From: Zygaena filipendulae
Taxonomy: Eukaryota > Arthropoda > Insecta > Lepidoptera > Zygaenidae
DNA: 64,000 nt
Assembly (NCBI GenBank): GCA_907165275.2
Contig: OU015653.1
Location: forward strand, 8,214,001-8,278,000
Direction: 5' to 3'
Shown one piece after another: positions 1 through 64,000 of the stretch; the stretch's first letter is position 1; each line of letters starts with the position of its first letter. Both the position numbers and the translations under genes were made by a program. A model generated the notes under the pieces. It had not been told where the DNA came from. It saw nothing but the letters and a program-made list of their open reading frames with translations, and ran no database searches.

Positions 1-737
1 GGCGTGTAAATAAAACAATATAATTACTCGACATTGATAAAATAATTATTGTGCTGCGACACCCTCGAATAAAAAAATGAAATGACGTAAAATCATGCGA
101 TATCTTTCGATCTCTGATTGGTCCAAATACGATCACCCGATTCGGCTGTCTGTCTGTCAGCTGAGGTGTCAACGAACAAAGTTGAAGTAGGGATGCTGAT
201 GCTTTCCGAACAAGATCGATTTTTAAACCGATTTAAATCGAAATCTTATGAATCGATTTACAAAAAGCTTCAAAAATCAATCCTTTCGATTAGCTTTTCG
301 TGTTAATGTTATGAAAACAATATCTACTATTATGGAGTTTAGTAAATTCCAAAAAGGACACCGACATGACAGATATTTTTAATTTTGTAATTTTTTTAAG
401 GTTATGTAACTGTTACTTTTTTACGTGTAAAAATCTAATAATCGTAAATAATTTTATGGTTCTTAAAACAAAAAAGGAATCTCGATTTTCTGGACCAAAA
501 TATAGATTAACTGGATCGATTCAGTAGTATATATGATTATCGATTTAAAATCGACTTTTTGGCCCCAAAAATCGATTTTTCATGAATCGATCTCAACCAA
601 CTCTAACCTAATAAAGTTTACAAAAAATGTAAATAAGCGCGCAACAACGCAATGAGGAATATGCCATAAGATTTTGATAGGTAATTGATTTATTGCTCTG
701 AATATTCGTGTATAAACAAGTTATATTTATTTTCAAA
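1..737. other. 5-prime flank of SREBP, ATCGAT-rich
   Basis: No coding exon is seen here. Between about 205 and 590 the motif ATCGAT or AATCGATT recurs in both orientations, including near 210, 250, 515, 540, 570 and 587, in AT-rich DNA. This may be an old repeat copy rather than a regulatory cluster. The SREBP promoter and 5-prime UTR must lie in or upstream of this stretch, but no TATA box or initiator could be assigned with confidence. Confidence 0.4.
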
Positions 738-3700
738 ATGAACCACGAAGATCCATTTATGAATTCTGATGTCTTCAACGTTCATGATATCAATGAAATC
801 GAAGGTAAGAAGACAATCTTTTATCACTTGCAATTACTTATTTTAATTAAGTTGTGTGTCTCATTTTATCTATTTATTGTGTCGTGTTATTCTAGACTTT
901 CTGAGCAGTTGCGATGGAGATTTCATGAAGAAACTCGAGGAGGAGTTATCAGTATACGATGATAATGGTCTGCTTAGTGTTGATACGCAAAGCAAAGGCG
1001 AAACAGCGTCTCAGGGCCAACCTTCGCCGGGTTTCGGCATGTCGTCGAGCGCCTCAACTGGAAACCCCTTAGTTTCCCAGTATACAAACCTGAAAAGATT
1101 ACAAACAGCCCCATACCAGAAAACTAGCCCTCGAAAAGGGAAATGTGGAAAAAAAGAGGAACACAATCCTGTAGTTGAAAGTGAAATCCCACCGCTAGCA
1201 GAAGTTACACAAAATCCTCAAATGAAATCAAATTTACAGACACCTATGATTGTACAACAAGTTGTTCAAAGTCCTCTGTATGTGAATTTAACTCCAGGAG
1301 GCTTGCAGCAGGTGTCTGATTGTAGAGCGTCATTAGTACAGCTAGATGGACTCACACAATTGAACCAAATGAAAAATCCACAAAAGAACCAACCATTGTT
1401 TATACAGAGTGGCACAAAAGGAGTCACTCCTTTTATCCTTAAAAGTACAGATGCAAATTTCTCTCCAGTGATACTTCAGTCTAATATAAATCCAGAAACA
1501 CAAACTTTGATGTACACAACTGCTCCAGTACAAGGTACAATTTGTTTTATAATATTTGGTAATTCTTAATGACCGTGACCTTCATGTTTTTTTTTTTGTT
1601 TTAATATGTTTTTTGAATTATTTGCTTCTAATTTTTTACTCACCCTTTTAAATGTATTGTTTTAAAAAACCATTTTCAGAATCATCTCAAACTGTATTGA
1701 CAAACACAAAGGCCAATAGTGGTAATGGACAGATACATACTTTTTTTATGAGTAACCCCAATCCAACTCTGACAACAGGTATAGTCTTAGAAGGTGATAA
1801 GATAGCACTCAGTCAAGCACCAAGTGTGTTTCCCAAATTTAAGGAAGTGAAAAAAAGTGCTCACAATGCTATCGAGAGACGGTATAGAACTAGCATCAAT
1901 GATAAGATAGTAGAACTCAAGAATATGTTGGTTGGTGAAGATGCTAAGGTATGAAGTGCTTTCCCATTCACACCCTTCTGATTTACACTGTGTTTAGGTG
2001 TTTTCTTCTTAAATAATAAGACAGTGTCAGTTCAGTGTAGCTATACATTTTATATTGTATATCATGACACTGCTGAAGTGTTCTCTAGGTTTTTGTAACT
2101 TGAAGTGAAATAGATTATTATTATTATTATTATAATAGTAGATATTACTATGCCATCTATTGTCAATACAGACAATATTAACAATTTACCTAGAAAGTTT
2201 TTCAATAAGAAGTTGATCTTGCTATGGAATAAATTTTTTATCCATACTAATATTATATGCATGTAACTCTCTGTTACTCTGTTGATAACCTCATAACACT
2301 GAACAAATTTTTAGTAAAAAATGCAAAAGAGGTGGGTGACCCTTAATCTTATTGCAGTTTATGGATTATTTTCCAATGCTAGGTACCTGCTTGTCAAGTT
2401 TAATCACTATTGGTTAGGTGGGTTGGCTGTAAATGTGCATTACCCAATAAACAATCATAAGCAATCTTGCACATTTAGTATTTTTGTGTGAAAAAATAAT
2501 AATAATATGAGATTCTCATCTACAATTGTAGCTGAACAAATCTGCAATATTAAGAAGAACTATTGAGTATATAAAGTATATACAAAATCAGAATGCAAGA
2601 TTAAAACAGGAGAACATGGCTCTCAAACTGGCTTGTCAGAAGTCTGGTGTGAAGGAGCCTGTTTTTGAAGGGGCATACACTCCACCACACAGTGATATTT
2701 CATCTCCATATAACTCTCCTCATGGTTTCGACCATGATTCTCCATCATCTCCTGAATACAAGGTAAATAATAAGAAACAAATATTCTGATAAGAATCTAA
2801 TTAGACAAGTAGTTCAGAGTAAATCTTAGATTTAGGACAGCAAGTTTTTGAAATAAATTCTTTGTCTTCTTATATTATGCTTTCTTTGAAAACTTTTTAT
2901 TATAATATTATAATTTGTATCTAATATCTTTTTTCAGACTGAAGATAAATATTCGAAAGTCGTTATGGGTATGGGAGATACCTCTCGTTTGGCACTGTGC
3001 GCGTTCATGGTTGGATTAATTGCATTCAACCCATTTAGTGTTTTCTTTGGAAACTTTTTGTCTGAATCTACTAACGATTTTAGTGCTAGTGCTAGAGTCG
3101 ACCAAAGAAAAATCTTGGCAGATAAGGAACTTGGTAAAAACTTTCAATTAACACAAATATTTATAGCGATTTATGGTTAGGTGCTTATTCTGAATAGGGA
3201 TGTTGCCTACTATTGAAAATCAAAATTCTAATTAGTCCGTCAGTTAGAAAATAAAAAAACAATAGACACGTATTTTTTGCTTTTTTAAATAAATTAAAAT
3301 ATACAGAGATAAAGCGCACTAAAATTTAGGATGAGGAGGTCGTGACGTCACTAACCACAAAACCGCCATACAAACTGTCAGAATAGTGACATCACGCGAA
3401 ATTTCAACTCAATATATCGCCATTATTTTTTGATTACGTAAAAAAAGAAAAAATACGTGTCCAATATTTTTTAATAATCTACAAGACGGACTAAAAAATA
3501 AAAATTAGTCAACATGCCCATTGTAACTTGAAATAGTTTTTAACTATGAATTACTTATTGTGCATTTGCTTATTTAGAAAAAAATATTTCAGAGGATAGT
3601 GCATCATGGGGAATATGGGTTTTCAACACATTCTTCATATATTTGATCAACTTTATAATACTTGGTGGATGCCTCATTAAACTTTTGGTTTACGGCGATT

Positions 3701-6700
3701 CAGTACCAAAGTCACAATCTAAGGAAGCTGAACTTTTCTACAAACATAAACAACAAGCTGATGATTTTCTTAAAAAGGTAATCACGTTCTTATTCTGATT
3801 TGTTACAAAAAATAGTAGAAGTCCAGAAGCATAGTATTTCTAGAAGTAAGAATCACCCACAGGTACCTATCATCATAATTATGTTGAGTGATACTGCTTA
3901 GCCCTAAAGGGCAATCAACTAGGCCCATATCAATAACCGCTACTCAAACATCAGTCGTTTTAATGATTACTTAATTTTAAGTAAAGATTTTAAAAACAAA
4001 ACTGCTTGCACTGAGAGACGTTCATTAAATTGATGTAATTTGGCATTTAACTAATTAAGTTAATTAAAACAAATCCAAGTGTGGCTGTTAGAGTATTTAT
4101 TCAAGAGAGCGCCAAAAGCGCAACATAAAGCAATGTTAAATCCATTGGTCATTACTAAGAAAATGCAAAATACAGACTCAACATACGGCCGGTTACGAGC
4201 CATTAATACAGGCGCTGGAGAGTGAGCTCTCACTACTATAATTTACCAGGGAGACATGACGAATGCGCGACTAGAGTTGCACCAATCGCTGTCTGTGTGC
4301 GGAAAGAGCGTCCAAGTGGGTGGTCAGGGTCGCCCCAACTACTCCGCCCTGGTCGCCGCTGCGCTCAGGCAGGTATTGCAGAGACTACCCTTCGGCAGTT
4401 TCCTCGCTAGACGCTCCGGAGATCTGTGGTGTGACAGGTAACAACATAACCTATTTGCTCTATCAAAAACAGGCTACACACTATTAAATTTTGCACACAA
4501 TCTGTTGAATCAATATGTTGAAAAGCAACAGATAGCGTTGTAAATAAGCACGTTGAGGGCATAGGCTTATGTGCCTACGCCCTCAACTTTAATCAATATT
4601 AACAGATCGAGTGCCAAATTGGATCGTGTGGAGCCACTTTGAAGAATAATTGCCGCAGGTTAGCATGAATGACCATGACAAGATAGTCAACTTTTGTGTG
4701 CTAAAATCGACATACACCATATTGTTTAGCAAGGCCTGCTTGCTGATATTTTTTTGTTACGTGAATTTAGTGTAACATTCTTTACACGAAATCATTTAGT
4801 ATACTTAAGCTTTACTTTTCTTCTAGGAATTTGATAGGTGACAGCCAAACTATAGAAATCAGATTTTGCTAATTTTGGCAGTGACTTGAGTTAGTGTACG
4901 AAGAAACACCAAAATCCATTCAGCTGAATTTTGTGGGCAAACAGGCATTTTAGTTAGCTAATATTAAATTGACTAGCATTTAAACATATTTAATAATTTA
5001 TATAATTACCTACCTAACTTTAAGTTATTTTGTAAAATTGACGCAATGAGAAATTTTACTATTTTAATATAGAGAGTGGAAGAAGAGAACGAGAGCGATT
5101 CTTTCTGTCATTGTTAAAACTTTCTGAAATCTTATTCAAATTGTTATAAATTAATTTTAAAGTTCACACTAAAGAATCGCTCCTATTATCAACTTTAATT
5201 TAGCTGTTCAAAATTTTTTGATGTGTGTGTTCTGGTGTAAGTAACTTGATGAGCAACAACGGAAAATAAATCAAAAACTACAACATTGTATTGTTTTTTT
5301 TTTCGGGGCTCTCTCTTTGAACGTGCAAATAATAAAGTATCACAGTCAAATTATGATTTGAAATAGTAGTACTGTATGCTATTCCTTTTTCTTAGTGCTT
5401 GTGACATCGATCGTAATTAATATCGTTGTTAGTTGTAATAATAATAATTTTTAAAATATTGAATGCACACGAAACCGTCCCTGCGAAAGTTTATTATTAA
5501 AAAAAAAACCCTTAATCCACATCAAAATCCACCTTCATTGTACGTTCATTTGACTCTTTGAAGCGTTCTTCTATCATCGAGTTTGATATGTGATGATATG
5601 ATAGGCATTGGATTAAAATAAGGCAGGTCATACCACTCCCAGCGAAAAAAAAAACTTCGAATTATGTATGTTTCGAAGTCCGGCGAGGCGGGCGACCCAG
5701 CACTGGGCGGCGGAGGTCTCGGACGTGTCGCACCGGCTCGCGCAGCTGGAAGTAGTGTCGGAACATGGCGCGCGGAGTCAACGCATCCTGCTCGCGCTGC
5801 AGGCAGTCAATCTCGCCGAGGTGGCCGGCGGCCGGCAACTACTCGCTGATACTTACGTCACCGCCGCGCTGGTCTTCAAAGACAATATGCCCAAGATCGG
5901 CAACTGGCTTTGCGGGTAAGGAAGAGAACCGACATCAAAGTGTTCTTAGAGCAGCCGCCGCGCTGTAGCACGTCCTTTGTCTGTCAGGGGTGCGGTTTGT
6001 GGTCTCGTGGAACACAAAATATTTTAATCGCTACTTTTTTGTGGTACCTATTGTGAGTAAAAAATGTTCTATAGTTTTTAGTAAGTTAGTGTAGAATTTA
6101 TTCTTTTCATCTTCCATAATATATCTATATAAATCTATACTAATTTTAAAAAAAGGTAAAGTTTGTGAATTGTGAGTTTGTGACGTTGTAGAGGGTAATC
6201 TCTGAACCGATTTTGAAAATGCTTTCATTTATAGGAAGCTCGGTAGTCCTGAGTGGCATAAGGTACTTTCTATCCCGAAATTCTCACGGAAACTCAGAAA
6301 TTACCGCGGGTTAAACCGCGTGGGACAGCTAGTAATATGTGTACTTAGCTGAAGAGTTTGTTTGATTGACGCACTAATCTCCAGAACTACTGGTTTGAAT
6401 TGAAAAATTCTTTTTAATGTTCGATAGTCCGTTTATCGAGGAAGGCTATAGTCTATAACATCACGCTACGACCAATAGGAGCGGAGCAACAATGAAAAAT
6501 GTTGCAAAAACGGGGATTTTTTTTCCTATTGAGAGCTTCCGTTGCGTACGCTACGTAAACGGTTAGCTGTGGAATATATTTCAGTAGGGTTTTCCTCAAA
6601 TTAACGCGGGTGAAACGGCTAGTAAGCGGGTGTGGTACTGGCAGGTACTACCTGCGCTTGTGCCGCTCGGTGTGGGCGGAATGGCGCTCGCCGCGCCTGC

Positions 6701-9700
6701 GCTGGGCGACGGGCGCGCGCGGCCAGCGCTGGGTGCGCACGCGCAGCTGGACCTACGAGCGCAACCACGCCGCCGCCGCGCTCTTCTCCCGTCTGTCCAA
6801 CCCCGCTGATCCGCTCGCGTATGCTATGAGGGTAAAGTGCCTCGCAGTGAAATATACCGATATCAAATTATTATCGTATTCATAATATTAATCTAAAGTA
6901 ATAATATAAAGGGGAAAGATATAATGTAATATTATAAAGGGGAAAGATTTGATGTCTTTGTTTGTTTGTTACGATTTACTTAACTCAAAAACGAACGGAT
7001 GGACGGATTTCAAAAATGCTTCACCAATAGTATGCTCTATCATCCGGCTACATGCTACAACCCGGAATTCTCGCAGGAACTCCGAAGGCTAGTTGACAAA
7101 ATTTGGAAATTAGTTTAAAACTATAGCTTAGCATCTATTTTACCCCAAAAATATGTTATTTTAAGAAAAAATAGGTCTTTTATATTAGTATTTTGGGTTT
7201 TTAGAAATGAACTTGAAATTAACCGCGAAAAAGGCCAAGACTGTCATGGCGTCTTGAATGACGTCACGTGACACGTCTCACGAAATAGCCGTGTTTTTAT
7301 GACAGTCAATGGTGTTTTTTAGTAACAGATAATACCATAAAAATTCGTACTAGGTCCATCGCATAGATTAGTTTAACGTTTCTTATCCAATATCCATAGC
7401 ACCATCTCTAAGAAACGGTGACGTTATCCATTTACTTAAATGAGATGTTGATATATAAACCACTAAACTTCGATCAGCTATATGTCTACATACAGTACTT
7501 GTAGTTGATAAATAGAATAAATAATGAATTACTCGTATTATAAATACTGTATGGTGCCCCAATGTAAAAGTACAACGATAAAAATGCCAAACATTATTCA
7601 TATACGTTCCGAACAATAAACAGATACGAAGAAAGTGGTTAAAAATGGCAAGGAGCCAAGATGCTCTTACTTTATCAACTGATTCCACAATTTATTTCTG
7701 TGAAGATCATTTTGATGTAAGTATTAAACACAACTTGATGTATCTATTTATAAATGTATATTAAAAGACATGAATTTTGCAAAATCTACCATAATATACC
7801 AATGACTGGTGGATAAACAAACGCACAGCCTAAACCGTTGATCGTAGAGACTTGGGAGGGTGTGTTCTTTTTAAGATGTAGGCATCCGATAAGAAAGGAT
7901 TTTTGAAAATTTAACCCCTAAGGGGATGAAAAGGGGTTGCAAAGTTTGTGAAAAAATTCCGCGGGAACTTCGAAATTATCGCGGGTGAAACCACGCGGGA
8001 CAGCTAGTAACCTATAAAATGTTATGACTTGAATAGGGTTTTATGATTTATTTGAATTAAAATATTATTTTCGTTTTATAAAATGTAATACATAATTCAT
8101 ACTCTTCTTATTTTTTTAGTTGCCAAACGATATGATTAATTATAATTAAAAGTGTTCTTCACATAATACTTACATAGAAGTTTTAACGTTGCGGAATTCC
8201 GATAAACAAAAGCCGGTGTTCATTATGTGTTCATTGCAAAAAATTGCCAAGCATAAAGGCGTCAAGATTAAACTAAAAACGAACTGTATTAATTTAACAA
8301 TAAATGCTGAAAACTCGAAACTTATACGAAAATGACAGCTGCAACATAGTGTTCCGCTCATTCCGAGGGGCGTGACGTCACAATTCCAGGCGCTTCTCTG
8401 ATTGGTGTTTAATGTCGCATGATTAAACGCCTCATTTTGTCGATTTTATTTTCCAAAAATATTATCAATCTTTTATTATTTAAATAGAAAAGTTGTTTTT
8501 TTGTTTACTTATTATCATGGTTAATCATTAGAAATTCAAAGCCATCCGATTTATTCTTAGTGGATACAAGCCTATTACCGCCAGTGAAACCGCGGCGAAC
8601 AGCTTTACAATACATCACAATATCAATACAATACATTTTTTTACCCACTGGTCAGATAATCTCGCCTGATGGAAAGCGAAGATATTAACTTAAAAGGTGT
8701 TACATGTCTGCCAAAATACTCAAATAAAACGCATTAAAGTTTAGGAGAGAGAGCTCGTGACCTCATAACTAAGAATAAAGTGTACCTAAGCGTGACATCA
8801 CACGGAATTTAAACTCAAGGTATCGCCGTTATTTATCGATTACCTAAGTGAAAAAAAAAAGAAAAAATACGTGTCCAATATTTTTCATTAGTTTATACAA
8901 GACGGACTGAAAATTCAAATTTAGTCATTTAGATTTTAGCCCAGTATGCCAATAGTGTTAATATAGTGTTAATATAGTGTTAATACTGGCTGGGGTAGAC
9001 ATACCACCTGGAGGTGCTGCAGCGCGGGCTGCAGATGCTGCTGTGCGCCGACGAGCGCGGCAGCACGCGCGACGTGCTCGGCCTCGTCAAGCTGATCGTC
9101 GACGACGTCTCCACGGACGCGCCGCACCACACCGGTACCGCCACTCATATATTTAGTACTTACGTTTCTGAAAATATAAGATACCAGCTATCCACCGCGG
9201 ATACCCGCGGTATTTCGAAGTTCCGTGGGAATTTCGGGGTAAAAAGTACCCTAGACCTACCGTATAGCTTCCTATTAGTGAAAGAATTTTCAAAATCGGT
9301 TCAGTAGATCAGAGATTACCCCCTTACAACAAACCCTTCAGTTCTATCTCCTGCACAATATTTGTTAAATGTCTATTATACTATGTACCTTTTTATGGGA
9401 ACTATTAAACTGCTTTTCCTTTTTTCATTCTTTCTTCGACAACGTCACAAACTCACAATTCACAAACTTACAAAATTTACCTCTTTAAGTATACCTAATA
9501 TTATTATAGAATATCTATTTCCTCACTGATATTTAACCTAAAATCGATGTCATGTTTTCTCAATCACTCACACATCTCACATCTCTCATCTCGCAATCTC
9601 ACGTCGTGTGTAAACAACATCTTGATCTCCACAATACAAGGTCATAAACGAGATCAATTAACGTAGATCTGTGTGTTGTAAAATTTTATCAATCGTACTA

Positions 9701-12700
9701 TTACTATTTGCGAATATGAGAGTTAATAATCGTGAAATGTCTATCGCCAGGTTGCTGGGACCCGGTGATGGAGTGGTGGGCGAATATAGTGGGCGTCGCC
9801 GCCACGTGGCTGCTCGCGGACGTGGCGAAAGCGGCCGAAATCGGCGACCGGCTCGACATGCTGCCTGAGCCGCTCGCTTCCTGCGAAGATCCTTTGCCGG
9901 GGTGAATAAGTTTTTTTATTTTAATGTACTTACTTAACTATACTTATCCCGTCGTTCACTCGCATTTTCACAGAAGAGAGACACACTCTCTTTTTCGTTA
10001 TATCCTTACATACGAGTATTAAGAAACAAAGTCCTTCGTCGCGTCTGTCTGTATGTTTGTCTGTTCGCGATACTTAAAGACTACTGAACGGATTTTCATG
10101 CGGTTTTCACCAATAGATGGAGTGATTCAAAAGGAAGAGTTATACATATAGTTTATCCTGAAATTCCCGCGGAAACACCGGAATTACTGCGGGTGAAAGC
10201 GCGGGGGACAGCTAGTTAGAGTAGAAAAGTTTCTATAAATATACCATAATACAACGTGTTAATGAATTAACTGAAAACTATAAAGTAGTTGGCTCAGAAT
10301 CGACTAGCGAATCGATCGCACTATGTTTTAATATAGGTTATATTTTTACTAGCCCCTGTCTAAATCTTAATATATATAAATCACGTGTCACGTAACTATT
10401 TATGATATGGTCCAACTAAAAACATTTAGTTTTATCCCGGGATTCCCGCGGGAACTCCGAAATTACAGCGGATGAAATCGCGGGGGACAGCTAGTTATTA
10501 ATTAGCAATATTTGGCGCGTACGCCGCCCGCAGCAAAAAAAATCTAACTGGTAGGCGCGGGCGTAGCGCTAAGAATTTCGTAGATAGGTCGCCTCCAAAC
10601 TAATGTTGAATAACTTTTAAAGTATAAATTTTTTCGACATAAAATATATTTGAGTCATATTATTGTTTATTTTTTTTAATGGGGTGTATCAGGTTTTCAG
10701 TTAATTCATTAACACGTATAACTAGTAAAAGAATTGGTTCTTTGCGAAGGGAATTTTGATTAATTACATAGAATGTTAGCCTACGATAGTGTTGATACAT
10801 ACTTTACTAGTCTGTAAAATTTACAATTCCAAAGGGGATTACATCCCGCTGAGTTGTAGTAGATTTTACAACAAGTGCACAAAACGAACCATTTTTATCC
10901 GAGACTTTTAGCGGCCCAAGCCGAAGGCGAGGGCTGATAGTAATGTCGAGGATAAAATGGTTTTGCGGACGAGCTATAAACTCTGCTTTTCACTTCGATT
11001 GTGAGAAAATAAAACAGTAGTATAACATCATTTCTTTAATTAAAATTCAAAGTAAAATTGGTACAGTTTTGAATACTGAAGAAAATTGTTTTTCCCGGCT
11101 TAACGGTATTTATGTCTTAAAAAACACATAAGGCAAATAAATCAACGTAAATATTATAAAATAACAAATTCTATCTATGAACCTCTTATTGTGTTTGGCT
11201 GTATGGCTCATTTTCTTTGCCTTAATATAGATACATTTATGAGTAGATACGTTAATGCACTTGTGCATAAAATTCGATTTCGTGCAGCCTATATCCTGCA
11301 CAAACAAGCACTTTCAGAGCATGACAAGTGAAAAAAAAATTTACAGATTAGGTTGACTATCAATGTGGAGTTGAAACTTACAAACCTAAAATAGCGCAAA
11401 AACGCAAAGTCTATCTTACTATTTATTACTCACTAAAAAGGCTTGTTGTAACAGAACTAGTTTAAACCCTGAAAAAAGGGAATTTTCAGAATACTTTGTG
11501 TAGTTAGGGACCGAACTGCGAATTCATATTATTAGTTTATTCGCTTGTTATGATATTAGTTTTAATGAACCTGTACATCGAACCCTACGAAATATAAAAT
11601 AAATAAAATAGGCGTCTCACCATCGACGTCCGACCGGCGATACTCTTCAAACGGGATTACATAACCGATGACGGCGATAACGTCTGAATAGATCTAATTA
11701 GTTCACGGTCCACATAATTATTATTGTTTAAATTGCGATTTAGAAATTCTAGACGCGCGGCCATGTTTATAAAACACGACTGTGTGTTATAGTTTATAAT
11801 AACTATTGTCTCCGGCGGCGCAAACACCGGCCGATGTAAATATAGCTATTGTATTTAATCCGTAGGGCGCTGCATATGGCGTACAAAAGCCGCCGCGGCC
11901 TCCTCAGCCTCGCACACTGCACCGATGAGCGCGCCCGCGAGAGGACCTCCGCCACCATACTTAAGGTGGGTGGAATACTATTAATAACCGACTGGATTAT
12001 TTCTTAAATGCACCGCCAAGTGAACTCTCTGTACCTACTATCTGAAGCCTTTGAAGGTCGACTGGTAGAGAATGCCGCTGTGGCATTAAGGCCGCCTTTT
12101 GTATCGCGATGTGCATACCTAAAGTTTAAATATTATAAATGCGAAAGTGAGTTTGTTTGTTGGTTACGCTTTCACGCCTCAGTGGCTCTAACTATAGTAT
12201 TATATTATCTGTGGCTCAATGGATCATTATGAAACACGTTTTCAGAAAAATTGCTTATTCATAGTCGTCAGTCATCATTTTCCCCAGTGAAAATCACAGC
12301 TATGTCCTCTTTTTAGGCTTTTTATTATATTTTTATTTATGAAAATAACATTCGTAGATAAGTTTTACTGGAGTGGTAGGCGGAGACCTCATCTTGCTAC
12401 GATCGTAACAAATTTCTTTTCTCATCCATATTCATAATCTGTCATGTACCTATCTAAGGTTAGTGTAAACGCGCCTTATAAGATGGGCATATAAACGGGC
12501 CCTAAGTAGGTGACGGATGAAGGAGGTGGTTATCTATGGTTGTCTGTGGTTATGGTTGGAAAATAAAAAACGTATAATGTGATTTACAAATTCCTTCGTT
12601 TCATTTAATATATCACAATTGGCGACGAAAATGTGCGAAAACGCGTGTAAAAAAAACATGGGCAATAGTTTTAATTAATACTTATAATGTCCAAAGAAGC

Positions 12701-15700
12701 AATTAATAAATTTGCTACTGAAATCAGATTGAAGCGTACAGGTTGGATACAAACGCTCACGAAGAAACAATTGATTGAATGTCTAGTGAATTGCGAAATA
12801 ACATCCGAAGAACAAGAGACATTAGACGAATTGCGAAGAATTCTTCGAGAGTTGGTGATCACAGGCAGGGCAGAAACCTTTCTGCAACCAGACAACAAGA
12901 TGGCGACAAACACGTACAATATTGAAACATTCCAAGGTGGGAATTGGGAATCATATGCTGAACAGTTAGAGTGCTACATGAGCATAAATAATGTAGCCAA
13001 AGAAAATAAAAGCGCGGTGCTAATCACCAAATTATCATCAGCTGTGTATGAAAAACTATCAAGTTTATGCATACCAAAGAAACCGATCGAGTTATCATAT
13101 GAAGAGCTGGTAATAAAGTTGATTAGTTATTACATGCCAAAAAAACCTGTAGTCATCAATAGAATAACATTCAGGCAAAGGAAACAGAAAGAGGATGAAA
13201 GTGTGGACGATTATGTTCTAGCACTAAAGAAGTTATCCAAAAACTGTGAGTTTCAAGACATAGACAATGAAATCAAAGAAAAACTCTTTGACGGATTAAC
13301 CTCAAAACAAATAAACATTACAAGAAATCTTGGATATAGCAAGGTTGGTTGAGAAGGCACTTGAAGACACCCCGGAAGAAAAAGAAAAAACGGAAATGTT
13401 CTGGGTTCAAAAAAAACAAGCTAGTGGGCAGAAAAAAACAAACCCAGGAAGACCCGCCAGCAAGCCACAGTGTTATGTATGCGGCAGAACTGACCATTTC
13501 AAAAGTGATTGCCGGCTCAAGAACAAGTTCTGCAGTGAGTGTGGTTCCCGAGGACACATTTTCAAAATGTGTCCCCGGTTTAAAAAGCATGTGAACATGT
13601 CAGAAGTAGAAGATACCGAGGATAGCAAGCAGACTGAAGACAAACTCGACCAAAATATAGAAACATTATATTTGGATGAACAAGACGAGATCAATGTGTA
13701 TAATTTTAAGGTTAGTACCCTAAAGACACCACCTCTGGTCATTGAACTTAAAGTAAACAATACTAATGTTCCTTTCTTAGTGGATACTGGATCGGACGTC
13801 ACGGTCATATCCATGGAGAATAAGATAAAATACTTTCCAAATGAAAAAATTCACCCAGTAAAAGCTTATTTTAAAAATTTTAACCAAGCAGTAACATACC
13901 CAGTAGGTATCATGAAAAATATGACAGTACAAAGCAAAAATACCACTCAGACATTAACAATATTTGTTGTTCCAGAGTGTAGTCCTATAATTATGGGAAG
14001 AGATTGGCTAAATGCCTTACAAATGTGGCCACCGAAATTTAACATAAACAAATTGGATAACAGGAACACTGATCAGGATATAACAGATATCAAAGAGGAA
14101 TTCCCAGAGGTATTTAGGCCGGGGTGGGGTTGTTTCAAAGATGTAACATTAACTTTAAAAATTAAAGGGGACGCCCAACCAAAATTTTTACCCGTTAGAC
14201 CGGTCCCTTTTGCAATAAAGGAAAAAGTAAATGAGGAAATCAATAGATTAGTGAAAGAAGGCAGGTTAGTACCAGTAGAATATAGCGAGTGGGGAACACC
14301 AGTGGTACCTATCGTAAAACCAGATGGGTCAATAAGACTTTGTGCGGATTACAAAAGAACGGTGAACCCAGTACTCGCAGTGGATCATTTCCCGTTGCCA
14401 CATATTGATCATATGTTAAGTGAGCTTCAAGGGGGCAAATTTTTCACTGAATTAGATTTGCGCGAAGCGTACCTACAATTACCATTAGATTCACAATCTC
14501 AAATGTTAACAGCAATAAATACGGAAATAGGAATTTACAAATATCAATACTTACCGTTCGGTTTAAGTACAGGTCCAGGGTCTTTCCAACGAATAATGAC
14601 TCAAAAGCTGAATAAATGCCAAGGAACAGTAGTCTTCATAGATAACATTTATATTAAGGGCAGCAATCTTGAAGAATGTAAAAATAGAACTAAACAAGTC
14701 CTAAAAATTCTACAAGACAGTGGATTGAAATTGAAACTGCATAAATGCAAATTCTTGGTCAAAGAAATAATAGTTTTTGGATACATAATTAATAAACACG
14801 GCATGACCACAACTAAAGAAAAAGTTGAGCCAATACTGAATATCCCTACACCAACAAACATTACCCAATTAAGGTCATTTCTCGGAAAAATAAATTATTA
14901 TGCTAGGTTCCTAAAAAACATGGCTAATGAGTTGGTTCCTCTTTATGACTGTTTACATAAAGGACAATTTTATTGGACAGACCAATGCGACCAAGCTTTT
15001 AACAAAGTAAAAAGTAGATTGGCATCGGTGGAGACACTATGTAATTACAATCCCAAATTGCCACTGATTTTAACTTGTGACGCTTCAGATCAAGGGCTAG
15101 GAGCCGTTTTGTCACACAGGTTTCCAAATAATGAACTTAGACCAATTGCATTCGCAAGCAAAAAACTTAATGAGACTGAACAGAAGTACTCAACATTAGA
15201 CAAAGAAGGTTTGGCAGTAATATATGGGATAACAAAATTCTATCAATATGTATATGGCCGCGACTTCGAGTTGGAGACTGATAACGAAGCGATAATGAGA
15301 ATTTTTTCACCAAACAAAAACATTCCTCGAATAGCAGCGAGACGATTACAACATTGGTCCATATTTTTGTCAGCTTTCAACTATAAAATACGTCACCTTA
15401 AATCTCAAGATAATCCTGCTGATTGTTTATCAAGAGCACCTATGACAGATAACATAGACATAGATAAAATACATTCGGTATGCTACAGCTCAAAATTCGA
15501 ACATTTAATGGTGTATAAAAATGAATTGACTTTGGCAAAAATTAATTGGCATGACATTCAAAAAGCCACTCTGAAAGACAGTACATTGATAAAAGTTATT
15601 CGGTTTTTGACTGATGGATGGCCGGGGAAACATGTCATAGATGATGATATTAAACCATTTTATACAAAAAGAAACGAATTGAGTATAGAAAGGCAGTGTG

Positions 15701-18700
15701 TATTATGGGGGCAGAGAGTTGTGGTACCACAAAGCTTACAAGACAGCATACTAGAAACATTACATGAGAGTCATTTTGGGGTGGTCAGGATGAAACAGAC
15801 AGCACGTAGTTTTGTATGGTTTCCAAATATAGACGCAAAAATAGAAGAAATATCAAAAACATGCTTAGTTTGCCTGGAGAACAGTAAAAACCCAAATAAA
15901 ATCCCTTTGAAATCCTGGGTCACTCCGCCCGGCCCATGGAGTAGGCTTCATGCAGATTTCCTGGGACCCGTACAGTCAAAAATGTTCTTAGTAATAGTCG
16001 ATGCGTATACAAGATGGCCCGAAGCTTTTGAAGTCAAGAACATGTCCTCTGCTAATACAATTAGTATTTTTAAGAGTTTATTTATTCGCTATGGTTATCC
16101 ACTGCATTTGGTCACCGACAATGGTACAAGTTTTAAGAGCCAAGAATTCCAAGAATTTTGTAAAATGTGTGGCATTAAACAGACATTTACACCACCATAT
16201 CACCCGGCTACGAATGGGGCTGCGGAAAGATTTGTTGAGACTTTTAAGTCTCATGTAAAGAAAGTTGTTAGTTCAGGTAAAACTTTAAATTATGCTGTAA
16301 ATCTCTTTTTATTTGATTTCCGTTCAATGCCACACAGCACAACTGGTGTAACACCAGCGAGATTAATGTTAGGCAGAGAGATCCGGAGTAGATTTTCATT
16401 AATTAGACCACCCCCCATCACAGATGTAATTATTGATAACCAACAAAAACAATGTGATAATTTCCAAGGAAGGAGGACAAATGTGAATTTCCGGGTTGGT
16501 AACAAAGTAATGGTGAAAGATTTTAGGGGCGGAGGAGAGAAGTGGGTCCCTGGTGTAATTTGTGATGTCTCTGTGCCGGATAGGACTTATCTAGTTGATG
16601 TGGAAAGTAAAATATGGAAAAGACATATTAACCAGATGCTACCTTGTTCGCAAGAAATTGATGTTCCGACATAGACTGTTTATGTTTAAGTTATATAAAA
16701 ATGTATTACCTAAGAAGTAAGTGTTTATGTTTAAGTTTTATAAAAATGTGTTACCTAAGAAGTAAGACTTTAAGTCAGTATTATTTGTGTTTACTTAATA
16801 TTAGAATAAGAGCTTTGTATAAGACTCGTAAGTGGGGGAGAATGTCATGTACCTATCTAAGGTTAGTGTAAACGCGCCTTATAAGATGGGCATATAAACG
16901 GGCCCTAAGTAGGTGACGGATGAAGGAGGTGGTTATCTATGGTTGTCTGTGGTTATGGTTGGAAAATAAAAAACGTATAATGTGATTTACAAATTCCTTC
17001 GTTTCATTTAATATATCACATAATCTTTGGCATATACTTACATAATTGTCTGTTCTGAAGGCAACCTCTACTTATTCAGTAAACGTCCTCTTCGAAAAAC
17101 CTCTTGTGTTCGAATGGATGTTCACAAAACTCATCTCAAAACTCTTCCCTTTTTCAGGTGTGCGATATCGCTGGAACCCGACTAGCAGACTCGCTCGCGT
17201 ACTACTGTTGCCGGAAACCAACGCAACTTATGATGGTGTGTTAATTTGTTTCTGTGCATGGAATGAAAGAATAATTCTTTATTTTTGCTTTCATATTTCA
17301 GCATGTGCATTTTGAATTGCTATTTTTTAATTTTTTTGTTTTTTTTTTGTCTAGAAGAAGAATCAAACGACTCGGGAGACTATTGTGGGAGTGCATTGTA
17401 GTTGCATTGTACTTGTATTTTATTATTGTGCAATATGACTACAAGGCAAATCTCGCTTTAGTAACATTCTTCGCACGGATAAGTTATAACATCTGTTTTG
17501 ATTTTTTTTGTGTTCTTTGTAGTGCATGCAATGGAGTTGTGTTATGCTTATGTGAAATTGCATTTTTTATGTCTTTGTATAAAACTAATGTGTTATTGAA
17601 TCATGTTAGTTGATGCAAGTGCTGTGCTGCGATTGGTTGCTGGAGGTTCGCGCGGGGGTGTGGGAGGCGGGCGCGGGGGCGGGGGCGGGGCGGCCCGCAC
17701 CCCCCGCGCAGCTGCGCGCCTTCCAGCGCGACCTGCATTCACTGAGGAGGCTGTCACAAACTTTGCCGGTCGGTACATCCTGTTTTCTTTGCCTGCCCAC
17801 TGCCCAGGCTATTTATCGACGAACTCTAGAACCCTGTAATAATGATTCACTATCAAAAGCTACAGTAAACAATGAAAACTGGTCACAGAAAATATTAAGT
17901 ACCTACGTAAAAAACAATTGCAAGTACCTTTCTGTCCTTTGCAAAAGGTATAACTGGTAATCTTTGCCTTTAGAATATTACTACTTCAAGTAACGTTAAA
18001 TTTAGTTAAATGCCAATAAGTAACGTCTCTGAGTGCGGCAGTTTTTTTTAAATCTTTCCTTAAAATTAAGTATTCATTAAAACGACTCTGAGTGGGGCCG
18101 TTAATTAGTTACCTACACTAAATGTGGCGACCGGTTAACAGCCTGTCCAATCAGTCACGGGAAATTGAGTCACCAAACACGTCATGATACGATAGATAAC
18201 CTACTCACCCTCTTAATCATAATAATATGCTACATTCTTTTTGAATATTCTTTCACTATAGTTATTCTCTTGCATAAATACTTGCACATTTACACACACA
18301 CAGGAAAAGTTCCCCCCTCAGTGTGGAAATGACTAAATGGAAAATAAAACATTTACTATCACAAGATACTTTTATTTCAGTTTAGGTACATATTTACTAC
18401 AACATTATAATAGGTTAGTATTACAGAAAAATATTTTTCATTACTCATACTCGGAAAGTAGGTCTGAAGTTGCCTGAGAAGCGGGTTGAAAGTAACACTT
18501 TTCAGCCCTAGGGAGAATCGCTTTCAACTGACAGCTGGATACTGCAGAAACTCAAGTTTTTTTTTATGTCATAGGGGGCATACTTACTGGCCAGTAGCAC
18601 ACCTAATGGTTGATTTATGTAAAATATAATTCACTCATTTTTTTCTTTAGCTAATTCCTATTTTTATTTTGACTTTCCTTGCATTCGTAATAAAAAGCAC

Positions 18701-19844
18701 AGTGTTATCCTCGGGAGAAAGACTTTCACCCCTAGGATAACAATGTACTATATATTATGTATAACAAATAATACTTAGGTAGATACCTACAACCTCAAGC
18801 GGATAAAAACGGCTTTTGCGCTCAGATATCGAATAGCAAAAATACCATTTCCGAGGTGGGGGGATAAAATAGTACATTGTTATCCTAGGGGTGAAAGTCT
18901 AATAGATCGAGGGACTAAATAAGTCTTTCTCCCGAGGATAACACTGTGCTTTTCATTACGAATGCAAGGAAAGTCAAAATAATAATAGGAATTAGCTAAA
19001 GAAAAAAAAAGTGAAATTTATTTTACATAAATCAACCATTAGGTGTGCTACTGGCCAGTAAGTATGCCCCTATGACATAAAAAAAAAACTTGAGTTTGTG
19101 CAGTATCCAGCTGTCAGTTGAAAGCGATTCTCCCTAGGGCTGAAAAGTGTTACTTTCAACCCGCTTCTCAGGCAACTTCAGACTTACTTTCCGAGTATGA
19201 GTAATGAAAAGATTATTTTCTGTGTGTGCACGTTATGCGGTGTCGAGTTGTGTAGCCGTGTGGCGACGTGTGTCCGTGCGCAGTGGGTGACGTCGCGCGT
19301 GTTCCTGCAGTGGGCGGTGTGCCGCATGATGGCGGGCGCGGCGCCGCGGCGCACGCAGCTGCTGCTCGACACCAGCCTGCGCCCGCGCCTGAACCGCCCC
19401 TCGATTATATGCGGCAAAGGTACATTTTATTTATTAACTTGCAGTACCCCCCGGGGTTTCACTCTGTTAAAATAGCCTCACTTACCTTCAGAACATCAGC
19501 TATTTGTCAGTAAAAGTTCCTTAAAATTCGATCCAACCATTTTAGATATAATCCGGAACAAACAGACAGACAGACTTCACTTATGCGTGTAAACACCCGA
19601 GTTTTTTTGTGGCAAACCAATATTAAGTGAACCTTATAAAACGATAAGGTATAGACATAGACATATCTTTATTATATTAGGTATACTATAATTATACTAA
19701 AAAATATTAAATACATATTTTTTCTTTGTTTTATACAATCAAAAATAACGGTACAATGAGTACACACACAAATATACACACACACAATCACACACACACA
19801 CACACACTCACACACACGCACGCACACACGCACGCACGCACGCA

Positions 19845-19878
<34 letters not shown>

Positions 19879-21000
19879 TACACAGAAAATTTACTAATAA
19901 ATACGCCAATCTAGAGGCTAATATTGTACCTAAGTGTGATACACTATTTTTTGGCTGTCATATTCTTTGAACATCAGCGCAGCGAGTGACCACTGACCCT
20001 CATCTCACAGGTTTTTACCTAGTTTGAGAGTCAGGGGACATAATCTCATGTTGACCCAATAAAGCCATGTATAATTAAGTTTAATGTCTGTATGCTGTCT
20101 TTTTGTACTGGTTTTTGCAAATAAATAAATAATTATTATTATTATTAATGAGTCGAAATGTCACGTCACATCACGGTCCGGTTTATGACGCCACGAGACC
20201 CCACTAATAATGCCGGTTGTGCACACTAGCCGAGATACCCTGAGACTCGTCTCGTGTCGCTGGTCGTCCTCGAATCACCTCGGTCGGTCTTGGTCGCTTG
20301 TCGGTTATTGTGCCCGAGTCAAGGGATCTCGTTGACTCTCATATGGAAAACAAGAGCGGACATGTACACTCGTTTTATGTAGTTGCCCGTTGATTGTTTA
20401 ATTCATTAAATTTTAATTTTGTGATTAAATAATTCTAGTTGCGATTATACAAAATTATACGATTAAATGCGTGACGTTTTATTTATTTAAATTATAATAT
20501 GTAGCTAACAGCCTCACAGCACAAAGACAAATCGCAGCAGCAATTTCTACGTCCACTATCGCGGGAGACTTCAGTACCACTAACAGAATGAGACTGGACG
20601 AGAGAATCTCGGCGAGTGTGTACAGCCGGCATAAAATTTAATGGGCCTTATTTCGTTTGAAAAAAAATCTCATTTGAAAAATTTGAAAATACGTGTCTAT
20701 AATTATTTTATTATTATCTAACTGACGTACTAAATAGAATGAAGATTTCATACTTCGTCGCCGTGCCAATTGTCAGAGCGAGCGCTGGAAGGTGGATGCG
20801 GGGAGGGTGAGCGCGCCGTGGCACTGTACATGGCGTGCAAGCACTTGCCGGCCGCGCTACTGGCGGCGCCGGGCGAGCGCGCCGGCATGCTGGCACAGGC
20901 CGCCGCCGCGCTGCAGCGGGTCGGCCACCGCAGCCGCCTGCCGCACTGCTACCACCTCATGAAGACCGTCAGCGTGGGCACCCTGCCCGCCGCGCCCTGA
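738..21000 (+). CDS. SREBP: Sterol regulatory element-binding protein (SREBP), 16 coding exons
   Basis: Membrane-bound bHLH-ZIP transcription factor. It sits in the ER with SCAP, is cut in the Golgi by site-1 and site-2 proteases, and the released N-terminus activates lipid-synthesis genes. Exons read from GT-AG sites and homology: 738-804, 896-1534, 1680-1948, 2532-2762, 2938-3133, 3593-3777, 4250-4437, 5679-5915, 6645-6831, 8999-9134, 9751-9901, 11866-11965, 17158-17235, 17610-17768, 19284-19419, 20777-21000. All phases join; total 3183 nt, 1060 aa, close to the family length of about 1100. Visible parts: acidic N-terminus (residues 1-50); bHLH-ZIP about 292-360 with HNAIERRYR, where Tyr replaces the usual bHLH Arg; TM1 about 420-440 preceded by DTSRLALC and holding Asn-Pro, the site-2 features; RKIL at 459-462, matching the RxxL site-1 consensus; TM2 about 474-501; then the regulatory domain, with blocks such as [11 protein letters not shown] and [15 protein letters not shown]. 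Start codon is the first ATG, in the acidic exon. The exon 8 acceptor (5678/5679) is the least certain junction. Confidence 0.95.
3233..3493. mobile_element. MITE (TAGTCCGTC family), copy 1
   Basis: About 260 bp in SREBP intron 5, bounded by TAGTCCGTC and its complement GACGGACTA, with further subterminal similarity (AATAGACACGTATTT inside the left end, AATACGTGTCCAATATT inside the right). It carries internal GTGACGTCA-type motifs. Other copies in this window are at 8720-8908, about 20655-20735 and 21330-21592. There is no coding capacity, so it is a non-autonomous DNA element. Confidence 0.7.
6127..6334 (+). repeat. Lepidopteran SINE-like repeat
   Basis: Contains the family landmarks in order: AAAGTTTGTGAATTGTG, GGTAATCTCTGAACCGATTT, and the terminal block ending GACAGCTAGT. 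Lies in SREBP intron 8. A second, diverged copy follows at once. Confidence 0.65.
6350..6625 (+). repeat. SINE-like repeat abutting SREBP exon 9
   Basis: A variant of the same family (contains CCAATAGGAGCGGAGCAAC and ends CGCGGGTGAAACGGCTAGT). Its 3-prime end is only about 20 bp before the exon 9 acceptor at 6644, so the branch-point region of this intron appears to be repeat-derived. Confidence 0.6.
6910..7095 (+). repeat. SINE-like repeat
   Basis: Degenerate copy in SREBP intron 9. It runs from the TTTGTTTGTTACGA head to GGAATTCTCGCAGGAACTCC. Confidence 0.5.
7539..7716 (+). pseudogene. THAP-domain exon, frameshifted
   Basis: Two frames together spell a THAP zinc-finger: a CMVPQC start at 7548, then after a frame change near 7611-7614 a block with an invariant-type Trp and FCEDHF, the Cys-x2-His pair. 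It ends in GAT followed by a good GTAAGT donor at 7717. Frame 1 hits TAA at 7617, so as it stands it cannot encode the whole finger. It lies on the sense strand inside SREBP intron 9 and is probably a relic of a THAP-type transposase or of a captured THAP gene. Confidence 0.6.
7818..8010 (+). repeat. SINE-like repeat
   Basis: Ends with the CGCGGGTGAAACCACGCGGG block and GACAGCTAGT. Inside is a CCCCTAAGGGGATG segment seen in one lepidopteran subtype. Confidence 0.55.
8720..8908. mobile_element. MITE (TAGTCCGTC family), partial copy
   Basis: Right half of the family: ATTAAAGTTTAGG, a GTGACATCAC motif, AATACGTGTCCAATATT, then GACGGACT. The left terminus is missing. It sits just upstream of SREBP exon 10. 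Confidence 0.6.
8951..8985. repeat. 11-bp tandem repeat before exon 10
   Basis: AATATAGTGTT is repeated about three times immediately before the 3-prime splice site of exon 10 (8999). It occupies the position where a polypyrimidine tract would be expected. Confidence 0.7.
9180..9330 (-). repeat. SINE-like repeat, reverse orientation
   Basis: Reverse-complement copy: CACCGCGGATACCCGCGG..., GTTCCGTGGGAATTTCGGGG, then AAAATCGGTTCAGTAGATC. In SREBP intron 10. Confidence 0.6.
10010..10218 (+). repeat. SINE-like repeat
   Basis: Full-looking copy: CGTCGCGTCTGTCTGTATG head, CTGAACGGATTTTCATGCGG, then the CGGGTGAAAGCGCGGGGGAC tail. In SREBP intron 11. Confidence 0.65.
10254..10717. mobile_element. 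Inverted-repeat element with nested SINE piece
   Basis: The ends are a 24-bp inverted repeat: GTGTTAATGAATTAACTGAA near 10256 matches the reverse complement of TTCAGTTAATTCATTAACAC ending near 10715. A truncated SINE-like copy (10380-10497, ending GGGGGACAGCTAGT) is nested inside. No ORF. Non-autonomous DNA transposon of unknown superfamily in SREBP intron 11. Confidence 0.6.
12040..12200 (+). repeat. LINE 3-prime fragment followed by SINE head
   Basis: CATTAAGGCCGCCTTTTGTA is a familiar lepidopteran LINE tail motif; a related copy is at 28590-28775. It is followed by the GCGAAAGTGAGTTTGTTTG head of the SINE-like family. Both are truncated. Confidence 0.45.
12440..12617 (+). repeat. 5-prime LTR
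   Basis: 178 bp, TG...CA ends, with an AATAAAAAACG poly(A)-like stretch. The sequence ATTGGCGACGAAAATG directly downstream is the likely primer-binding region; I could not match it to a specific tRNA. Confidence 0.9.
12687..13352 (+). CDS. Gag-like ORF (capsid part) of the retrotransposon
   Basis: 221 aa, ATG to TGA. It has the helix-rich layout of a retrotransposon Gag: a basic N-terminal region, then a [22 protein letters not shown] start of the capsid-like domain, and a [20 protein letters not shown] block typical of the Gag C-terminal capsid region. It stops before any zinc knuckle; the two CCHC knuckles lie at the start of the overlapping downstream ORF. Either a +1 shift in the 13315-13352 overlap joins the two, or a 1-nt indel has split a once continuous Gag-Pol. 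Confidence 0.8.
   Translation: MSKEAINKFATEIRLKRTGWIQTLTKKQLIECLVNCEITSEEQETLDELRRILRELVITGRAETFLQPDNKMATNTYNIETFQGGNWESYAEQLECYMSINNVAKENKSAVLITKLSSAVYEKLSSLCIPKKPIELSYEELVIKLISYYMPKKPVVINRITFRQRKQKEDESVDDYVLALKKLSKNCEFQDIDNEIKEKLFDGLTSKQINITRNLGYSKVG
13330..16677 (+). CDS. Retrotransposon Pol polyprotein (nucleocapsid knuckles, PR, RT, RNase H, IN)
   Basis: 1114-codon frame, open from 13315 and with no ATG near its start, so it must be reached by frameshift; the residue numbers used here count from the TTG at 13330. Two CCHC knuckles (C48-C51-H56-C61; C68-C71-H76-C81); aspartic protease DTGSD at 152; RT about 280-460 with [15 protein letters not shown] (Asp376); RNase H about 590-720 with TCDASD; integrase with an HHCC-like zinc region and a D876-x53-D930-x35-E966 triad; a GPY/F-like region near the C-terminus ending RHINQML. 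Oddity: the RT YxDD box reads FIDN (438-439), so the second catalytic Asp is replaced by Asn. The stop is TAG at 16672-16677 region. Resembles the K02A2.6-like Ty3/Gypsy group common in insects. Confidence 0.9.
16843..17020 (+). repeat. 3-prime LTR
   Basis: Same 178 bp as the 5-prime LTR, preceded by the purine-rich tract at 16831-16842 and followed by the TAATC target duplication. Confidence 0.9.
18435..19210. mobile_element. Palindromic (head-to-head) repeat element in SREBP intron 14
   Basis: Left arm 18435-18750 and right arm 18870-19210 are inverted copies of one unit of about 320-340 bp. Landmarks are TTTTCATTACTCATACTCGG, CAGCCCTAGGGAGAATCGC and GTTATCCTAGGGGTGAAAG. The spacer is about 120 bp, and the right arm has a 24-bp insertion near 18900. 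A single, diverged unit in one orientation is at 47875-48408. No ORF. Could be a MITE with very long inverted termini or an inverted dimer of a shorter repeat. Confidence 0.75.
19761..19886. repeat. (CA)n microsatellite, interrupted
   Basis: Long CA tract with CG-containing interruptions (GCACGCACGC near 19830) in SREBP intron 15. Confidence 0.95.
19900..20150 (+). repeat. LINE 3-prime end with (ATT)n tail
   Basis: The stretch ends in GCAAATAAATAAATAATT followed by ATT repeats (to about 20148), after an AATAAAGCCATG signal. This is the usual form of a truncated non-LTR retrotransposon tail; the clade is not determined. Confidence 0.4.
20211..20631. mobile_element. Harbinger-like MITE
   Basis: 421 bp with imperfect inverted ends: left TGCCGGTTGTGCACACTAGC, right the complement of TGCCGGCTGTACACACTCGC. 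It is flanked by TAA on both sides (20208-20210 and 20632-20634). A 3-bp TWA duplication is characteristic of PIF/Harbinger elements. No ORF. In SREBP intron 15. Confidence 0.65.
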
Positions 21001-21049
21001 CACACTACACACACCCACTGTGTACTGGCATTAAATGTAAAGTGGCACT

Positions 21050-21055
21050 AATAAA
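21050..21055 (+). terminator. SREBP polyadenylation signal
   Basis: AATAAA lies 50 bp after the SREBP TGA and is the first canonical signal downstream of it. Confidence 0.65.
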
Positions 21056-21329
21056 ATGTAAGCTATGACTAGAAAAATACTATGAAAAGAAACAATGAAA
21101 AAAAAAAAAAACAATATCTACTTAAATATCAATGGTATAAACAGGCGGTTTTAACGCTCTTTGCAACCTTAGGGTGCATAGTAAATTGCAATTGTCTTAG
21201 AGTATTTAACAAAAAGAAGAAGGCATTGACGGACGATCTCGTTTTTGTTCGTCACGACGATGCCTGGGTTTCTCTTGTCCAGCCCGGTGACACTCCATAC
21301 AATTGGCTACTTGACAAAAAAATTTTTTT

Positions 21330-21592
21330 TAGTCCGTCTTGTAGATTAGTAAAAAATATTGGACACGTATTTTTTCTTTTTTTACGTAATCAAAAAATAA
21401 CAGAGATACATTGAGTTGAAATTTCGCGTGACGTCACAATTCACAACGGTTTGTATGGCGCTTATAATGAATATTGACGTCACGAGCCCCCCACCCTAAA
21501 CTTTAATGCGCTTTATCTATGTTCATTTTCATTAAATTGAAAAAGCAAAAAATACGTGTCTATTATTTTTTTATTTTCTAACTGACGGACTA
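21330..21592. mobile_element. MITE (TAGTCCGTC family), complete copy
   Basis: Bounded by TAGTCCGTC at 21330 and GACGGACTA ending at 21592. It is inverted relative to the copy at 3233 and carries the same CGTGTCCAATATT complement and GACGTCACAATT motifs. Just downstream of the SREBP poly(A) signal. Confidence 0.75.
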
Positions 21593-21769
21593 ATTAGAAT
21601 TTTGATTTTCATACCTTGGAGAATACCCAATTGAACTGGTTCAAGTACTTTCTCACAAGTAAAGACGGCTGTCTTGTACGTATACGTGTGTGCGTATCGT
21701 AAGGTTGACAGCGAGCTGACAGTAACTGCCAGCAAACTAGGTACCACCCTCAGAACAATAATTCTACCT

Positions 21770-22012
21770 TTATTGTTCTGCGGTACCACTATACTTTCGC
21801 GGGGCATTTAGAGGCGCGAACTTGGTGGGAGGCGGAGAGTGTCGCTTCTTTACGTTTATATTCTGTATTCTTTGTTCTTCTCGGTAAAATAATCTAAGGT
21901 CTCTGTCATAATTTTTAGAACGAAGTTCTTTATCGCACGGTACGGATGGGGGTAAAAGTTCATTTTCCGTCACGGCATCATACGGTTGCTTTTCGGAAAA
22001 ATAAAACAACAA
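21770..22012 (-). CDS. Unrecognised short reading frame, doubtful
   Basis: About 80 codons ending in a TAA stop. The composition looks protein-like, with charged, non-repetitive stretches such as DKELRSKNYDRDLRLFYREE and then KKRHSPPPTKFAPL. It has no ATG in frame (the 5-prime codon is TTG). Immediately upstream a second frame holds an ATG and MKRAKIQKAPLEKN before stopping, so it could be an exon of a gene, or transposon debris with a frameshift. No family recognised. Confidence 0.25.
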   Translation of the reverse strand: MLFYFSEKQPYDAVTENELLPPSVPCDKELRSKNYDRDLRLFYREEQRIQNINVKKRHSPPPTKFAPLNAPRKYSGTAEQ

Positions 22013-22149
22013 AATTTTTTTCTAAAGGAGCTTTTTGTATTTTTGCCCTTTTCATGCTTGCAGCGGACATAACGGACTCAGTAAAGACTTCGTTTTTGTT
22101 AAGTGTTTCACGACACTCCTTTTTATAATTTAACTACTGACTTAGATAT

Positions 22150-22780
22150 AAAATTAAAGGGATTCGTCCCACAAAGCTTGTTTATTATACTCACCGTTAT
22201 AATTGTATCCTCGTTTATTTACTTTCGTTGCTATTTAAGCTTCTTTTTTGTTTTTTGTTATTTGGTATGATAAATTATTAAAATATACAAAAATAATGTA
22301 AATATTTAGGCTTGTTAAACTTTTTATTCATTAAAATAAATTCCGTATTCTTTGCTTTCATCTTGTTTTTTTAACACGTACACTTAGTAAGCAATTAATA
22401 AATAAATAAAAAATAAAAATAAATAAAACCAGAAAATCATGTCTTCTGGGTGGGCCACCACCAGACCACAACATATGAGATTCTCAGACGAAATAAAGAC
22501 TTCTTATTTGGTCTGAGATGAGATTTTGATAGATATCAAAATATTAAAAGTTAAGAGACATTTATTTAGTGACCCTGGCAGATAACACGATACACCTAAT
22601 ACTACATAGTGAAATGTCTGTAGTCACTTTCCTGCTGGGAGCAATCTCTGTCCTTGCGGACCTTTGCGGACACAAGCAGAAGTCAGAACAACCCGTCAAA
22701 GTTTCATCACAATCGGACCAATCGTTTCGAAACTTATAGAGGGACAGACATAAACATTCATTTTTATTAGTAAAGACTAC
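22150..22780. other. Gene-free AT-rich stretch
   Basis: No coding sequence recognised. A decayed repeat sits near 22560-22770, where the GTTTCATCACAATCGGACCA segment is typical of a lepidopteran SINE subtype. Confidence 0.4.
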
Positions 22781-23250
22781 TGACCCCGTGGTTGCGCCAG
22801 CGGTAATTTCAGAGTTCCCGCGGGAATTCCGTGATAAAAATTACTCTATGTCACACAGGATCACTATAAGTGAAATGTTCAAAATCGGTTCAGTAGATCC
22901 AGAGACTTCCCCTAGAACCTCACAAACTCACAGCTTCGGAGTTTCCGTGGGAATTCCAGGATAAAAAGTACCTACTCTAAAAAGGATCACTGTAGCTTCC
23001 TTTAAGTGAAAGAATTTTCAAAATCGGTTCAGTAGCTCCAGAGATTACCCCCTACAACGTCACAAACTTTTGGTCAGGAGATCCAGAGATAGCTGTTCCC
23101 TCGTGGTTTTAACTGCAGGAAATTCGAAGTTCCCACGGGAATTCCGTAATAAAAACTACCCTCAGGATCATTGTAGCACTGTGTATATGTGAAAGAATTT
23201 TCAAAATTAGTTTTGTAGATCCAGAGATTACCCCCTACAACGTGCAACAT
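22780..23250 (-). repeat. Three tandem reverse-oriented SINE-like copies
   Basis: Three partial copies in a row share GAATTCCGTGATAAAA or GGATAAAAAGTACC, AAAATCGGTTCAGTAG and CAGAGATTACCCCCTACAAC. Each unit is about 130-150 bp, which suggests local tandem duplication of one insertion. Confidence 0.65.
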
Positions 23251-24003
23251 CACAAACACAATTCATAAACTTTTGCTCTTTATTGATATTAAATTTTTCA
23301 CTCACAGGCGAGTCAACCGCGTACGCAGTTTGTGGCTGAATAGCCAGTGCCCAAAAGGAAATGAAAAAAAAAAAAAACAATTTGTCAAACTTCAATTTAA
23401 TGTCAAAAGTCAAAACAAAGTCATAAGTCACAACTCAAAAAGTTGTCAAACTCGTAAATCGTAATACAAAAAATTAGAATACTTTATAATTATAAACAAA
23501 TTCTGAATCTATGTGATAAGTTACCACGTAAAATATTCACTCAGTAAATAGAGGATGGTTAGTATACACCGTGATTTTTATAACCCTTTTATTTTTGTAT
23601 TAATAATTTTTAAGTATTTTCTTAAAATATCTTTGTAACCCTGTCTTTTATTTACTACGGTTTCACCTGCGTTAATTTTGTTAGTCTCGGCTATTTTAGT
23701 TATGAACCGGCGTCTTGACAATATAATAATTGTAAGATTAAGACCTCATTAGGCTGTTCAGATGTTACACTATCGCTGACAGATGAACCAACGATTCTCC
23801 ACCCCCGAAATGGCTTTTTACATGTCCCGGTTGCCCGGTAAACGGCACTTCGGGGTTGAATTTTCAAAATTTTTTAAATGTGTCCATAGTCCAAATAGCA
23901 ATTTCCAAGACTAAGTTAAAAACTGTCAGTAGGTAGGTACTTACTAGTATCTTTTAATTAATTGCATCAAAATTGTATTTTAACAGTATAAATTAATTTT
24001 GCA
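23251..24003. other. Intergenic stretch upstream of centrin
   Basis: No ORF with recognisable homology. A plausible 3-prime splice site (TTTTGCAG, ending 24004) directly precedes the first centrin coding exon, so a non-coding 5-prime exon of centrin may lie here. Confidence 0.4.
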
Positions 24004-24013
24004 GTCAACTGCA

Positions 24014-25358
24014 ATGACATGTTCTCAAAAAAAGACTGTTGGCTCAAACAATGCACCTGCTGGAGGTGTCAGAAAAAAGTCTGGTCCAAAGTTTGAGTTA
24101 ACAGATGAACAAAGGCGAGATATCAAAGAAGCATTTGATCTTTTTGACACAGAGAATACAGGAAAAATAGATACAAAAGAACTAAAAGTTGCAATTCGCG
24201 CATTAGGATTTGAACCCAAGAAAGAAGAAATCAAACGAATGATTTCAGAAATAGATAAAGGCGATGGAAAAGTATCTTTTGAAGATTTTCTTGAATTGAT
24301 GACTGTGAAAATGGCTGAAAAAGATTCAAAAGAAGAAATTATGAAAGCATTTAAACTATTTGATGATGATGAGACTGGTAAATCTGTACACATAAATAAA
24401 ATTGAAGTGCCTGTTTGTAATTCCAAATTAAAACCTTTTTACTAAATGCATATGAAAGTATATAATTATGGTACTTATCTACATAATTTTTTTTGTCTGT
24501 CTGTTTGTTCCGGCTAATCGCTGAAAGGGCTGAACTGATTTTAACGAGACTTTCACTGGCAGATAGCTGGTATTGAAAAGAAAATTGTTCCTTTGGGGAT
24601 TCCGAAACTCACACGGATGAAACTGCAGTTCTATCTGATGGCATAAGTGACATGTCATCCACTTGTCCCTATTTAATCAAACAACAAAAAATATGTATAT
24701 AACATGTGGTAAAATTTGCTGCAAATATTTACAGGGTTGAAAGTATACACCGCTATAAACATGTTCATAAAATAAAAAAATCCACCACATACCTATCCAA
24801 AAAACCAATAAAAAAGAAAAAAACCTGTTCAACCGCTCAATTGCTTTACACACACATCGCCGCGCGCCGGTGTCTTAAGTTCAATGAGCTGAACAGCTGA
24901 TCCATAGCTTGCTATGTGCTTGGTGCGTGCCATATTGTGTATCTTGTTGAATGTAATTGTAATGATTTTTCAATGAATTTATTTTCCTCATATTCTGAAA
25001 AACTACCGAACTTATAATATTATTTTTTCGCTTATCCTATTTGTTATAACATATTATACTTTAAGCCTTGTAAATATTTGCGGTTAATTTTACCAAATGT
25101 TATATATGTACATAGTATACTTATACTAATTAGTGTGCAATAAAATCCAATTGTTTACTACATAACTATAACTATAAAAACTACTCTCTTGCAGGCAAAA
25201 TATCTTTCAAAAATCTGAAGAGGGTAGCCAGAGAGCTTGGAGAAAATTTAACAGATGAAGAGCTTCATGAGATGATAGATGAAGCAGACAGAGATGGTGA
25301 TGGAGAAATTAATCAGGAGGAGTTCCTTCGCATCATGAAGAAAACTAGTCTATATTAG
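24014..25358 (+). CDS. Centrin (caltractin), two coding exons
   Basis: EF-hand calcium-binding protein of centrioles and basal bodies. Exons 24014-24377 and 25195-25358 join in phase (ACTG / GCAAA, giving [15 protein letters not shown]) to 175 aa; centrins are usually about 170 aa. The start is the ATG giving MTCSQKK, since the frame further upstream lacks an ATG. Basic N-tail (1-25), then four EF-hands: loop 1 [12 protein letters not shown]; loop 2 reads [11 protein letters not shown], one residue short of the canonical 12; loop 3 DDDETGKISFKN lacks the final Glu, as in other centrins; loop 4 [12 protein letters not shown] is canonical. The C-terminus KKTSLY is the classic centrin ending. 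The 817-bp intron is largely a SINE-like copy and a MITE. Closest in character to the CETN1/2 class. Confidence 0.93.
24490..24645 (+). repeat. SINE-like repeat in the centrin intron
   Basis: TTTGTCTGTCTGTTTGTTCC head, GAACTGATTTTAACGAGACT, and a decayed GGGGATTCCGAAACTCACAC segment. A variant subfamily related to the copy at 44975-45245. Confidence 0.55.
24696..25106. mobile_element. MITE (AACATGTGGTAAAATT family), copy 1
   Basis: 411 bp with inverted ends of about 45 bp: left TATATAACATGTGGTAAAAT, right the complement of TATATAACATTTGGTAAAAT, both continuing into CAAATATTTACA. Related copies are at 53751-53978 and 59119-59320. It fills most of the centrin intron. Confidence 0.75.
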
Positions 25359-26137
25359 AAATTAATTTTGAATGTAACCAAATTTATTATAGAGTATCTT
25401 GCACAAAGTGAGTCACGGAATTTCGTCTGCAGATTAGTTATTAGAGTCAACTTTTATGGCATTGCTATTTTTGGATTAAATTGTAAGTAAATTATGGTCA
25501 TAATAATTACAGATTAATGATGTTTTTCTTGCATTTGGTAACATCATGTTTTTATCTTGATGATATTTGATGTAGCTAGTCAATTTTATTAGTTGTGTGA
25601 CACTGGTAAATTTACTATCACCCACAGTACCTGCTTTATACCTGTAAAAGGTGAATTTTTGAGACAGGACAGTAAGGGCAGGTACCTTAACCGTTATAGT
25701 TACAGGAAAACGCTTTTAGGAATCCATAAATTTTTAAGATATTCTGAACTGCATTTACAGATTTTGGAAAAAATGTACAGTCAGCAAGAAAATTGACATT
25801 TTACACAAAAACTTTTTTGTGCCAATCGATCCTGTTTCTTTTAAGGATCGAAAGTCTCTTAGACCGACTGAGGTTTAAGTACTAGAAATGTCAGAAATCA
25901 CAAAAAAAGGTCCTTAAAGTGTTTTCCTGTAACTACAACGGTTAAGGTAACATGCCCCATTACCCCATCTCAAAAACCCACCTGTATATAATATTATTCT
26001 TCATAGTGAACAAAATCTATATTTTGTTTTGGAATAAGGAATTTATGTACTGTGAAGACCAAGGATTTTATAATATTAATAATGCACATAATTTTATTTC
26101 TGTTAAACAATTAAGATTGTTGTTGTGGTCCACTTTA
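25359..26137. other. Centrin 3-prime flank
   Basis: No gene recognised. It holds the centrin 3-prime UTR (an ATTAAA variant signal near 25475) and non-coding DNA. Confidence 0.4.
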
Positions 26138-26677
26138 GGGCCAACCCACACGATACGGTGTGGCGCCGCACCGAGAGCCATTACGCCTTACTGGCACGGG
26201 CAGTGCGGCGCCGCGCGCCGCTGCAGCTGTGACAGCAAAAATAGGCTTGCTCATCGCTCCGTAAAGCGCTTATTACACCTTGCAATTTCAGGGCACCAAT
26301 TTAGGGCTCTAAATTGGTTCCAATTTAGGGTTGGTGAGTGAAAGAGAGAGCGAGTCATCACACTACATTAAAATGTAACCTAGAGTAGTCGATTTTGGGT
26401 TCAATTTAGTGTAGTGTGATTACTCACTCTCTCTCTCTCACTCACCGACTCTAAACTATCCGATTTAGAGCCCTAAATTGGTGCCCTGAAATTGCAAGGT
26501 GTAATAAGCACACTGGACAAACAACAGCGAGGCACTTACTCCGCTCTCCGCCTCGTCTTGATTCCGATGCAAGTGTGGTGCTGTGCCGGAGCACACCACA
26601 CGGCACCGTGTGGCTACAACGCATTTTTGTATGTAGAATACCGTAGCGCGCTGACACGGCACCGTATGGGTTGGCTC
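26138..26677. mobile_element. Harbinger-like MITE with internal palindrome
   Basis: 540 bp, flanked by TTA on each side (26135-26137, 26678-26680). Ends: GGGCCAACCCACACG at the left, complement GAGCCAACCCATACG at the right, with GC-rich subterminal parts. An inner inverted repeat (about 26262-26515) shares CTTATTACACCTTGCAATTT and CACCAATTTAGGGCTCTAAA. The 3-bp TWA duplication suggests PIF/Harbinger. The inner palindrome may be a second element nested in the first. Confidence 0.65.
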
Positions 26678-26998
26678 TTACCTAAGTATTTACATTCCTA
26701 AACTAAGCCATGAAAATATGTTAAGGATCCAATAAAAACTTGTTTTGACAAATTTGTTTTTATTTTTATTCTTAATACCCATGTACAATTTAATTTAAAA
26801 AATATATAGGTACTTATTGTCTCATTAAAACTGATAAAATTGCTTATTAAACAATAAGCAATTTTGTCATTTTAAATTTCTTAAGTTTGCTATTATGTAG
26901 GTATCTTTTTTGGTATGTAAAATATGTTTTTTTACCAATGACAGCAACTCAAACAAGTCATATTTGAGTTGCAGTCATCCACACCATCAATACTATAA

Positions 26999-27195
26999 TA
27001 AAATAATAGAATCTGTGTGTTTGTTCACACTAATCTACCAACTACTGAACGGATTAACATGCAGTTCTCACAAATAGATTAAGCTTAGTTTGGAGCAACA
27101 TATAGGCTTTGTTTCATTTAAATTGGATGTCAGGAAGAAAGTTATTATATAAAAGTGTCTCATGCAGGTTAAACCGCAGGGCACAGCAGGTATAA
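26999..27195 (+). repeat. SINE-like repeat, old
   Basis: CTACTGAACGGATTAACATG, then TTGGAGCAACATATAGGCTT and a decayed AAACCGCAGGGCACAGCAGG tail. The same subfamily recurs at 46985-47130. Lies in the probable 3-prime region of the isomerase gene. Confidence 0.55.
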
Positions 27196-27332
27196 GGCAA
27201 TATCAAAAGTTGGGTGATAGGTAACACTTGCCTTTACTGGAAAGGATATTAGTATTAACATACTACCAATTTCAAACTCTGTGAGATGTCATGGAGATTC
27301 TATTGAAGTAGGGACTTTGTTTAATCTTATAG

Positions 27333-28136
27333 CTAATATCTTTCTATGACTTCACCATCAGGTTGGCCGAAATAAGCCTTGTGGCACATATTTATGAACA
27401 ATCCAGTTTCAACTACACCAGGTATTATTTTTATACATGTATTAACTTTGTCCCAGTCTAAGTCTTGATTGGTGAAGTGCCAGTCAAGAATAAAGTTACC
27501 ATTATCTGTTACAACTGGCCCTGCTTTTGCTATGGCACTCCGTAGTTTGATCTCTCCACCATACATAGAAACAATTTTATTTTTAATCGGAATGTAGGCC
27601 ATGGGTATAACTTCTATAGGTATTCCCTTTTTATATCGATCACCTAGTTTAACCGAATCTTTAGTATAATCTGCTATGACAATCATTTTCTTTGAGCAGG
27701 ACGCTACGATTTTTTCTTGAAGTAGACACCCCCCACCACCTTTAATGAGAGTCATGTTGGAGTCGACTTCATCTGCACCGTCTATCGTAACATCAATGTC
27801 AGGATTGGTATCCAACTCCCCTAAAGTTAGGTTATGTTTTACTATGAGTTGTTTGGCTTGAAAAGAGGTTGGTATACAGGTTACTTTTAAATTCTCTGTT
27901 TCTACCCGCTCAGCAAGTCTTTGTACTGCATACACCACAGTTGTCCCGCTGCCGACGCCGAAAACACAATCTCCAGGCACAAACTCGTCTACGGCTCGGT
28001 ACGCAGCAACTTGCTTAGACTTTTCCAATGACATATTGATTTTGATACCTGTATTATTGGATAAAAGTCGAAAGATTATCCAATTGCAATTTACGTAACC
28101 TTTTGCGATTGCCCTTAAAGTCACTTTCAGATTCAT
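27333..28136 (-). CDS. Rpi: Ribose-5-phosphate isomerase (type A)
   Basis: Interconverts ribose-5-phosphate and ribulose-5-phosphate in the non-oxidative pentose phosphate pathway, in the cytosol. Intronless, 267 aa from the first ATG. Phosphate-binding GVGSGTT at 60-66. Catalytic pattern matches E. coli RpiA in spacing: D119, D122 (IDGADEVD), K132 in IKGGGG and E141, equivalent to D81, D84, K94 and E103. Further family blocks are [25 protein letters not shown] and PGVVETGLF. An internal Met (residue 35, codon 28034-28032, [12 protein letters not shown]) aligns with the usual family start, so the first 34 residues, which are basic and hydrophobic, may be an extension or untranslated. Convergent with centrin. 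Confidence 0.95.
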
Positions 28137-28585
28137 GTACTGTGGTCTTCTCTTTATCTAACTAAAGGGCTATATATAAATATTAACCTCCACTAACTTT
28201 AAGTTATGGCTAATCACCTTCAGCGGAGTTCAGCCTACAGAATTCAGGCAGTATAACATATGACCACAAATTAACTAGTCTGTATAACACAATGATAGTG
28301 AGTTAAATATTATTCTCCGTCTACGACTCAGATTAGCTAGAGTTAATTCAAAACAAAAAAAACTAGAGTTAAATCAAAACAAAAGCAGTCTGCACTCTGC
28401 AGTGTTACCATTCCGGCATTAAATTAAACATAAATAACAAAATATAACCTACAACATAAGCTCATCTCTGCGTTTTGTTGTATTGCACTTTTGTCACGCT
28501 GAATGCTGATAGCACTGTTATAAATTATGATTAAAAACAAAAACAGAATTCTGGAAAAACAAAAAATTACAAGTTTTAATGAAAT
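28137..28585. other. Upstream region of the isomerase gene
   Basis: No gene recognised. The promoter of the minus-strand isomerase is expected here; no clear core element was found. Confidence 0.35.
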
Positions 28586-28589
28586 TGAG

Positions 28590-28775
28590 GATAGAATTAA
28601 AAGGTTGTCTGGAAGAGATCGCTAGTAAAGCGATAAGACCGCCTTTTGTATGCCCTTAGTTATAAGTTTCTGTAAACACACTGTAAAATTATTTTGGTGT
28701 ACAATAAAGTGTATTCTATTCTATTCTATTCTATTCTATTCTATTCTATTCTATTCTATTCTATTCTATTCTAAA
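28590..28775 (+). repeat. LINE tail ending in an (ATTCT)n pentanucleotide array
   Basis: AAGCGATAAGACCGCCTTTTG, then ACAATAAAGTG and a pure TATTC array of about 12 units (28711-28773). A non-LTR retrotransposon 3-prime end whose simple-sequence tail has expanded. Confidence 0.65.
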
Positions 28776-29374
28776 AGTACCGACCACCAGTCTGTCAAGG
28801 GTCAATTTGTTTCTAAGTGGGTAAACACCATTAATTAATTTGATCTAGATTTAGTCAATTTAGTTTATTAGTCTAAAATTTTATTGTCATTTTGACACGT
28901 CGTTAGGGGTCACTTATACACAGTAAACACACTGGGATAAAAGGGGACACTACCGCTAATACCAGAATTTTATTCGCTGTATTTGGTAAAATCCCCTAAA
29001 TATAGCGACAAAATCGCTAAAACGGCAACTCTTAAAAAACTTTTTAAACTTGTAAAAGTCAAAATATATGCCTTTTTGCTATTGTCAAATGTAAACGTCA
29101 AGTGTTAACCCTGAACAAAAAAAAAAAAAAACGGCGTTCAGAAATCGCATCGGAGTACCTATTATACAATCTGCTATAGATGTTCTTTAGTTCATATTAT
29201 ACCTGCAGTGCACCGCCCTTCTGGGGGGAAAGCTGTGGATCGTCCATCAGTGGCGTTTACTTTTGTTAAAAAAAGCTCTTGACTCAGCGAAAAAAATAAA
29301 ATTCTACAGGATACTCTAAATTTCTAAAATTCATAAAACGTATTTCATATTAACAATTTATTGACATAATTTAA
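28776..29374. other. Gene-free stretch
   Basis: No ORF or family recognised. Confidence 0.35.
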
Positions 29375-29885
29375 GATAATATTCTTTTTACTAGATGACA
29401 GTTTATGGTTTATGTCACACAAGAAAGGAGTCCATAACATTCTTCTCCCCTCATATTTCGGTGACGAGACGTCGAGGCGGTCTCGTCACTCGCTGGCTAC
29501 AGCGCAACGGCGTGATGTGGGTGCCACTGCCGCCTTAGTTGGAAGGACCAGCGGATTGAGATGGTTGAGCGGAGGGACCAGGGGACGGGAATGGTGAAAT
29601 GGGGGACTTTGGAAAAGAGGATGGTGGAGACACTGAGACAGATCTTTTAGGGTGCTGATAGAATCAGTTGTCGACCCAGGTGTTGTGGGAGATATTGTTG
29701 CAGGTGTCCCACTCTCCGGAATGGTTGATAGTGCCCTATGACGTATGTGATCTGCATGCCGGCGTATTTCTTTTCCTGTTGGTGTTGTGATAAATATGAA
29801 TATCTGCCTTTGCGTGCAGTCACTGACCCCGTTTGCCACGTTTTTTCCTGTCGTGTTCTAACATAAACAGGATCACCTGGTGTGA
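29375..29885 (-). pseudogene. Remnant of a Ty3/Gypsy pol 3-prime end and LTR start
   Basis: On the minus strand a frame from about 29885 reads GDPVYVRTRQEKTWQTGSV, then after a frame change GKEIRRHADHIRHR, the integrase C-terminal (GPY/F) and RRH motifs of insect Gypsy elements. A Pro/Ser-rich tail follows, then a purine-rich GGGGAGAAGA tract and TGTTATGGACTCC, the likely LTR start. The same roughly 65-bp LTR start recurs at 31272-31337. The rest of the element is missing. Confidence 0.6.
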
Positions 29886-30639
29886 AGTGATAATGACATA
29901 GATTTAGTCAGTCTAACGCAACTAGGAACAAATTAAATTTTGTTCGTGTTTAGCACTCATTTTTTTTTTTATTTTTTTTTTCCATGGCATCAAAGATGGC
30001 CTCACATGCTATTTCAGTCTTTTGTCTCTGAATCTTTCTTACAATCTGTCATCTGTTTGTCATGGCGACGCATGTTGTTATTTGGGAAAATAATTGTGTG
30101 ATTTTTAAAAAGTGCAGTGTGACTATTAAAAACTATTAAAAACTATTTTCTTGTGATCGGGTAGTGAAATAGCACTGATTAGACGGTGTAGTACGTATGT
30201 AATTTGTAGAAAAAGATAGAGTCGACAAAATTTAAATAAAAGGAAATTTAGCACGAAATGTCCTATAGATGAAGACCGGTAAGTACAGCTTGAGTAAAGT
30301 AATAAAGTATTTTGTTCTCTTCAGCTATCAGCAAGACTAAAATAATACACTATCTTTTTGAAATGAGAAAAAATATTTGCATGTTTGTAAACCATAGTGA
30401 TGTAAATCTTCACTATCGATAAAGTGAGTCGATAAACTTTAATGAATGATGCTGTTATAGTGAATATTTTGGAATATTTTTGTATAGCTGCTGCTGCGTA
30501 TACTTTTTTCATTACTTACTGCAGTTTTCATTAAGTATTATGATCGTATGATGAACCTCGTCTTCTGTATAAAGAACTATATTATACTCTATCTTGTTTC
30601 TAAGTGTACTTGCATGATTGATAGATATTTTATTTTCAG
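29886..30639. other. Gene-free stretch
   Basis: No gene recognised. T-rich runs near 29960-29985. A GACCG/GTAAG site near 30276 could be a splice donor of the THAP fragment that follows, but no first THAP exon was identified. Confidence 0.3.
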
Positions 30640-30730
30640 ATGTCGACAATGGGTAAAAAATATTGGAAATGATGACTTAGCTTACATTCCAATCGAAAAA
30701 CTTCACGATATAAAATATGTCTGTGGAGAT
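30640..30730 (+). pseudogene. Isolated THAP-domain half-exon
   Basis: Between a TATTTTCAG acceptor and a GTAAGG donor the frame reads CRQWVKNIGNDDL... KYVCGD, matching the second half of a THAP finger (invariant Trp, then the third Cys just before the His that the next exon would supply). Neither the first half (Cys pair) nor the downstream His-Phe exon was found, so it is a relic or an exon of an incompletely seen gene. Confidence 0.45.
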
Positions 30731-31271
30731 GTAAGGAACGAATGTCGGATACTTCTACCGATAGATATTTCTACCGATAATTTAAACAAGGCTCAACAAG
30801 GAGGCACTGCGAAGTAAATCATTTACTTTCCCAAATAGGTTATTTAATTTTGACATAAAATGTAAATGTAATTTTTAAAGAGAAAATAAATATCTATCTA
30901 TCTAATAACATCATCATCATGACAAACTAAAATATTGGAATAATAATAAATGAATAAGAATAATAATTTATTGTTTCAATTTTACTACTAATGTTTTCCC
31001 CCGTTGTAGATTTAATTCACCTGGTATGAAGCCCACGATGCTCTAATGATAATTTATCGATATCGATTTAATCAGGAACTACATGTGGCCATCCCTATTG
31101 TTCTCGTTAATGTTGGTACCCATGAGTTATGAAGTATTTTGACATTTAAATTTTCGCTGTGTTGGTATTGCTGGGTCTGCTAAATGGATTCCAAAACCAA
31201 GTAAAGAAGTCCCGTCTCTTAAAACGTAGTGATTACCTTCTCTCTGGATTTAGTTATTCTTCTGAGGATAA

Positions 31272-31337
31272 TGATAATATTCTTTTCACTAGATGACAGT
31301 TTATGGTTTATGTCACACAAGAAAGGAGTCCATAACA
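31272..31337 (-). repeat. LTR fragment (second copy)
   Basis: 66 bp almost identical to 29375-29439 (on the minus strand it starts TGTTATGGACTCCTTTC). The similarity stops abruptly on the left, so this is a fragment rather than a full LTR. Confidence 0.6.
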
Positions 31338-32009
31338 ATACCTACTAGCTGCATCTGTGACTTCATTCGCCTGGTTACAGATTTTAGTACACAAGCTACC
31401 CTGTAAAAAGACAACATAATATAACTAAATTGCTGTTAGATTAGAGCAAAAGTATCTTCTTAGTTCAGACACGGGATCTTCGGCGCATTTATTTTTCAAC
31501 TTTGAAATTTTTTTGTCATGGACCAGATAAGGGCGGAACACACCGGATGCGTGGCATGACGTGACGCGTGTACGCACCAATTATAATGTATGTAACTATA
31601 AGAAAGATGCAGACCAGGGACCCAATTCTCGCCTCCTTCGAAAAAATCTCGAACTCGAGATTGCTGTTCGATCCCTATGTCGACCACAAAATCTCGATAC
31701 TCGAACCTGTTTCTTCGTATCTCCTATTCTCAACACAAATCGAACTAGACTTCGAGTTTATAGTGTAAAATGTTGCCAGTAAAAGCTTATTCGAAAGCCG
31801 TATCCATTCCATTCTACACGATTCATCCGGAGCTAAAACGGCAGCAGCTTTTTATAGTGTTTAAATAGTGTGCATCGTTTTATATCAAGAACATATTTTA
31901 TATTATATTTGTACCAAAGAAAAGAAAAGTTCTTACTTTTATCACTTTTACATCATCACTGTAATTTTTTTTTAATTAGTTTGCGTAGTACGGATCGTGA
32001 AGCATAGTA

Positions 32010-32335
32010 TTTGTTTTTGTTTTTACCCTTATTTGGGGCAGGCAAAGGGATCGTAATTCATACAGCCTGAATTGGCTGTATAGACTACGATTCTTTTGTT
32101 TTTTTTCTAAAGTTATATTTACATCCAATTGCGTTGCTGAGATGCATTTCGATGCTTAATCGGAACTTTAAGCTATGAAGTTGCAGTTAATTACTACCAT
32201 AGCACTTAATACAGAGTATATTTACTAATACATAATAAATTTCTAAAACTGCTAAAACTGTAACATATGACTTGGCTGTATGGCTCAACATCCCTTGCCT
32301 GTCCCAGATGGGGCGAAGATAAAAAACAACAACAA
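32010..32335. repeat. Inverted-repeat insertion inside the P-like element
   Basis: The left segment TTGGGGCAGGCAAAGGGATC...CATACAGCC and the reverse complement of the right segment (GGGACAGGCAAGGGATGTTG...CATACAGCC) are related over about 65 bp. Probably a small non-autonomous element. Confidence 0.45.
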
Positions 32336-32703
32336 CTTCTGAAACTGTCACGCAGGGTCATTTCAGTGCCTACATTTCTATTTTGTATGGAGAATTTTCA
32401 TTTCATCTTTGCTCGAGAGATGGCGTTGATTATTTAACTGACGTTGCAATACTAGCTCTTTACATGAATCACAAATTATTTTTAATGTATTTTTAGTCAT
32501 ATTTGTCAACTTATCATAAATAATTAAATAAAAACGAATTTGTATGAAATAGAAAGTTTTTAAAATTAAATATTATAATAGCAACATTATGAAAAAAATG
32601 TTCGTTCGTAAGTTTCATTTTACGCAGGTGAAGTAAGAATTAAAAGAACTATTTTATTTTCTATTAGTTCAAATATGTCTTTTGCTTTATTTTTAAATGA
32701 AAT

Positions 32704-33619
32704 TTAAGATACCTTGGTTGATTTTATTGTCAAGTTTCAGTATTTTTCCTTGGTCTTTTTATCATAAAAGCTATTTATAGTAAGTAATGGAACGTTGACT
32801 TTCAGTTTGGCTGTAACATATATACTATATCGACGATATAAAACATCGATGTTTACGGATCGATTTATCGATGTTTTATAGACACCGATGCCGCGATGTA
32901 TCGTTTTCATCCCTAGTCAAAGTTTGACGTTTCTCAACTTCAAAAGTTTTCCAAAACTTTTTTCGTTGTGTTTTGAATTCGGATCTTTTCCCAAATTACC
33001 TGTGATATTATTCTAAGACCAGGCTTTGTTTTATGGATTTTTGTGATTGTGTGCTATACTGTTGACTTCTGCTTTATTTTGGACCCCGACGATTCTGCTT
33101 TAACGAAGACCCCGGCAATTCTTATTGGACACCGATTTATCAGAAATCAGAATGTCTTCAGAAAATTAAGATACCTTGGTTGATTTTATTTTCAAGTTTC
33201 AGTATTTTTCCTTGGTCTTTTTATCATAAAAGCTATTTATAGTAAGTAATGGAACGTTGACTTTCACTTTGGCTGTAACATATATACTATATCGACGATA
33301 TAAAACATCGATGTTTACGGATCGATTTATCGATGTTTTATAGACACCGATGTATCGTTTTCATCCCTAGTCAAAGTTTGACGTTTCTCAACTTCAAAAG
33401 TTTTCCAAAACTTTTTTCGTTGTGTTTTGAATTCGGATCTTTTCCCAAATTACCTGTGATATTATTCTAAGACCAGGCTTTGTTTTATGGATTTTTGTGA
33501 TTGTGTGCTATACTGTTGACTTCTGCTTTATTTTGGACCCCGACGATTCTGCTTTAACGAAGACCCCGGCAATTCTTATTGGCCACCGATTTATCAGAAA
33601 TCAGAATGTCTACAGAAAA
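32704..33619 (+). repeat. 462-bp tandem duplication spanning the transposase promoter and start
   Basis: Copy 1 (32704-33165) and copy 2 (33166-33619) are nearly identical; copy 2 lacks 8 bp (CCGCGATG near 32892). Each contains a palindromic TATCGACGATA / AAACATCGATG ... CATCGATGTTTTA cluster, the putative leader, and an ATGTCT start codon. Copy 2 leads into the THAP finger. In copy 1 the start reads MSSEN and stops. Confidence 0.85.
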
Positions 33620-33723
33620 AAAATGCTGTGTGCCTGATTGCGGTAAGATTAAATTAAATATTTTGCTTACTACTGAATATTATGACAGTAATTTTTTTCT
33701 ATGTATTGCTTGATATTTTTGTA

Positions 33724-33937
33724 GAATCCTACTAATATTATAAATGTGGAGTTTGGATGTTTGTATGTTTGTTACTCAATCACGCCAAAATGGCTGAACG
33801 GATTTGGTTGTTTGGGACACAGATACTTTGTAGCTTGGAGAGGAAAATAGGCTACTTTTTATCCCGAAAAGTATCACATTCTCGTGGGATATCGTCGTGA
33901 AGTCCACGCGGGCAAAGCCGCGGGCGGAAAGCTAGTT
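33724..33937 (+). repeat. SINE-like repeat in transposase intron 1
   Basis: CTACTAATATTATAAATGTG head, AAAATGGCTGAACGGATTTG, AGGCTACTTTTTATCCCG, and a GCCGCGGGCGGAAAGCTAGT tail. A different subfamily from most in the window. Confidence 0.65.
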
Positions 33938-36324
33938 CTATATAAAGTATAGCTTAAGTTTCTTCTTAGAAATAGTCTGTTGCTGTAGTTTCAATATTTT
34001 AGTGACATAGTCTACGAAACAGAGAATTTAACCATGAGGCCAACTCGGGGACTTGTTTTACCAACATCGATTTTATATACTTTTCAGGCTCAGAAAAAGA
34101 AATACTGCATAAGTTTCCTAATCCAGATAAGGATATTGAGCGCTTTCGTACTTGGCTTCACTATATTGGAGGTGCCATTTTGAAACTGGATAACCACACC
34201 ATTTTCAAAAACCGAAGAGTTTGTCATTTACATTTTGAAACTTGTTACCATACTCGGAGCAAATTTCTTAGTGCTGATGCTGTGCCACGCCTGAATTTAC
34301 AAGGTAAATTTATTTTCTTGCTTTAGTTATGTTCTTCATTTCAAATTTCCATTTTTATTATATTTTTAAGTAGTTATTATCTACATGATGATTTAAAGTA
34401 ATAGCAAATTAAAATTTACAGCTGTTCCAAAAACAAGATTGCCTCTTAAAGATCTATCTAATGAAAGATGTGATGCTGGCAGTTCATCTCAAATACCATT
34501 TCTTAGTGAAACAAATATGGTCAGTCAGCTTCCAGAGCAAACTGGTTTGGTTGGAGCAGAGATTGAATCGTCTAGGTCATGCAGAAAAAGAAGTAAGTCA
34601 CATTTTTATTATTTCTCTGGAAGATGAAGTGTATGAAAAAAGTGTGTATGAAGTTTAGGTAATATTGAGCCTCTTGAGGCAAGGGGGGATGGTAATTTTG
34701 TAGGTACGAAAAATCGTCTAACTGGCATGCTATTCAACACCAAAAATTCATCCATGGTTGCCTCCAAAGAGTACCTATTTAATCACTACCATTTTAACTG
34801 CTTCGTAACAGTCTCTCAGTTTGAAAGATGTTGTTCAACTATTGCTACAATAATACAAATATATTTTACAACTGCCATCTACAACAAGTGATGAATGTTA
34901 AACTGAAATGATTGCGATAGAAGTTTAGTAATCTTAAAGTAATAATATGGCATATGCCATATTAGTCAGTATCACACATTTTTAAAATTATGTATATTTA
35001 CTTGAAACTTTACAAATGAAGCAAACTTACATGTTAAGTGGTAAAAAAATAAGCTACTCATTTTTCATTTTCAGAAATACCTTCAGATCTTGATGATAAC
35101 CAACAGCTTCTTGAGAAGCAGGTCAAAAAGTTAAAAATCAAAACTAATTCCTATCAGCAGAAGTTAAAGAAGTCATTGAAACTTTCTACAAACACTGCCT
35201 TCCAAGCTACCTTAAAGAAATTTAAAACACTGGCGGCTCTCTTCACTGTTATGCAGTTTCGAGAAATAATAAAGCCAAAGATGGGTAGAAGATTTACCAA
35301 ACAGGAAAAAGTTATGGCACTCAGTATTTTTAAAATGGGCCCAAGGGCCTACAGATATTTAAATAAAATATTTGTTTTGCCATCAGTGGCAACACTAAGC
35401 AGAATGATGTCCAAAGCATCTTTGAATGCTGGACTTAATGATAATATATTCAATCAATTAGCAAAAAGGCTACAGACAATGAATACTGACGATAGACTCT
35501 GCACATTAATTTTTGACGAGATGGCACTAACACCTCATTTTGATTATAACAGCAAAAAAGACAGAGTGTTAGGGTTTGTAAACCACACTGGAAAGTCCAG
35601 TAAAATAATTGCAGATCATGTTCTTGTTTTCATGATTAGGGGCATCACAAGAAATTATAAGCAACCCATTTATTATTCTTTTTGTTCAGGAAGTACCCCA
35701 AAAGTGATTTTGGTTGCACAAATAAAAGAAATTGTGAAGAAACTACATTCAATTGGCTTTAAGGTTTTAGCCACAGTTTGTGACCAAGGGACAACAAATA
35801 CAAGTGCAATAAATTATTTAATTGAAGAAACAAAAAGAGAATATTATAAGAAAAATATTAGTCACACAAAATCTGTGTTTGAAATAGAAGGGCAACAGAT
35901 AATACCTTTATATGATGTGCCACACTTGCTAAAAGGCATGAGAAATAATTTGATGACCAAAAATCTTAAGTATGAAATGGACGGACAAATAAAAACTGCG
36001 AAATGGGAACATATTACGCTTTTACATGAAAATAATCCCACCTATAAAGGGTTAAAAATATTAAAAAAGCTATCAGAAAATCACTGTAATACAGAGAAAA
36101 TTCCGAAAATGAAAGTCAAATATGCTGCACAACTTTTCAGCCAGACAGTAGGAAAAACTATGGGTTATTTAGCTGGTAAGTTTACATAAAACAGTATAGA
36201 TCTATGGGAAAAAAAAACGCCATACTAGTTTTTTTTCTAGCGTTGTGCATTATTATAATTTAAAATCTTGAAACAGCATATTCTATGAAATTGCTTTAAT
36301 TTTTAATCTTTCTTTATTGACCAC

Positions 36325-36530
36325 TAGCAGCCGCCCGCGGTTTCACTCGCTTGGTTCCCGTTCCCGTGGGAAAATCGGGATAAAAAGTATTTTATGTGTT
36401 ATTTGAGCCTATAATCTATCTTTGTTGCAAACATCCAGATCGGTTCAGTAGTTTTCGCGTGAAAGAGTAACGAACATTCATACATCCATACTCACAAACT
36501 TTCGAATTTATAATATTAGTAGGATTCAGT
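36325..36530 (-). repeat. SINE-like repeat in transposase intron 4, reversed
   Basis: CGCCCGCGGTTTCACTCGC at its left, AATCGGGATAAAAAGTA, CCAGATCGGTTCAGTAG, and TTTATAATATTAGTAGGATT at the right end. Confidence 0.65.
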
Positions 36531-38529
36531 TTATTTAATTATTTACTTTTTTGAAATCACAACGCAATTTTTATTACTGAAAAATTGAAAACGAAGTGTT
36601 TAGAAAAAACTAATAATAAATTTAGTTTTGGTTGTAAGACGGGTCGATTGTTTCGAAATACCTACTTCATTTTCAATTTTTCAGGATTCAGTTTTTCTAG
36701 AAGAGTTGTAGATTCTGGTTAGGCAGTTGTAGTAAGTAGTTTGTAAATGGGTGAATTAAATAATTTCTTTCTTTTTTTGCAGAAAATGGCATACTTCCCG
36801 AGGAAGCAAAGGATACAGCAGACTTATTATTATTTATAGATAATGTATTTGATTCATTAAATGGAAGCATGAAAAATTCTGATCTTCGTTCCGGTAAAAA
36901 GTTGTTAAAAAATGTAACACCTTCTTCAGTACATGAAGACACTTGGGTTAAATCGAAACCCGTTTTTAAATCAATGTCCTTCGTCACAGCAAAAGGTAAT
37001 GCTGGTACTGGAAAAATGTATTATTTCATGAGTACAAAATAAAATCATTTTGGTGCAGACATCTTAATCAGGATCCCCTGGAAAACTTTTTTGGAAGCAT
37101 TAGAAGCCATGGGGTTCGAAATAATTCACCCACGTGCGCAGCATTTGAGGCTGCTTTTTCATCATTATTAATAAATAATATGAGTAGTAATTATTCCCCA
37201 GGGTCGAATTGTGAAGAAGACATGTGTTGCATCCTGCAAGGGTTCGAGGAACTCATATTTTCAAATAAAAATAAAACTGACACGTCATGTTCAGAAATTG
37301 ATTTTGACGATATTGTTAGTGATGAAATGATTGTAGACATTGAAATTAAAAAAAAGGACCCTAGGGTGATTGCTACATTAGAATATGTAACAGGGTATTT
37401 ATTAAGAAAAACTAAAAAAATATTTAAAAACTGTAAAATCTGTAGATCAACTTTATTTAGTAAAGATACAACTAGAAACAAATACTTGCAATGCCGAGAA
37501 TATTTCAAAACAAAAAACAATTTGTACTATCCCAGTGAGAATTTTACAAAATGTGTTTCGGAGATCCAAGATGTTCTGCACCATATTATGAGAAATAAAA
37601 GTAATATTCAGAATTTAAAAGAGTATATGAAAACTTTACTCTACACAAACATCGACACGAAATTTATTCAGTGTGCTCATGAAAAGGAATTACAAGAATT
37701 TATATTTGATTTTTCAAGTAGATTTTTTGCCAATAATTGGTGTAAGTGGACCAATAAATTATTAAATGGTACCAGCACTGCCAAAGATGTTGATAAAACT
37801 GACGAAGTTCAAAACCAAGCTATACTGTACTATACAAAGAGAAGAAAAAACAGAAAATAAATATCTGGAAGCAGTTACTTTGACTGCCGTTTCATAGAAT
37901 AAATGATAAATATATCAAAGAAAATTAATTTCTTTTGATAGTATAAATTCAATTTTTACTGTGTTTGATTTTATCCACAATCTCATCACGTAAAAATAAT
38001 GTGATTATGTAAAAAAGATACTTATTGCTGTTTATTTTTGTAATACTGTATTGATATTGCATTGTATTTTTTTTCCATACTAAAGTTGGACTTGACTAAC
38101 TTAAAATATAATTTCTTCAGTAAAATAATTTCTTTCATTTGTATTCAAATTTTCCCGCTCTTTTAGATCACGAAGCAGTAGCTACAGTATACTATAGGTA
38201 TATAGGTTACTAGGTAGGTACCTAATTGTAATTACATCTTTAGTCGAGAGATGTCGCTCTGTCGAGAACTTAGCTGACCACTCTATACCAGTATATATAA
38301 GTTACTCTATGCTGTCACGCATGACACCGCTATTGGACATTTATGAAGATTCGAATTCGAAATTTACCGCTTCCGACCAGTCGAAGCAGTTCGAAGGGCT
38401 TTCATTCGAGAAATGTCGAAGTCGACATGTCGAGCATTGCTTAACTTGACTTCATCTCGATTTAATGTTCGAATTCGAACTTTATCTCAAGTTCGAGTCT
38501 ACTTCGAATGTGTGAGAATTGCCCCCCAG

Positions 38530-38833
38530 ATGCGTGACGTGTGTACGCGCGTCAGGGACGCACCGCGCACGCAGAGAAACCGAGTCCGCGCGCGTGTATA
38601 GCGAGCTGGCAAGATCGCAACCTAACCTAACCTAAATTGGCCTCATAAAGTCTTCCGATCCTTATTGGAGACAGGGTTGAATAAGCTAATAAAAAGAATT
38701 TTGAAAAAGCGCCTATTTCGCTGACTGTAATTTTTTTTCTTCAAAATCTGTAAATGCCGATAGTAATAAATAACCCAAAAAATGAGGGGTGGTCTCCTAA
38801 GACCATAATCGCGTAACTTCAACCTTAAAGCTA
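38530..38833. other. GC-rich flank right of the P-like element
   Basis: GATGCGTGACGTGTGTACGC and following CG-rich sequence to about 38600 resemble the DNA left of the element (31540-31580). Probably parts of an older transposon into which the P-like element inserted. No gene. Confidence 0.35.
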
Positions 38834-39316
38834 GTGAAACTTCGTGAGTAGGTTCAGGTCGACGAGACGCCCAAGCTTTTCCCCTGAGAAAATTCTCAAA
38901 ACGGGTAGCTAATGAAGTGAGCAGGTGAAAAACATTTCGCTTAGGTGGGGTGTCAAAATTGTCTGAGTACCTAACAGTAAATTTTTTCATTGAAATGTTA
39001 AGATAATTGAATAATAAACCCGGAAAATTAATTGTCCTCCAAAATATTTCGTTTGACTGGACGCTGCAGTCCGAATTGGTAGTTTCAAATAATAAAGTCA
39101 TAAAAATTATCAATAACCAGCTGAATTTTTAAATGCAGCTTAGTAAATATTTGTATCAGTTTGGTAAATGAAATGGTCACATAGTCCTATAGAATCTAGT
39201 GGTGCGTTTTCCTAGTTCTATACCTACGCTTGGAAATTGTCGATCGATTCTACGGAACACTTTTACTACCCGTTTCGAGAATTTTCTCAGGGGAAAAAGT
39301 AGTCACGAAGTTTCAG
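38834..39316. mobile_element. Inverted-repeat element
   Basis: Arms 38834-38907 and 39267-39316 are inverted copies sharing GTGAAACTTCGTGA and CCCCTGAGAAAATTCTC.AAACGGGTA. The interior of about 360 bp has no ORF of note. Probably a MITE or a decayed transposon. Confidence 0.5.
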
Positions 39317-39938
39317 CCTGTTATTAGTCATTGAGAAATCAAGGCGTGGGCTGCCGGGCTACATACTCAATAGTGCAACTGCCCTAGTTTTGCGTTCCTA
39401 CTTGGCTCAAGGGTGACACTTTGTCGGTAGAACCTAGGTAGGTATAGATAGGTATTAGTGATTAACCATTTCAAAGTATGTCTAATCTTATTTCTGGTGT
39501 TAAACATGTTTTTTTTTTCAAGAAACATATTTTTTTTTACTCTATCTATTGTGAATTTTGCGATGCACAATAAAAAGATGGCCTCAAAAAACATTGCAAT
39601 TCAAAACGAAAAACTTTTGATTTTTTTGGAAAATTTTACTTCGCCAACTGGTCAACATAGATATTATCATCGATGTACTTAGAATATGCATTTTGGTTGA
39701 AATTTACAAAACAATTTGGGTTGATTAGGTTAGTGACTGGGTAGTAAAAAAAACCCAATAGGTAGATAATTAGAACTTTTAATTTGGGTTTTATTGTAAA
39801 AATAAGAATAAATAGTTACCTAATGCATGTCATAAGTAGATAAGTCAACGGTTTGCGGAAATGCAAAGTTACCTATTGAGGAAATAATATTAAAAATATT
39901 AAAGTATCATTGTACTTTTATATATTTTGTATAGTTAC
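39317..39938. other. Gene-free stretch
   Basis: AT-rich and T-runs; no gene recognised. It includes the 3-prime flank of the minus-strand coiled-coil gene (AATAAAACC complement near 39790). Confidence 0.3.
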
Positions 39939-42119
39939 CTACTGTAAATGAAGTTCCTGCGTTATTGATTTTAAATCATCCAACATTTTACTCTGGTCGT
40001 TAAGTATTTTTTTCACTACAGACAAATGCGAAGCCAAACTGATGTTTTTTTTCAATGAAGTCAATAGATTATTAGGTTTTTTTATCGAGCCCACAGTGTC
40101 TTTCTTATTCAGATTTGGATTACAGAGGTTTTTTACTTTCTTTTCTATTTGGGATCTATTGCTAAACTTCTTCAATTCATTTGCAGTGTTTAGTAATTCA
40201 TTTTCCAGAACTTTTATCTTATTGTTTAAAAAAATATTCTTTTGTTCTAGTTGCGTTCGTATTGCACGTTCGTTGTAATATTCAGCATAATACTTTCCAC
40301 ACAAATCTATTATTTTCTGCAACTGTTTTTCACTGGGCTCGGTATCTAAATTTTCCGAGCAGAACTTTTGCAGTTCCTTGTAGCCTAATTCAATAATATT
40401 ACAAAAGTTATGTAATTTATGTTCTAAAATAAATTTTTGAGAGGATAATCGATCAATGATTTCCATGTTAATATTATTCCTCCGCGATAAGTTAGAGAAT
40501 TCGTGTCTTAACAGTTTCAACTGCTCGTTTAATGATATTGTTTCACCTTCTTTAGATTTTAAAACTGTTTTTACAATAACTAAAAAAAACAAGATATTAT
40601 CAAAGCTATGTTGGCAACTTAGCATCACAAATTTTTTTGATAAGTAGGTATAAGGTTTGATAAGTGTTTTGTAATAGGTTATAGGGGAGAAGGAGGTAAG
40701 ACGGGGTAGCGGGTAAGACGGGGTACTTACCTAGTGAAATTCACAGTTTAAATTGATCAATCACGCTCGTTCATTCATCGTTCGACGCGCCACCATGATA
40801 AGTAGTTGTCAAAAAAAAAGTAAAAAAAAGGGTTTTACTGAAAATTGCTTATAATATTTTCTTCTGGTTTGACACGTGACTATGTTTTGTTAATTAACGT
40901 TAGCTGGTGCGGTATTACTGTCATTGACGCTTAATTTAACCTATAATAAGGTAGGCCTTGTGTTTCCTTAAGATTGCTGGCGGTTTTTTTTTGTTTTTTT
41001 TTTTCTTTTTTATAAAATGGCTCTGCAGGCGAGATGGGGTAACGGGGTACCCCATCTTGCCGCCAATAAGAATATTTTTTGGGTTTGTTTTTAAAAATGG
41101 GTTTGTTTTTTGGGGGCTTATTACAGTTTGCCTTTTTAGAATAGCTGCAAACCCTGTTTGTCAGTAACCAGAGATATCACAACCAGCTAATGTGCCCACA
41201 TGCGATAACAGCGACAGTAGCTTTGTTTTGACTTCTCCAAAACAACTCCTTCCATTTCCACTTACTAAAAAATTCTCTCGTATTGCTAAAAGCGTGGAAA
41301 AACAGCAATTATCACGTAGTCTCCCTACAAACAAGAATAAGAAAGAAAGTCATCGCCTAGAAAAAAAAAGATGCTGAACAGAAAAAACTAAGAAAATAGA
41401 AAAAGAGAAAAGATGATTTAAAAAAACAGAACCAAACTACTACAAAAGCTAAAAATAAAAAATCAAAGAAGAATAGCCGATCAGCGAAAACAGCAAAACG
41501 ATGGAGAGTCTCATAATCTGGAGATGAAAGTGAAGGAGAGGAGGACACATCATGTTCGTGTATTCCGTTTCCATTGAAGAGTGGATATCATGCTCACTGT
41601 GTGGAAGGTGGGCTCATAATAGCTGCACAGGAATAGATGATGATGATGACGAAGCCACCCATGTCTGCGAGTTCCGCCAGCTCAATTAATCATCTTTCTC
41701 TGTGATCATTCTCTTCACTCCATCTTACCAGCACCATGGGGCAAGACGGGGCAAAACACCTTTTCTTTTATTTTAATTTTTTTATCTTAAATGTGTTACC
41801 GAAAGATCCTAATGACTCCAAATATTAGAATAAGTAGTTGTTAATTAAAAAATAAATATGATTGTTTCACTATGTAATTTTTTTATATTATGGACCTTTA
41901 AAGCTTAAGTACCCCATCTTGCCACCCTATATCCCCTACGTTACGTAAAATGAGAAAAAACACTATGAAATACCAGACTCACAGCATGCAAGATTCAAAT
42001 TCCTTTCTAAAAATTTTATTTGTTTGTTCCCACACATGAAGACTTGAATTTTTTCTTCTGGCGTAGTTTTTCCTATCGTATCATAGAATCTGCAAACGTG
42101 TGCTTTATGACATAAGTTC
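39939..42119 (-). CDS. Unrecognised coiled-coil protein, last two exons
   Basis: Exon A 42119-41974 (acceptor CTCTTAG) and exon B 40579-39939 (acceptor TTTTTTTTAG) join in phase; stop TAG at 39941-39939. Together about 262 residues. Exon A is Cys-rich: CHKAHVCRFYDTIG, then MCGNKQIKFLERNLNLACCE. Exon B is charged with heptad-like Leu/Ile spacing (LNEQLKLLRHEFSNL, IRTQLEQKNIFLNNKIKVLE, LSVVKKILNDQSKMLDDLK), so it is probably mostly coiled coil. The reading frame, splice sites and absence of repeats support a real gene. 5-prime exons, starting above 42119, were not identified. No family assigned. The intron is almost entirely a pogo-type transposon relic. Confidence 0.65.
40682..41938 (+). mobile_element. 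Decayed pogo/Tigger-type DNA transposon
   Basis: Ends TAGGGGAGAAGGAGGTAAGA at the left and the complement of TAGGGGATATAGGGTGGCAA at the right, both leading into ACGGGGTAC/ATGGGGTACTTA motifs. Interior relics read LTSPKQLLPFPLTKK (41230s) and, near 41560-41690, SIEEWISCSLCGRWAHNSCTG followed by an Asp run and HVCEF, the C-terminal PHD-like zinc region of pogo-class transposases. Many stops and frameshifts. It lies antisense within the intron of the coiled-coil gene. Confidence 0.7.
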
Positions 42120-42179
42120 CTAAGAGAATTTTACTAGTCACTACATAATAATTATACTTAAAACAAAATCGCTTCCAGC

Positions 42180-42358
42180 TGCAGTCTGTCAGTCCCTATG
42201 TATGCTTAGGTTTTTAAAACGCAACGGATTTTGATACGGTTTTTTTAATAGATATACGGTGATTCAAGAGCAAGGTTTATGAGTAGATATAGTTTATCCT
42301 GGGATGCCCGCGAGAACTCCTAAATTACCGCGAGTGAAACCGCGGGGGACAGCTTGTT
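42180..42358 (+). repeat. SINE-like repeat
   Basis: CAACGGATTTTGATACGG, TTATCCTGGGATGCCCGCG, GTGAAACCGCGGGGGACAGC. Confidence 0.65.
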
Positions 42359-42407
42359 GAGTATAAGAGACAAGGTATTAAGAGTATCAATATAAAAAAA
42401 AAAATTA

Positions 42408-42905
42408 TACTATCCATACTAATATTATAAAGAGGTAAAGTTTGTAAGTTCGTGAATTGTGAGTTTGTGACTTTGTTAGTTTGTGACGTTGTATAGGAGG
42501 TAAATCTCTAGATCTACTGAACCAATTTTGAAAATTATTTCACTTATACGGGAACTCCGAAATTACCGTGGGTGACAGCTAGTTTTCTTATTAACTTCGT
42601 AGTAATACTATTGCAATATCTATTTGCGAATTTATATACCTATCTCTAGATTTGTTGTTGTTTACAGAGTAGGTAATCTATACTAATATTAGAGTAACTT
42701 ATAAAGAGGTAAAGTTAGGTAGTGTTTGTGAGTTTGTGAGGTTGCGGGGGGATAGGTAGGTAATCTCTAGATCTACTGAACCGATTTTGAAAATGATTTT
42801 TCTCAATTTTACAGTGTTCCTGAGTGTCATAGGGTACTTCTTATCCCGGAATTCCTGCGGGAACTCCGAAATTACCGCGGGTGAAACCGCAGAAGAACAG
42901 CTAGT
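42408..42905 (+). repeat. Two consecutive SINE-like repeats
   Basis: The first (42408-42585) has TACTAATATTATAAAGAGGT, GTAAATCTCTAGATCTACTG and a deleted middle. The second (42670-42905) has the same head and a full CCGCGGGTGAAACCGCAG tail ending ACAGCTAGT. Confidence 0.7.
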
Positions 42906-44369
42906 CGGTAATACAGAGGTTCGATGAAGCCGTCTAGACTCCACGGTAAGCGGGGAGGGAAAGGTATACCCCTCGTGGCCTTCGCTTTAGAAGGACATGT
43001 TACAGGGTTGTTGCATGCTCATGCTCTCGTGGTCAGCATTATCACGAGATCAAATGCGTCGGTCTACTGTGTCTACTCCTTATACCTACTACTACTACGG
43101 TCCAATTATAATGAAATTTTTAAAGCTTTCTAACAACTAAGTTGGTAGGTATAAAACTTGAAACCTTTCAACTTCTTGAGCAATTGCAATAAGCGAGTTT
43201 CTCATATCTTTTGCATTAACTTGTTTCTCAATAGCTGTTGTAATGATAGACATTTAGCTTTATACCGTTTGTACCCAAGAAAGAAAGTTTAAATATTTGT
43301 GTTAAGCAGTAGGTAGGTAGGTAGGTACGTGATATACCTTTATAATTTTGTTTATGATTTTACACTGCACTGAAAATTTTACCTTTCCGTCTTTAATACC
43401 AAATAGACAAAGACTTATTAGAAAATATATTGTAGTATCAAAAGTAAATAATGTTAGGTTATGCTCTATAGTAAACAGATTTCCAAAGAGAATATAATCA
43501 CTGATGCGTCAAAAAGAATATAACCACCGTTCTCTTCTGAGGTTTTCTCAGAAAAATAATTCTTCTGAGGTTTTATTTGAAACATAGGCAACCAAAGAAA
43601 GGTAGAGGAATAAAGGGTAGACAGTTAGGAGGCTGTGTAATGTGTATACCTGTATACACTATAGATACTTTTTATATTAAAAACTTTTTAGTTTAGGTTA
43701 GGTATGGTAAACGAATACTTCCCATCCTCTATTGTTACAAAAGGAGAATAGGTAAGGCTTGATGAATGAAAATGATCTACCAATATATTCTAAAAGGATC
43801 TCGATCTTCTTACTTAGCCGTTATCCGCACGGTCGGTTTATTTCAATTTCCTTCATAAAAGACGCTATTCTCGGATTTGAAGTAGATTTATCATGCTCGG
43901 ATAAAGCGGGGCACTTTTTGTGCTTTTCTTGTGCCTGGATCTGACCCGAGATCTGTCCACTTAATGTGAATAATGGTGTGCGATGGAAAACGAATGCGAG
44001 TCCGAACACAAAAGAAAACAATGCGCAACGATTTCAAGATTTGATACAACAATAACTACCTACCTATTAAAATAAAGAACTGATAATAGTAAGAAATGAG
44101 CGTACCAATAGAAGGAGTCATAATCATAAATAAACTTCCTCACTGATTCCTTAACGTCTAGTCGAAACTGCTGAAGATAGAAACATGACAAAAGCAGTTT
44201 CCTTTTGCGACGTGAAGACTCACTAAGAAAATATTTTTGTAAATTTAACTCTAAGAGGGTGATAAAGTGTGTATTTCACCCTCTTCAAAATTAATTTCAA
44301 CTAAAATAACTGCACTAGTTTTTAATTTATTAAATGTGCAGTTATAGGAACTTCATAATATATTTGATA
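42906..44369. other. Gene-free stretch
   Basis: Several short frames but none with recognisable domains or splice context. GTAGGTAGGTAGGTA-type simple sequence near 43310. Confidence 0.35.
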
Positions 44370-44525
44370 TTATAATCTCTGCGTTTCATCCCGTAAATTT
44401 CGGAGTTTTCGCGTGAATTCCGGGATAAAAAGTAGGTAGCATTGTAAGTTGTAAGTTGAGTAGGTATAGTGAAAGCGTAACAAACAAACTCAGTTTATAA
44501 TATTTATTATTAGTTAGGATTACCT
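44370..44525 (-). repeat. SINE-like repeat, reversed
   Basis: CATCCCGTAAATTTCGGAGT, GAATTCCGGGATAAAAAGTA, TTTATAATATTTATTATTAG end. Confidence 0.55.
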
Positions 44526-44974
44526 ATTACTAGTTCAGTTATTAGTATCATGATTGAAACTGATATCCCAGAAATGCGAGTCTATCCGGAGATAATAATA
44601 TCGATTCCTTGTACTGGAGTACCTAACGCTCCGTAGACTATGAGACATGCACTTCAAATAAACTTCGGATGAAGCTATGAGGAGTGGGAACACTTTCAAT
44701 CACTATCTATTATTTCGGAATCTTCCCCACTTTTGAGCATACAATCGTTCATTAATTCATAAATTAGTTAGATAATTAATTCAAAAACTTATTCACAGTG
44801 TATATATACGAGCAACTCTAAAACAGAGTTTTAATGCTTAGTTTTAGGCGTAGGGCGTATAGTAATTGAAAAACTAAATTTGTTTATTTTATTTCAGTTA
44901 TAATATCTATTATGTTTATATTAAGTATGTTTATGTATATAAAAATGAATCCCTATTTCCCTTAGTCACGGCAT

Positions 44975-45245
44975 CACGCGTGAACGGCTGGATCAATTTC
45001 GATAGTTCTTTTTGTCGTGTTTGTTATTGTAAGGAGAAGAAGAATAAAAGAAGTTTGTTGTTCCTGCGGGAATTCCGAAACTCACGCGGGTGAATCTCCG
45101 AAACAGTTGGACTGATTTTGACGGGACTTTCACTACGAATTGGCTGATGTTATAAGTAGATTAGGCTAGTAAATTAGGCTTCTTTGGAGTTCCTGCGGGA
45201 ATCCCGAATCGCACTCGAGTAAAACTGCGGGGCACAGCTATTTCA
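44975..45245 (+). repeat. SINE-like repeat (variant with duplicated tail block)
   Basis: CGTGAACGGCTGGATCAATT, TTTTTGTCGTGTTTGTTATTG, then two GGGAATTCCGAAACTC / GGGAATCCCGAATCGC blocks 130 bp apart, ending GCGGGGCACAGCTA. Same subtype as the copy at 55270-55510. Confidence 0.6.
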
Positions 45246-45899
45246 TATGTAATATAAAATCGGCTCTACGAAATCCGAGTAAGTATATTATGTTAAAAAC
45301 ACATTTATACATTTTGAAAAAAGGAAAGGTACCAAGAAACAAACGTGGTCCGTAGATGTACTTATTTATTTGCGGTTAGGTAGGTACTTACATAGGTATA
45401 CTGTTACCAAGAGTAAAGTAACAATAAGTTTTTGGACTTGGAGGTCACATAAATAGTTAAATCTACTACTCTAATACAATTTGTAGTAAACCATGATCCC
45501 GGCGCTAAGGTTGCATTATCGGATCGGAAAAAAACTGTTACAAAACGTTTGTGCGAAAAGTAAAGTAATACTAATATACAAAACAACAGAGTAGGATTTC
45601 GTTTGCTTTACAAACCGTGAGTGGGACGGCGAGTTTTACAATGTTCATGTGACGGGCGACGGCAGAACCTTTTTGTCGTGTCCTTTGTGTAGGAAATCCG
45701 CGGTGCCCTGGGGGTCGTAGTACACAATTTCCATTACAGGAAAAAGTTTTACGTAGAGAGAAACTCTTTTTGGATTTTTTAAAATTTCCCAAAGATTGCA
45801 TTCACTCCATTACGTGATAAGTACCTAAGCACTTTGTTATTTGTTTTTAATTCATCAGAAATACCTATAGGTATAGCGTGAATTCTAAATGTATCCTTA
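45246..45899. other. Gene-free stretch
   Basis: No recognisable coding exon. A minus-strand frame of 76 codons (45801-45571) has no family resemblance. Confidence 0.3.
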
Positions 45900-46112
45900 C
45901 AATTATTATTATAAATGTGAAAGTGAGTTTGTTTGTTTATTTGTTTGTTTGTTACGCTTTCACGCCTTAACCGCTCAAAAGATCACCATAAAATTTTGCA
46001 TACACGTTGTCAGGGGTATCTACAGACTTAAGGACAAAGGGTACTTTCATCCCAGAATTCCCGCGGGAACTCCCAACTTATCGCGGGTGAAGCCGAGGGG
46101 AACAGCTAGCTG
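45900..46112 (+). repeat. SINE-like repeat
   Basis: TATAAATGTGAAAGTGAGTT head, TTTGCATACACGTTGTCAGG, CCCGCGGGAACTCC, GAACAGCTAGC end. Confidence 0.7.
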
Positions 46113-46984
46113 TATACTATAAAAGTTAAAGCTTTTTGTGCGCTTGGCTTCAATTTCTTGCCTTATTTTCAAATTCCTTTACAAATTCACCCTACAAAAG
46201 GAATTCTTTTCAATTTTTATAAAGCAAAATTAATAAAATAAAATTATATGCACAGCGAGATTAGAGGCGACAAATGATGTAATATTGGTAGGTGGGCCAT
46301 TTTGTCTCATGGGCTGTTTGTTATGCTCGCACGACGAGACGAGCTTGAATTTTTTTTAAAGTTTTTATTTTTTATTAGGTTGGTTTGTAATTTATCTAAT
46401 TGTAAGTTATAATAGCATAATGTCAATTGGTCACAATTGTTGACAAATAACTATGTTCACACAGTGCCTTTTTTGTGAACAAAAAAAGGCACAGGATATA
46501 GGTCGTCCTCCATGGGATATAGCTTGCCTTTTGCAAAATGTTGCTTTCATTTTCAGCTTCACCATACGCTTTGTGACGGCTTTGCAACCATAAAGCAATG
46601 GAATCGCAATCTGTGAATAAAAAATACCTACTTAGTTTCGGTGGTCATTTGTAGTCTACATCATCATTTCCATTTCACCAAATAGTGATTGGGAGCAAAT
46701 GCATAAGTTACTATAAAAATACGCATGTGCTGTCGCATGCGTAGGGTACATAGAATATTCCTATAGATAATATTTGAAAATTTCTCTCGTTTTCTCCAGG
46801 ATTCCATCATCAGATGACAATAGGATCTTTTTGAAAATATCCGCTTTACAACAAAAAATAATTTTCCAGATCCATCTTCTTCTATACTATAGAAAAACAG
46901 TAAAATATACGTACAACGTGGGTTCTACAACGATAGAAGAAAAAGAAGAGTAACAGAACACAAAAACTATTTTTCGTTGTTTTT
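46113..46984. other. Gene-free stretch
   Basis: No gene recognised in this AT-rich region. Confidence 0.3.
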
Positions 46985-47130
46985 TTCGTTTGTCTATCGG
47001 TTACCCTAATTTCCGAACCTACTGAATGGATCTGCATCCGGATTTCATGTGTAGATTAATGAGATTAACTTGGAGCAACATGGGCTTTGTTTTATTGAAA
47101 CGTTAGTTATAGGTGAGCGATTTGTAACGG
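46985..47130 (+). repeat. SINE-like repeat, old
   Basis: CCGAACCTACTGAATGGATC, then TTGGAGCAACATGGGCTTTG, the same subfamily as at 26999. Confidence 0.5.
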
Positions 47131-47276
47131 CCTAAAAATGTCTAAAAATTATATGCGGTTTTCGCAAATTTAAGCTAAGCGATAGGAGGAATTATAAATT
47201 TTGTTTCATCGTTATCGTCATCGTCATTTTTATCTTCATCGTCTTTATCGTTATTAAATGCACTTTAATAGGCCGA

Positions 47277-47650
47277 GTAAAATTATCCTAAAGGACACCG
47301 AGAAAAGTGATCGGTGCGTTCGGATCAAACGCCGCAAGGCGTATAGGTTCCAACCCCAACAATGAGCTTGAGCTGTCGGTGACGGAAAACATCGTGAGGA
47401 AACCATAGCATGGTGGTAGGGCACGTTCTTCTGCCCAGCTGGCTTGCCACTACCTTCAAGTTGTAGGTCTGTTGCCAAGCACCTAACGGTGTGTTCCGGT
47501 AGCCCCACTTGAAAGCCAGTTCTCATCCTCATCCCAGGTCGGCAACGCACCTGCATGCCTGGTGTTGCAGATGTCCATGGGCGGCGGTAATCACTTACCA
47601 TCAGGCTTACAACTTGCCCGTTTGCCCCCTATGATATTAAAAAAAGGCGT
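47277..47650 (+). repeat. LINE 3-prime end
   Basis: GCATGCCTGGTGTTGCAGAT, GTCCATGGGCGGCGGTAATC, then CGTTTGCCCCCTATGATATT and an A-run. This tail is common in lepidopteran genomes and belongs to a non-LTR element (probably CR1-like; not certain). Confidence 0.55.
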
Positions 47651-47874
47651 TTTACTTTTACACTGTCATTGCAAAGGTCAAAAGTTCACGCTGGTAAAAC
47701 CTCAGGCACCAGCTATAAATGACGAATTTCTGAGATATTACTTTTGAAGTCATTTCAAAACAACAATTTATTTATTTATTTTAAGTGTATTTTCTTTCAT
47801 ATACTTCTTTAGCCACAGTTTTCTGTGAATAACAACAATATTAAAAAAGTTATCTGCAAATGATATTGATCTAA

Positions 47875-48408
47875 TAGTACATTGTTATCCTAGGGGTGAA
47901 AGTCTTTCTCCCGAGGGTAACACTGTGCTTTTCATTACGAATGCAAGGAAAGTCAAAATAAAAATAGGAATTAGCTAAAGAAAAAATGAGTGAAGATCGG
48001 GTAGTCGCTTGACACTTTCCCACCTATTTCTTTTTCTTTGGCCGGCTAGCTATTCAGCCAGTATTTTTTATTTACATTGTGGCGACCTAAAAAAAATATT
48101 TTCTTTAATTATTAAGTATTAATTAAAGAAAATAAAAAAATATAAATAGGAATTAGCTTAAGAAAAAGTGAGTGAATTTTATTTTAATTAATACCTACTT
48201 AAACTTAACGTTATTTCAATTTTACATCGCGCTGGCTGTATAGAAAGTTGAAACATGGTTCAATAGAAATGTGAAAATAGACCTAGTTTTTTTTTAATAA
48301 TTTGACAGTTGTCAGTTGAAAGCGATTCTCCCTAGGGCTGAAAAGGGTTACTTTCAACCCGCTTCTCAGGCAACTTCAGACCTACTTTCCGAGTATGAGT
48401 AATGAAAA
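47875..48408 (+). mobile_element. Single-unit relative of the 18435-19210 palindrome
   Basis: Starts TAGTACATTGTTATCCTAGG and ends GAGTATGAGTAATGAAAA, with both flanking blocks of the unit conserved but a different, longer middle (about 48000-48300). It shows that the unit is mobile on its own and that the 18.4-kb structure is a doubled form. Confidence 0.7.
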
Positions 48409-48719
48409 AGTAATTTGTTCTATTGTATTCCGAATGTGTGGGAACAAATATAACTAATTTTTCGTATTGTGTATGTAAGTATTATAACGGCGGTAACTTC
48501 AGAACAAATGTCGCAAGAAACATCTGTTAACCAACTCCTTAAACTTTTGTTTAAGAACAAAGTGTAGGATGTGTGTCCTTAGGGCCTGCCGCGTTGGTGC
48601 GCAAAACTTTCAATATAAAAGTTCACTTAATGTACCAACCGACCTTCGTAAAATGAATACATATTACAACGTTCATATTAAAATTTGAAATGCGTATATT
48701 TCTAAGATAGGTACCTACG

Positions 48720-48897
48720 TATCACACACACATTACTGTCTGTTCACGATAAAGTCAAATACTCCTAAACGGATTTTCGTGGGGTTTTTATCAATAGATA
48801 CAGTGATTCAAGAGAAAGATTTGTACGGTCAGTTTATCCTGGAATTCCCGCGGGAACTCCGAAATTACCGCGGGTGGAACCGCGTGGGACAGCTAGT
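48720..48897 (+). repeat. SINE-like repeat
   Basis: CTGTCTGTTCACGATAAAGT, CTAAACGGATTTTCGTGGGG, full CCGCGGGTGGAACCGCGTGG tail and GACAGCTAGT. Confidence 0.75.
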
Positions 48898-48943
48898 ATA
48901 CCTAGTACCTACCCAGGTATAGGTATAATTATGTTATTAAGGA

Positions 48944-50060
48944 GTCCCTGTATTGTACAGCACCGGAAAAGGCGACACCGGAATGCACGACACGAGATTG
49001 TACGACACCGGAATGTACAGCACCGGAATTGGCGACACCGGATTTCATGGCCTAGCCGACTTCGTGCTCCGTTTAGTAGTATTCAATACAATGCAGGTAG
49101 TAGGTAGTTAGTAGTTACTGTCTCAAAATCTGATGGAAATTCAAATAACAAGTCCAAGTGTAATATTTAGTAACGTAATCATTATTTTTCACTTTAATGA
49201 ATTGTTACAACTTGTTATATTCCTTTTTTTTGCATAATATATCGAAACTTCGTGGTCACACCTAAGAATTAATCAAATAAATGTCACCTTATTTTGTCTT
49301 TAGCGCATCGCCGGCCGCTACCGCGGCACGCTCGCTACGCTCGCTCGGCTCGCGAGACCTGGTCATCAGTAAGAACCTAACCTAATAAAGAATGTCGGGT
49401 ATACTACATTGAAATCTGTTTACGATGTGGCCCCGATAGTAATGTTCTCATTACTTTTTACTTATTTCAATAAATAGCTTATAGTGACATCATCGCCACA
49501 CTAGTACCTACTATAGGATAGGTGTAGGAAAGGTGACGTAAATCAGGCGAAGCTAACCGCTCGCCAGTCGCTTCCCGTTCGCCAGTTAATACAGTTTTGG
49601 TTCCTTTCTTTTCGTAACTTTTATAATCTGTACAATCTGTATAGGGCAATCGCTATCGTGGAAATAATAATTATAAGGTGTAAACTAAGGGACCAGATTT
49701 AGTGTATTGTACTCTAAGTCTATACAGTAAAATATATAGAGTGGTCCGTTGTTTGATTATCCTGCCTATAGACTGTAACATAATAACGTAATGGGCATAA
49801 ACACTAACATAAAACCTAATAATCATCACCAAAAAATCTAACATAAAATATATGTGCCGTATTTGACAATAACTTGACCCAGTATTTATGTAAGTAACGT
49901 AAACGAGCACAAAGAAAGGAGGCGTGATTTCATCGACCAATAGGAGCGGTGTCACCAATTCCGGTGCTGTACATTCCGGTGTCGTACAATCCAGTGTCGC
50001 GCATTCCAGTACTGTACATTCCAGTGTCGTACATTATCGTGTTGTGAATTCCTGGTTCCC
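48944..50060. mobile_element. Foldback-type element with tandem-repeat termini
   Basis: 1117 bp between two copies of GTTATTAAGGA (48933-48943 and 50061-50071). The left end (to about 49045) is an array of about six degenerate 15-bp units of the type GTACGACACCGGAAT. The right end (about 49950-50047) is a similar array in reverse complement. The outermost 25 bp are also imperfect inverted repeats. The interior has a GC-rich patch near 49310-49360 and no long ORF. Inverted termini built from short tandem units are the hallmark of foldback elements; the flanking direct repeat is a likely target duplication. Confidence 0.65.
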
Positions 50061-50139
50061 GTTATTAAGGACTTACGGTCTATGTTAGAAATGCGTGGAT
50101 AATTACCGGGAATCATTCATAATTCACTTAGTAAACGTG

Positions 50140-50346
50140 ATTAGTATTATTAAAAAACAGTCCGCCGCTGCGTCTATCTGTGTGTTTGTTCGCGATAAAC
50201 TCAAAAACTACATTGAACGGATTTACATGCGGGTTTCACCAATAGATAGAGTGATTCAAGAGAAAGGTATTATAGCTATAGTTTATCCTGGAATTCCTGC
50301 GGGAACTCCGAAATTTCTGCGGGTGAAACCACGGGGAACAACTAGT
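50140..50346 (+). repeat. SINE-like repeat
   Basis: TCCGCCGCTGCGTCTATCTG head, TTGAACGGATTTACATGCGG, GGAATTCCTGCGGGAACTCC, GGGGAACAACTAGT. Confidence 0.7.
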
Positions 50347-51745
50347 TATTTTATATATTAGATGTTTGAGATATAGTGGCGTGATAACATTGTCGCGTGC
50401 TGCGGTGTTCTGAGATCCTCGCTAATAAGGACTGATGGCCGCTGGCGAATGTGAGCCCCGACAAAGCCCAACGGCCGTAAACGTTGTCGTCGCTCTAATA
50501 ATTTATTTTTGTTTACCTAACCACATCAGGCAGACGCCTAATTTTTAACGGTTCATTTCAACCATCACGAGTTCATGACTCCATATATAACATTTTTTTA
50601 TACTAATTTGTATTAATGGGGTATGGTTACACCGAACGCAATAAGTTACACACCAACAATAAAAAAAATAAACAAATTGCCTTCAAAATGTTTTAGCTGA
50701 GCAGACACGAGTGTCGAGTAGTATTCATACTAGAAATACATCTGAATATCGAAATTGAGGTCAGGTCCTTGTAAACTTAAACTGGTCCTCTCGAATTTAA
50801 ATTGACATCCTTAGATATAGTTATAACCTATAGAGAGGCATTGAGGGCCAGGCAGGTTTGCCACGGTTATGAGCATATGCTCAAAACTTCCTAAAACTTT
50901 CTTTACTGGCATTCCGGCAAATTTATTTTTTGAAATATTATAAGCACAGTCAATTTTGAAAATAGTCACGTGGCTTTTGTTACGTTGTGTAACGTTAATG
51001 AATGTTGGTGTGCGTGACGACTACTACTTTGTGTGCGAAAATCAGCTGACGCCACTGGTTTTTGTCTCATATTAAAGGGGCAATAAGGGGAACAGATGGA
51101 AGAGTTGATGAGAGAGTTGATGCCCCTCCTATTTGTTCTATTATTGTACTGTACAACACACCAATTAAATGGCTCGTTTTAACAGCTCTCTACATATATT
51201 ATCATAATACCCATTTTAATATTATTTTAGTCCCATAAGTAATGATAATAATTACTAAGATGGGGGGGAAGTGGCAGCGAATCACTAGCAACTGTTGTTA
51301 TTGTAATAAAAATTTACTAAAATACAAATTTGACAATTCGATACTTATCCAGGTAGGCTCCGAAACAAATGGTCCAATTAGCAGGAAATATTTTCGCAAC
51401 GATAATTCTATGGTGATTCCGGTGAGGCAGACGGGGGTTGCTAACAATGCAGTAAAACGGCCAGTGTAATTACGATCATTTCACTTCCCATTTCATTAAC
51501 ATGAGGGAAGATCAGTATTCAGCATTTTGTTGAATGACATGATGAATTTGCGAGACAAGTTCACTTATTTATAATAACGTAGGACTTAAAGTTGTTCTGT
51601 TTACACTCTAACAATACCTGTTAAATGTTGCAACTTTCCTGTAATTATAGGTACCTATATAAATGTACATTCATCTCAAAAAAAATATTAATACCATAAT
51701 ACCCTAGTAGTTTAAATAAAATCTAATCTCCCGGAAGCAAAAGAT
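50347..51745. other. Gene-free stretch
   Basis: No recognisable gene. It includes a GC-rich patch near 50430-50500 (GGCCGCTGGCGAATGTGAGC) of unknown nature. Confidence 0.3.
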
Positions 51746-51749
51746 ATTT

Positions 51750-52143
51750 TTATATCCATACTAACAGGTATAGAGGTAAAGTTTGTGAGTTTGTAGGAGG
51801 TAATCTCTGGATCGTCTCGGTAAGCGTAGCTTTGGACGCCCCCCTGCCAGATGGACCGATGACCTGAGGAAGGTCGCTGGTAGTGGCTGGATAAGGAAAG
51901 CGGGAGATCGTGTACTGTGGCGTGCCCTTGGGGAGGCCTACGTCCAGCAGTGGACTGCAATAGGCTGATTGATTGATTGATTGATTGAAATATCTGGATC
52001 TACGGATCCAGTTTTGAAAATTATCTTACTAATAGATTGCTACAGTGTTCTTGAGTGTCATAAGGTACTTCTTATCGCGGAATTCTAGCGGGAACTCCCA
52101 AATTACCGCGGGTGAAACCGCGTGGGAACTGGGAACAGCTAGT
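51750..52143 (+). repeat. SINE-like repeat interrupted by an RTE LINE fragment
   Basis: Left part 51750-51813, right part 51993-52143 ending GGGAACAGCTAGT. The interrupting LINE lies between two copies of TCTGGATC (51806-51813 and 51993-52000), the likely target duplication. Confidence 0.75.
51814..51992 (+). pseudogene. RTE-type LINE, 3-prime fragment
   Basis: The frame encodes the end of an RTE-type endonuclease-reverse transcriptase protein: SFGRPPARWTDDLRKVAG, GWIRKAGDRVLWRALGEAYV, QQWTAIG and stop TGA at 51966-51968. A (TGAT)n-type tail follows. A strongly 5-prime-truncated insertion. Confidence 0.8.
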
Positions 52144-52579
52144 GTTTTATATTTTGATATGCTTTTTGATGTCGAGACAACTTTAACTTATTCTAACTTA
52201 TGATCTTCAAAAGTAAATCACGTCCAATTATTTTCTGACTAATAGCCGACGTGATAATATAATTACTAAAAAGATAAGATGGCGGGTGGGAAGCCCGAGG
52301 AGTGAGGAGCAACCATCCACGTGTGGAACGAGGGTAGGAGTGAATTTTCCGCTTCGCCGCGCAACGAAATGGAGTGGTCTAGGGAAAACTGACGCACACT
52401 AGCTAGCGCCTGGTGCCCGACATAAAGCTACAAATACGCTATTTATACATTACTAGCTATAGTATCCCCCAGATTCGTCAAACTTAGTATTCTACGTAAA
52501 AAAGAAAATTTTATGTTTCGTCCTGCATTTTATACCGAATCGCGCCAAAAGAAGTTTTATTTCAAAGTTGTTGTCTTAT

Positions 52580-52845
52580 TCCTCTACCTATTACATATAA
52601 CAGGAAATCTACTTTGGTCTACATATAACAGGAAATCTTATAGTAAATTCAGAATACAATATAATAAAGCTTTTCGGATTTTAATGAAAAAAACCCCGTT
52701 ACTGTAGCGCGCTGGTCATGTTCGCCGAGGCGGGAGTCTCCGATTTTTATGCCATCCTCCGATCCCGCATCGAGTCCTTCTGGTCTCGTTTGCGTGCATC
52801 ATCAAATGCCTTTTCGAAAACACAAGCTTATGTCCACTAACTAGC
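52580..52845 (+). pseudogene. Jockey-like LINE reverse transcriptase C-terminal fragment
   Basis: One frame reads KFRIQYNKAFRILM (to 52707); another, 52706-52840, reads MFAEAGVSDFYAILRSRIES and FWSRLRASSNAF before TAA. Both match the C-terminal region of insect Jockey/CR1-like RT proteins, so a frameshift splits the relic near 52700. Confidence 0.6.
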
Positions 52846-53750
52846 CAGAAGGTAAAGTCACACACGCGTGTTGAACTCCCCTACAAAGTGGATATGTAAA
52901 TATTTGCGTATGTTTCAAATTCCCCGCGCATTCGGACGGGGAACGTTTCACCTGCCATAGTTTATTACCTATTCAGCGGACTCGCACAAATAAAATTGTT
53001 TAATGCATAAGCGAATGGCGAGTTTGATTTACGAGGGAGCGGGCGGCTCGGGCGGCCGGCCCGCGGGAGTCGCGCTCTGAATAACTAACATAGGGCTATT
53101 CAAACATCGCATCGTTCCAAACCCGCCTAGTGTTCTTTGCTCAACTTTTACCACGTGTGCTATTTGTTTGGTTTTGAGCATGTTTTTACTTTATTTTCAT
53201 AAATTAGTGGGTTTATTCATTGTAACTTAAAATGCTACATCAGAGAAAAAATTGCATTGTAACCATAAATTGATTCACGCAATTTTTGTGTAAAACTTGC
53301 ATTAGTAAAAGTTAACAGCTGTTGATTCAACTTTAATATGAATTGATTTGCCATTTCTTGAGATATGTATTACTGGTAGTGCATGACTCTATTCCAGGAG
53401 AACTATATTTATAGATATTCATCGGTAGCAGGTATAATACCAAAACCGACCGAAACACACTGTACGCAGGTACCCACTGTAAATTTTTAATTTGCGTCTT
53501 AATCTTGTTTAAAATATGTAAGTACAATGTGCCTAAATACGTATCACTTTGAAATGCTTGTTGTATGGTCAAACCTTTCAGTTGACCCTTATGATGCGGT
53601 TACACAAAATCCCTGAAGGACCCCCGTACCTACATGGTTTCGCTTTCAGGAATAATTTTGTTACATATCTGGACCAAATTCTGGTCAGAAACTTCCAACG
53701 ATAATGAAACAAACAGATATACCAAGATAATGACGCTAATCTGCGTATAT
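52846..53750. other. Gene-free stretch with a GC-rich patch
   Basis: CG-rich segment near 53035-53080 (GGGCGGCTCGGGCGGCCGGC); otherwise AT-rich with no recognisable gene. Confidence 0.3.
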
Positions 53751-53978
53751 GTGCTCCAAAATTAGCTGCAAAATTGACAGGGTTGAAAGTATACGCTAAA
53801 ACGACCAAGACATGCGGAAACATATTATTTTGGTAGTTTTTTCGAATAAGAGGAAAATAAATTCATTGAACAAACATCGCCTTTACAAATAGTTAACAAC
53901 TACATTCACAATTATTTTATGAACATGTAGGTGAATGCTTTCAACTCTGTAAATATTTGCAGCTAATTTTGGTACACC
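53751..53978. mobile_element. MITE (AACATGTGGTAAAATT family), short copy
   Basis: 228 bp; the inverted ends share CCAAAATTAGCTGCAAA, ACAG.GTTGAAAG. Related to 24696-25106, with the internal GAGGAAAATAAATTCATTGA block in the other orientation. Confidence 0.7.
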
Positions 53979-55269
53979 TTATAAAATTACACCTGTGCTT
54001 ACAACATTTAGAACGTAATGTGCGTAGATAGAAATCTAATCAGCTAATGGAGCTAAGCTGTATATGTCTAAGAAAATCAAGATTGAGTCCATCTACCTAT
54101 AAATTAACAACTATTCGAATAACAGGATATCAGTCTGTTTTGCTTAATATTGTACCTAATGCTAATTTATTTAAAAATACTAGGTCTTTTGTAGAAAGGT
54201 AGAAGATATTTTGAAGTTAAAAACCTGACGTTTTTGAAAAGGGTCTATTTAATCGTATATGTATTTTATAAGCTTTCAAGGTATTTTAAGCAGACTGCAA
54301 AGTAGGTAAACAAAAGAAACATTGATACCAAGTGGATCAATCTTAAAACCTAATTTGGTGAGCGCCTGAGCGATGAAGAAACTCAACACATTTTAGAAGA
54401 AATAATTAATTTAGTAACGTTGAAAACTTGCATTATTTAGTGCGGTGCTGCTTACCTACGTTTCGTTCGTAGCGCGGCGTCAGAGTTTCTAAGTGCACAT
54501 AAAAACGTAAGCAATCAACGGTGCGATGTTTTGCACAGCACATAAACGTGAACGGTGTAAAATGTCAATTAAGCTCGAGTTTCGATACCTTTTTGTATAT
54601 ATGCAGTAAAATTTATACTACGAGTTCCAACAATAACGGGAAAGTGTAGTAATAAAACGGTGCTGGATTCACAGGCATACCTACTTCCATTGTTATTTAA
54701 AGTAAATCTTATATTGCTTCCCATGGAGTGTAGTAATATGAATTTATATTATTATAAAATCACACTTTATTAAAACGATAGACCCACATGAGCATAATAT
54801 TTACTTTCGAGTTAGGTTTTTATTTGGCTAATATTATTTAGGTAGATAATCTTAAAAATTGATGTTCAGTTGCAATTTAACCATTATTGTCTCCGAAACT
54901 GTTAAATGGTAATGACGGATTTATGTATCTTCAACATTACGGAATTCGCAATGTTTGTCATTTTATGAGCTTGTGAACAGTTTGTGTAATCGCTCTTTGA
55001 TAGCGGCCATTTATTTTGGGTCCGCGCTAAAGTAGCGATAAACTTGGTAATGACGTTTTGCGGGCGAATGTATTAAATGTACTTTTGTGTGTCGATGTCG
55101 TGCAGGGCGCCGATGTTATTGTATAGGATAACCTTTGAACGGTGTTACTTCGGAATTCGGATAACGGCAACTTAATATTATACTTTGACCTTTGATGTAG
55201 CAAAAAGTACCTATCTACCTACATAATATCTATAGAGTATATAAATAAAAATTAAACGCCGAATTGTAC
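53979..55269. other. Gene-free stretch
   Basis: No gene recognised. The 54950-55190 part is more GC-rich, with few repeat signatures, and could be conserved non-coding DNA, but nothing in the sequence proves it. Confidence 0.3.
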
Positions 55270-55680
55270 ATAATATGAAAGCGCGCATAACTTCCAAACG
55301 ACTGCACCAAATTGGATGATTCTTTTTTTGTGTTCGTTTTTGTATAAAAGAAAACAGTTTTGAGTTTCTGCGGGAATTCCGAAACTCAAGCGGGTGAAAC
55401 TTTGAAACGGGTGCATTGGATCAATTTCACTGCTAAGGAGCTGATGTTATAAGGAGTAAATTAGGCTACTTTGGAGTTTCTCCGAGAATTCCGAAAGTAG
55501 CTAGCTAGCACAGTTAGTCTTTATAAATAAAAATGAATGTTTGTATGTCTGTCCTCTATGCGTTTCGAAACCATTGGTCCGATTGCGATGAAACTTTGGC
55601 GGGTTGTTCTGCCTGCGACCGCAAAGGTCCTGATTCCAAAACTCACGCCGGTGAAGCCACGGGCCACAGCTAGTATTTAA
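55270..55680 (+). repeat. Two SINE-like repeats in tandem
   Basis: The first (55270-55510): GCGCGCATAACTTCCAAACG, then two GGGAATTCCGAAACTC / GAGAATTCCGAAAGTA blocks. The second (55515-55675): TTTGTATGTCTGTCCTCTAT, CATTGGTCCGATTGCGATGA, and CACGGGCCACAGCTAGTA. Confidence 0.65.
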
Positions 55681-56542
55681 TAAAAATGCGACCATCTATT
55701 GTGATTTATCATCCTTACGTATATGCCAATTTCTTGAGAGCAGATGCAAACCGGCTCCGAAGAAAAAAAATAAAACATTGTGCTAACGATACGCCGAGGA
55801 AGATACAAAGACTGTAAGAAATATTTATGGAGGTTTTTAGGAATAGAATCCCTGGAGATAGCGAAACGCGACGGACTGACCCCCGGGAAAATAAGGGAAA
55901 TCACGTTTCAAATCCCCTGCACGCATAACTCTTAATACAGGGATAATAAACGGCTCAGTTTCTTATATCGTCTAATAGGTGTTCAAACAATTATAAAAAT
56001 GAGCTGCACTTAAGATTTTACTTAATATGCTTTAATATGTTACAACTTGGCATAATTCCTAGTTCCCTGAACCAATTGCAAAGAAAAAAGACTATGATGT
56101 AAGTTAGACAATTATAACAATTAAATTAAACTTTGTTTAGTAGGTAACACGCGCATGATGCGCGTGAAAACGTGAAGAAAATAGTGATAAAATATTTTTT
56201 TTGTCCGGCTAATCAGTACATAATTTATTTAAAATATTTTCAGTCTATAGAAACAGCTCTAGTCTAGCTACCTCACAGACGTTTTGTCTTGTACAAAATT
56301 CAGTTTTGCAAAAATGACATTTAAAAATATTCTTTGATTTTTTCGAATTTTCCAATTATCCGAGCAAATTTTTTCAATTTATCTTTCCAAAAACCAGATT
56401 TGGTCTATACTTTTTTTGTTAGTACTATATTTTTTTTAACGTACCTAATATTACTTACTATATTAAAAATTGCCAAATTAGTTCAGCCTCAAATATAGAT
56501 TATTATAAGTGTGTAGATCATAATTTGTGAAAGTAAATAAAT
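55681..56542. other. Gene-free stretch
   Basis: No recognisable gene. Confidence 0.3.
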
Positions 56543-57109
56543 ATCCCATCAAAAACAAACTTGTAAAAAATCCAAGTCTCGCAACTCAGTTCTTCTACAT
56601 TAAAAAGTTGTGAGATCAATGTAATACCAAGTCGGTTAATTTATTCAGTGCCTACTTAAGGGTCCTTCTGTCTAAAGTTATCATGTTATAAGCTAATCTA
56701 ATAACATTTTATAGTGACCATATCAAATTTAAAAATCTTTTATGTTTTAGATAGATTGATTGGCTTGGCGATCACGTGAAAACACAATATATCTCACATG
56801 TAATACATAATTATGGTTCTAAACAATCTAATTTAATTATAATATGTATTACTTGTGAGATACATTGTGTTTTCATGTGATCGCCAAGCCAATCAATCTA
56901 TTTAAAACATAAAAGATTTTTAAATTTGATATGGTCACTATAAAATGTTATTAGATTAGCTTATAACATGATAACTTTAGACCGAAGGACCCTTAAGTAG
57001 GCACTGAATAAATTAACCGACTTGGTATTACATTGATCTCACAACTTTTTAATGTAGAAGAACTGAGTTGCGAGACTTGGATTTTTTACAAGTTTGTTTT
57101 TGATGGGAT
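56543..57109. repeat. Near-perfect 567-bp hairpin
   Basis: Left arm 56543-56814 and right arm about 56837-57109 are reverse complements with only a handful of differences (about 98% identity), separated by about 20-25 nt. Neither arm has recognisable coding content. It may be a long-TIR foldback insertion, a recent inverted duplication, or a source of hairpin RNA. Confidence 0.9.
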
Positions 57110-57299
57110 CTCATTTCTTTTTGTAAATGGTCTTCCTCCTTTGAGCAATTTAGTCTATTTTAATAACTTGAAAGATTTTTTCTTGCTTTTTCATTCCGTT
57201 GACCATTGTACCTTTGAACATAATTATGTCTAGGTAACTATGTATCTACACTTTATATCTAGGTAGGTAACTAGCTACACTTATTATTATTATTTATTA

Positions 57300-57772
57300 A
57301 TATCTGGGCAACCGAGCTTCGCTCGGCTTAAATAGCTGTTCCCCGCGGTTTAACCCACGTTAATTTCGGAGATCCCGCGGGTATTCTGAGATAAAAGTAC
57401 TTACTACCCTATGACCTTTCCTGTACCCTTGACAACGTGTAGTATGCAATAATTAATTCACCCGCGTTGATATCAGAGTTCGCGCGGGAATTCCAGAAAT
57501 GAATCCTAGCTAGATCGATTTATGGCCCCCGAAATCCCCTGTATACAAAATTTCATGAAAATCGTTGGAGCATTCAGATTAGGGTAATTTTATCTCGGAA
57601 TTCCCGAAGGATCTCCGAAATTAACGCTGGTGAAATCTCATGACATTTTGCATGCACGTTGTCAGGGGTAAAGAAAACCTAGGGATATAGGGTACTAACT
57701 ACTTTGCATTTCTGAATTCCCGCGGGATCTCCGAAATTATCGCGGGTGAAACCGCAGGGAACAGCTAGTCTC
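57300..57772. repeat. SINE-like repeats, one reversed then one forward
   Basis: Reversed copy 57300-57500 (CTGTTCCCCGCGGTTTAACC) and forward copy about 57500-57772 ending CGCAGGGAACAGCTAGT. The forward copy contains duplicated GGAATTCCCG blocks. Confidence 0.65.
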
Positions 57773-57965
57773 ATATATTTATATGGGATTACAAAGTTAT
57801 TTGTGCAGTTGGTACATATAACTGCATATATAACTTTGTAATTCCATACATTTATATGGGATTACAAAGTTATTTGTGCAGTTGGTACATATAACTGCAT
57901 ATGTAACTTTGTAATTCCATACATTTATATGGGATTACAAAGTTATTTATGCAGTTGGTGTATCT
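57773..57965. repeat. 73-bp tandem repeat whose units are hairpins
   Basis: About 2.6 copies with starts at 57781, 57854 and 57927 (ATATGGGATTACAAAG). Within each unit, GGATTACAAAGTTAT and TGCAGTT pair with the downstream AACTGCA and ATAACTTTGTAATTCC, giving a stem of about 22-25 bp with a short loop. Confidence 0.85.
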
Positions 57966-58689
57966 AGAAAACTGTACCGAAATTGCAAAATATTTCAATT
58001 TTTCCTTGATTTATACAATAAACACTAATTGTATTCTAAATTTCAAACTTCTATGTCTGCTAGAAGTGCCTTAGAGTTTTGATGATCGGTCAGTGAGTGA
58101 GTGAGTGACCTACAAAATTAAGAAACTTTGACTAGTTATAATTCTTAAACTACTGGTTCAAATCGAATGAAATTTAAATTATACCGTCTTTATACAATAC
58201 CTGCTTGTTTACTAAAAATTCAGGCTTCTAGTTTTATCCACAACGAAGTTATAGGGGGTCGAAAATGGCCTGAATTGCTTCGAGAAAAGGATAGTACGGC
58301 CGTGCCGCTTTTGTTGCTCGACTTGGCGGGGGCACTGCCGTGCCCCCAGATTAGCAACCTGTAAACAAAAGGTTGGTACCTATATGTACCTATTTACAAT
58401 GTTTAAGTCACCTGGATAATTCTAAGCTTCTTTATTCCCAAGGGACTCGTGCATTACCGCGAGATACTGCCATAAAATGCATTTATAATAACCCTGTTGA
58501 ATATTTTGCTTGGATTTTTCCAAGTAGGTACATTACAATAAACTGGGAAGCACAGCTACCTACTGGTGCTTGGTAAAAACACGATTCATGAGTCATGACG
58601 GACCAGAAAGATTAATTTATTTAAAATTAAGAGAGAGTGTCAGTGAAACGTAAGTTGTGCATATTTTTCTACTCTTACTTAATACATAA

Positions 58690-58992
58690 ATTATGAATGC
58701 GAAAGTGAGTTTGTTTGTTTGTTATGCTTTCATGGCTAAACGGCTCAACCGATCACCACGTAATTTTGCATACACGTTGTTAGAGGTACAGAAAAGGAAA
58801 TTAGCTACTTTTATCCCGGAATTTCTAAATTAAAGTGGAAGAAATTAAATTAAATTTTGCATACTACTAACACGTTTTCAGATAAAACGTTTCACATTTC
58901 ACGATAAAAGTATATAAAAGTACTTTTATCTCGGAATACCCGCGGAATCTGCGAAACTAACGCGGGTGAATCCGCGGTGAACAGCTAGTCTA
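58690..58992 (+). repeat. SINE-like repeat with internal duplication
   Basis: GAATGCGAAAGTGAGTTTG head, AACCGATCACCACGTAATTT, two Tyr-less TTTTATC(C/T)CGGAAT blocks, and GAATCCGCGGTGAACAGCTA tail. Confidence 0.65.
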
Positions 58993-59118
58993 TATCTAAA
59001 TGTAGAGTAAAATACTGCAGACTCTATATTAATTTCAACCAGGTAAAATTTGTTTGCATGTAGCGTTTTCTCTGGAACTGTAGAACCATCTTAATTTTTT
59101 TTTCTTGACCATTTCTAT

Positions 59119-59320
59119 GTAACATGTGGTAAATTAGCTGCTATATTAATTTACAGGGCTGAAAGTTTATGTTATATCAAACAAGATAAGCGAAAAAATA
59201 ATATTATAAGTTCGGTAGTTTTTCATAATATGAGGAGTTTTCATTTCGTCTGAGAATATGAGGAAAATAAATTCAATAAAAAAACATTACAATTGCATTC
59301 ACAATGATACATGTAGCTCA
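59119..59320. mobile_element. MITE (AACATGTGGTAAAATT family), partial copy
   Basis: Starts AACATGTGGTAAATTAGCTG and shares TTACAGGGCTGAAAGTTTAT and GAGGAAAATAAATTCAATAA with the other two copies. The right terminus is lost. Confidence 0.6.
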
Positions 59321-59399
59321 TTAATGGTGGAACAGCTAGTCTACAATAATAACGGTGATAATGCCAGGACACAGTACCTACCAGTGGCGAAGGTACCAT

Positions 59400-59535
59400 A
59401 GAAGCCGATTCCCACCGGCTTCCCTTCAGACATTGAGAACCCGTAATTGAGAACGTTGTCAGGGAAGGACTTTTTATACCGGAATTCCCGCGGGAACTCC
59501 GGATCTTATCGCAGGTGAAACCGCTGGGAACAGTT
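59400..59535 (+). repeat. SINE-like repeat, truncated
   Basis: ATACCGGAATTCCCGCGGGA, then CGCAGGTGAAACCGCTGGGA and ACAGTTA. Confidence 0.6.
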
Positions 59536-60420
59536 AATAGTTTAATAAGTTGAAATTAAAGTAGATATCCGGCTTCCCTCTCTCAATTTCGCCACTGGTA
59601 CCTACCACCCGGACGGAAACCATACTATTATAATACCTACTATAATTAAAATTAAATAAGTAATTAAAATTCTTGCATCGATTTTTTTTAAATTTAATAT
59701 TTTAAAAATATTACATGACATTATTCTTTCTAGCAGTTGGCGGTAGCTTCACTATTGTTATCGCCGTAAGTGCCAAATCACAGAAGTTTTTGCGCGTTTG
59801 GTTTTTAACTTTAACTTTACCTTGATAATACTTACCCTTAAAAGATTGACTATACGTGAGAATATTAAATTGTTTAATATGCTATGAAATTTAATAAAGT
59901 TTAAGCTATACCTAATGGCGAATTCGGATATTTGATCAATTTCACCTGGTATGCAGCGCTAAATTGAAAGTGTGTTCCAAATCAACTCACAAGCAATGTT
60001 AATTAAGTAATGGCTCCATCGGGAGGCACCGCGAAGGGTTCGCCTAATTAATTAATGACCATTCATCCCTCCTGATAACTTTGATATGATGTTTTAAAGC
60101 CGCCTTGAAAGTTATTTTCACGTTTCACTAATGTTTCAAGAGTGGACATATACGATGTACGGAGTAAATTAATTAAAATCGGATCAGTGGAAAGTGAACT
60201 CAAGCTTATGTACCTAAGTGTTCTGATTTAAGTAAAATGATCTACTATACTACGTTACGTGTACTGGCACGACCACGTGTTAAGTCCTTTTGACAAGCTT
60301 TTATTTAACTTGCAATGTTCGTAGTATGTCCGCACCTTTCATCATTTGCAAGTTATTTTTAACTTCTTCAGATGTGGCGTACACGCAAGTTCGGTTAAAC
60401 TAACAATGCAATATTATGAT
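59536..60420. other. Gene-free stretch with TAATTAATTAAT motif
   Basis: No gene recognised. CGCCTAATTAATTAATGACC near 60040 is a string of homeodomain-type cores inside less repetitive DNA; any regulatory role is unproven. Confidence 0.3.
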
Positions 60421-60424
60421 AACA

Positions 60425-60600
60425 TGATGTGTCCCGCGGTTTCACCCGCGTCAGTTTCGCAATTCCCGCAGGAACGATTTTTTTATAAAATAAAAATAGC
60501 CTAAGTTAGGTACTCCTTATAACAGCAGCTATCTGCCAGTGGAAGTTCTGTTACAATTTGTCTAGCCGTTTCAGAGATTCTTTCTTTTTCCGTCCCTAAT
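60425..60600 (-). repeat. SINE-like repeat, reversed
   Basis: TCCCGCGGTTTCACCCGCGT, CAATTCCCGCAGGAAC, then AGTTAGGTACTCCTTATAAC. Confidence 0.65.
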
Positions 60601-60725
60601 CCCGTTATTTGGGGTCAGGTCTCCTCACATTTTTGCGCCAAGAGCACCTATCTTGGGTTGTCGAGTCTGCTCTTTCTATATTGGACCACCATGTCAATGG
60701 CGGGCGGCCTCTACCTTTTATAGAT
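60600..60725. repeat. Fragment of an unidentified dispersed repeat
   Basis: TATTTGGGGTCAGGTCTCCT ... ATGGCGGGCGGCCTCTACC resembles a common lepidopteran dispersed repeat. It interrupts the preceding SINE copy, whose head appears to resume near 60730 (GATTAGACGGAATAAACAGA). Confidence 0.35.
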
Positions 60726-60869
60726 AGATTAGACGGAATAAACAGACATACAGACAAAAATTAAAAAAATGGATTTTTTTAGGTAAGTACCTACTGTATA
60801 TACTTTCATACATATGCATTTAGTGAAAAGTTGTTAATTTAGAATTACAAACAGACACATTTATTTATA

Positions 60870-61040
60870 ACTATAGCTGTGCCCCCGCAGTTTCACCCGC
60901 GGTAATTTCGGAGTTCCCGCAGGAATTTCGGGATAAAAAGTACCCTATGTCCTTTTCTGTAGCCCTGACAAATCCGTTTTTGCGTGATTGAGTAACAAAC
61001 ATCTACACTTTCACATTTATAATATTAGTAGGATAGTAGG
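60870..61040 (-). repeat. SINE-like repeat, reversed
   Basis: GCCCCCGCAGTTTCACCCGC, TTCCCGCAGGAATTTCGGGA, AAAAAGTACCCTATG, and TTTATAATATTAGTAGGATA. Confidence 0.7.
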
Positions 61041-62426
61041 ATTACCTATACGTAGATGGAGCCGGGCTGTAGGAACTAAAAGCGAATATGTTTTGTTGCA
61101 ATGAGTACCTACCTTTCCTTTTACCTTCATATAATAATAATATGATGACGGATGGAGCCAGAAGATTCCGAGTGCAGCAACTCCGTAATGGAAGATCTAC
61201 AAAGATAGTCGTGTAAGGGCTCGATTATTTTGTACCTACCATTACACGTGATAAAACGTGTTTTTTGACTTTTCATTACTCAGTAATAGGTAATTCTCGT
61301 AGCTTTCGTAAAAGATAAAGTAAATATTATTATGTATTATATTGATTCCTACAGTTTCACCTGCGTAGATTTCGGGATCGAGAACTTCGTATTTTACCTA
61401 TGCCTACATAATGTAAGCCTTCTGAAACAAGTTTTGTAATGATAGTGATAAACGCATCAAAAGCCGTCGCGTATTTAAAAATAACTAAGAGAACACACAG
61501 TCAGATAGATGTGGATAGATATAATTTAATTTGCTTTAGATTACCTACTTGCTTATGAATTATAATATTTCTTAATTTTACCGTTATTGTACAGAAATAA
61601 CGTTGTTAATGAAACTGTCCATGAGATTACACGGCATCATTTATCCAAATTATACATTGTTATTACTAAAAACAAAAATATATAGGTAATATCTGCATAA
61701 TTATCCAAATTTATGGATACGGTAACAGCTTTTAAAATAATAGGCAATCTAATTAAGAATGTCGCAATTAATTTATTCCTCGGTGCTTTATGGGAAGGCG
61801 GCGGTGATTGTGTTACGATGAGAGTAATTACATGGCTCGTAAAGTAACTTGTAAACAGTGGGTGGCGGAAGTGACGGCGCGCGGGAGTCTCGCCCGGCGA
61901 CTGGCGGCTATGTCACGAGACATTACCCACCTCTAGCTCGCCGAGAAGTCGAGCTCGAACCAAGGAGTTAAACATTTGTAAAACACAACCGTCAAATTTC
62001 GTACACAAAATACACCGATCTCCGTTCGTCCGGACTTTGATTGTTTTGTAAAAATACTTATAAGTTTTTCAAAACACTCTATATAGGTATATATCTTTAA
62101 AAAAATACCGGTCTTAAAAAAAAATATCTTTTCAACGATACTTCCGATAATCATCTTTTCAATTTTATTACAAAAACGATTCGGTTGAAAAAAACAAACA
62201 ATTTTTTTTGGACTAGGACAGAAATTTTTATTACAAATCCGTTCGATAAGAAATATTAAAGGAGTCGAATTGAGGAAGTGACGACATTGTTATTATCGTC
62301 TCAATTCCGGGCGAGCTCTGAAACAATCTTTGACGTTGCCACTCCAATCGGATGTCGGGCAGTAAAATTCCGTCTGTTATGATATCGAGCATTTTCATCT
62401 GATATAAGATTTTAGTTCAATATCTG
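61041..62426. other. Gene-free stretch
   Basis: No gene recognised. A short decayed SINE tail near 61345-61400 and a GC-rich patch at 61850-61930 (GTGACGGCGCGCGGGAGTCT). Confidence 0.3.
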
Positions 62427-62510
62427 ATAGAGCTTGGAGTATAGCAACACTCCAAGCTCTATGTGTGTGTGTGTGTACCATGTAGCTCTATCTATGTAGA
62501 TAGAGCTATA
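62427..62510. repeat. Two adjacent perfect hairpins around a (GT)n run
   Basis: Stem 1: ATAGAGCTTGGAGT (62427-62440) pairs with 62449-62462 across an 8-nt loop. Then (TG)7. Stem 2: TAGCTCTATCTA pairs with TAGATAGAGCTA (62483-62508). Confidence 0.75.
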
Positions 62511-64000
62511 TCGTAGCTCGATCCATAGATACGACGATAGCTACGATCTTATTGAAATCCATACTGGCCCAGTCACATTAACATAATTATAATTTTGAAC
62601 TTAAATTGTAATTATTGTAATTTAACTTAAATTGTTAAAAACTTATTTGAAATTTGTATTAAATACTTTTTTAGAGCAGACAACAAAAAGGCGTACTCAT
62701 ATGGAATGAATTGTCAGAGCAAAACAATTGGCTGTAGTTAACAAGGCTTGCCCGCTCTCAACTCAAGAGGTCGGAAGCGAAAATTTGGGCTTTTTGTTGT
62801 TTTTTTTTTGTTTTTGTGCTTACTTCTAAAACCAAACGTAATGACCCCGCTCGGCACGCATTTGTTCGCGAACAATCCGAACGGGCCATTTTTCATCTGG
62901 AACAATTGAGGGCGGTACTTGGGGCACAATTGGCAGAGTATTTTGTCAAGTATTGTGTCGTAAGATATTCAAGCACACAACATTGGTAAAACGTGCGCTC
63001 TACACGCCCAAACATGATTAACGATTGACGATTCAGGTATGAGAAACAGTTTCGGGGAAATTTTTGTTTTAATTTTTGAATAATGATGTTTTTGAATTTT
63101 TTGCTGTTGAATGATTTTATTGTAAAATTTAAAATGACTTCTACGATTTTATTACATTGTTTGTTAGTTTAAAATTTAAATTTAGCCAATATAAAGCGTG
63201 TAAAATCTCTGTCACAACGCCAGAGAAGTTTTACATTACCGTGCGTAAAGGTTACACGCTGGCTTTAATTGTTCGGTATTGCTTATTGCTTATATTATTA
63301 ATGATTGGTCGAGGAGCGGAGGTCGTACAAACAGCTATAAAATCTCGCCTCTTATGAATTTCATGGGTGCTGGAGGCAGTACGTCGGAATTTTTCGTTTT
63401 ATTTTATGATGGCGCGCACTGTCGCGAAGAAATATTGGCTCAGCGGAATAGGTCGTAAAGAGAGCCGTTTTCTTTCCACGGGGTTACGCACCGCAACCAC
63501 ATCACCGCCTTCTGCCTACCCTACATTTATTAGTAATCTTTATTTCATAGGACATTGCATTTGTCATTAGGTAGGATAGCTGTAATAGTGACAACTACCG
63601 GTCCAAATAATTTTTCACTACCATCTTTTGCGACAATTAACAGCCATCAATTTGCATGTAAGTATTTTATTGTATCAATACGCTCAGATAACACAAAACC
63701 GGGTTAGCATATTTAAAATGTGTAATTTAAATTAAGGTATTATGATTATAGGGCAGTGATCACTTAAGAGCAATAAGGTCTTCCATAGTTGCCTCGTATT
63801 TTTATAAACTTCTATAGAAGTCATACTTTTTGTTTGTGAATGGATACATTAAAGTTATTTCATTTTATTTCATCATACTTTACTTAAAATTGAAAATTGT
63901 AATATGAAGCAATATAGCTTATAATCTTTCGTTTACTAGCAAAAAAATCTTTTAAGATTAACATCACTAAATTAAAGCAATACATAAAAATAAAACCCTT
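62511..64000. other. Gene-free stretch to window end
   Basis: Several short frames, none with recognisable domains, signal peptides or convincing splice context. No dominant repeat was identified. A gene could begin beyond the window. Confidence 0.3.

What the first reader, a model, noticed from the sequence alone, without database searches (positions are those of the whole stretch)
31615..38529. Candidate P-superfamily transposon with a THAP9-type multi-exon transposase in Lepidoptera
Seen: imperfect inverted termini starting CAGGG at the left and ending CCCCAG at the right, enclosing a gene with a THAP finger and the three acidic motifs FDEMAL, CDQGTTN and LENFFG. Known: P-type elements carry THAP-DNA-binding transposases with an RNase H-like fold and TIRs of the form CANRG. 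Inference: this 6.9-kb segment is one transposon, larger than the Drosophila P element and with introns in conserved phases. The weak flanking repeat (4 of 8) is the main doubt.
Basis: partly seen in the sequence, partly recalled or inferred. Interest (0 to 1): 0.75.

Follow-up and report, generated by a model that had tools for sequence, protein, structure and literature searches.

The report
Broken P-type transposon inside a MITE
A moth or butterfly chromosome carries one jumping gene of the P-element kind that landed inside another, smaller jumping element; the ends first noticed belong to the outer one, and the inner one is a broken copy whose own ends lack the usual mirror-image repeats.

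Summary
The features are real but belong to two transposons, not one. Positions 31615 and 38529 are the outer edges (CAG duplications) of a roughly 945-bp MITE. Forty scored places in the same genome match its left end at 98-100%; 27 of 36 examined sites have identical CWG target duplications, the published signature of NuwaI-group (Harbinger-related) elements. The P-type element lies inside one MITE copy, at 32353-38311 (5,959 bp), flanked by a perfect 8-bp duplication, CTGTCACG. All 35 intact sister MITEs examined show that 8-mer once there: the empty site. A second copy on another contig has the same ends and its own 8-bp duplication, GTCTATTA. The gene encodes a P/THAP9-type transposase nearest to Colias proteins. 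Both complete copies found are broken at the same coding spot: a 49-bp frameshift deletion here, a 106-bp insert in the other. Unusually, the true P ends show no terminal inverted repeat above chance; a 33-bp subterminal direct repeat (82%) lies 40 and 55 bp inside them. A new, defective variant of a known kind; modest interest.

The parts
31615..31617 (.). CAG, left 3-bp target duplication of the outer MITE
   Evidence: 36 MITE sites: 16 CAG/CAG, 11 CTG/CTG, 7 mixed CAG and CTG, 2 other
31618..32352 (+). left part of the outer MITE (its last 8 bases are the P target duplication)
   Evidence: aligned to 7 sister copies L002-L008 and to 35 sister copies
32345..32352 (.). CTGTCACG, left copy of the 8-bp target duplication of the P element
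   Evidence: single at this place in 35 of 35 intact sister MITEs
32353..38311 (+). P-superfamily element, 5,959 bp, CAGGG ... CTCTATG
   Evidence: empty site in sister MITEs; right end shared with the second copy, left end flush with that copy's 8-bp duplication
32393..32425 (+). left copy of a 33-bp subterminal direct repeat (candidate transposase-binding site, inferred)
   Evidence: 82% to 38224-38256; score 36, 0 of 500 shuffles
32699..33619 (+). 454-bp tandem duplication (2.0 copies) covering the putative promoter/5' UTR and the start of exon 1
   Evidence: in the C20 element this unit is found once, split by an insert
33606..33642 (+). exon 1 (start codon, first half of THAP finger)
   Evidence: GT donor, frame and homologue alignment
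33724..33935 (+). Helitron-like insert in intron 1 (approximate limits; the label is from memory)
   Evidence: shares CCTACTAATATTATAAAT with intron 4
34088..34303 (+). exon 2 (rest of THAP domain)
34422..34592 (+). exon 3 (linker)
35075..36175 (+). exon 4 (HTH region, RNase H N-terminal part, first part of GTP-binding domain; FDEMAL, CDQGTTN)
36331..36527 (-). second Helitron-like insert, in intron 4 (approximate limits; the label is from memory)
   Evidence: 22 nt fully complementary to 33724-33745
36783..37860 (+). exon 5 (end of GTP-binding domain, RNase H C-terminal part with LENFFG), interrupted by a frameshift deletion at 37010/37011
38224..38256 (+). right copy of the 33-bp subterminal direct repeat
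38312..38319 (.). CTGTCACG, right copy of the 8-bp target duplication of the P element
38320..38526 (+). right part of the outer MITE
38527..38529 (.). CAG, right 3-bp target duplication of the outer MITE

Best explanation
Two nested DNA transposons. First, a non-autonomous Harbinger-related (NuwaI-type, CWG-duplicating) MITE of about 945 bp inserted at a CAG. Later a P-superfamily transposon inserted into that MITE at CTGTCACG, making an 8-bp staggered-cut duplication, and now occupies 32353-38311. Inferred mechanism, by analogy with Drosophila P: the THAP domain of a then-intact transposase bound subterminal sites (best candidate: the 33-bp direct repeat 40 bp inside the left end and 55 bp inside the right end). 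The split RNase H domain, helped by the GTP-binding insertion, cut the element out and joined it to a target with an 8-bp stagger. Shown: nesting, both sets of ends, both kinds of duplication, domain content, breakage of both complete copies found. Inferred: the binding role of the repeat, GTP use, cut-and-paste. The window copy could now encode at most a 594-aa protein (arithmetic from the exon coordinates) with THAP, RNase H-N and GTP-binding parts but without LENFFG, so it should not be an active transposase. Whether it acts as a repressor, like truncated Drosophila P proteins, is untested.
For: Left end at 31615 recurs in 40 scored places (window included) at 98-100%. Sister copies are about 945-bp elements joining the window's left MITE part directly to 38312 onward (7 copies; 35 copies). 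In 35 of 35 intact sister MITEs CTGTCACG stands once at the joint; the window has it on both sides of 32353-38311. The second P copy (C20:2075714-2085488) matches up to exactly 38311 and is flanked flush by GTCTATTA on both sides. Transposase: PF05485, PF21787, PF21788 and PF21789 over cut-off; PDB 6p5a P transposase E 1.9e-35 with the three acidic motifs aligned, the third in a stretch that is weak on its own; 161 homologues, best Colias eurytheme. CWG duplications; two clean empty sites with a single CWG; CWG as NuwaI signature from passages of PMC4482050.
Against: No TIR above chance at the P ends (469 of 500 shuffles reach the inverted score; 3 of 13 and 10 of 31 positions identical), whereas the P elements I saw described have TIRs of 13-31 bp or much longer (some of them imperfect). 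The HTH domain PF12017 stays below its cut-off (19.3-20.8 vs 23 bits). Only two complete P copies exist to define the ends. 9 of 36 MITE sites do not show identical triplets. No autonomous partner for the MITE was found: the PF13359 search did not complete.
Confidence: 0.95

Rival explanations
1. One reading: one 6.9-kb P transposon from 31615 to 38529, with the about 950-bp copies being its internal-deletion derivatives (like Drosophila KP elements).
For: The small copies share both termini and have no other interior; I held this view briefly.
Against: The small copies carry 3-bp CWG and not 8-bp duplications. The 'deletion' would have to remove exactly one copy of a direct 8-mer in 35 of 35 copies. 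The second gene copy lacks these termini and has its own 8-bp duplication at the positions equal to 32353/38311.
Confidence: 0.02
2. A domesticated THAP9-like host gene rather than a transposon.
For: Low copy number (two complete copies) and multi-exon structure.
Against: Two copies at unrelated sites with different 8-bp duplications, 0.42% apart over 5,277 aligned bp, both with disrupted frames.
Confidence: 0.02
3. On the missing TIRs only (this does not compete with the nesting): the P element had ordinary TIRs, and both present copies descend from one source with a damaged or replaced end that was mobilised once more by a transposase from another copy.
For: Only two complete copies, 0.42% apart, with the same ends; another P family in the same genome has 45-bp perfect TIRs.
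Against: At least one transposition used the present ends, since both copies have perfect 8-bp duplications flush with them.
Confidence: 0.3

Closest known systems
P element superfamily (Drosophila P, PMC7776569; Anopheles AgaP families, PMC1562414; zebrafish Pdre2, PMC10983969; passages seen)
   Same: THAP, RNase H-N, GTP-binding insertion and RNase H-C domains; 8-bp target duplication; multi-exon gene (AgaP families have three or four putative exons); AgaP4 at 7,545 bp shows that larger elements are known.
   Different: No TIR above chance, while Drosophila P has 31 bp, AgaP 27-31 bp (two families with 6-8 mismatches) and Pdre2 13 bp; a 33-bp subterminal direct repeat; five exons; both complete copies found are defective.
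P transposases annotated in Lepidoptera (Colias eurytheme P0001 and P0005, Heliothis, Plutella and others)
   Same: 60% identity over 90% of the query for P0001; groups with the two Colias proteins (3 rows, 100/99).
   Different: Their element ends could not be read here; the window copy is frameshifted.
NuwaI group of PHIS transposons (PMC4482050, passages)
   Same: The outer MITE has 3-bp CWG duplications and two clean single-CWG empty sites.
   Different: No transposase of that group was linked to this MITE.
P nested in Galileo, D. willistoni (PMC4168063, passages)
   Same: A P element inside another DNA transposon has been reported.
   Different: There the host element is itself P-superfamily and the P duplication is described as possibly imperfect; here the host is a CWG MITE and the duplication is perfect.

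Membership tests
P element superfamily (inner element) | P-type transposase: THAP, RNase H split by a GTP-binding domain, acidic motifs | tested here: met
   LENFFG is out of frame in this copy, and the HTH domain is below its cut-off
P element superfamily (inner element) | 8-bp target site duplication | tested here: met
   CTGTCACG with 35 of 35 intact sister empty sites; GTCTATTA at the C20 copy
P element superfamily (inner element) | terminal inverted repeats (13-31 bp or longer in the members I saw described) | tested here: not met
   469 of 500 shuffles reach the inverted score; 3 of 13 and 10 of 31 positions identical. Filed therefore as a P-type variant, not a standard P element
P element superfamily (inner element) | placement in a P/THAP9 tree | tested here: inconclusive
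   A tree of 41 chosen homologues (of 120 listed) plus the window's exon 4 puts it with two Colias proteins; Drosophila P and vertebrate THAP9 were not in it
P element superfamily (inner element) | excision and integration activity, GTP dependence | not testable with these tools
   bench assay needed; this copy is broken
NuwaI/PHIS MITE (outer element) | 5'-CWG-3' target duplication | tested here: met
   27 of 36 sites with identical CWG triplets; left-right association Fisher p 0.0008 over 34 sites; two clean empty sites of three spanning matches
NuwaI/PHIS MITE (outer element) | terminal inverted repeats | tested here: met
   0 of 500 shuffles
NuwaI/PHIS MITE (outer element) | related autonomous element with PHIS transposase and Myb/SANT protein | not tested
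   the search for PF13359 did not complete

The most novel reading that the evidence does not exclude
A lineage of lepidopteran P-superfamily transposons has lost terminal inverted repeats and is recognised through a quasi-palindromic subterminal direct repeat (core CATCTTTNNTCGAGAGATG) placed asymmetrically 40 and 55 bp from ends that share little beyond CA..G, yet still integrates with a precise 8-bp duplication.
Probability: 0.35. Interest if true: 0.5.

Novelty: new variant of a known kind. Interest (0 to 1): 0.35.

Why it matters
It corrects the boundaries: anyone using 31615/38529 as P ends would test the wrong DNA. It also gives a clean natural experiment, with 35 sister MITEs as empty sites, showing P-type integration with an 8-bp duplication in Lepidoptera. 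If the missing TIRs hold in relatives, it would show that a P-type transposase can work from subterminal sites with almost no symmetry at the cut ends, which bears on how the P transposase pairs its two ends.

Tried and rejected
(1) A short intron at 37018-37058 joining two exons in frame: rejected, because homologues have about 30 more residues there and the C20 copy shows those coding bases plus a 106-bp insert. (2) That the small copies had no target duplication at all (after): rejected when CTG/CTG pairs appeared. (3) KP-like deletion derivatives: rejected. (4) P-derived MITEs sharing the P ends: none found; each P-end probe matched two places. (5) Relatives in viral contigs, asked with exon 4: none. 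(6) Ends of the 838-aa P family (L065, L066): not resolved. (7) An autonomous partner of the MITE: the PF13359 search did not complete. (8) Host species: the ribose-5-phosphate isomerase at 27333-28157 matches the named lepidopteran entries at 76-89% identity; the top E-value is a longer beetle entry at 60%. Lepidoptera, no species named. (9) Papers: searches, read as listings, showed no title or abstract about this element or a TIR-less P element. Only those searches support that statement, and the library lacks most subscription journals.
Full report
What is in the sequence. Exons 33606-33642, 34088-34303, 34422-34592, 35075-36175 and 36783 onward have GT/AG borders at the four introns and give a continuous protein of 579 residues up to 36995; exon 5 runs on to 37860 but is frameshifted at 37010/37011 (below). 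Pfam, on a conceptual protein read through that place, finds THAP (41.7 bits, cut-off 23.9), TNP-like RNase H-N (119), TNP-like GTP-binding domain (64) and RNase H-C (49.5) over cut-off. THAP, RNase H-N, the GTP-binding domain and RNase H-C also pass on single exon pieces. The HTH domain PF12017 is below its cut-off (19.3-20.8 of 23). The only solved relative at E 0.001 is the Drosophila P transposase (6p5a, E 1.9e-35), with FDEM and SDLGT aligned to FDEM and CDQGT, and, in a second stretch weak on its own (i-Evalue 3.8), LNQDIVEHFFG to LNQDPLENFFG. That these carry the catalytic Asp, Asp and Glu of P is recalled. Of 161 homologues, the best is from Colias eurytheme (60% identity over 90%). 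In a tree of 41 of the 120 listed homologues plus the window's exon 4, the window groups with two Colias eurytheme proteins (3 rows, 100/99) within a set of 8 lepidopteran rows (100/99); which Colias protein is nearer is not settled (87/28).

The outer termini are not the P ends. A 201-bp probe across 31615 found 40 scored places in the window's own genome (233 candidates in the first look, so a lower bound). The 39 others match at 98-100% and begin between positions equal to 31604 and 31617. Seven aligned copies (L002-L008) join the left MITE part, up to window 32354, directly to 38312 onward and lack everything between; the 35 full-length copies extracted from L002-L039 show the same joint. 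Flanks of 36 copies (the window included) show the terminal triplet CAG on both sides in 16, CTG on both sides in 11, one of each in 7, and another right-hand triplet in 2. Left and right are associated (Fisher p 0.0008 over the 34 CAG/CTG sites). Loci dropped before these counts: L027, L029 and L033 (rearranged or no right end found) and L040 (same place as L008). Of 33 flank pairs searched against the loci in hand, three had spanning matches. Two are clean: L018 in L005 with a single CTG, and L036 in window 55518-55674 with a single CAG. The third (L023 in L003) is too diverged to read. CWG is the target duplication published for the NuwaI group of PHIS transposons (PMC4482050, passages seen). 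Some copies stand head to tail, sharing one CWG (L008, L031, L037).

The true P ends. In 35 of 35 intact sister MITEs the sequence reads straight through a single CTGTCACG at the joint. In the window that 8-mer stands at 32345-32352 and again at 38312-38319, so 32353-38311 is the insertion. Independent proof comes from contig C20, where a copy spans 2075714-2085488. On the right it matches the window up to exactly 38311 and then diverges. On the left the probe itself began at 32353, so that end rests on the different flank and on the 8-mer GTCTATTA, which stands flush with both ends. The C20 copy begins CAGAG where the window has CAGGG. Each P-end probe matched two places in the genome; a third, 91% identical fragment of the gene lies at C20:2010893. 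The two copies differ by 22 mismatches over 5,277 aligned bases, gaps not counted (0.42%). The C20 copy spans 9,775 bp because it carries other inserts; the window copy has a 454-bp tandem duplication over its putative promoter and first exon. The window MITE differs from the majority base at 39 of 932 compared positions; its 35 sisters average 0.45% (range 0 to 4.0%), and many of the window's differences are shared with two or three sisters, so it belongs to an older branch.

The copies are broken. At 37010/37011 the window lacks 155 bases that the C20 copy has. Of these, 106 are an insert bounded by a direct repeat in C20, leaving 49 coding bases lost from the window. The frame then closes at 37042; the remaining product would be 594 aa (arithmetic from the exon coordinates) without LENFFG. 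The C20 frame is interrupted by its insert at the same spot. No intact copy of this family was found.

The odd feature. The P ends, CAGGGTCATTT... and, read inward from the right, CATAGAGTAAC..., are not inverted repeats above chance: 469 of 500 shuffles reach the best inverted score, and 3 of 13, 6 of 20 and 10 of 31 positions are identical, reached by 3618, 2293 and 1681 of 5000 random window pairs. Instead there is a 33-bp direct repeat, 82% identical, at 32393-32425 and 38224-38256 (score 36, 0 of 500 shuffles), identical in the C20 copy. Its core CATCTTTNNTCGAGAGATG occurs only at these two places in the window (up to 2 mismatches; the pattern was taken from them, so this is not independent). 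The spacing from the ends, 40 and 55 bp, is uneven. Drosophila P also has uneven spacing of its 10-bp transposase sites inside 31-bp TIRs (PMC7776569, passages). A role as binding site is inferred, not shown. For contrast, another P family in the same genome (L063, L064; 3,603 bp, 99.7% identical) has 45-bp perfect TIRs and 8-bp duplications GTTTCTAC and TTATCTGT, and in L063 an open frame of 902 aa with five P-type Pfam domains over cut-off, the THAP match lacking its first 19 positions.

Verdict. P elements are listed among the widespread superfamilies of arthropods (PMC6327564, passages), and P transposases are annotated in many Lepidoptera, so the gene is not a surprise. What the tools add is the nesting, the exact ends, the defective state and the absence of TIRs. 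The searches named under Tried and rejected showed no description of this element.

Noticed in passing
L063 1773-5375 (G000:C5) and L064 (G000:C10): Another P-superfamily family: 3,603 bp, 45-bp perfect TIRs, 8-bp duplications, 99.7% identical copies, open 902-aa frame in L063; four places have open frames of 902-903 aa. A possibly active lepidopteran P element.
   Followed up: partly
G000, 59 matches to PF21787: The genome holds dozens of P-type transposase loci, several with long open frames (761-903 aa) and sets with repeated 251-266-aa frames that may be truncated copies.
   Followed up: partly
L065 and L066: An 838-aa P-type frame in two 99.7% identical copies sharing a right end; left end and target duplication not resolved.
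   Followed up: partly
window 13315-16671 (and the frame before it, 12675-13349): Ty3/gypsy-like retrotransposon frame with protease, reverse transcriptase, RNase H and integrase domains; the shorter frame before it matches no Pfam family.
   Followed up: no
L008, L031, L037: Head-to-tail MITE copies sharing a single CWG at the joint, as if one copy had inserted at the CWG edge of another.
   Followed up: no
MITE sites L005, L011, L018, L023, L028, L032, L037: Mixed CAG/CTG duplications in 7 of 36 sites; in L018 the empty site is CTG while the left side of the filled site is CAG, so one base of the triplet may come from the element or from mismatch repair.
   Followed up: no
window 33724-33935 and 36331-36527: Two Helitron-like inserts (label from memory) in opposite orientation enlarge introns 1 and 4.
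   Followed up: no
window 37010/37011 and L044 6734-6888: Both P copies are disrupted at the same coding spot, by a deletion in one and an insert in the other; perhaps the window deletion removed a shared insert with its flank.
   Followed up: partly
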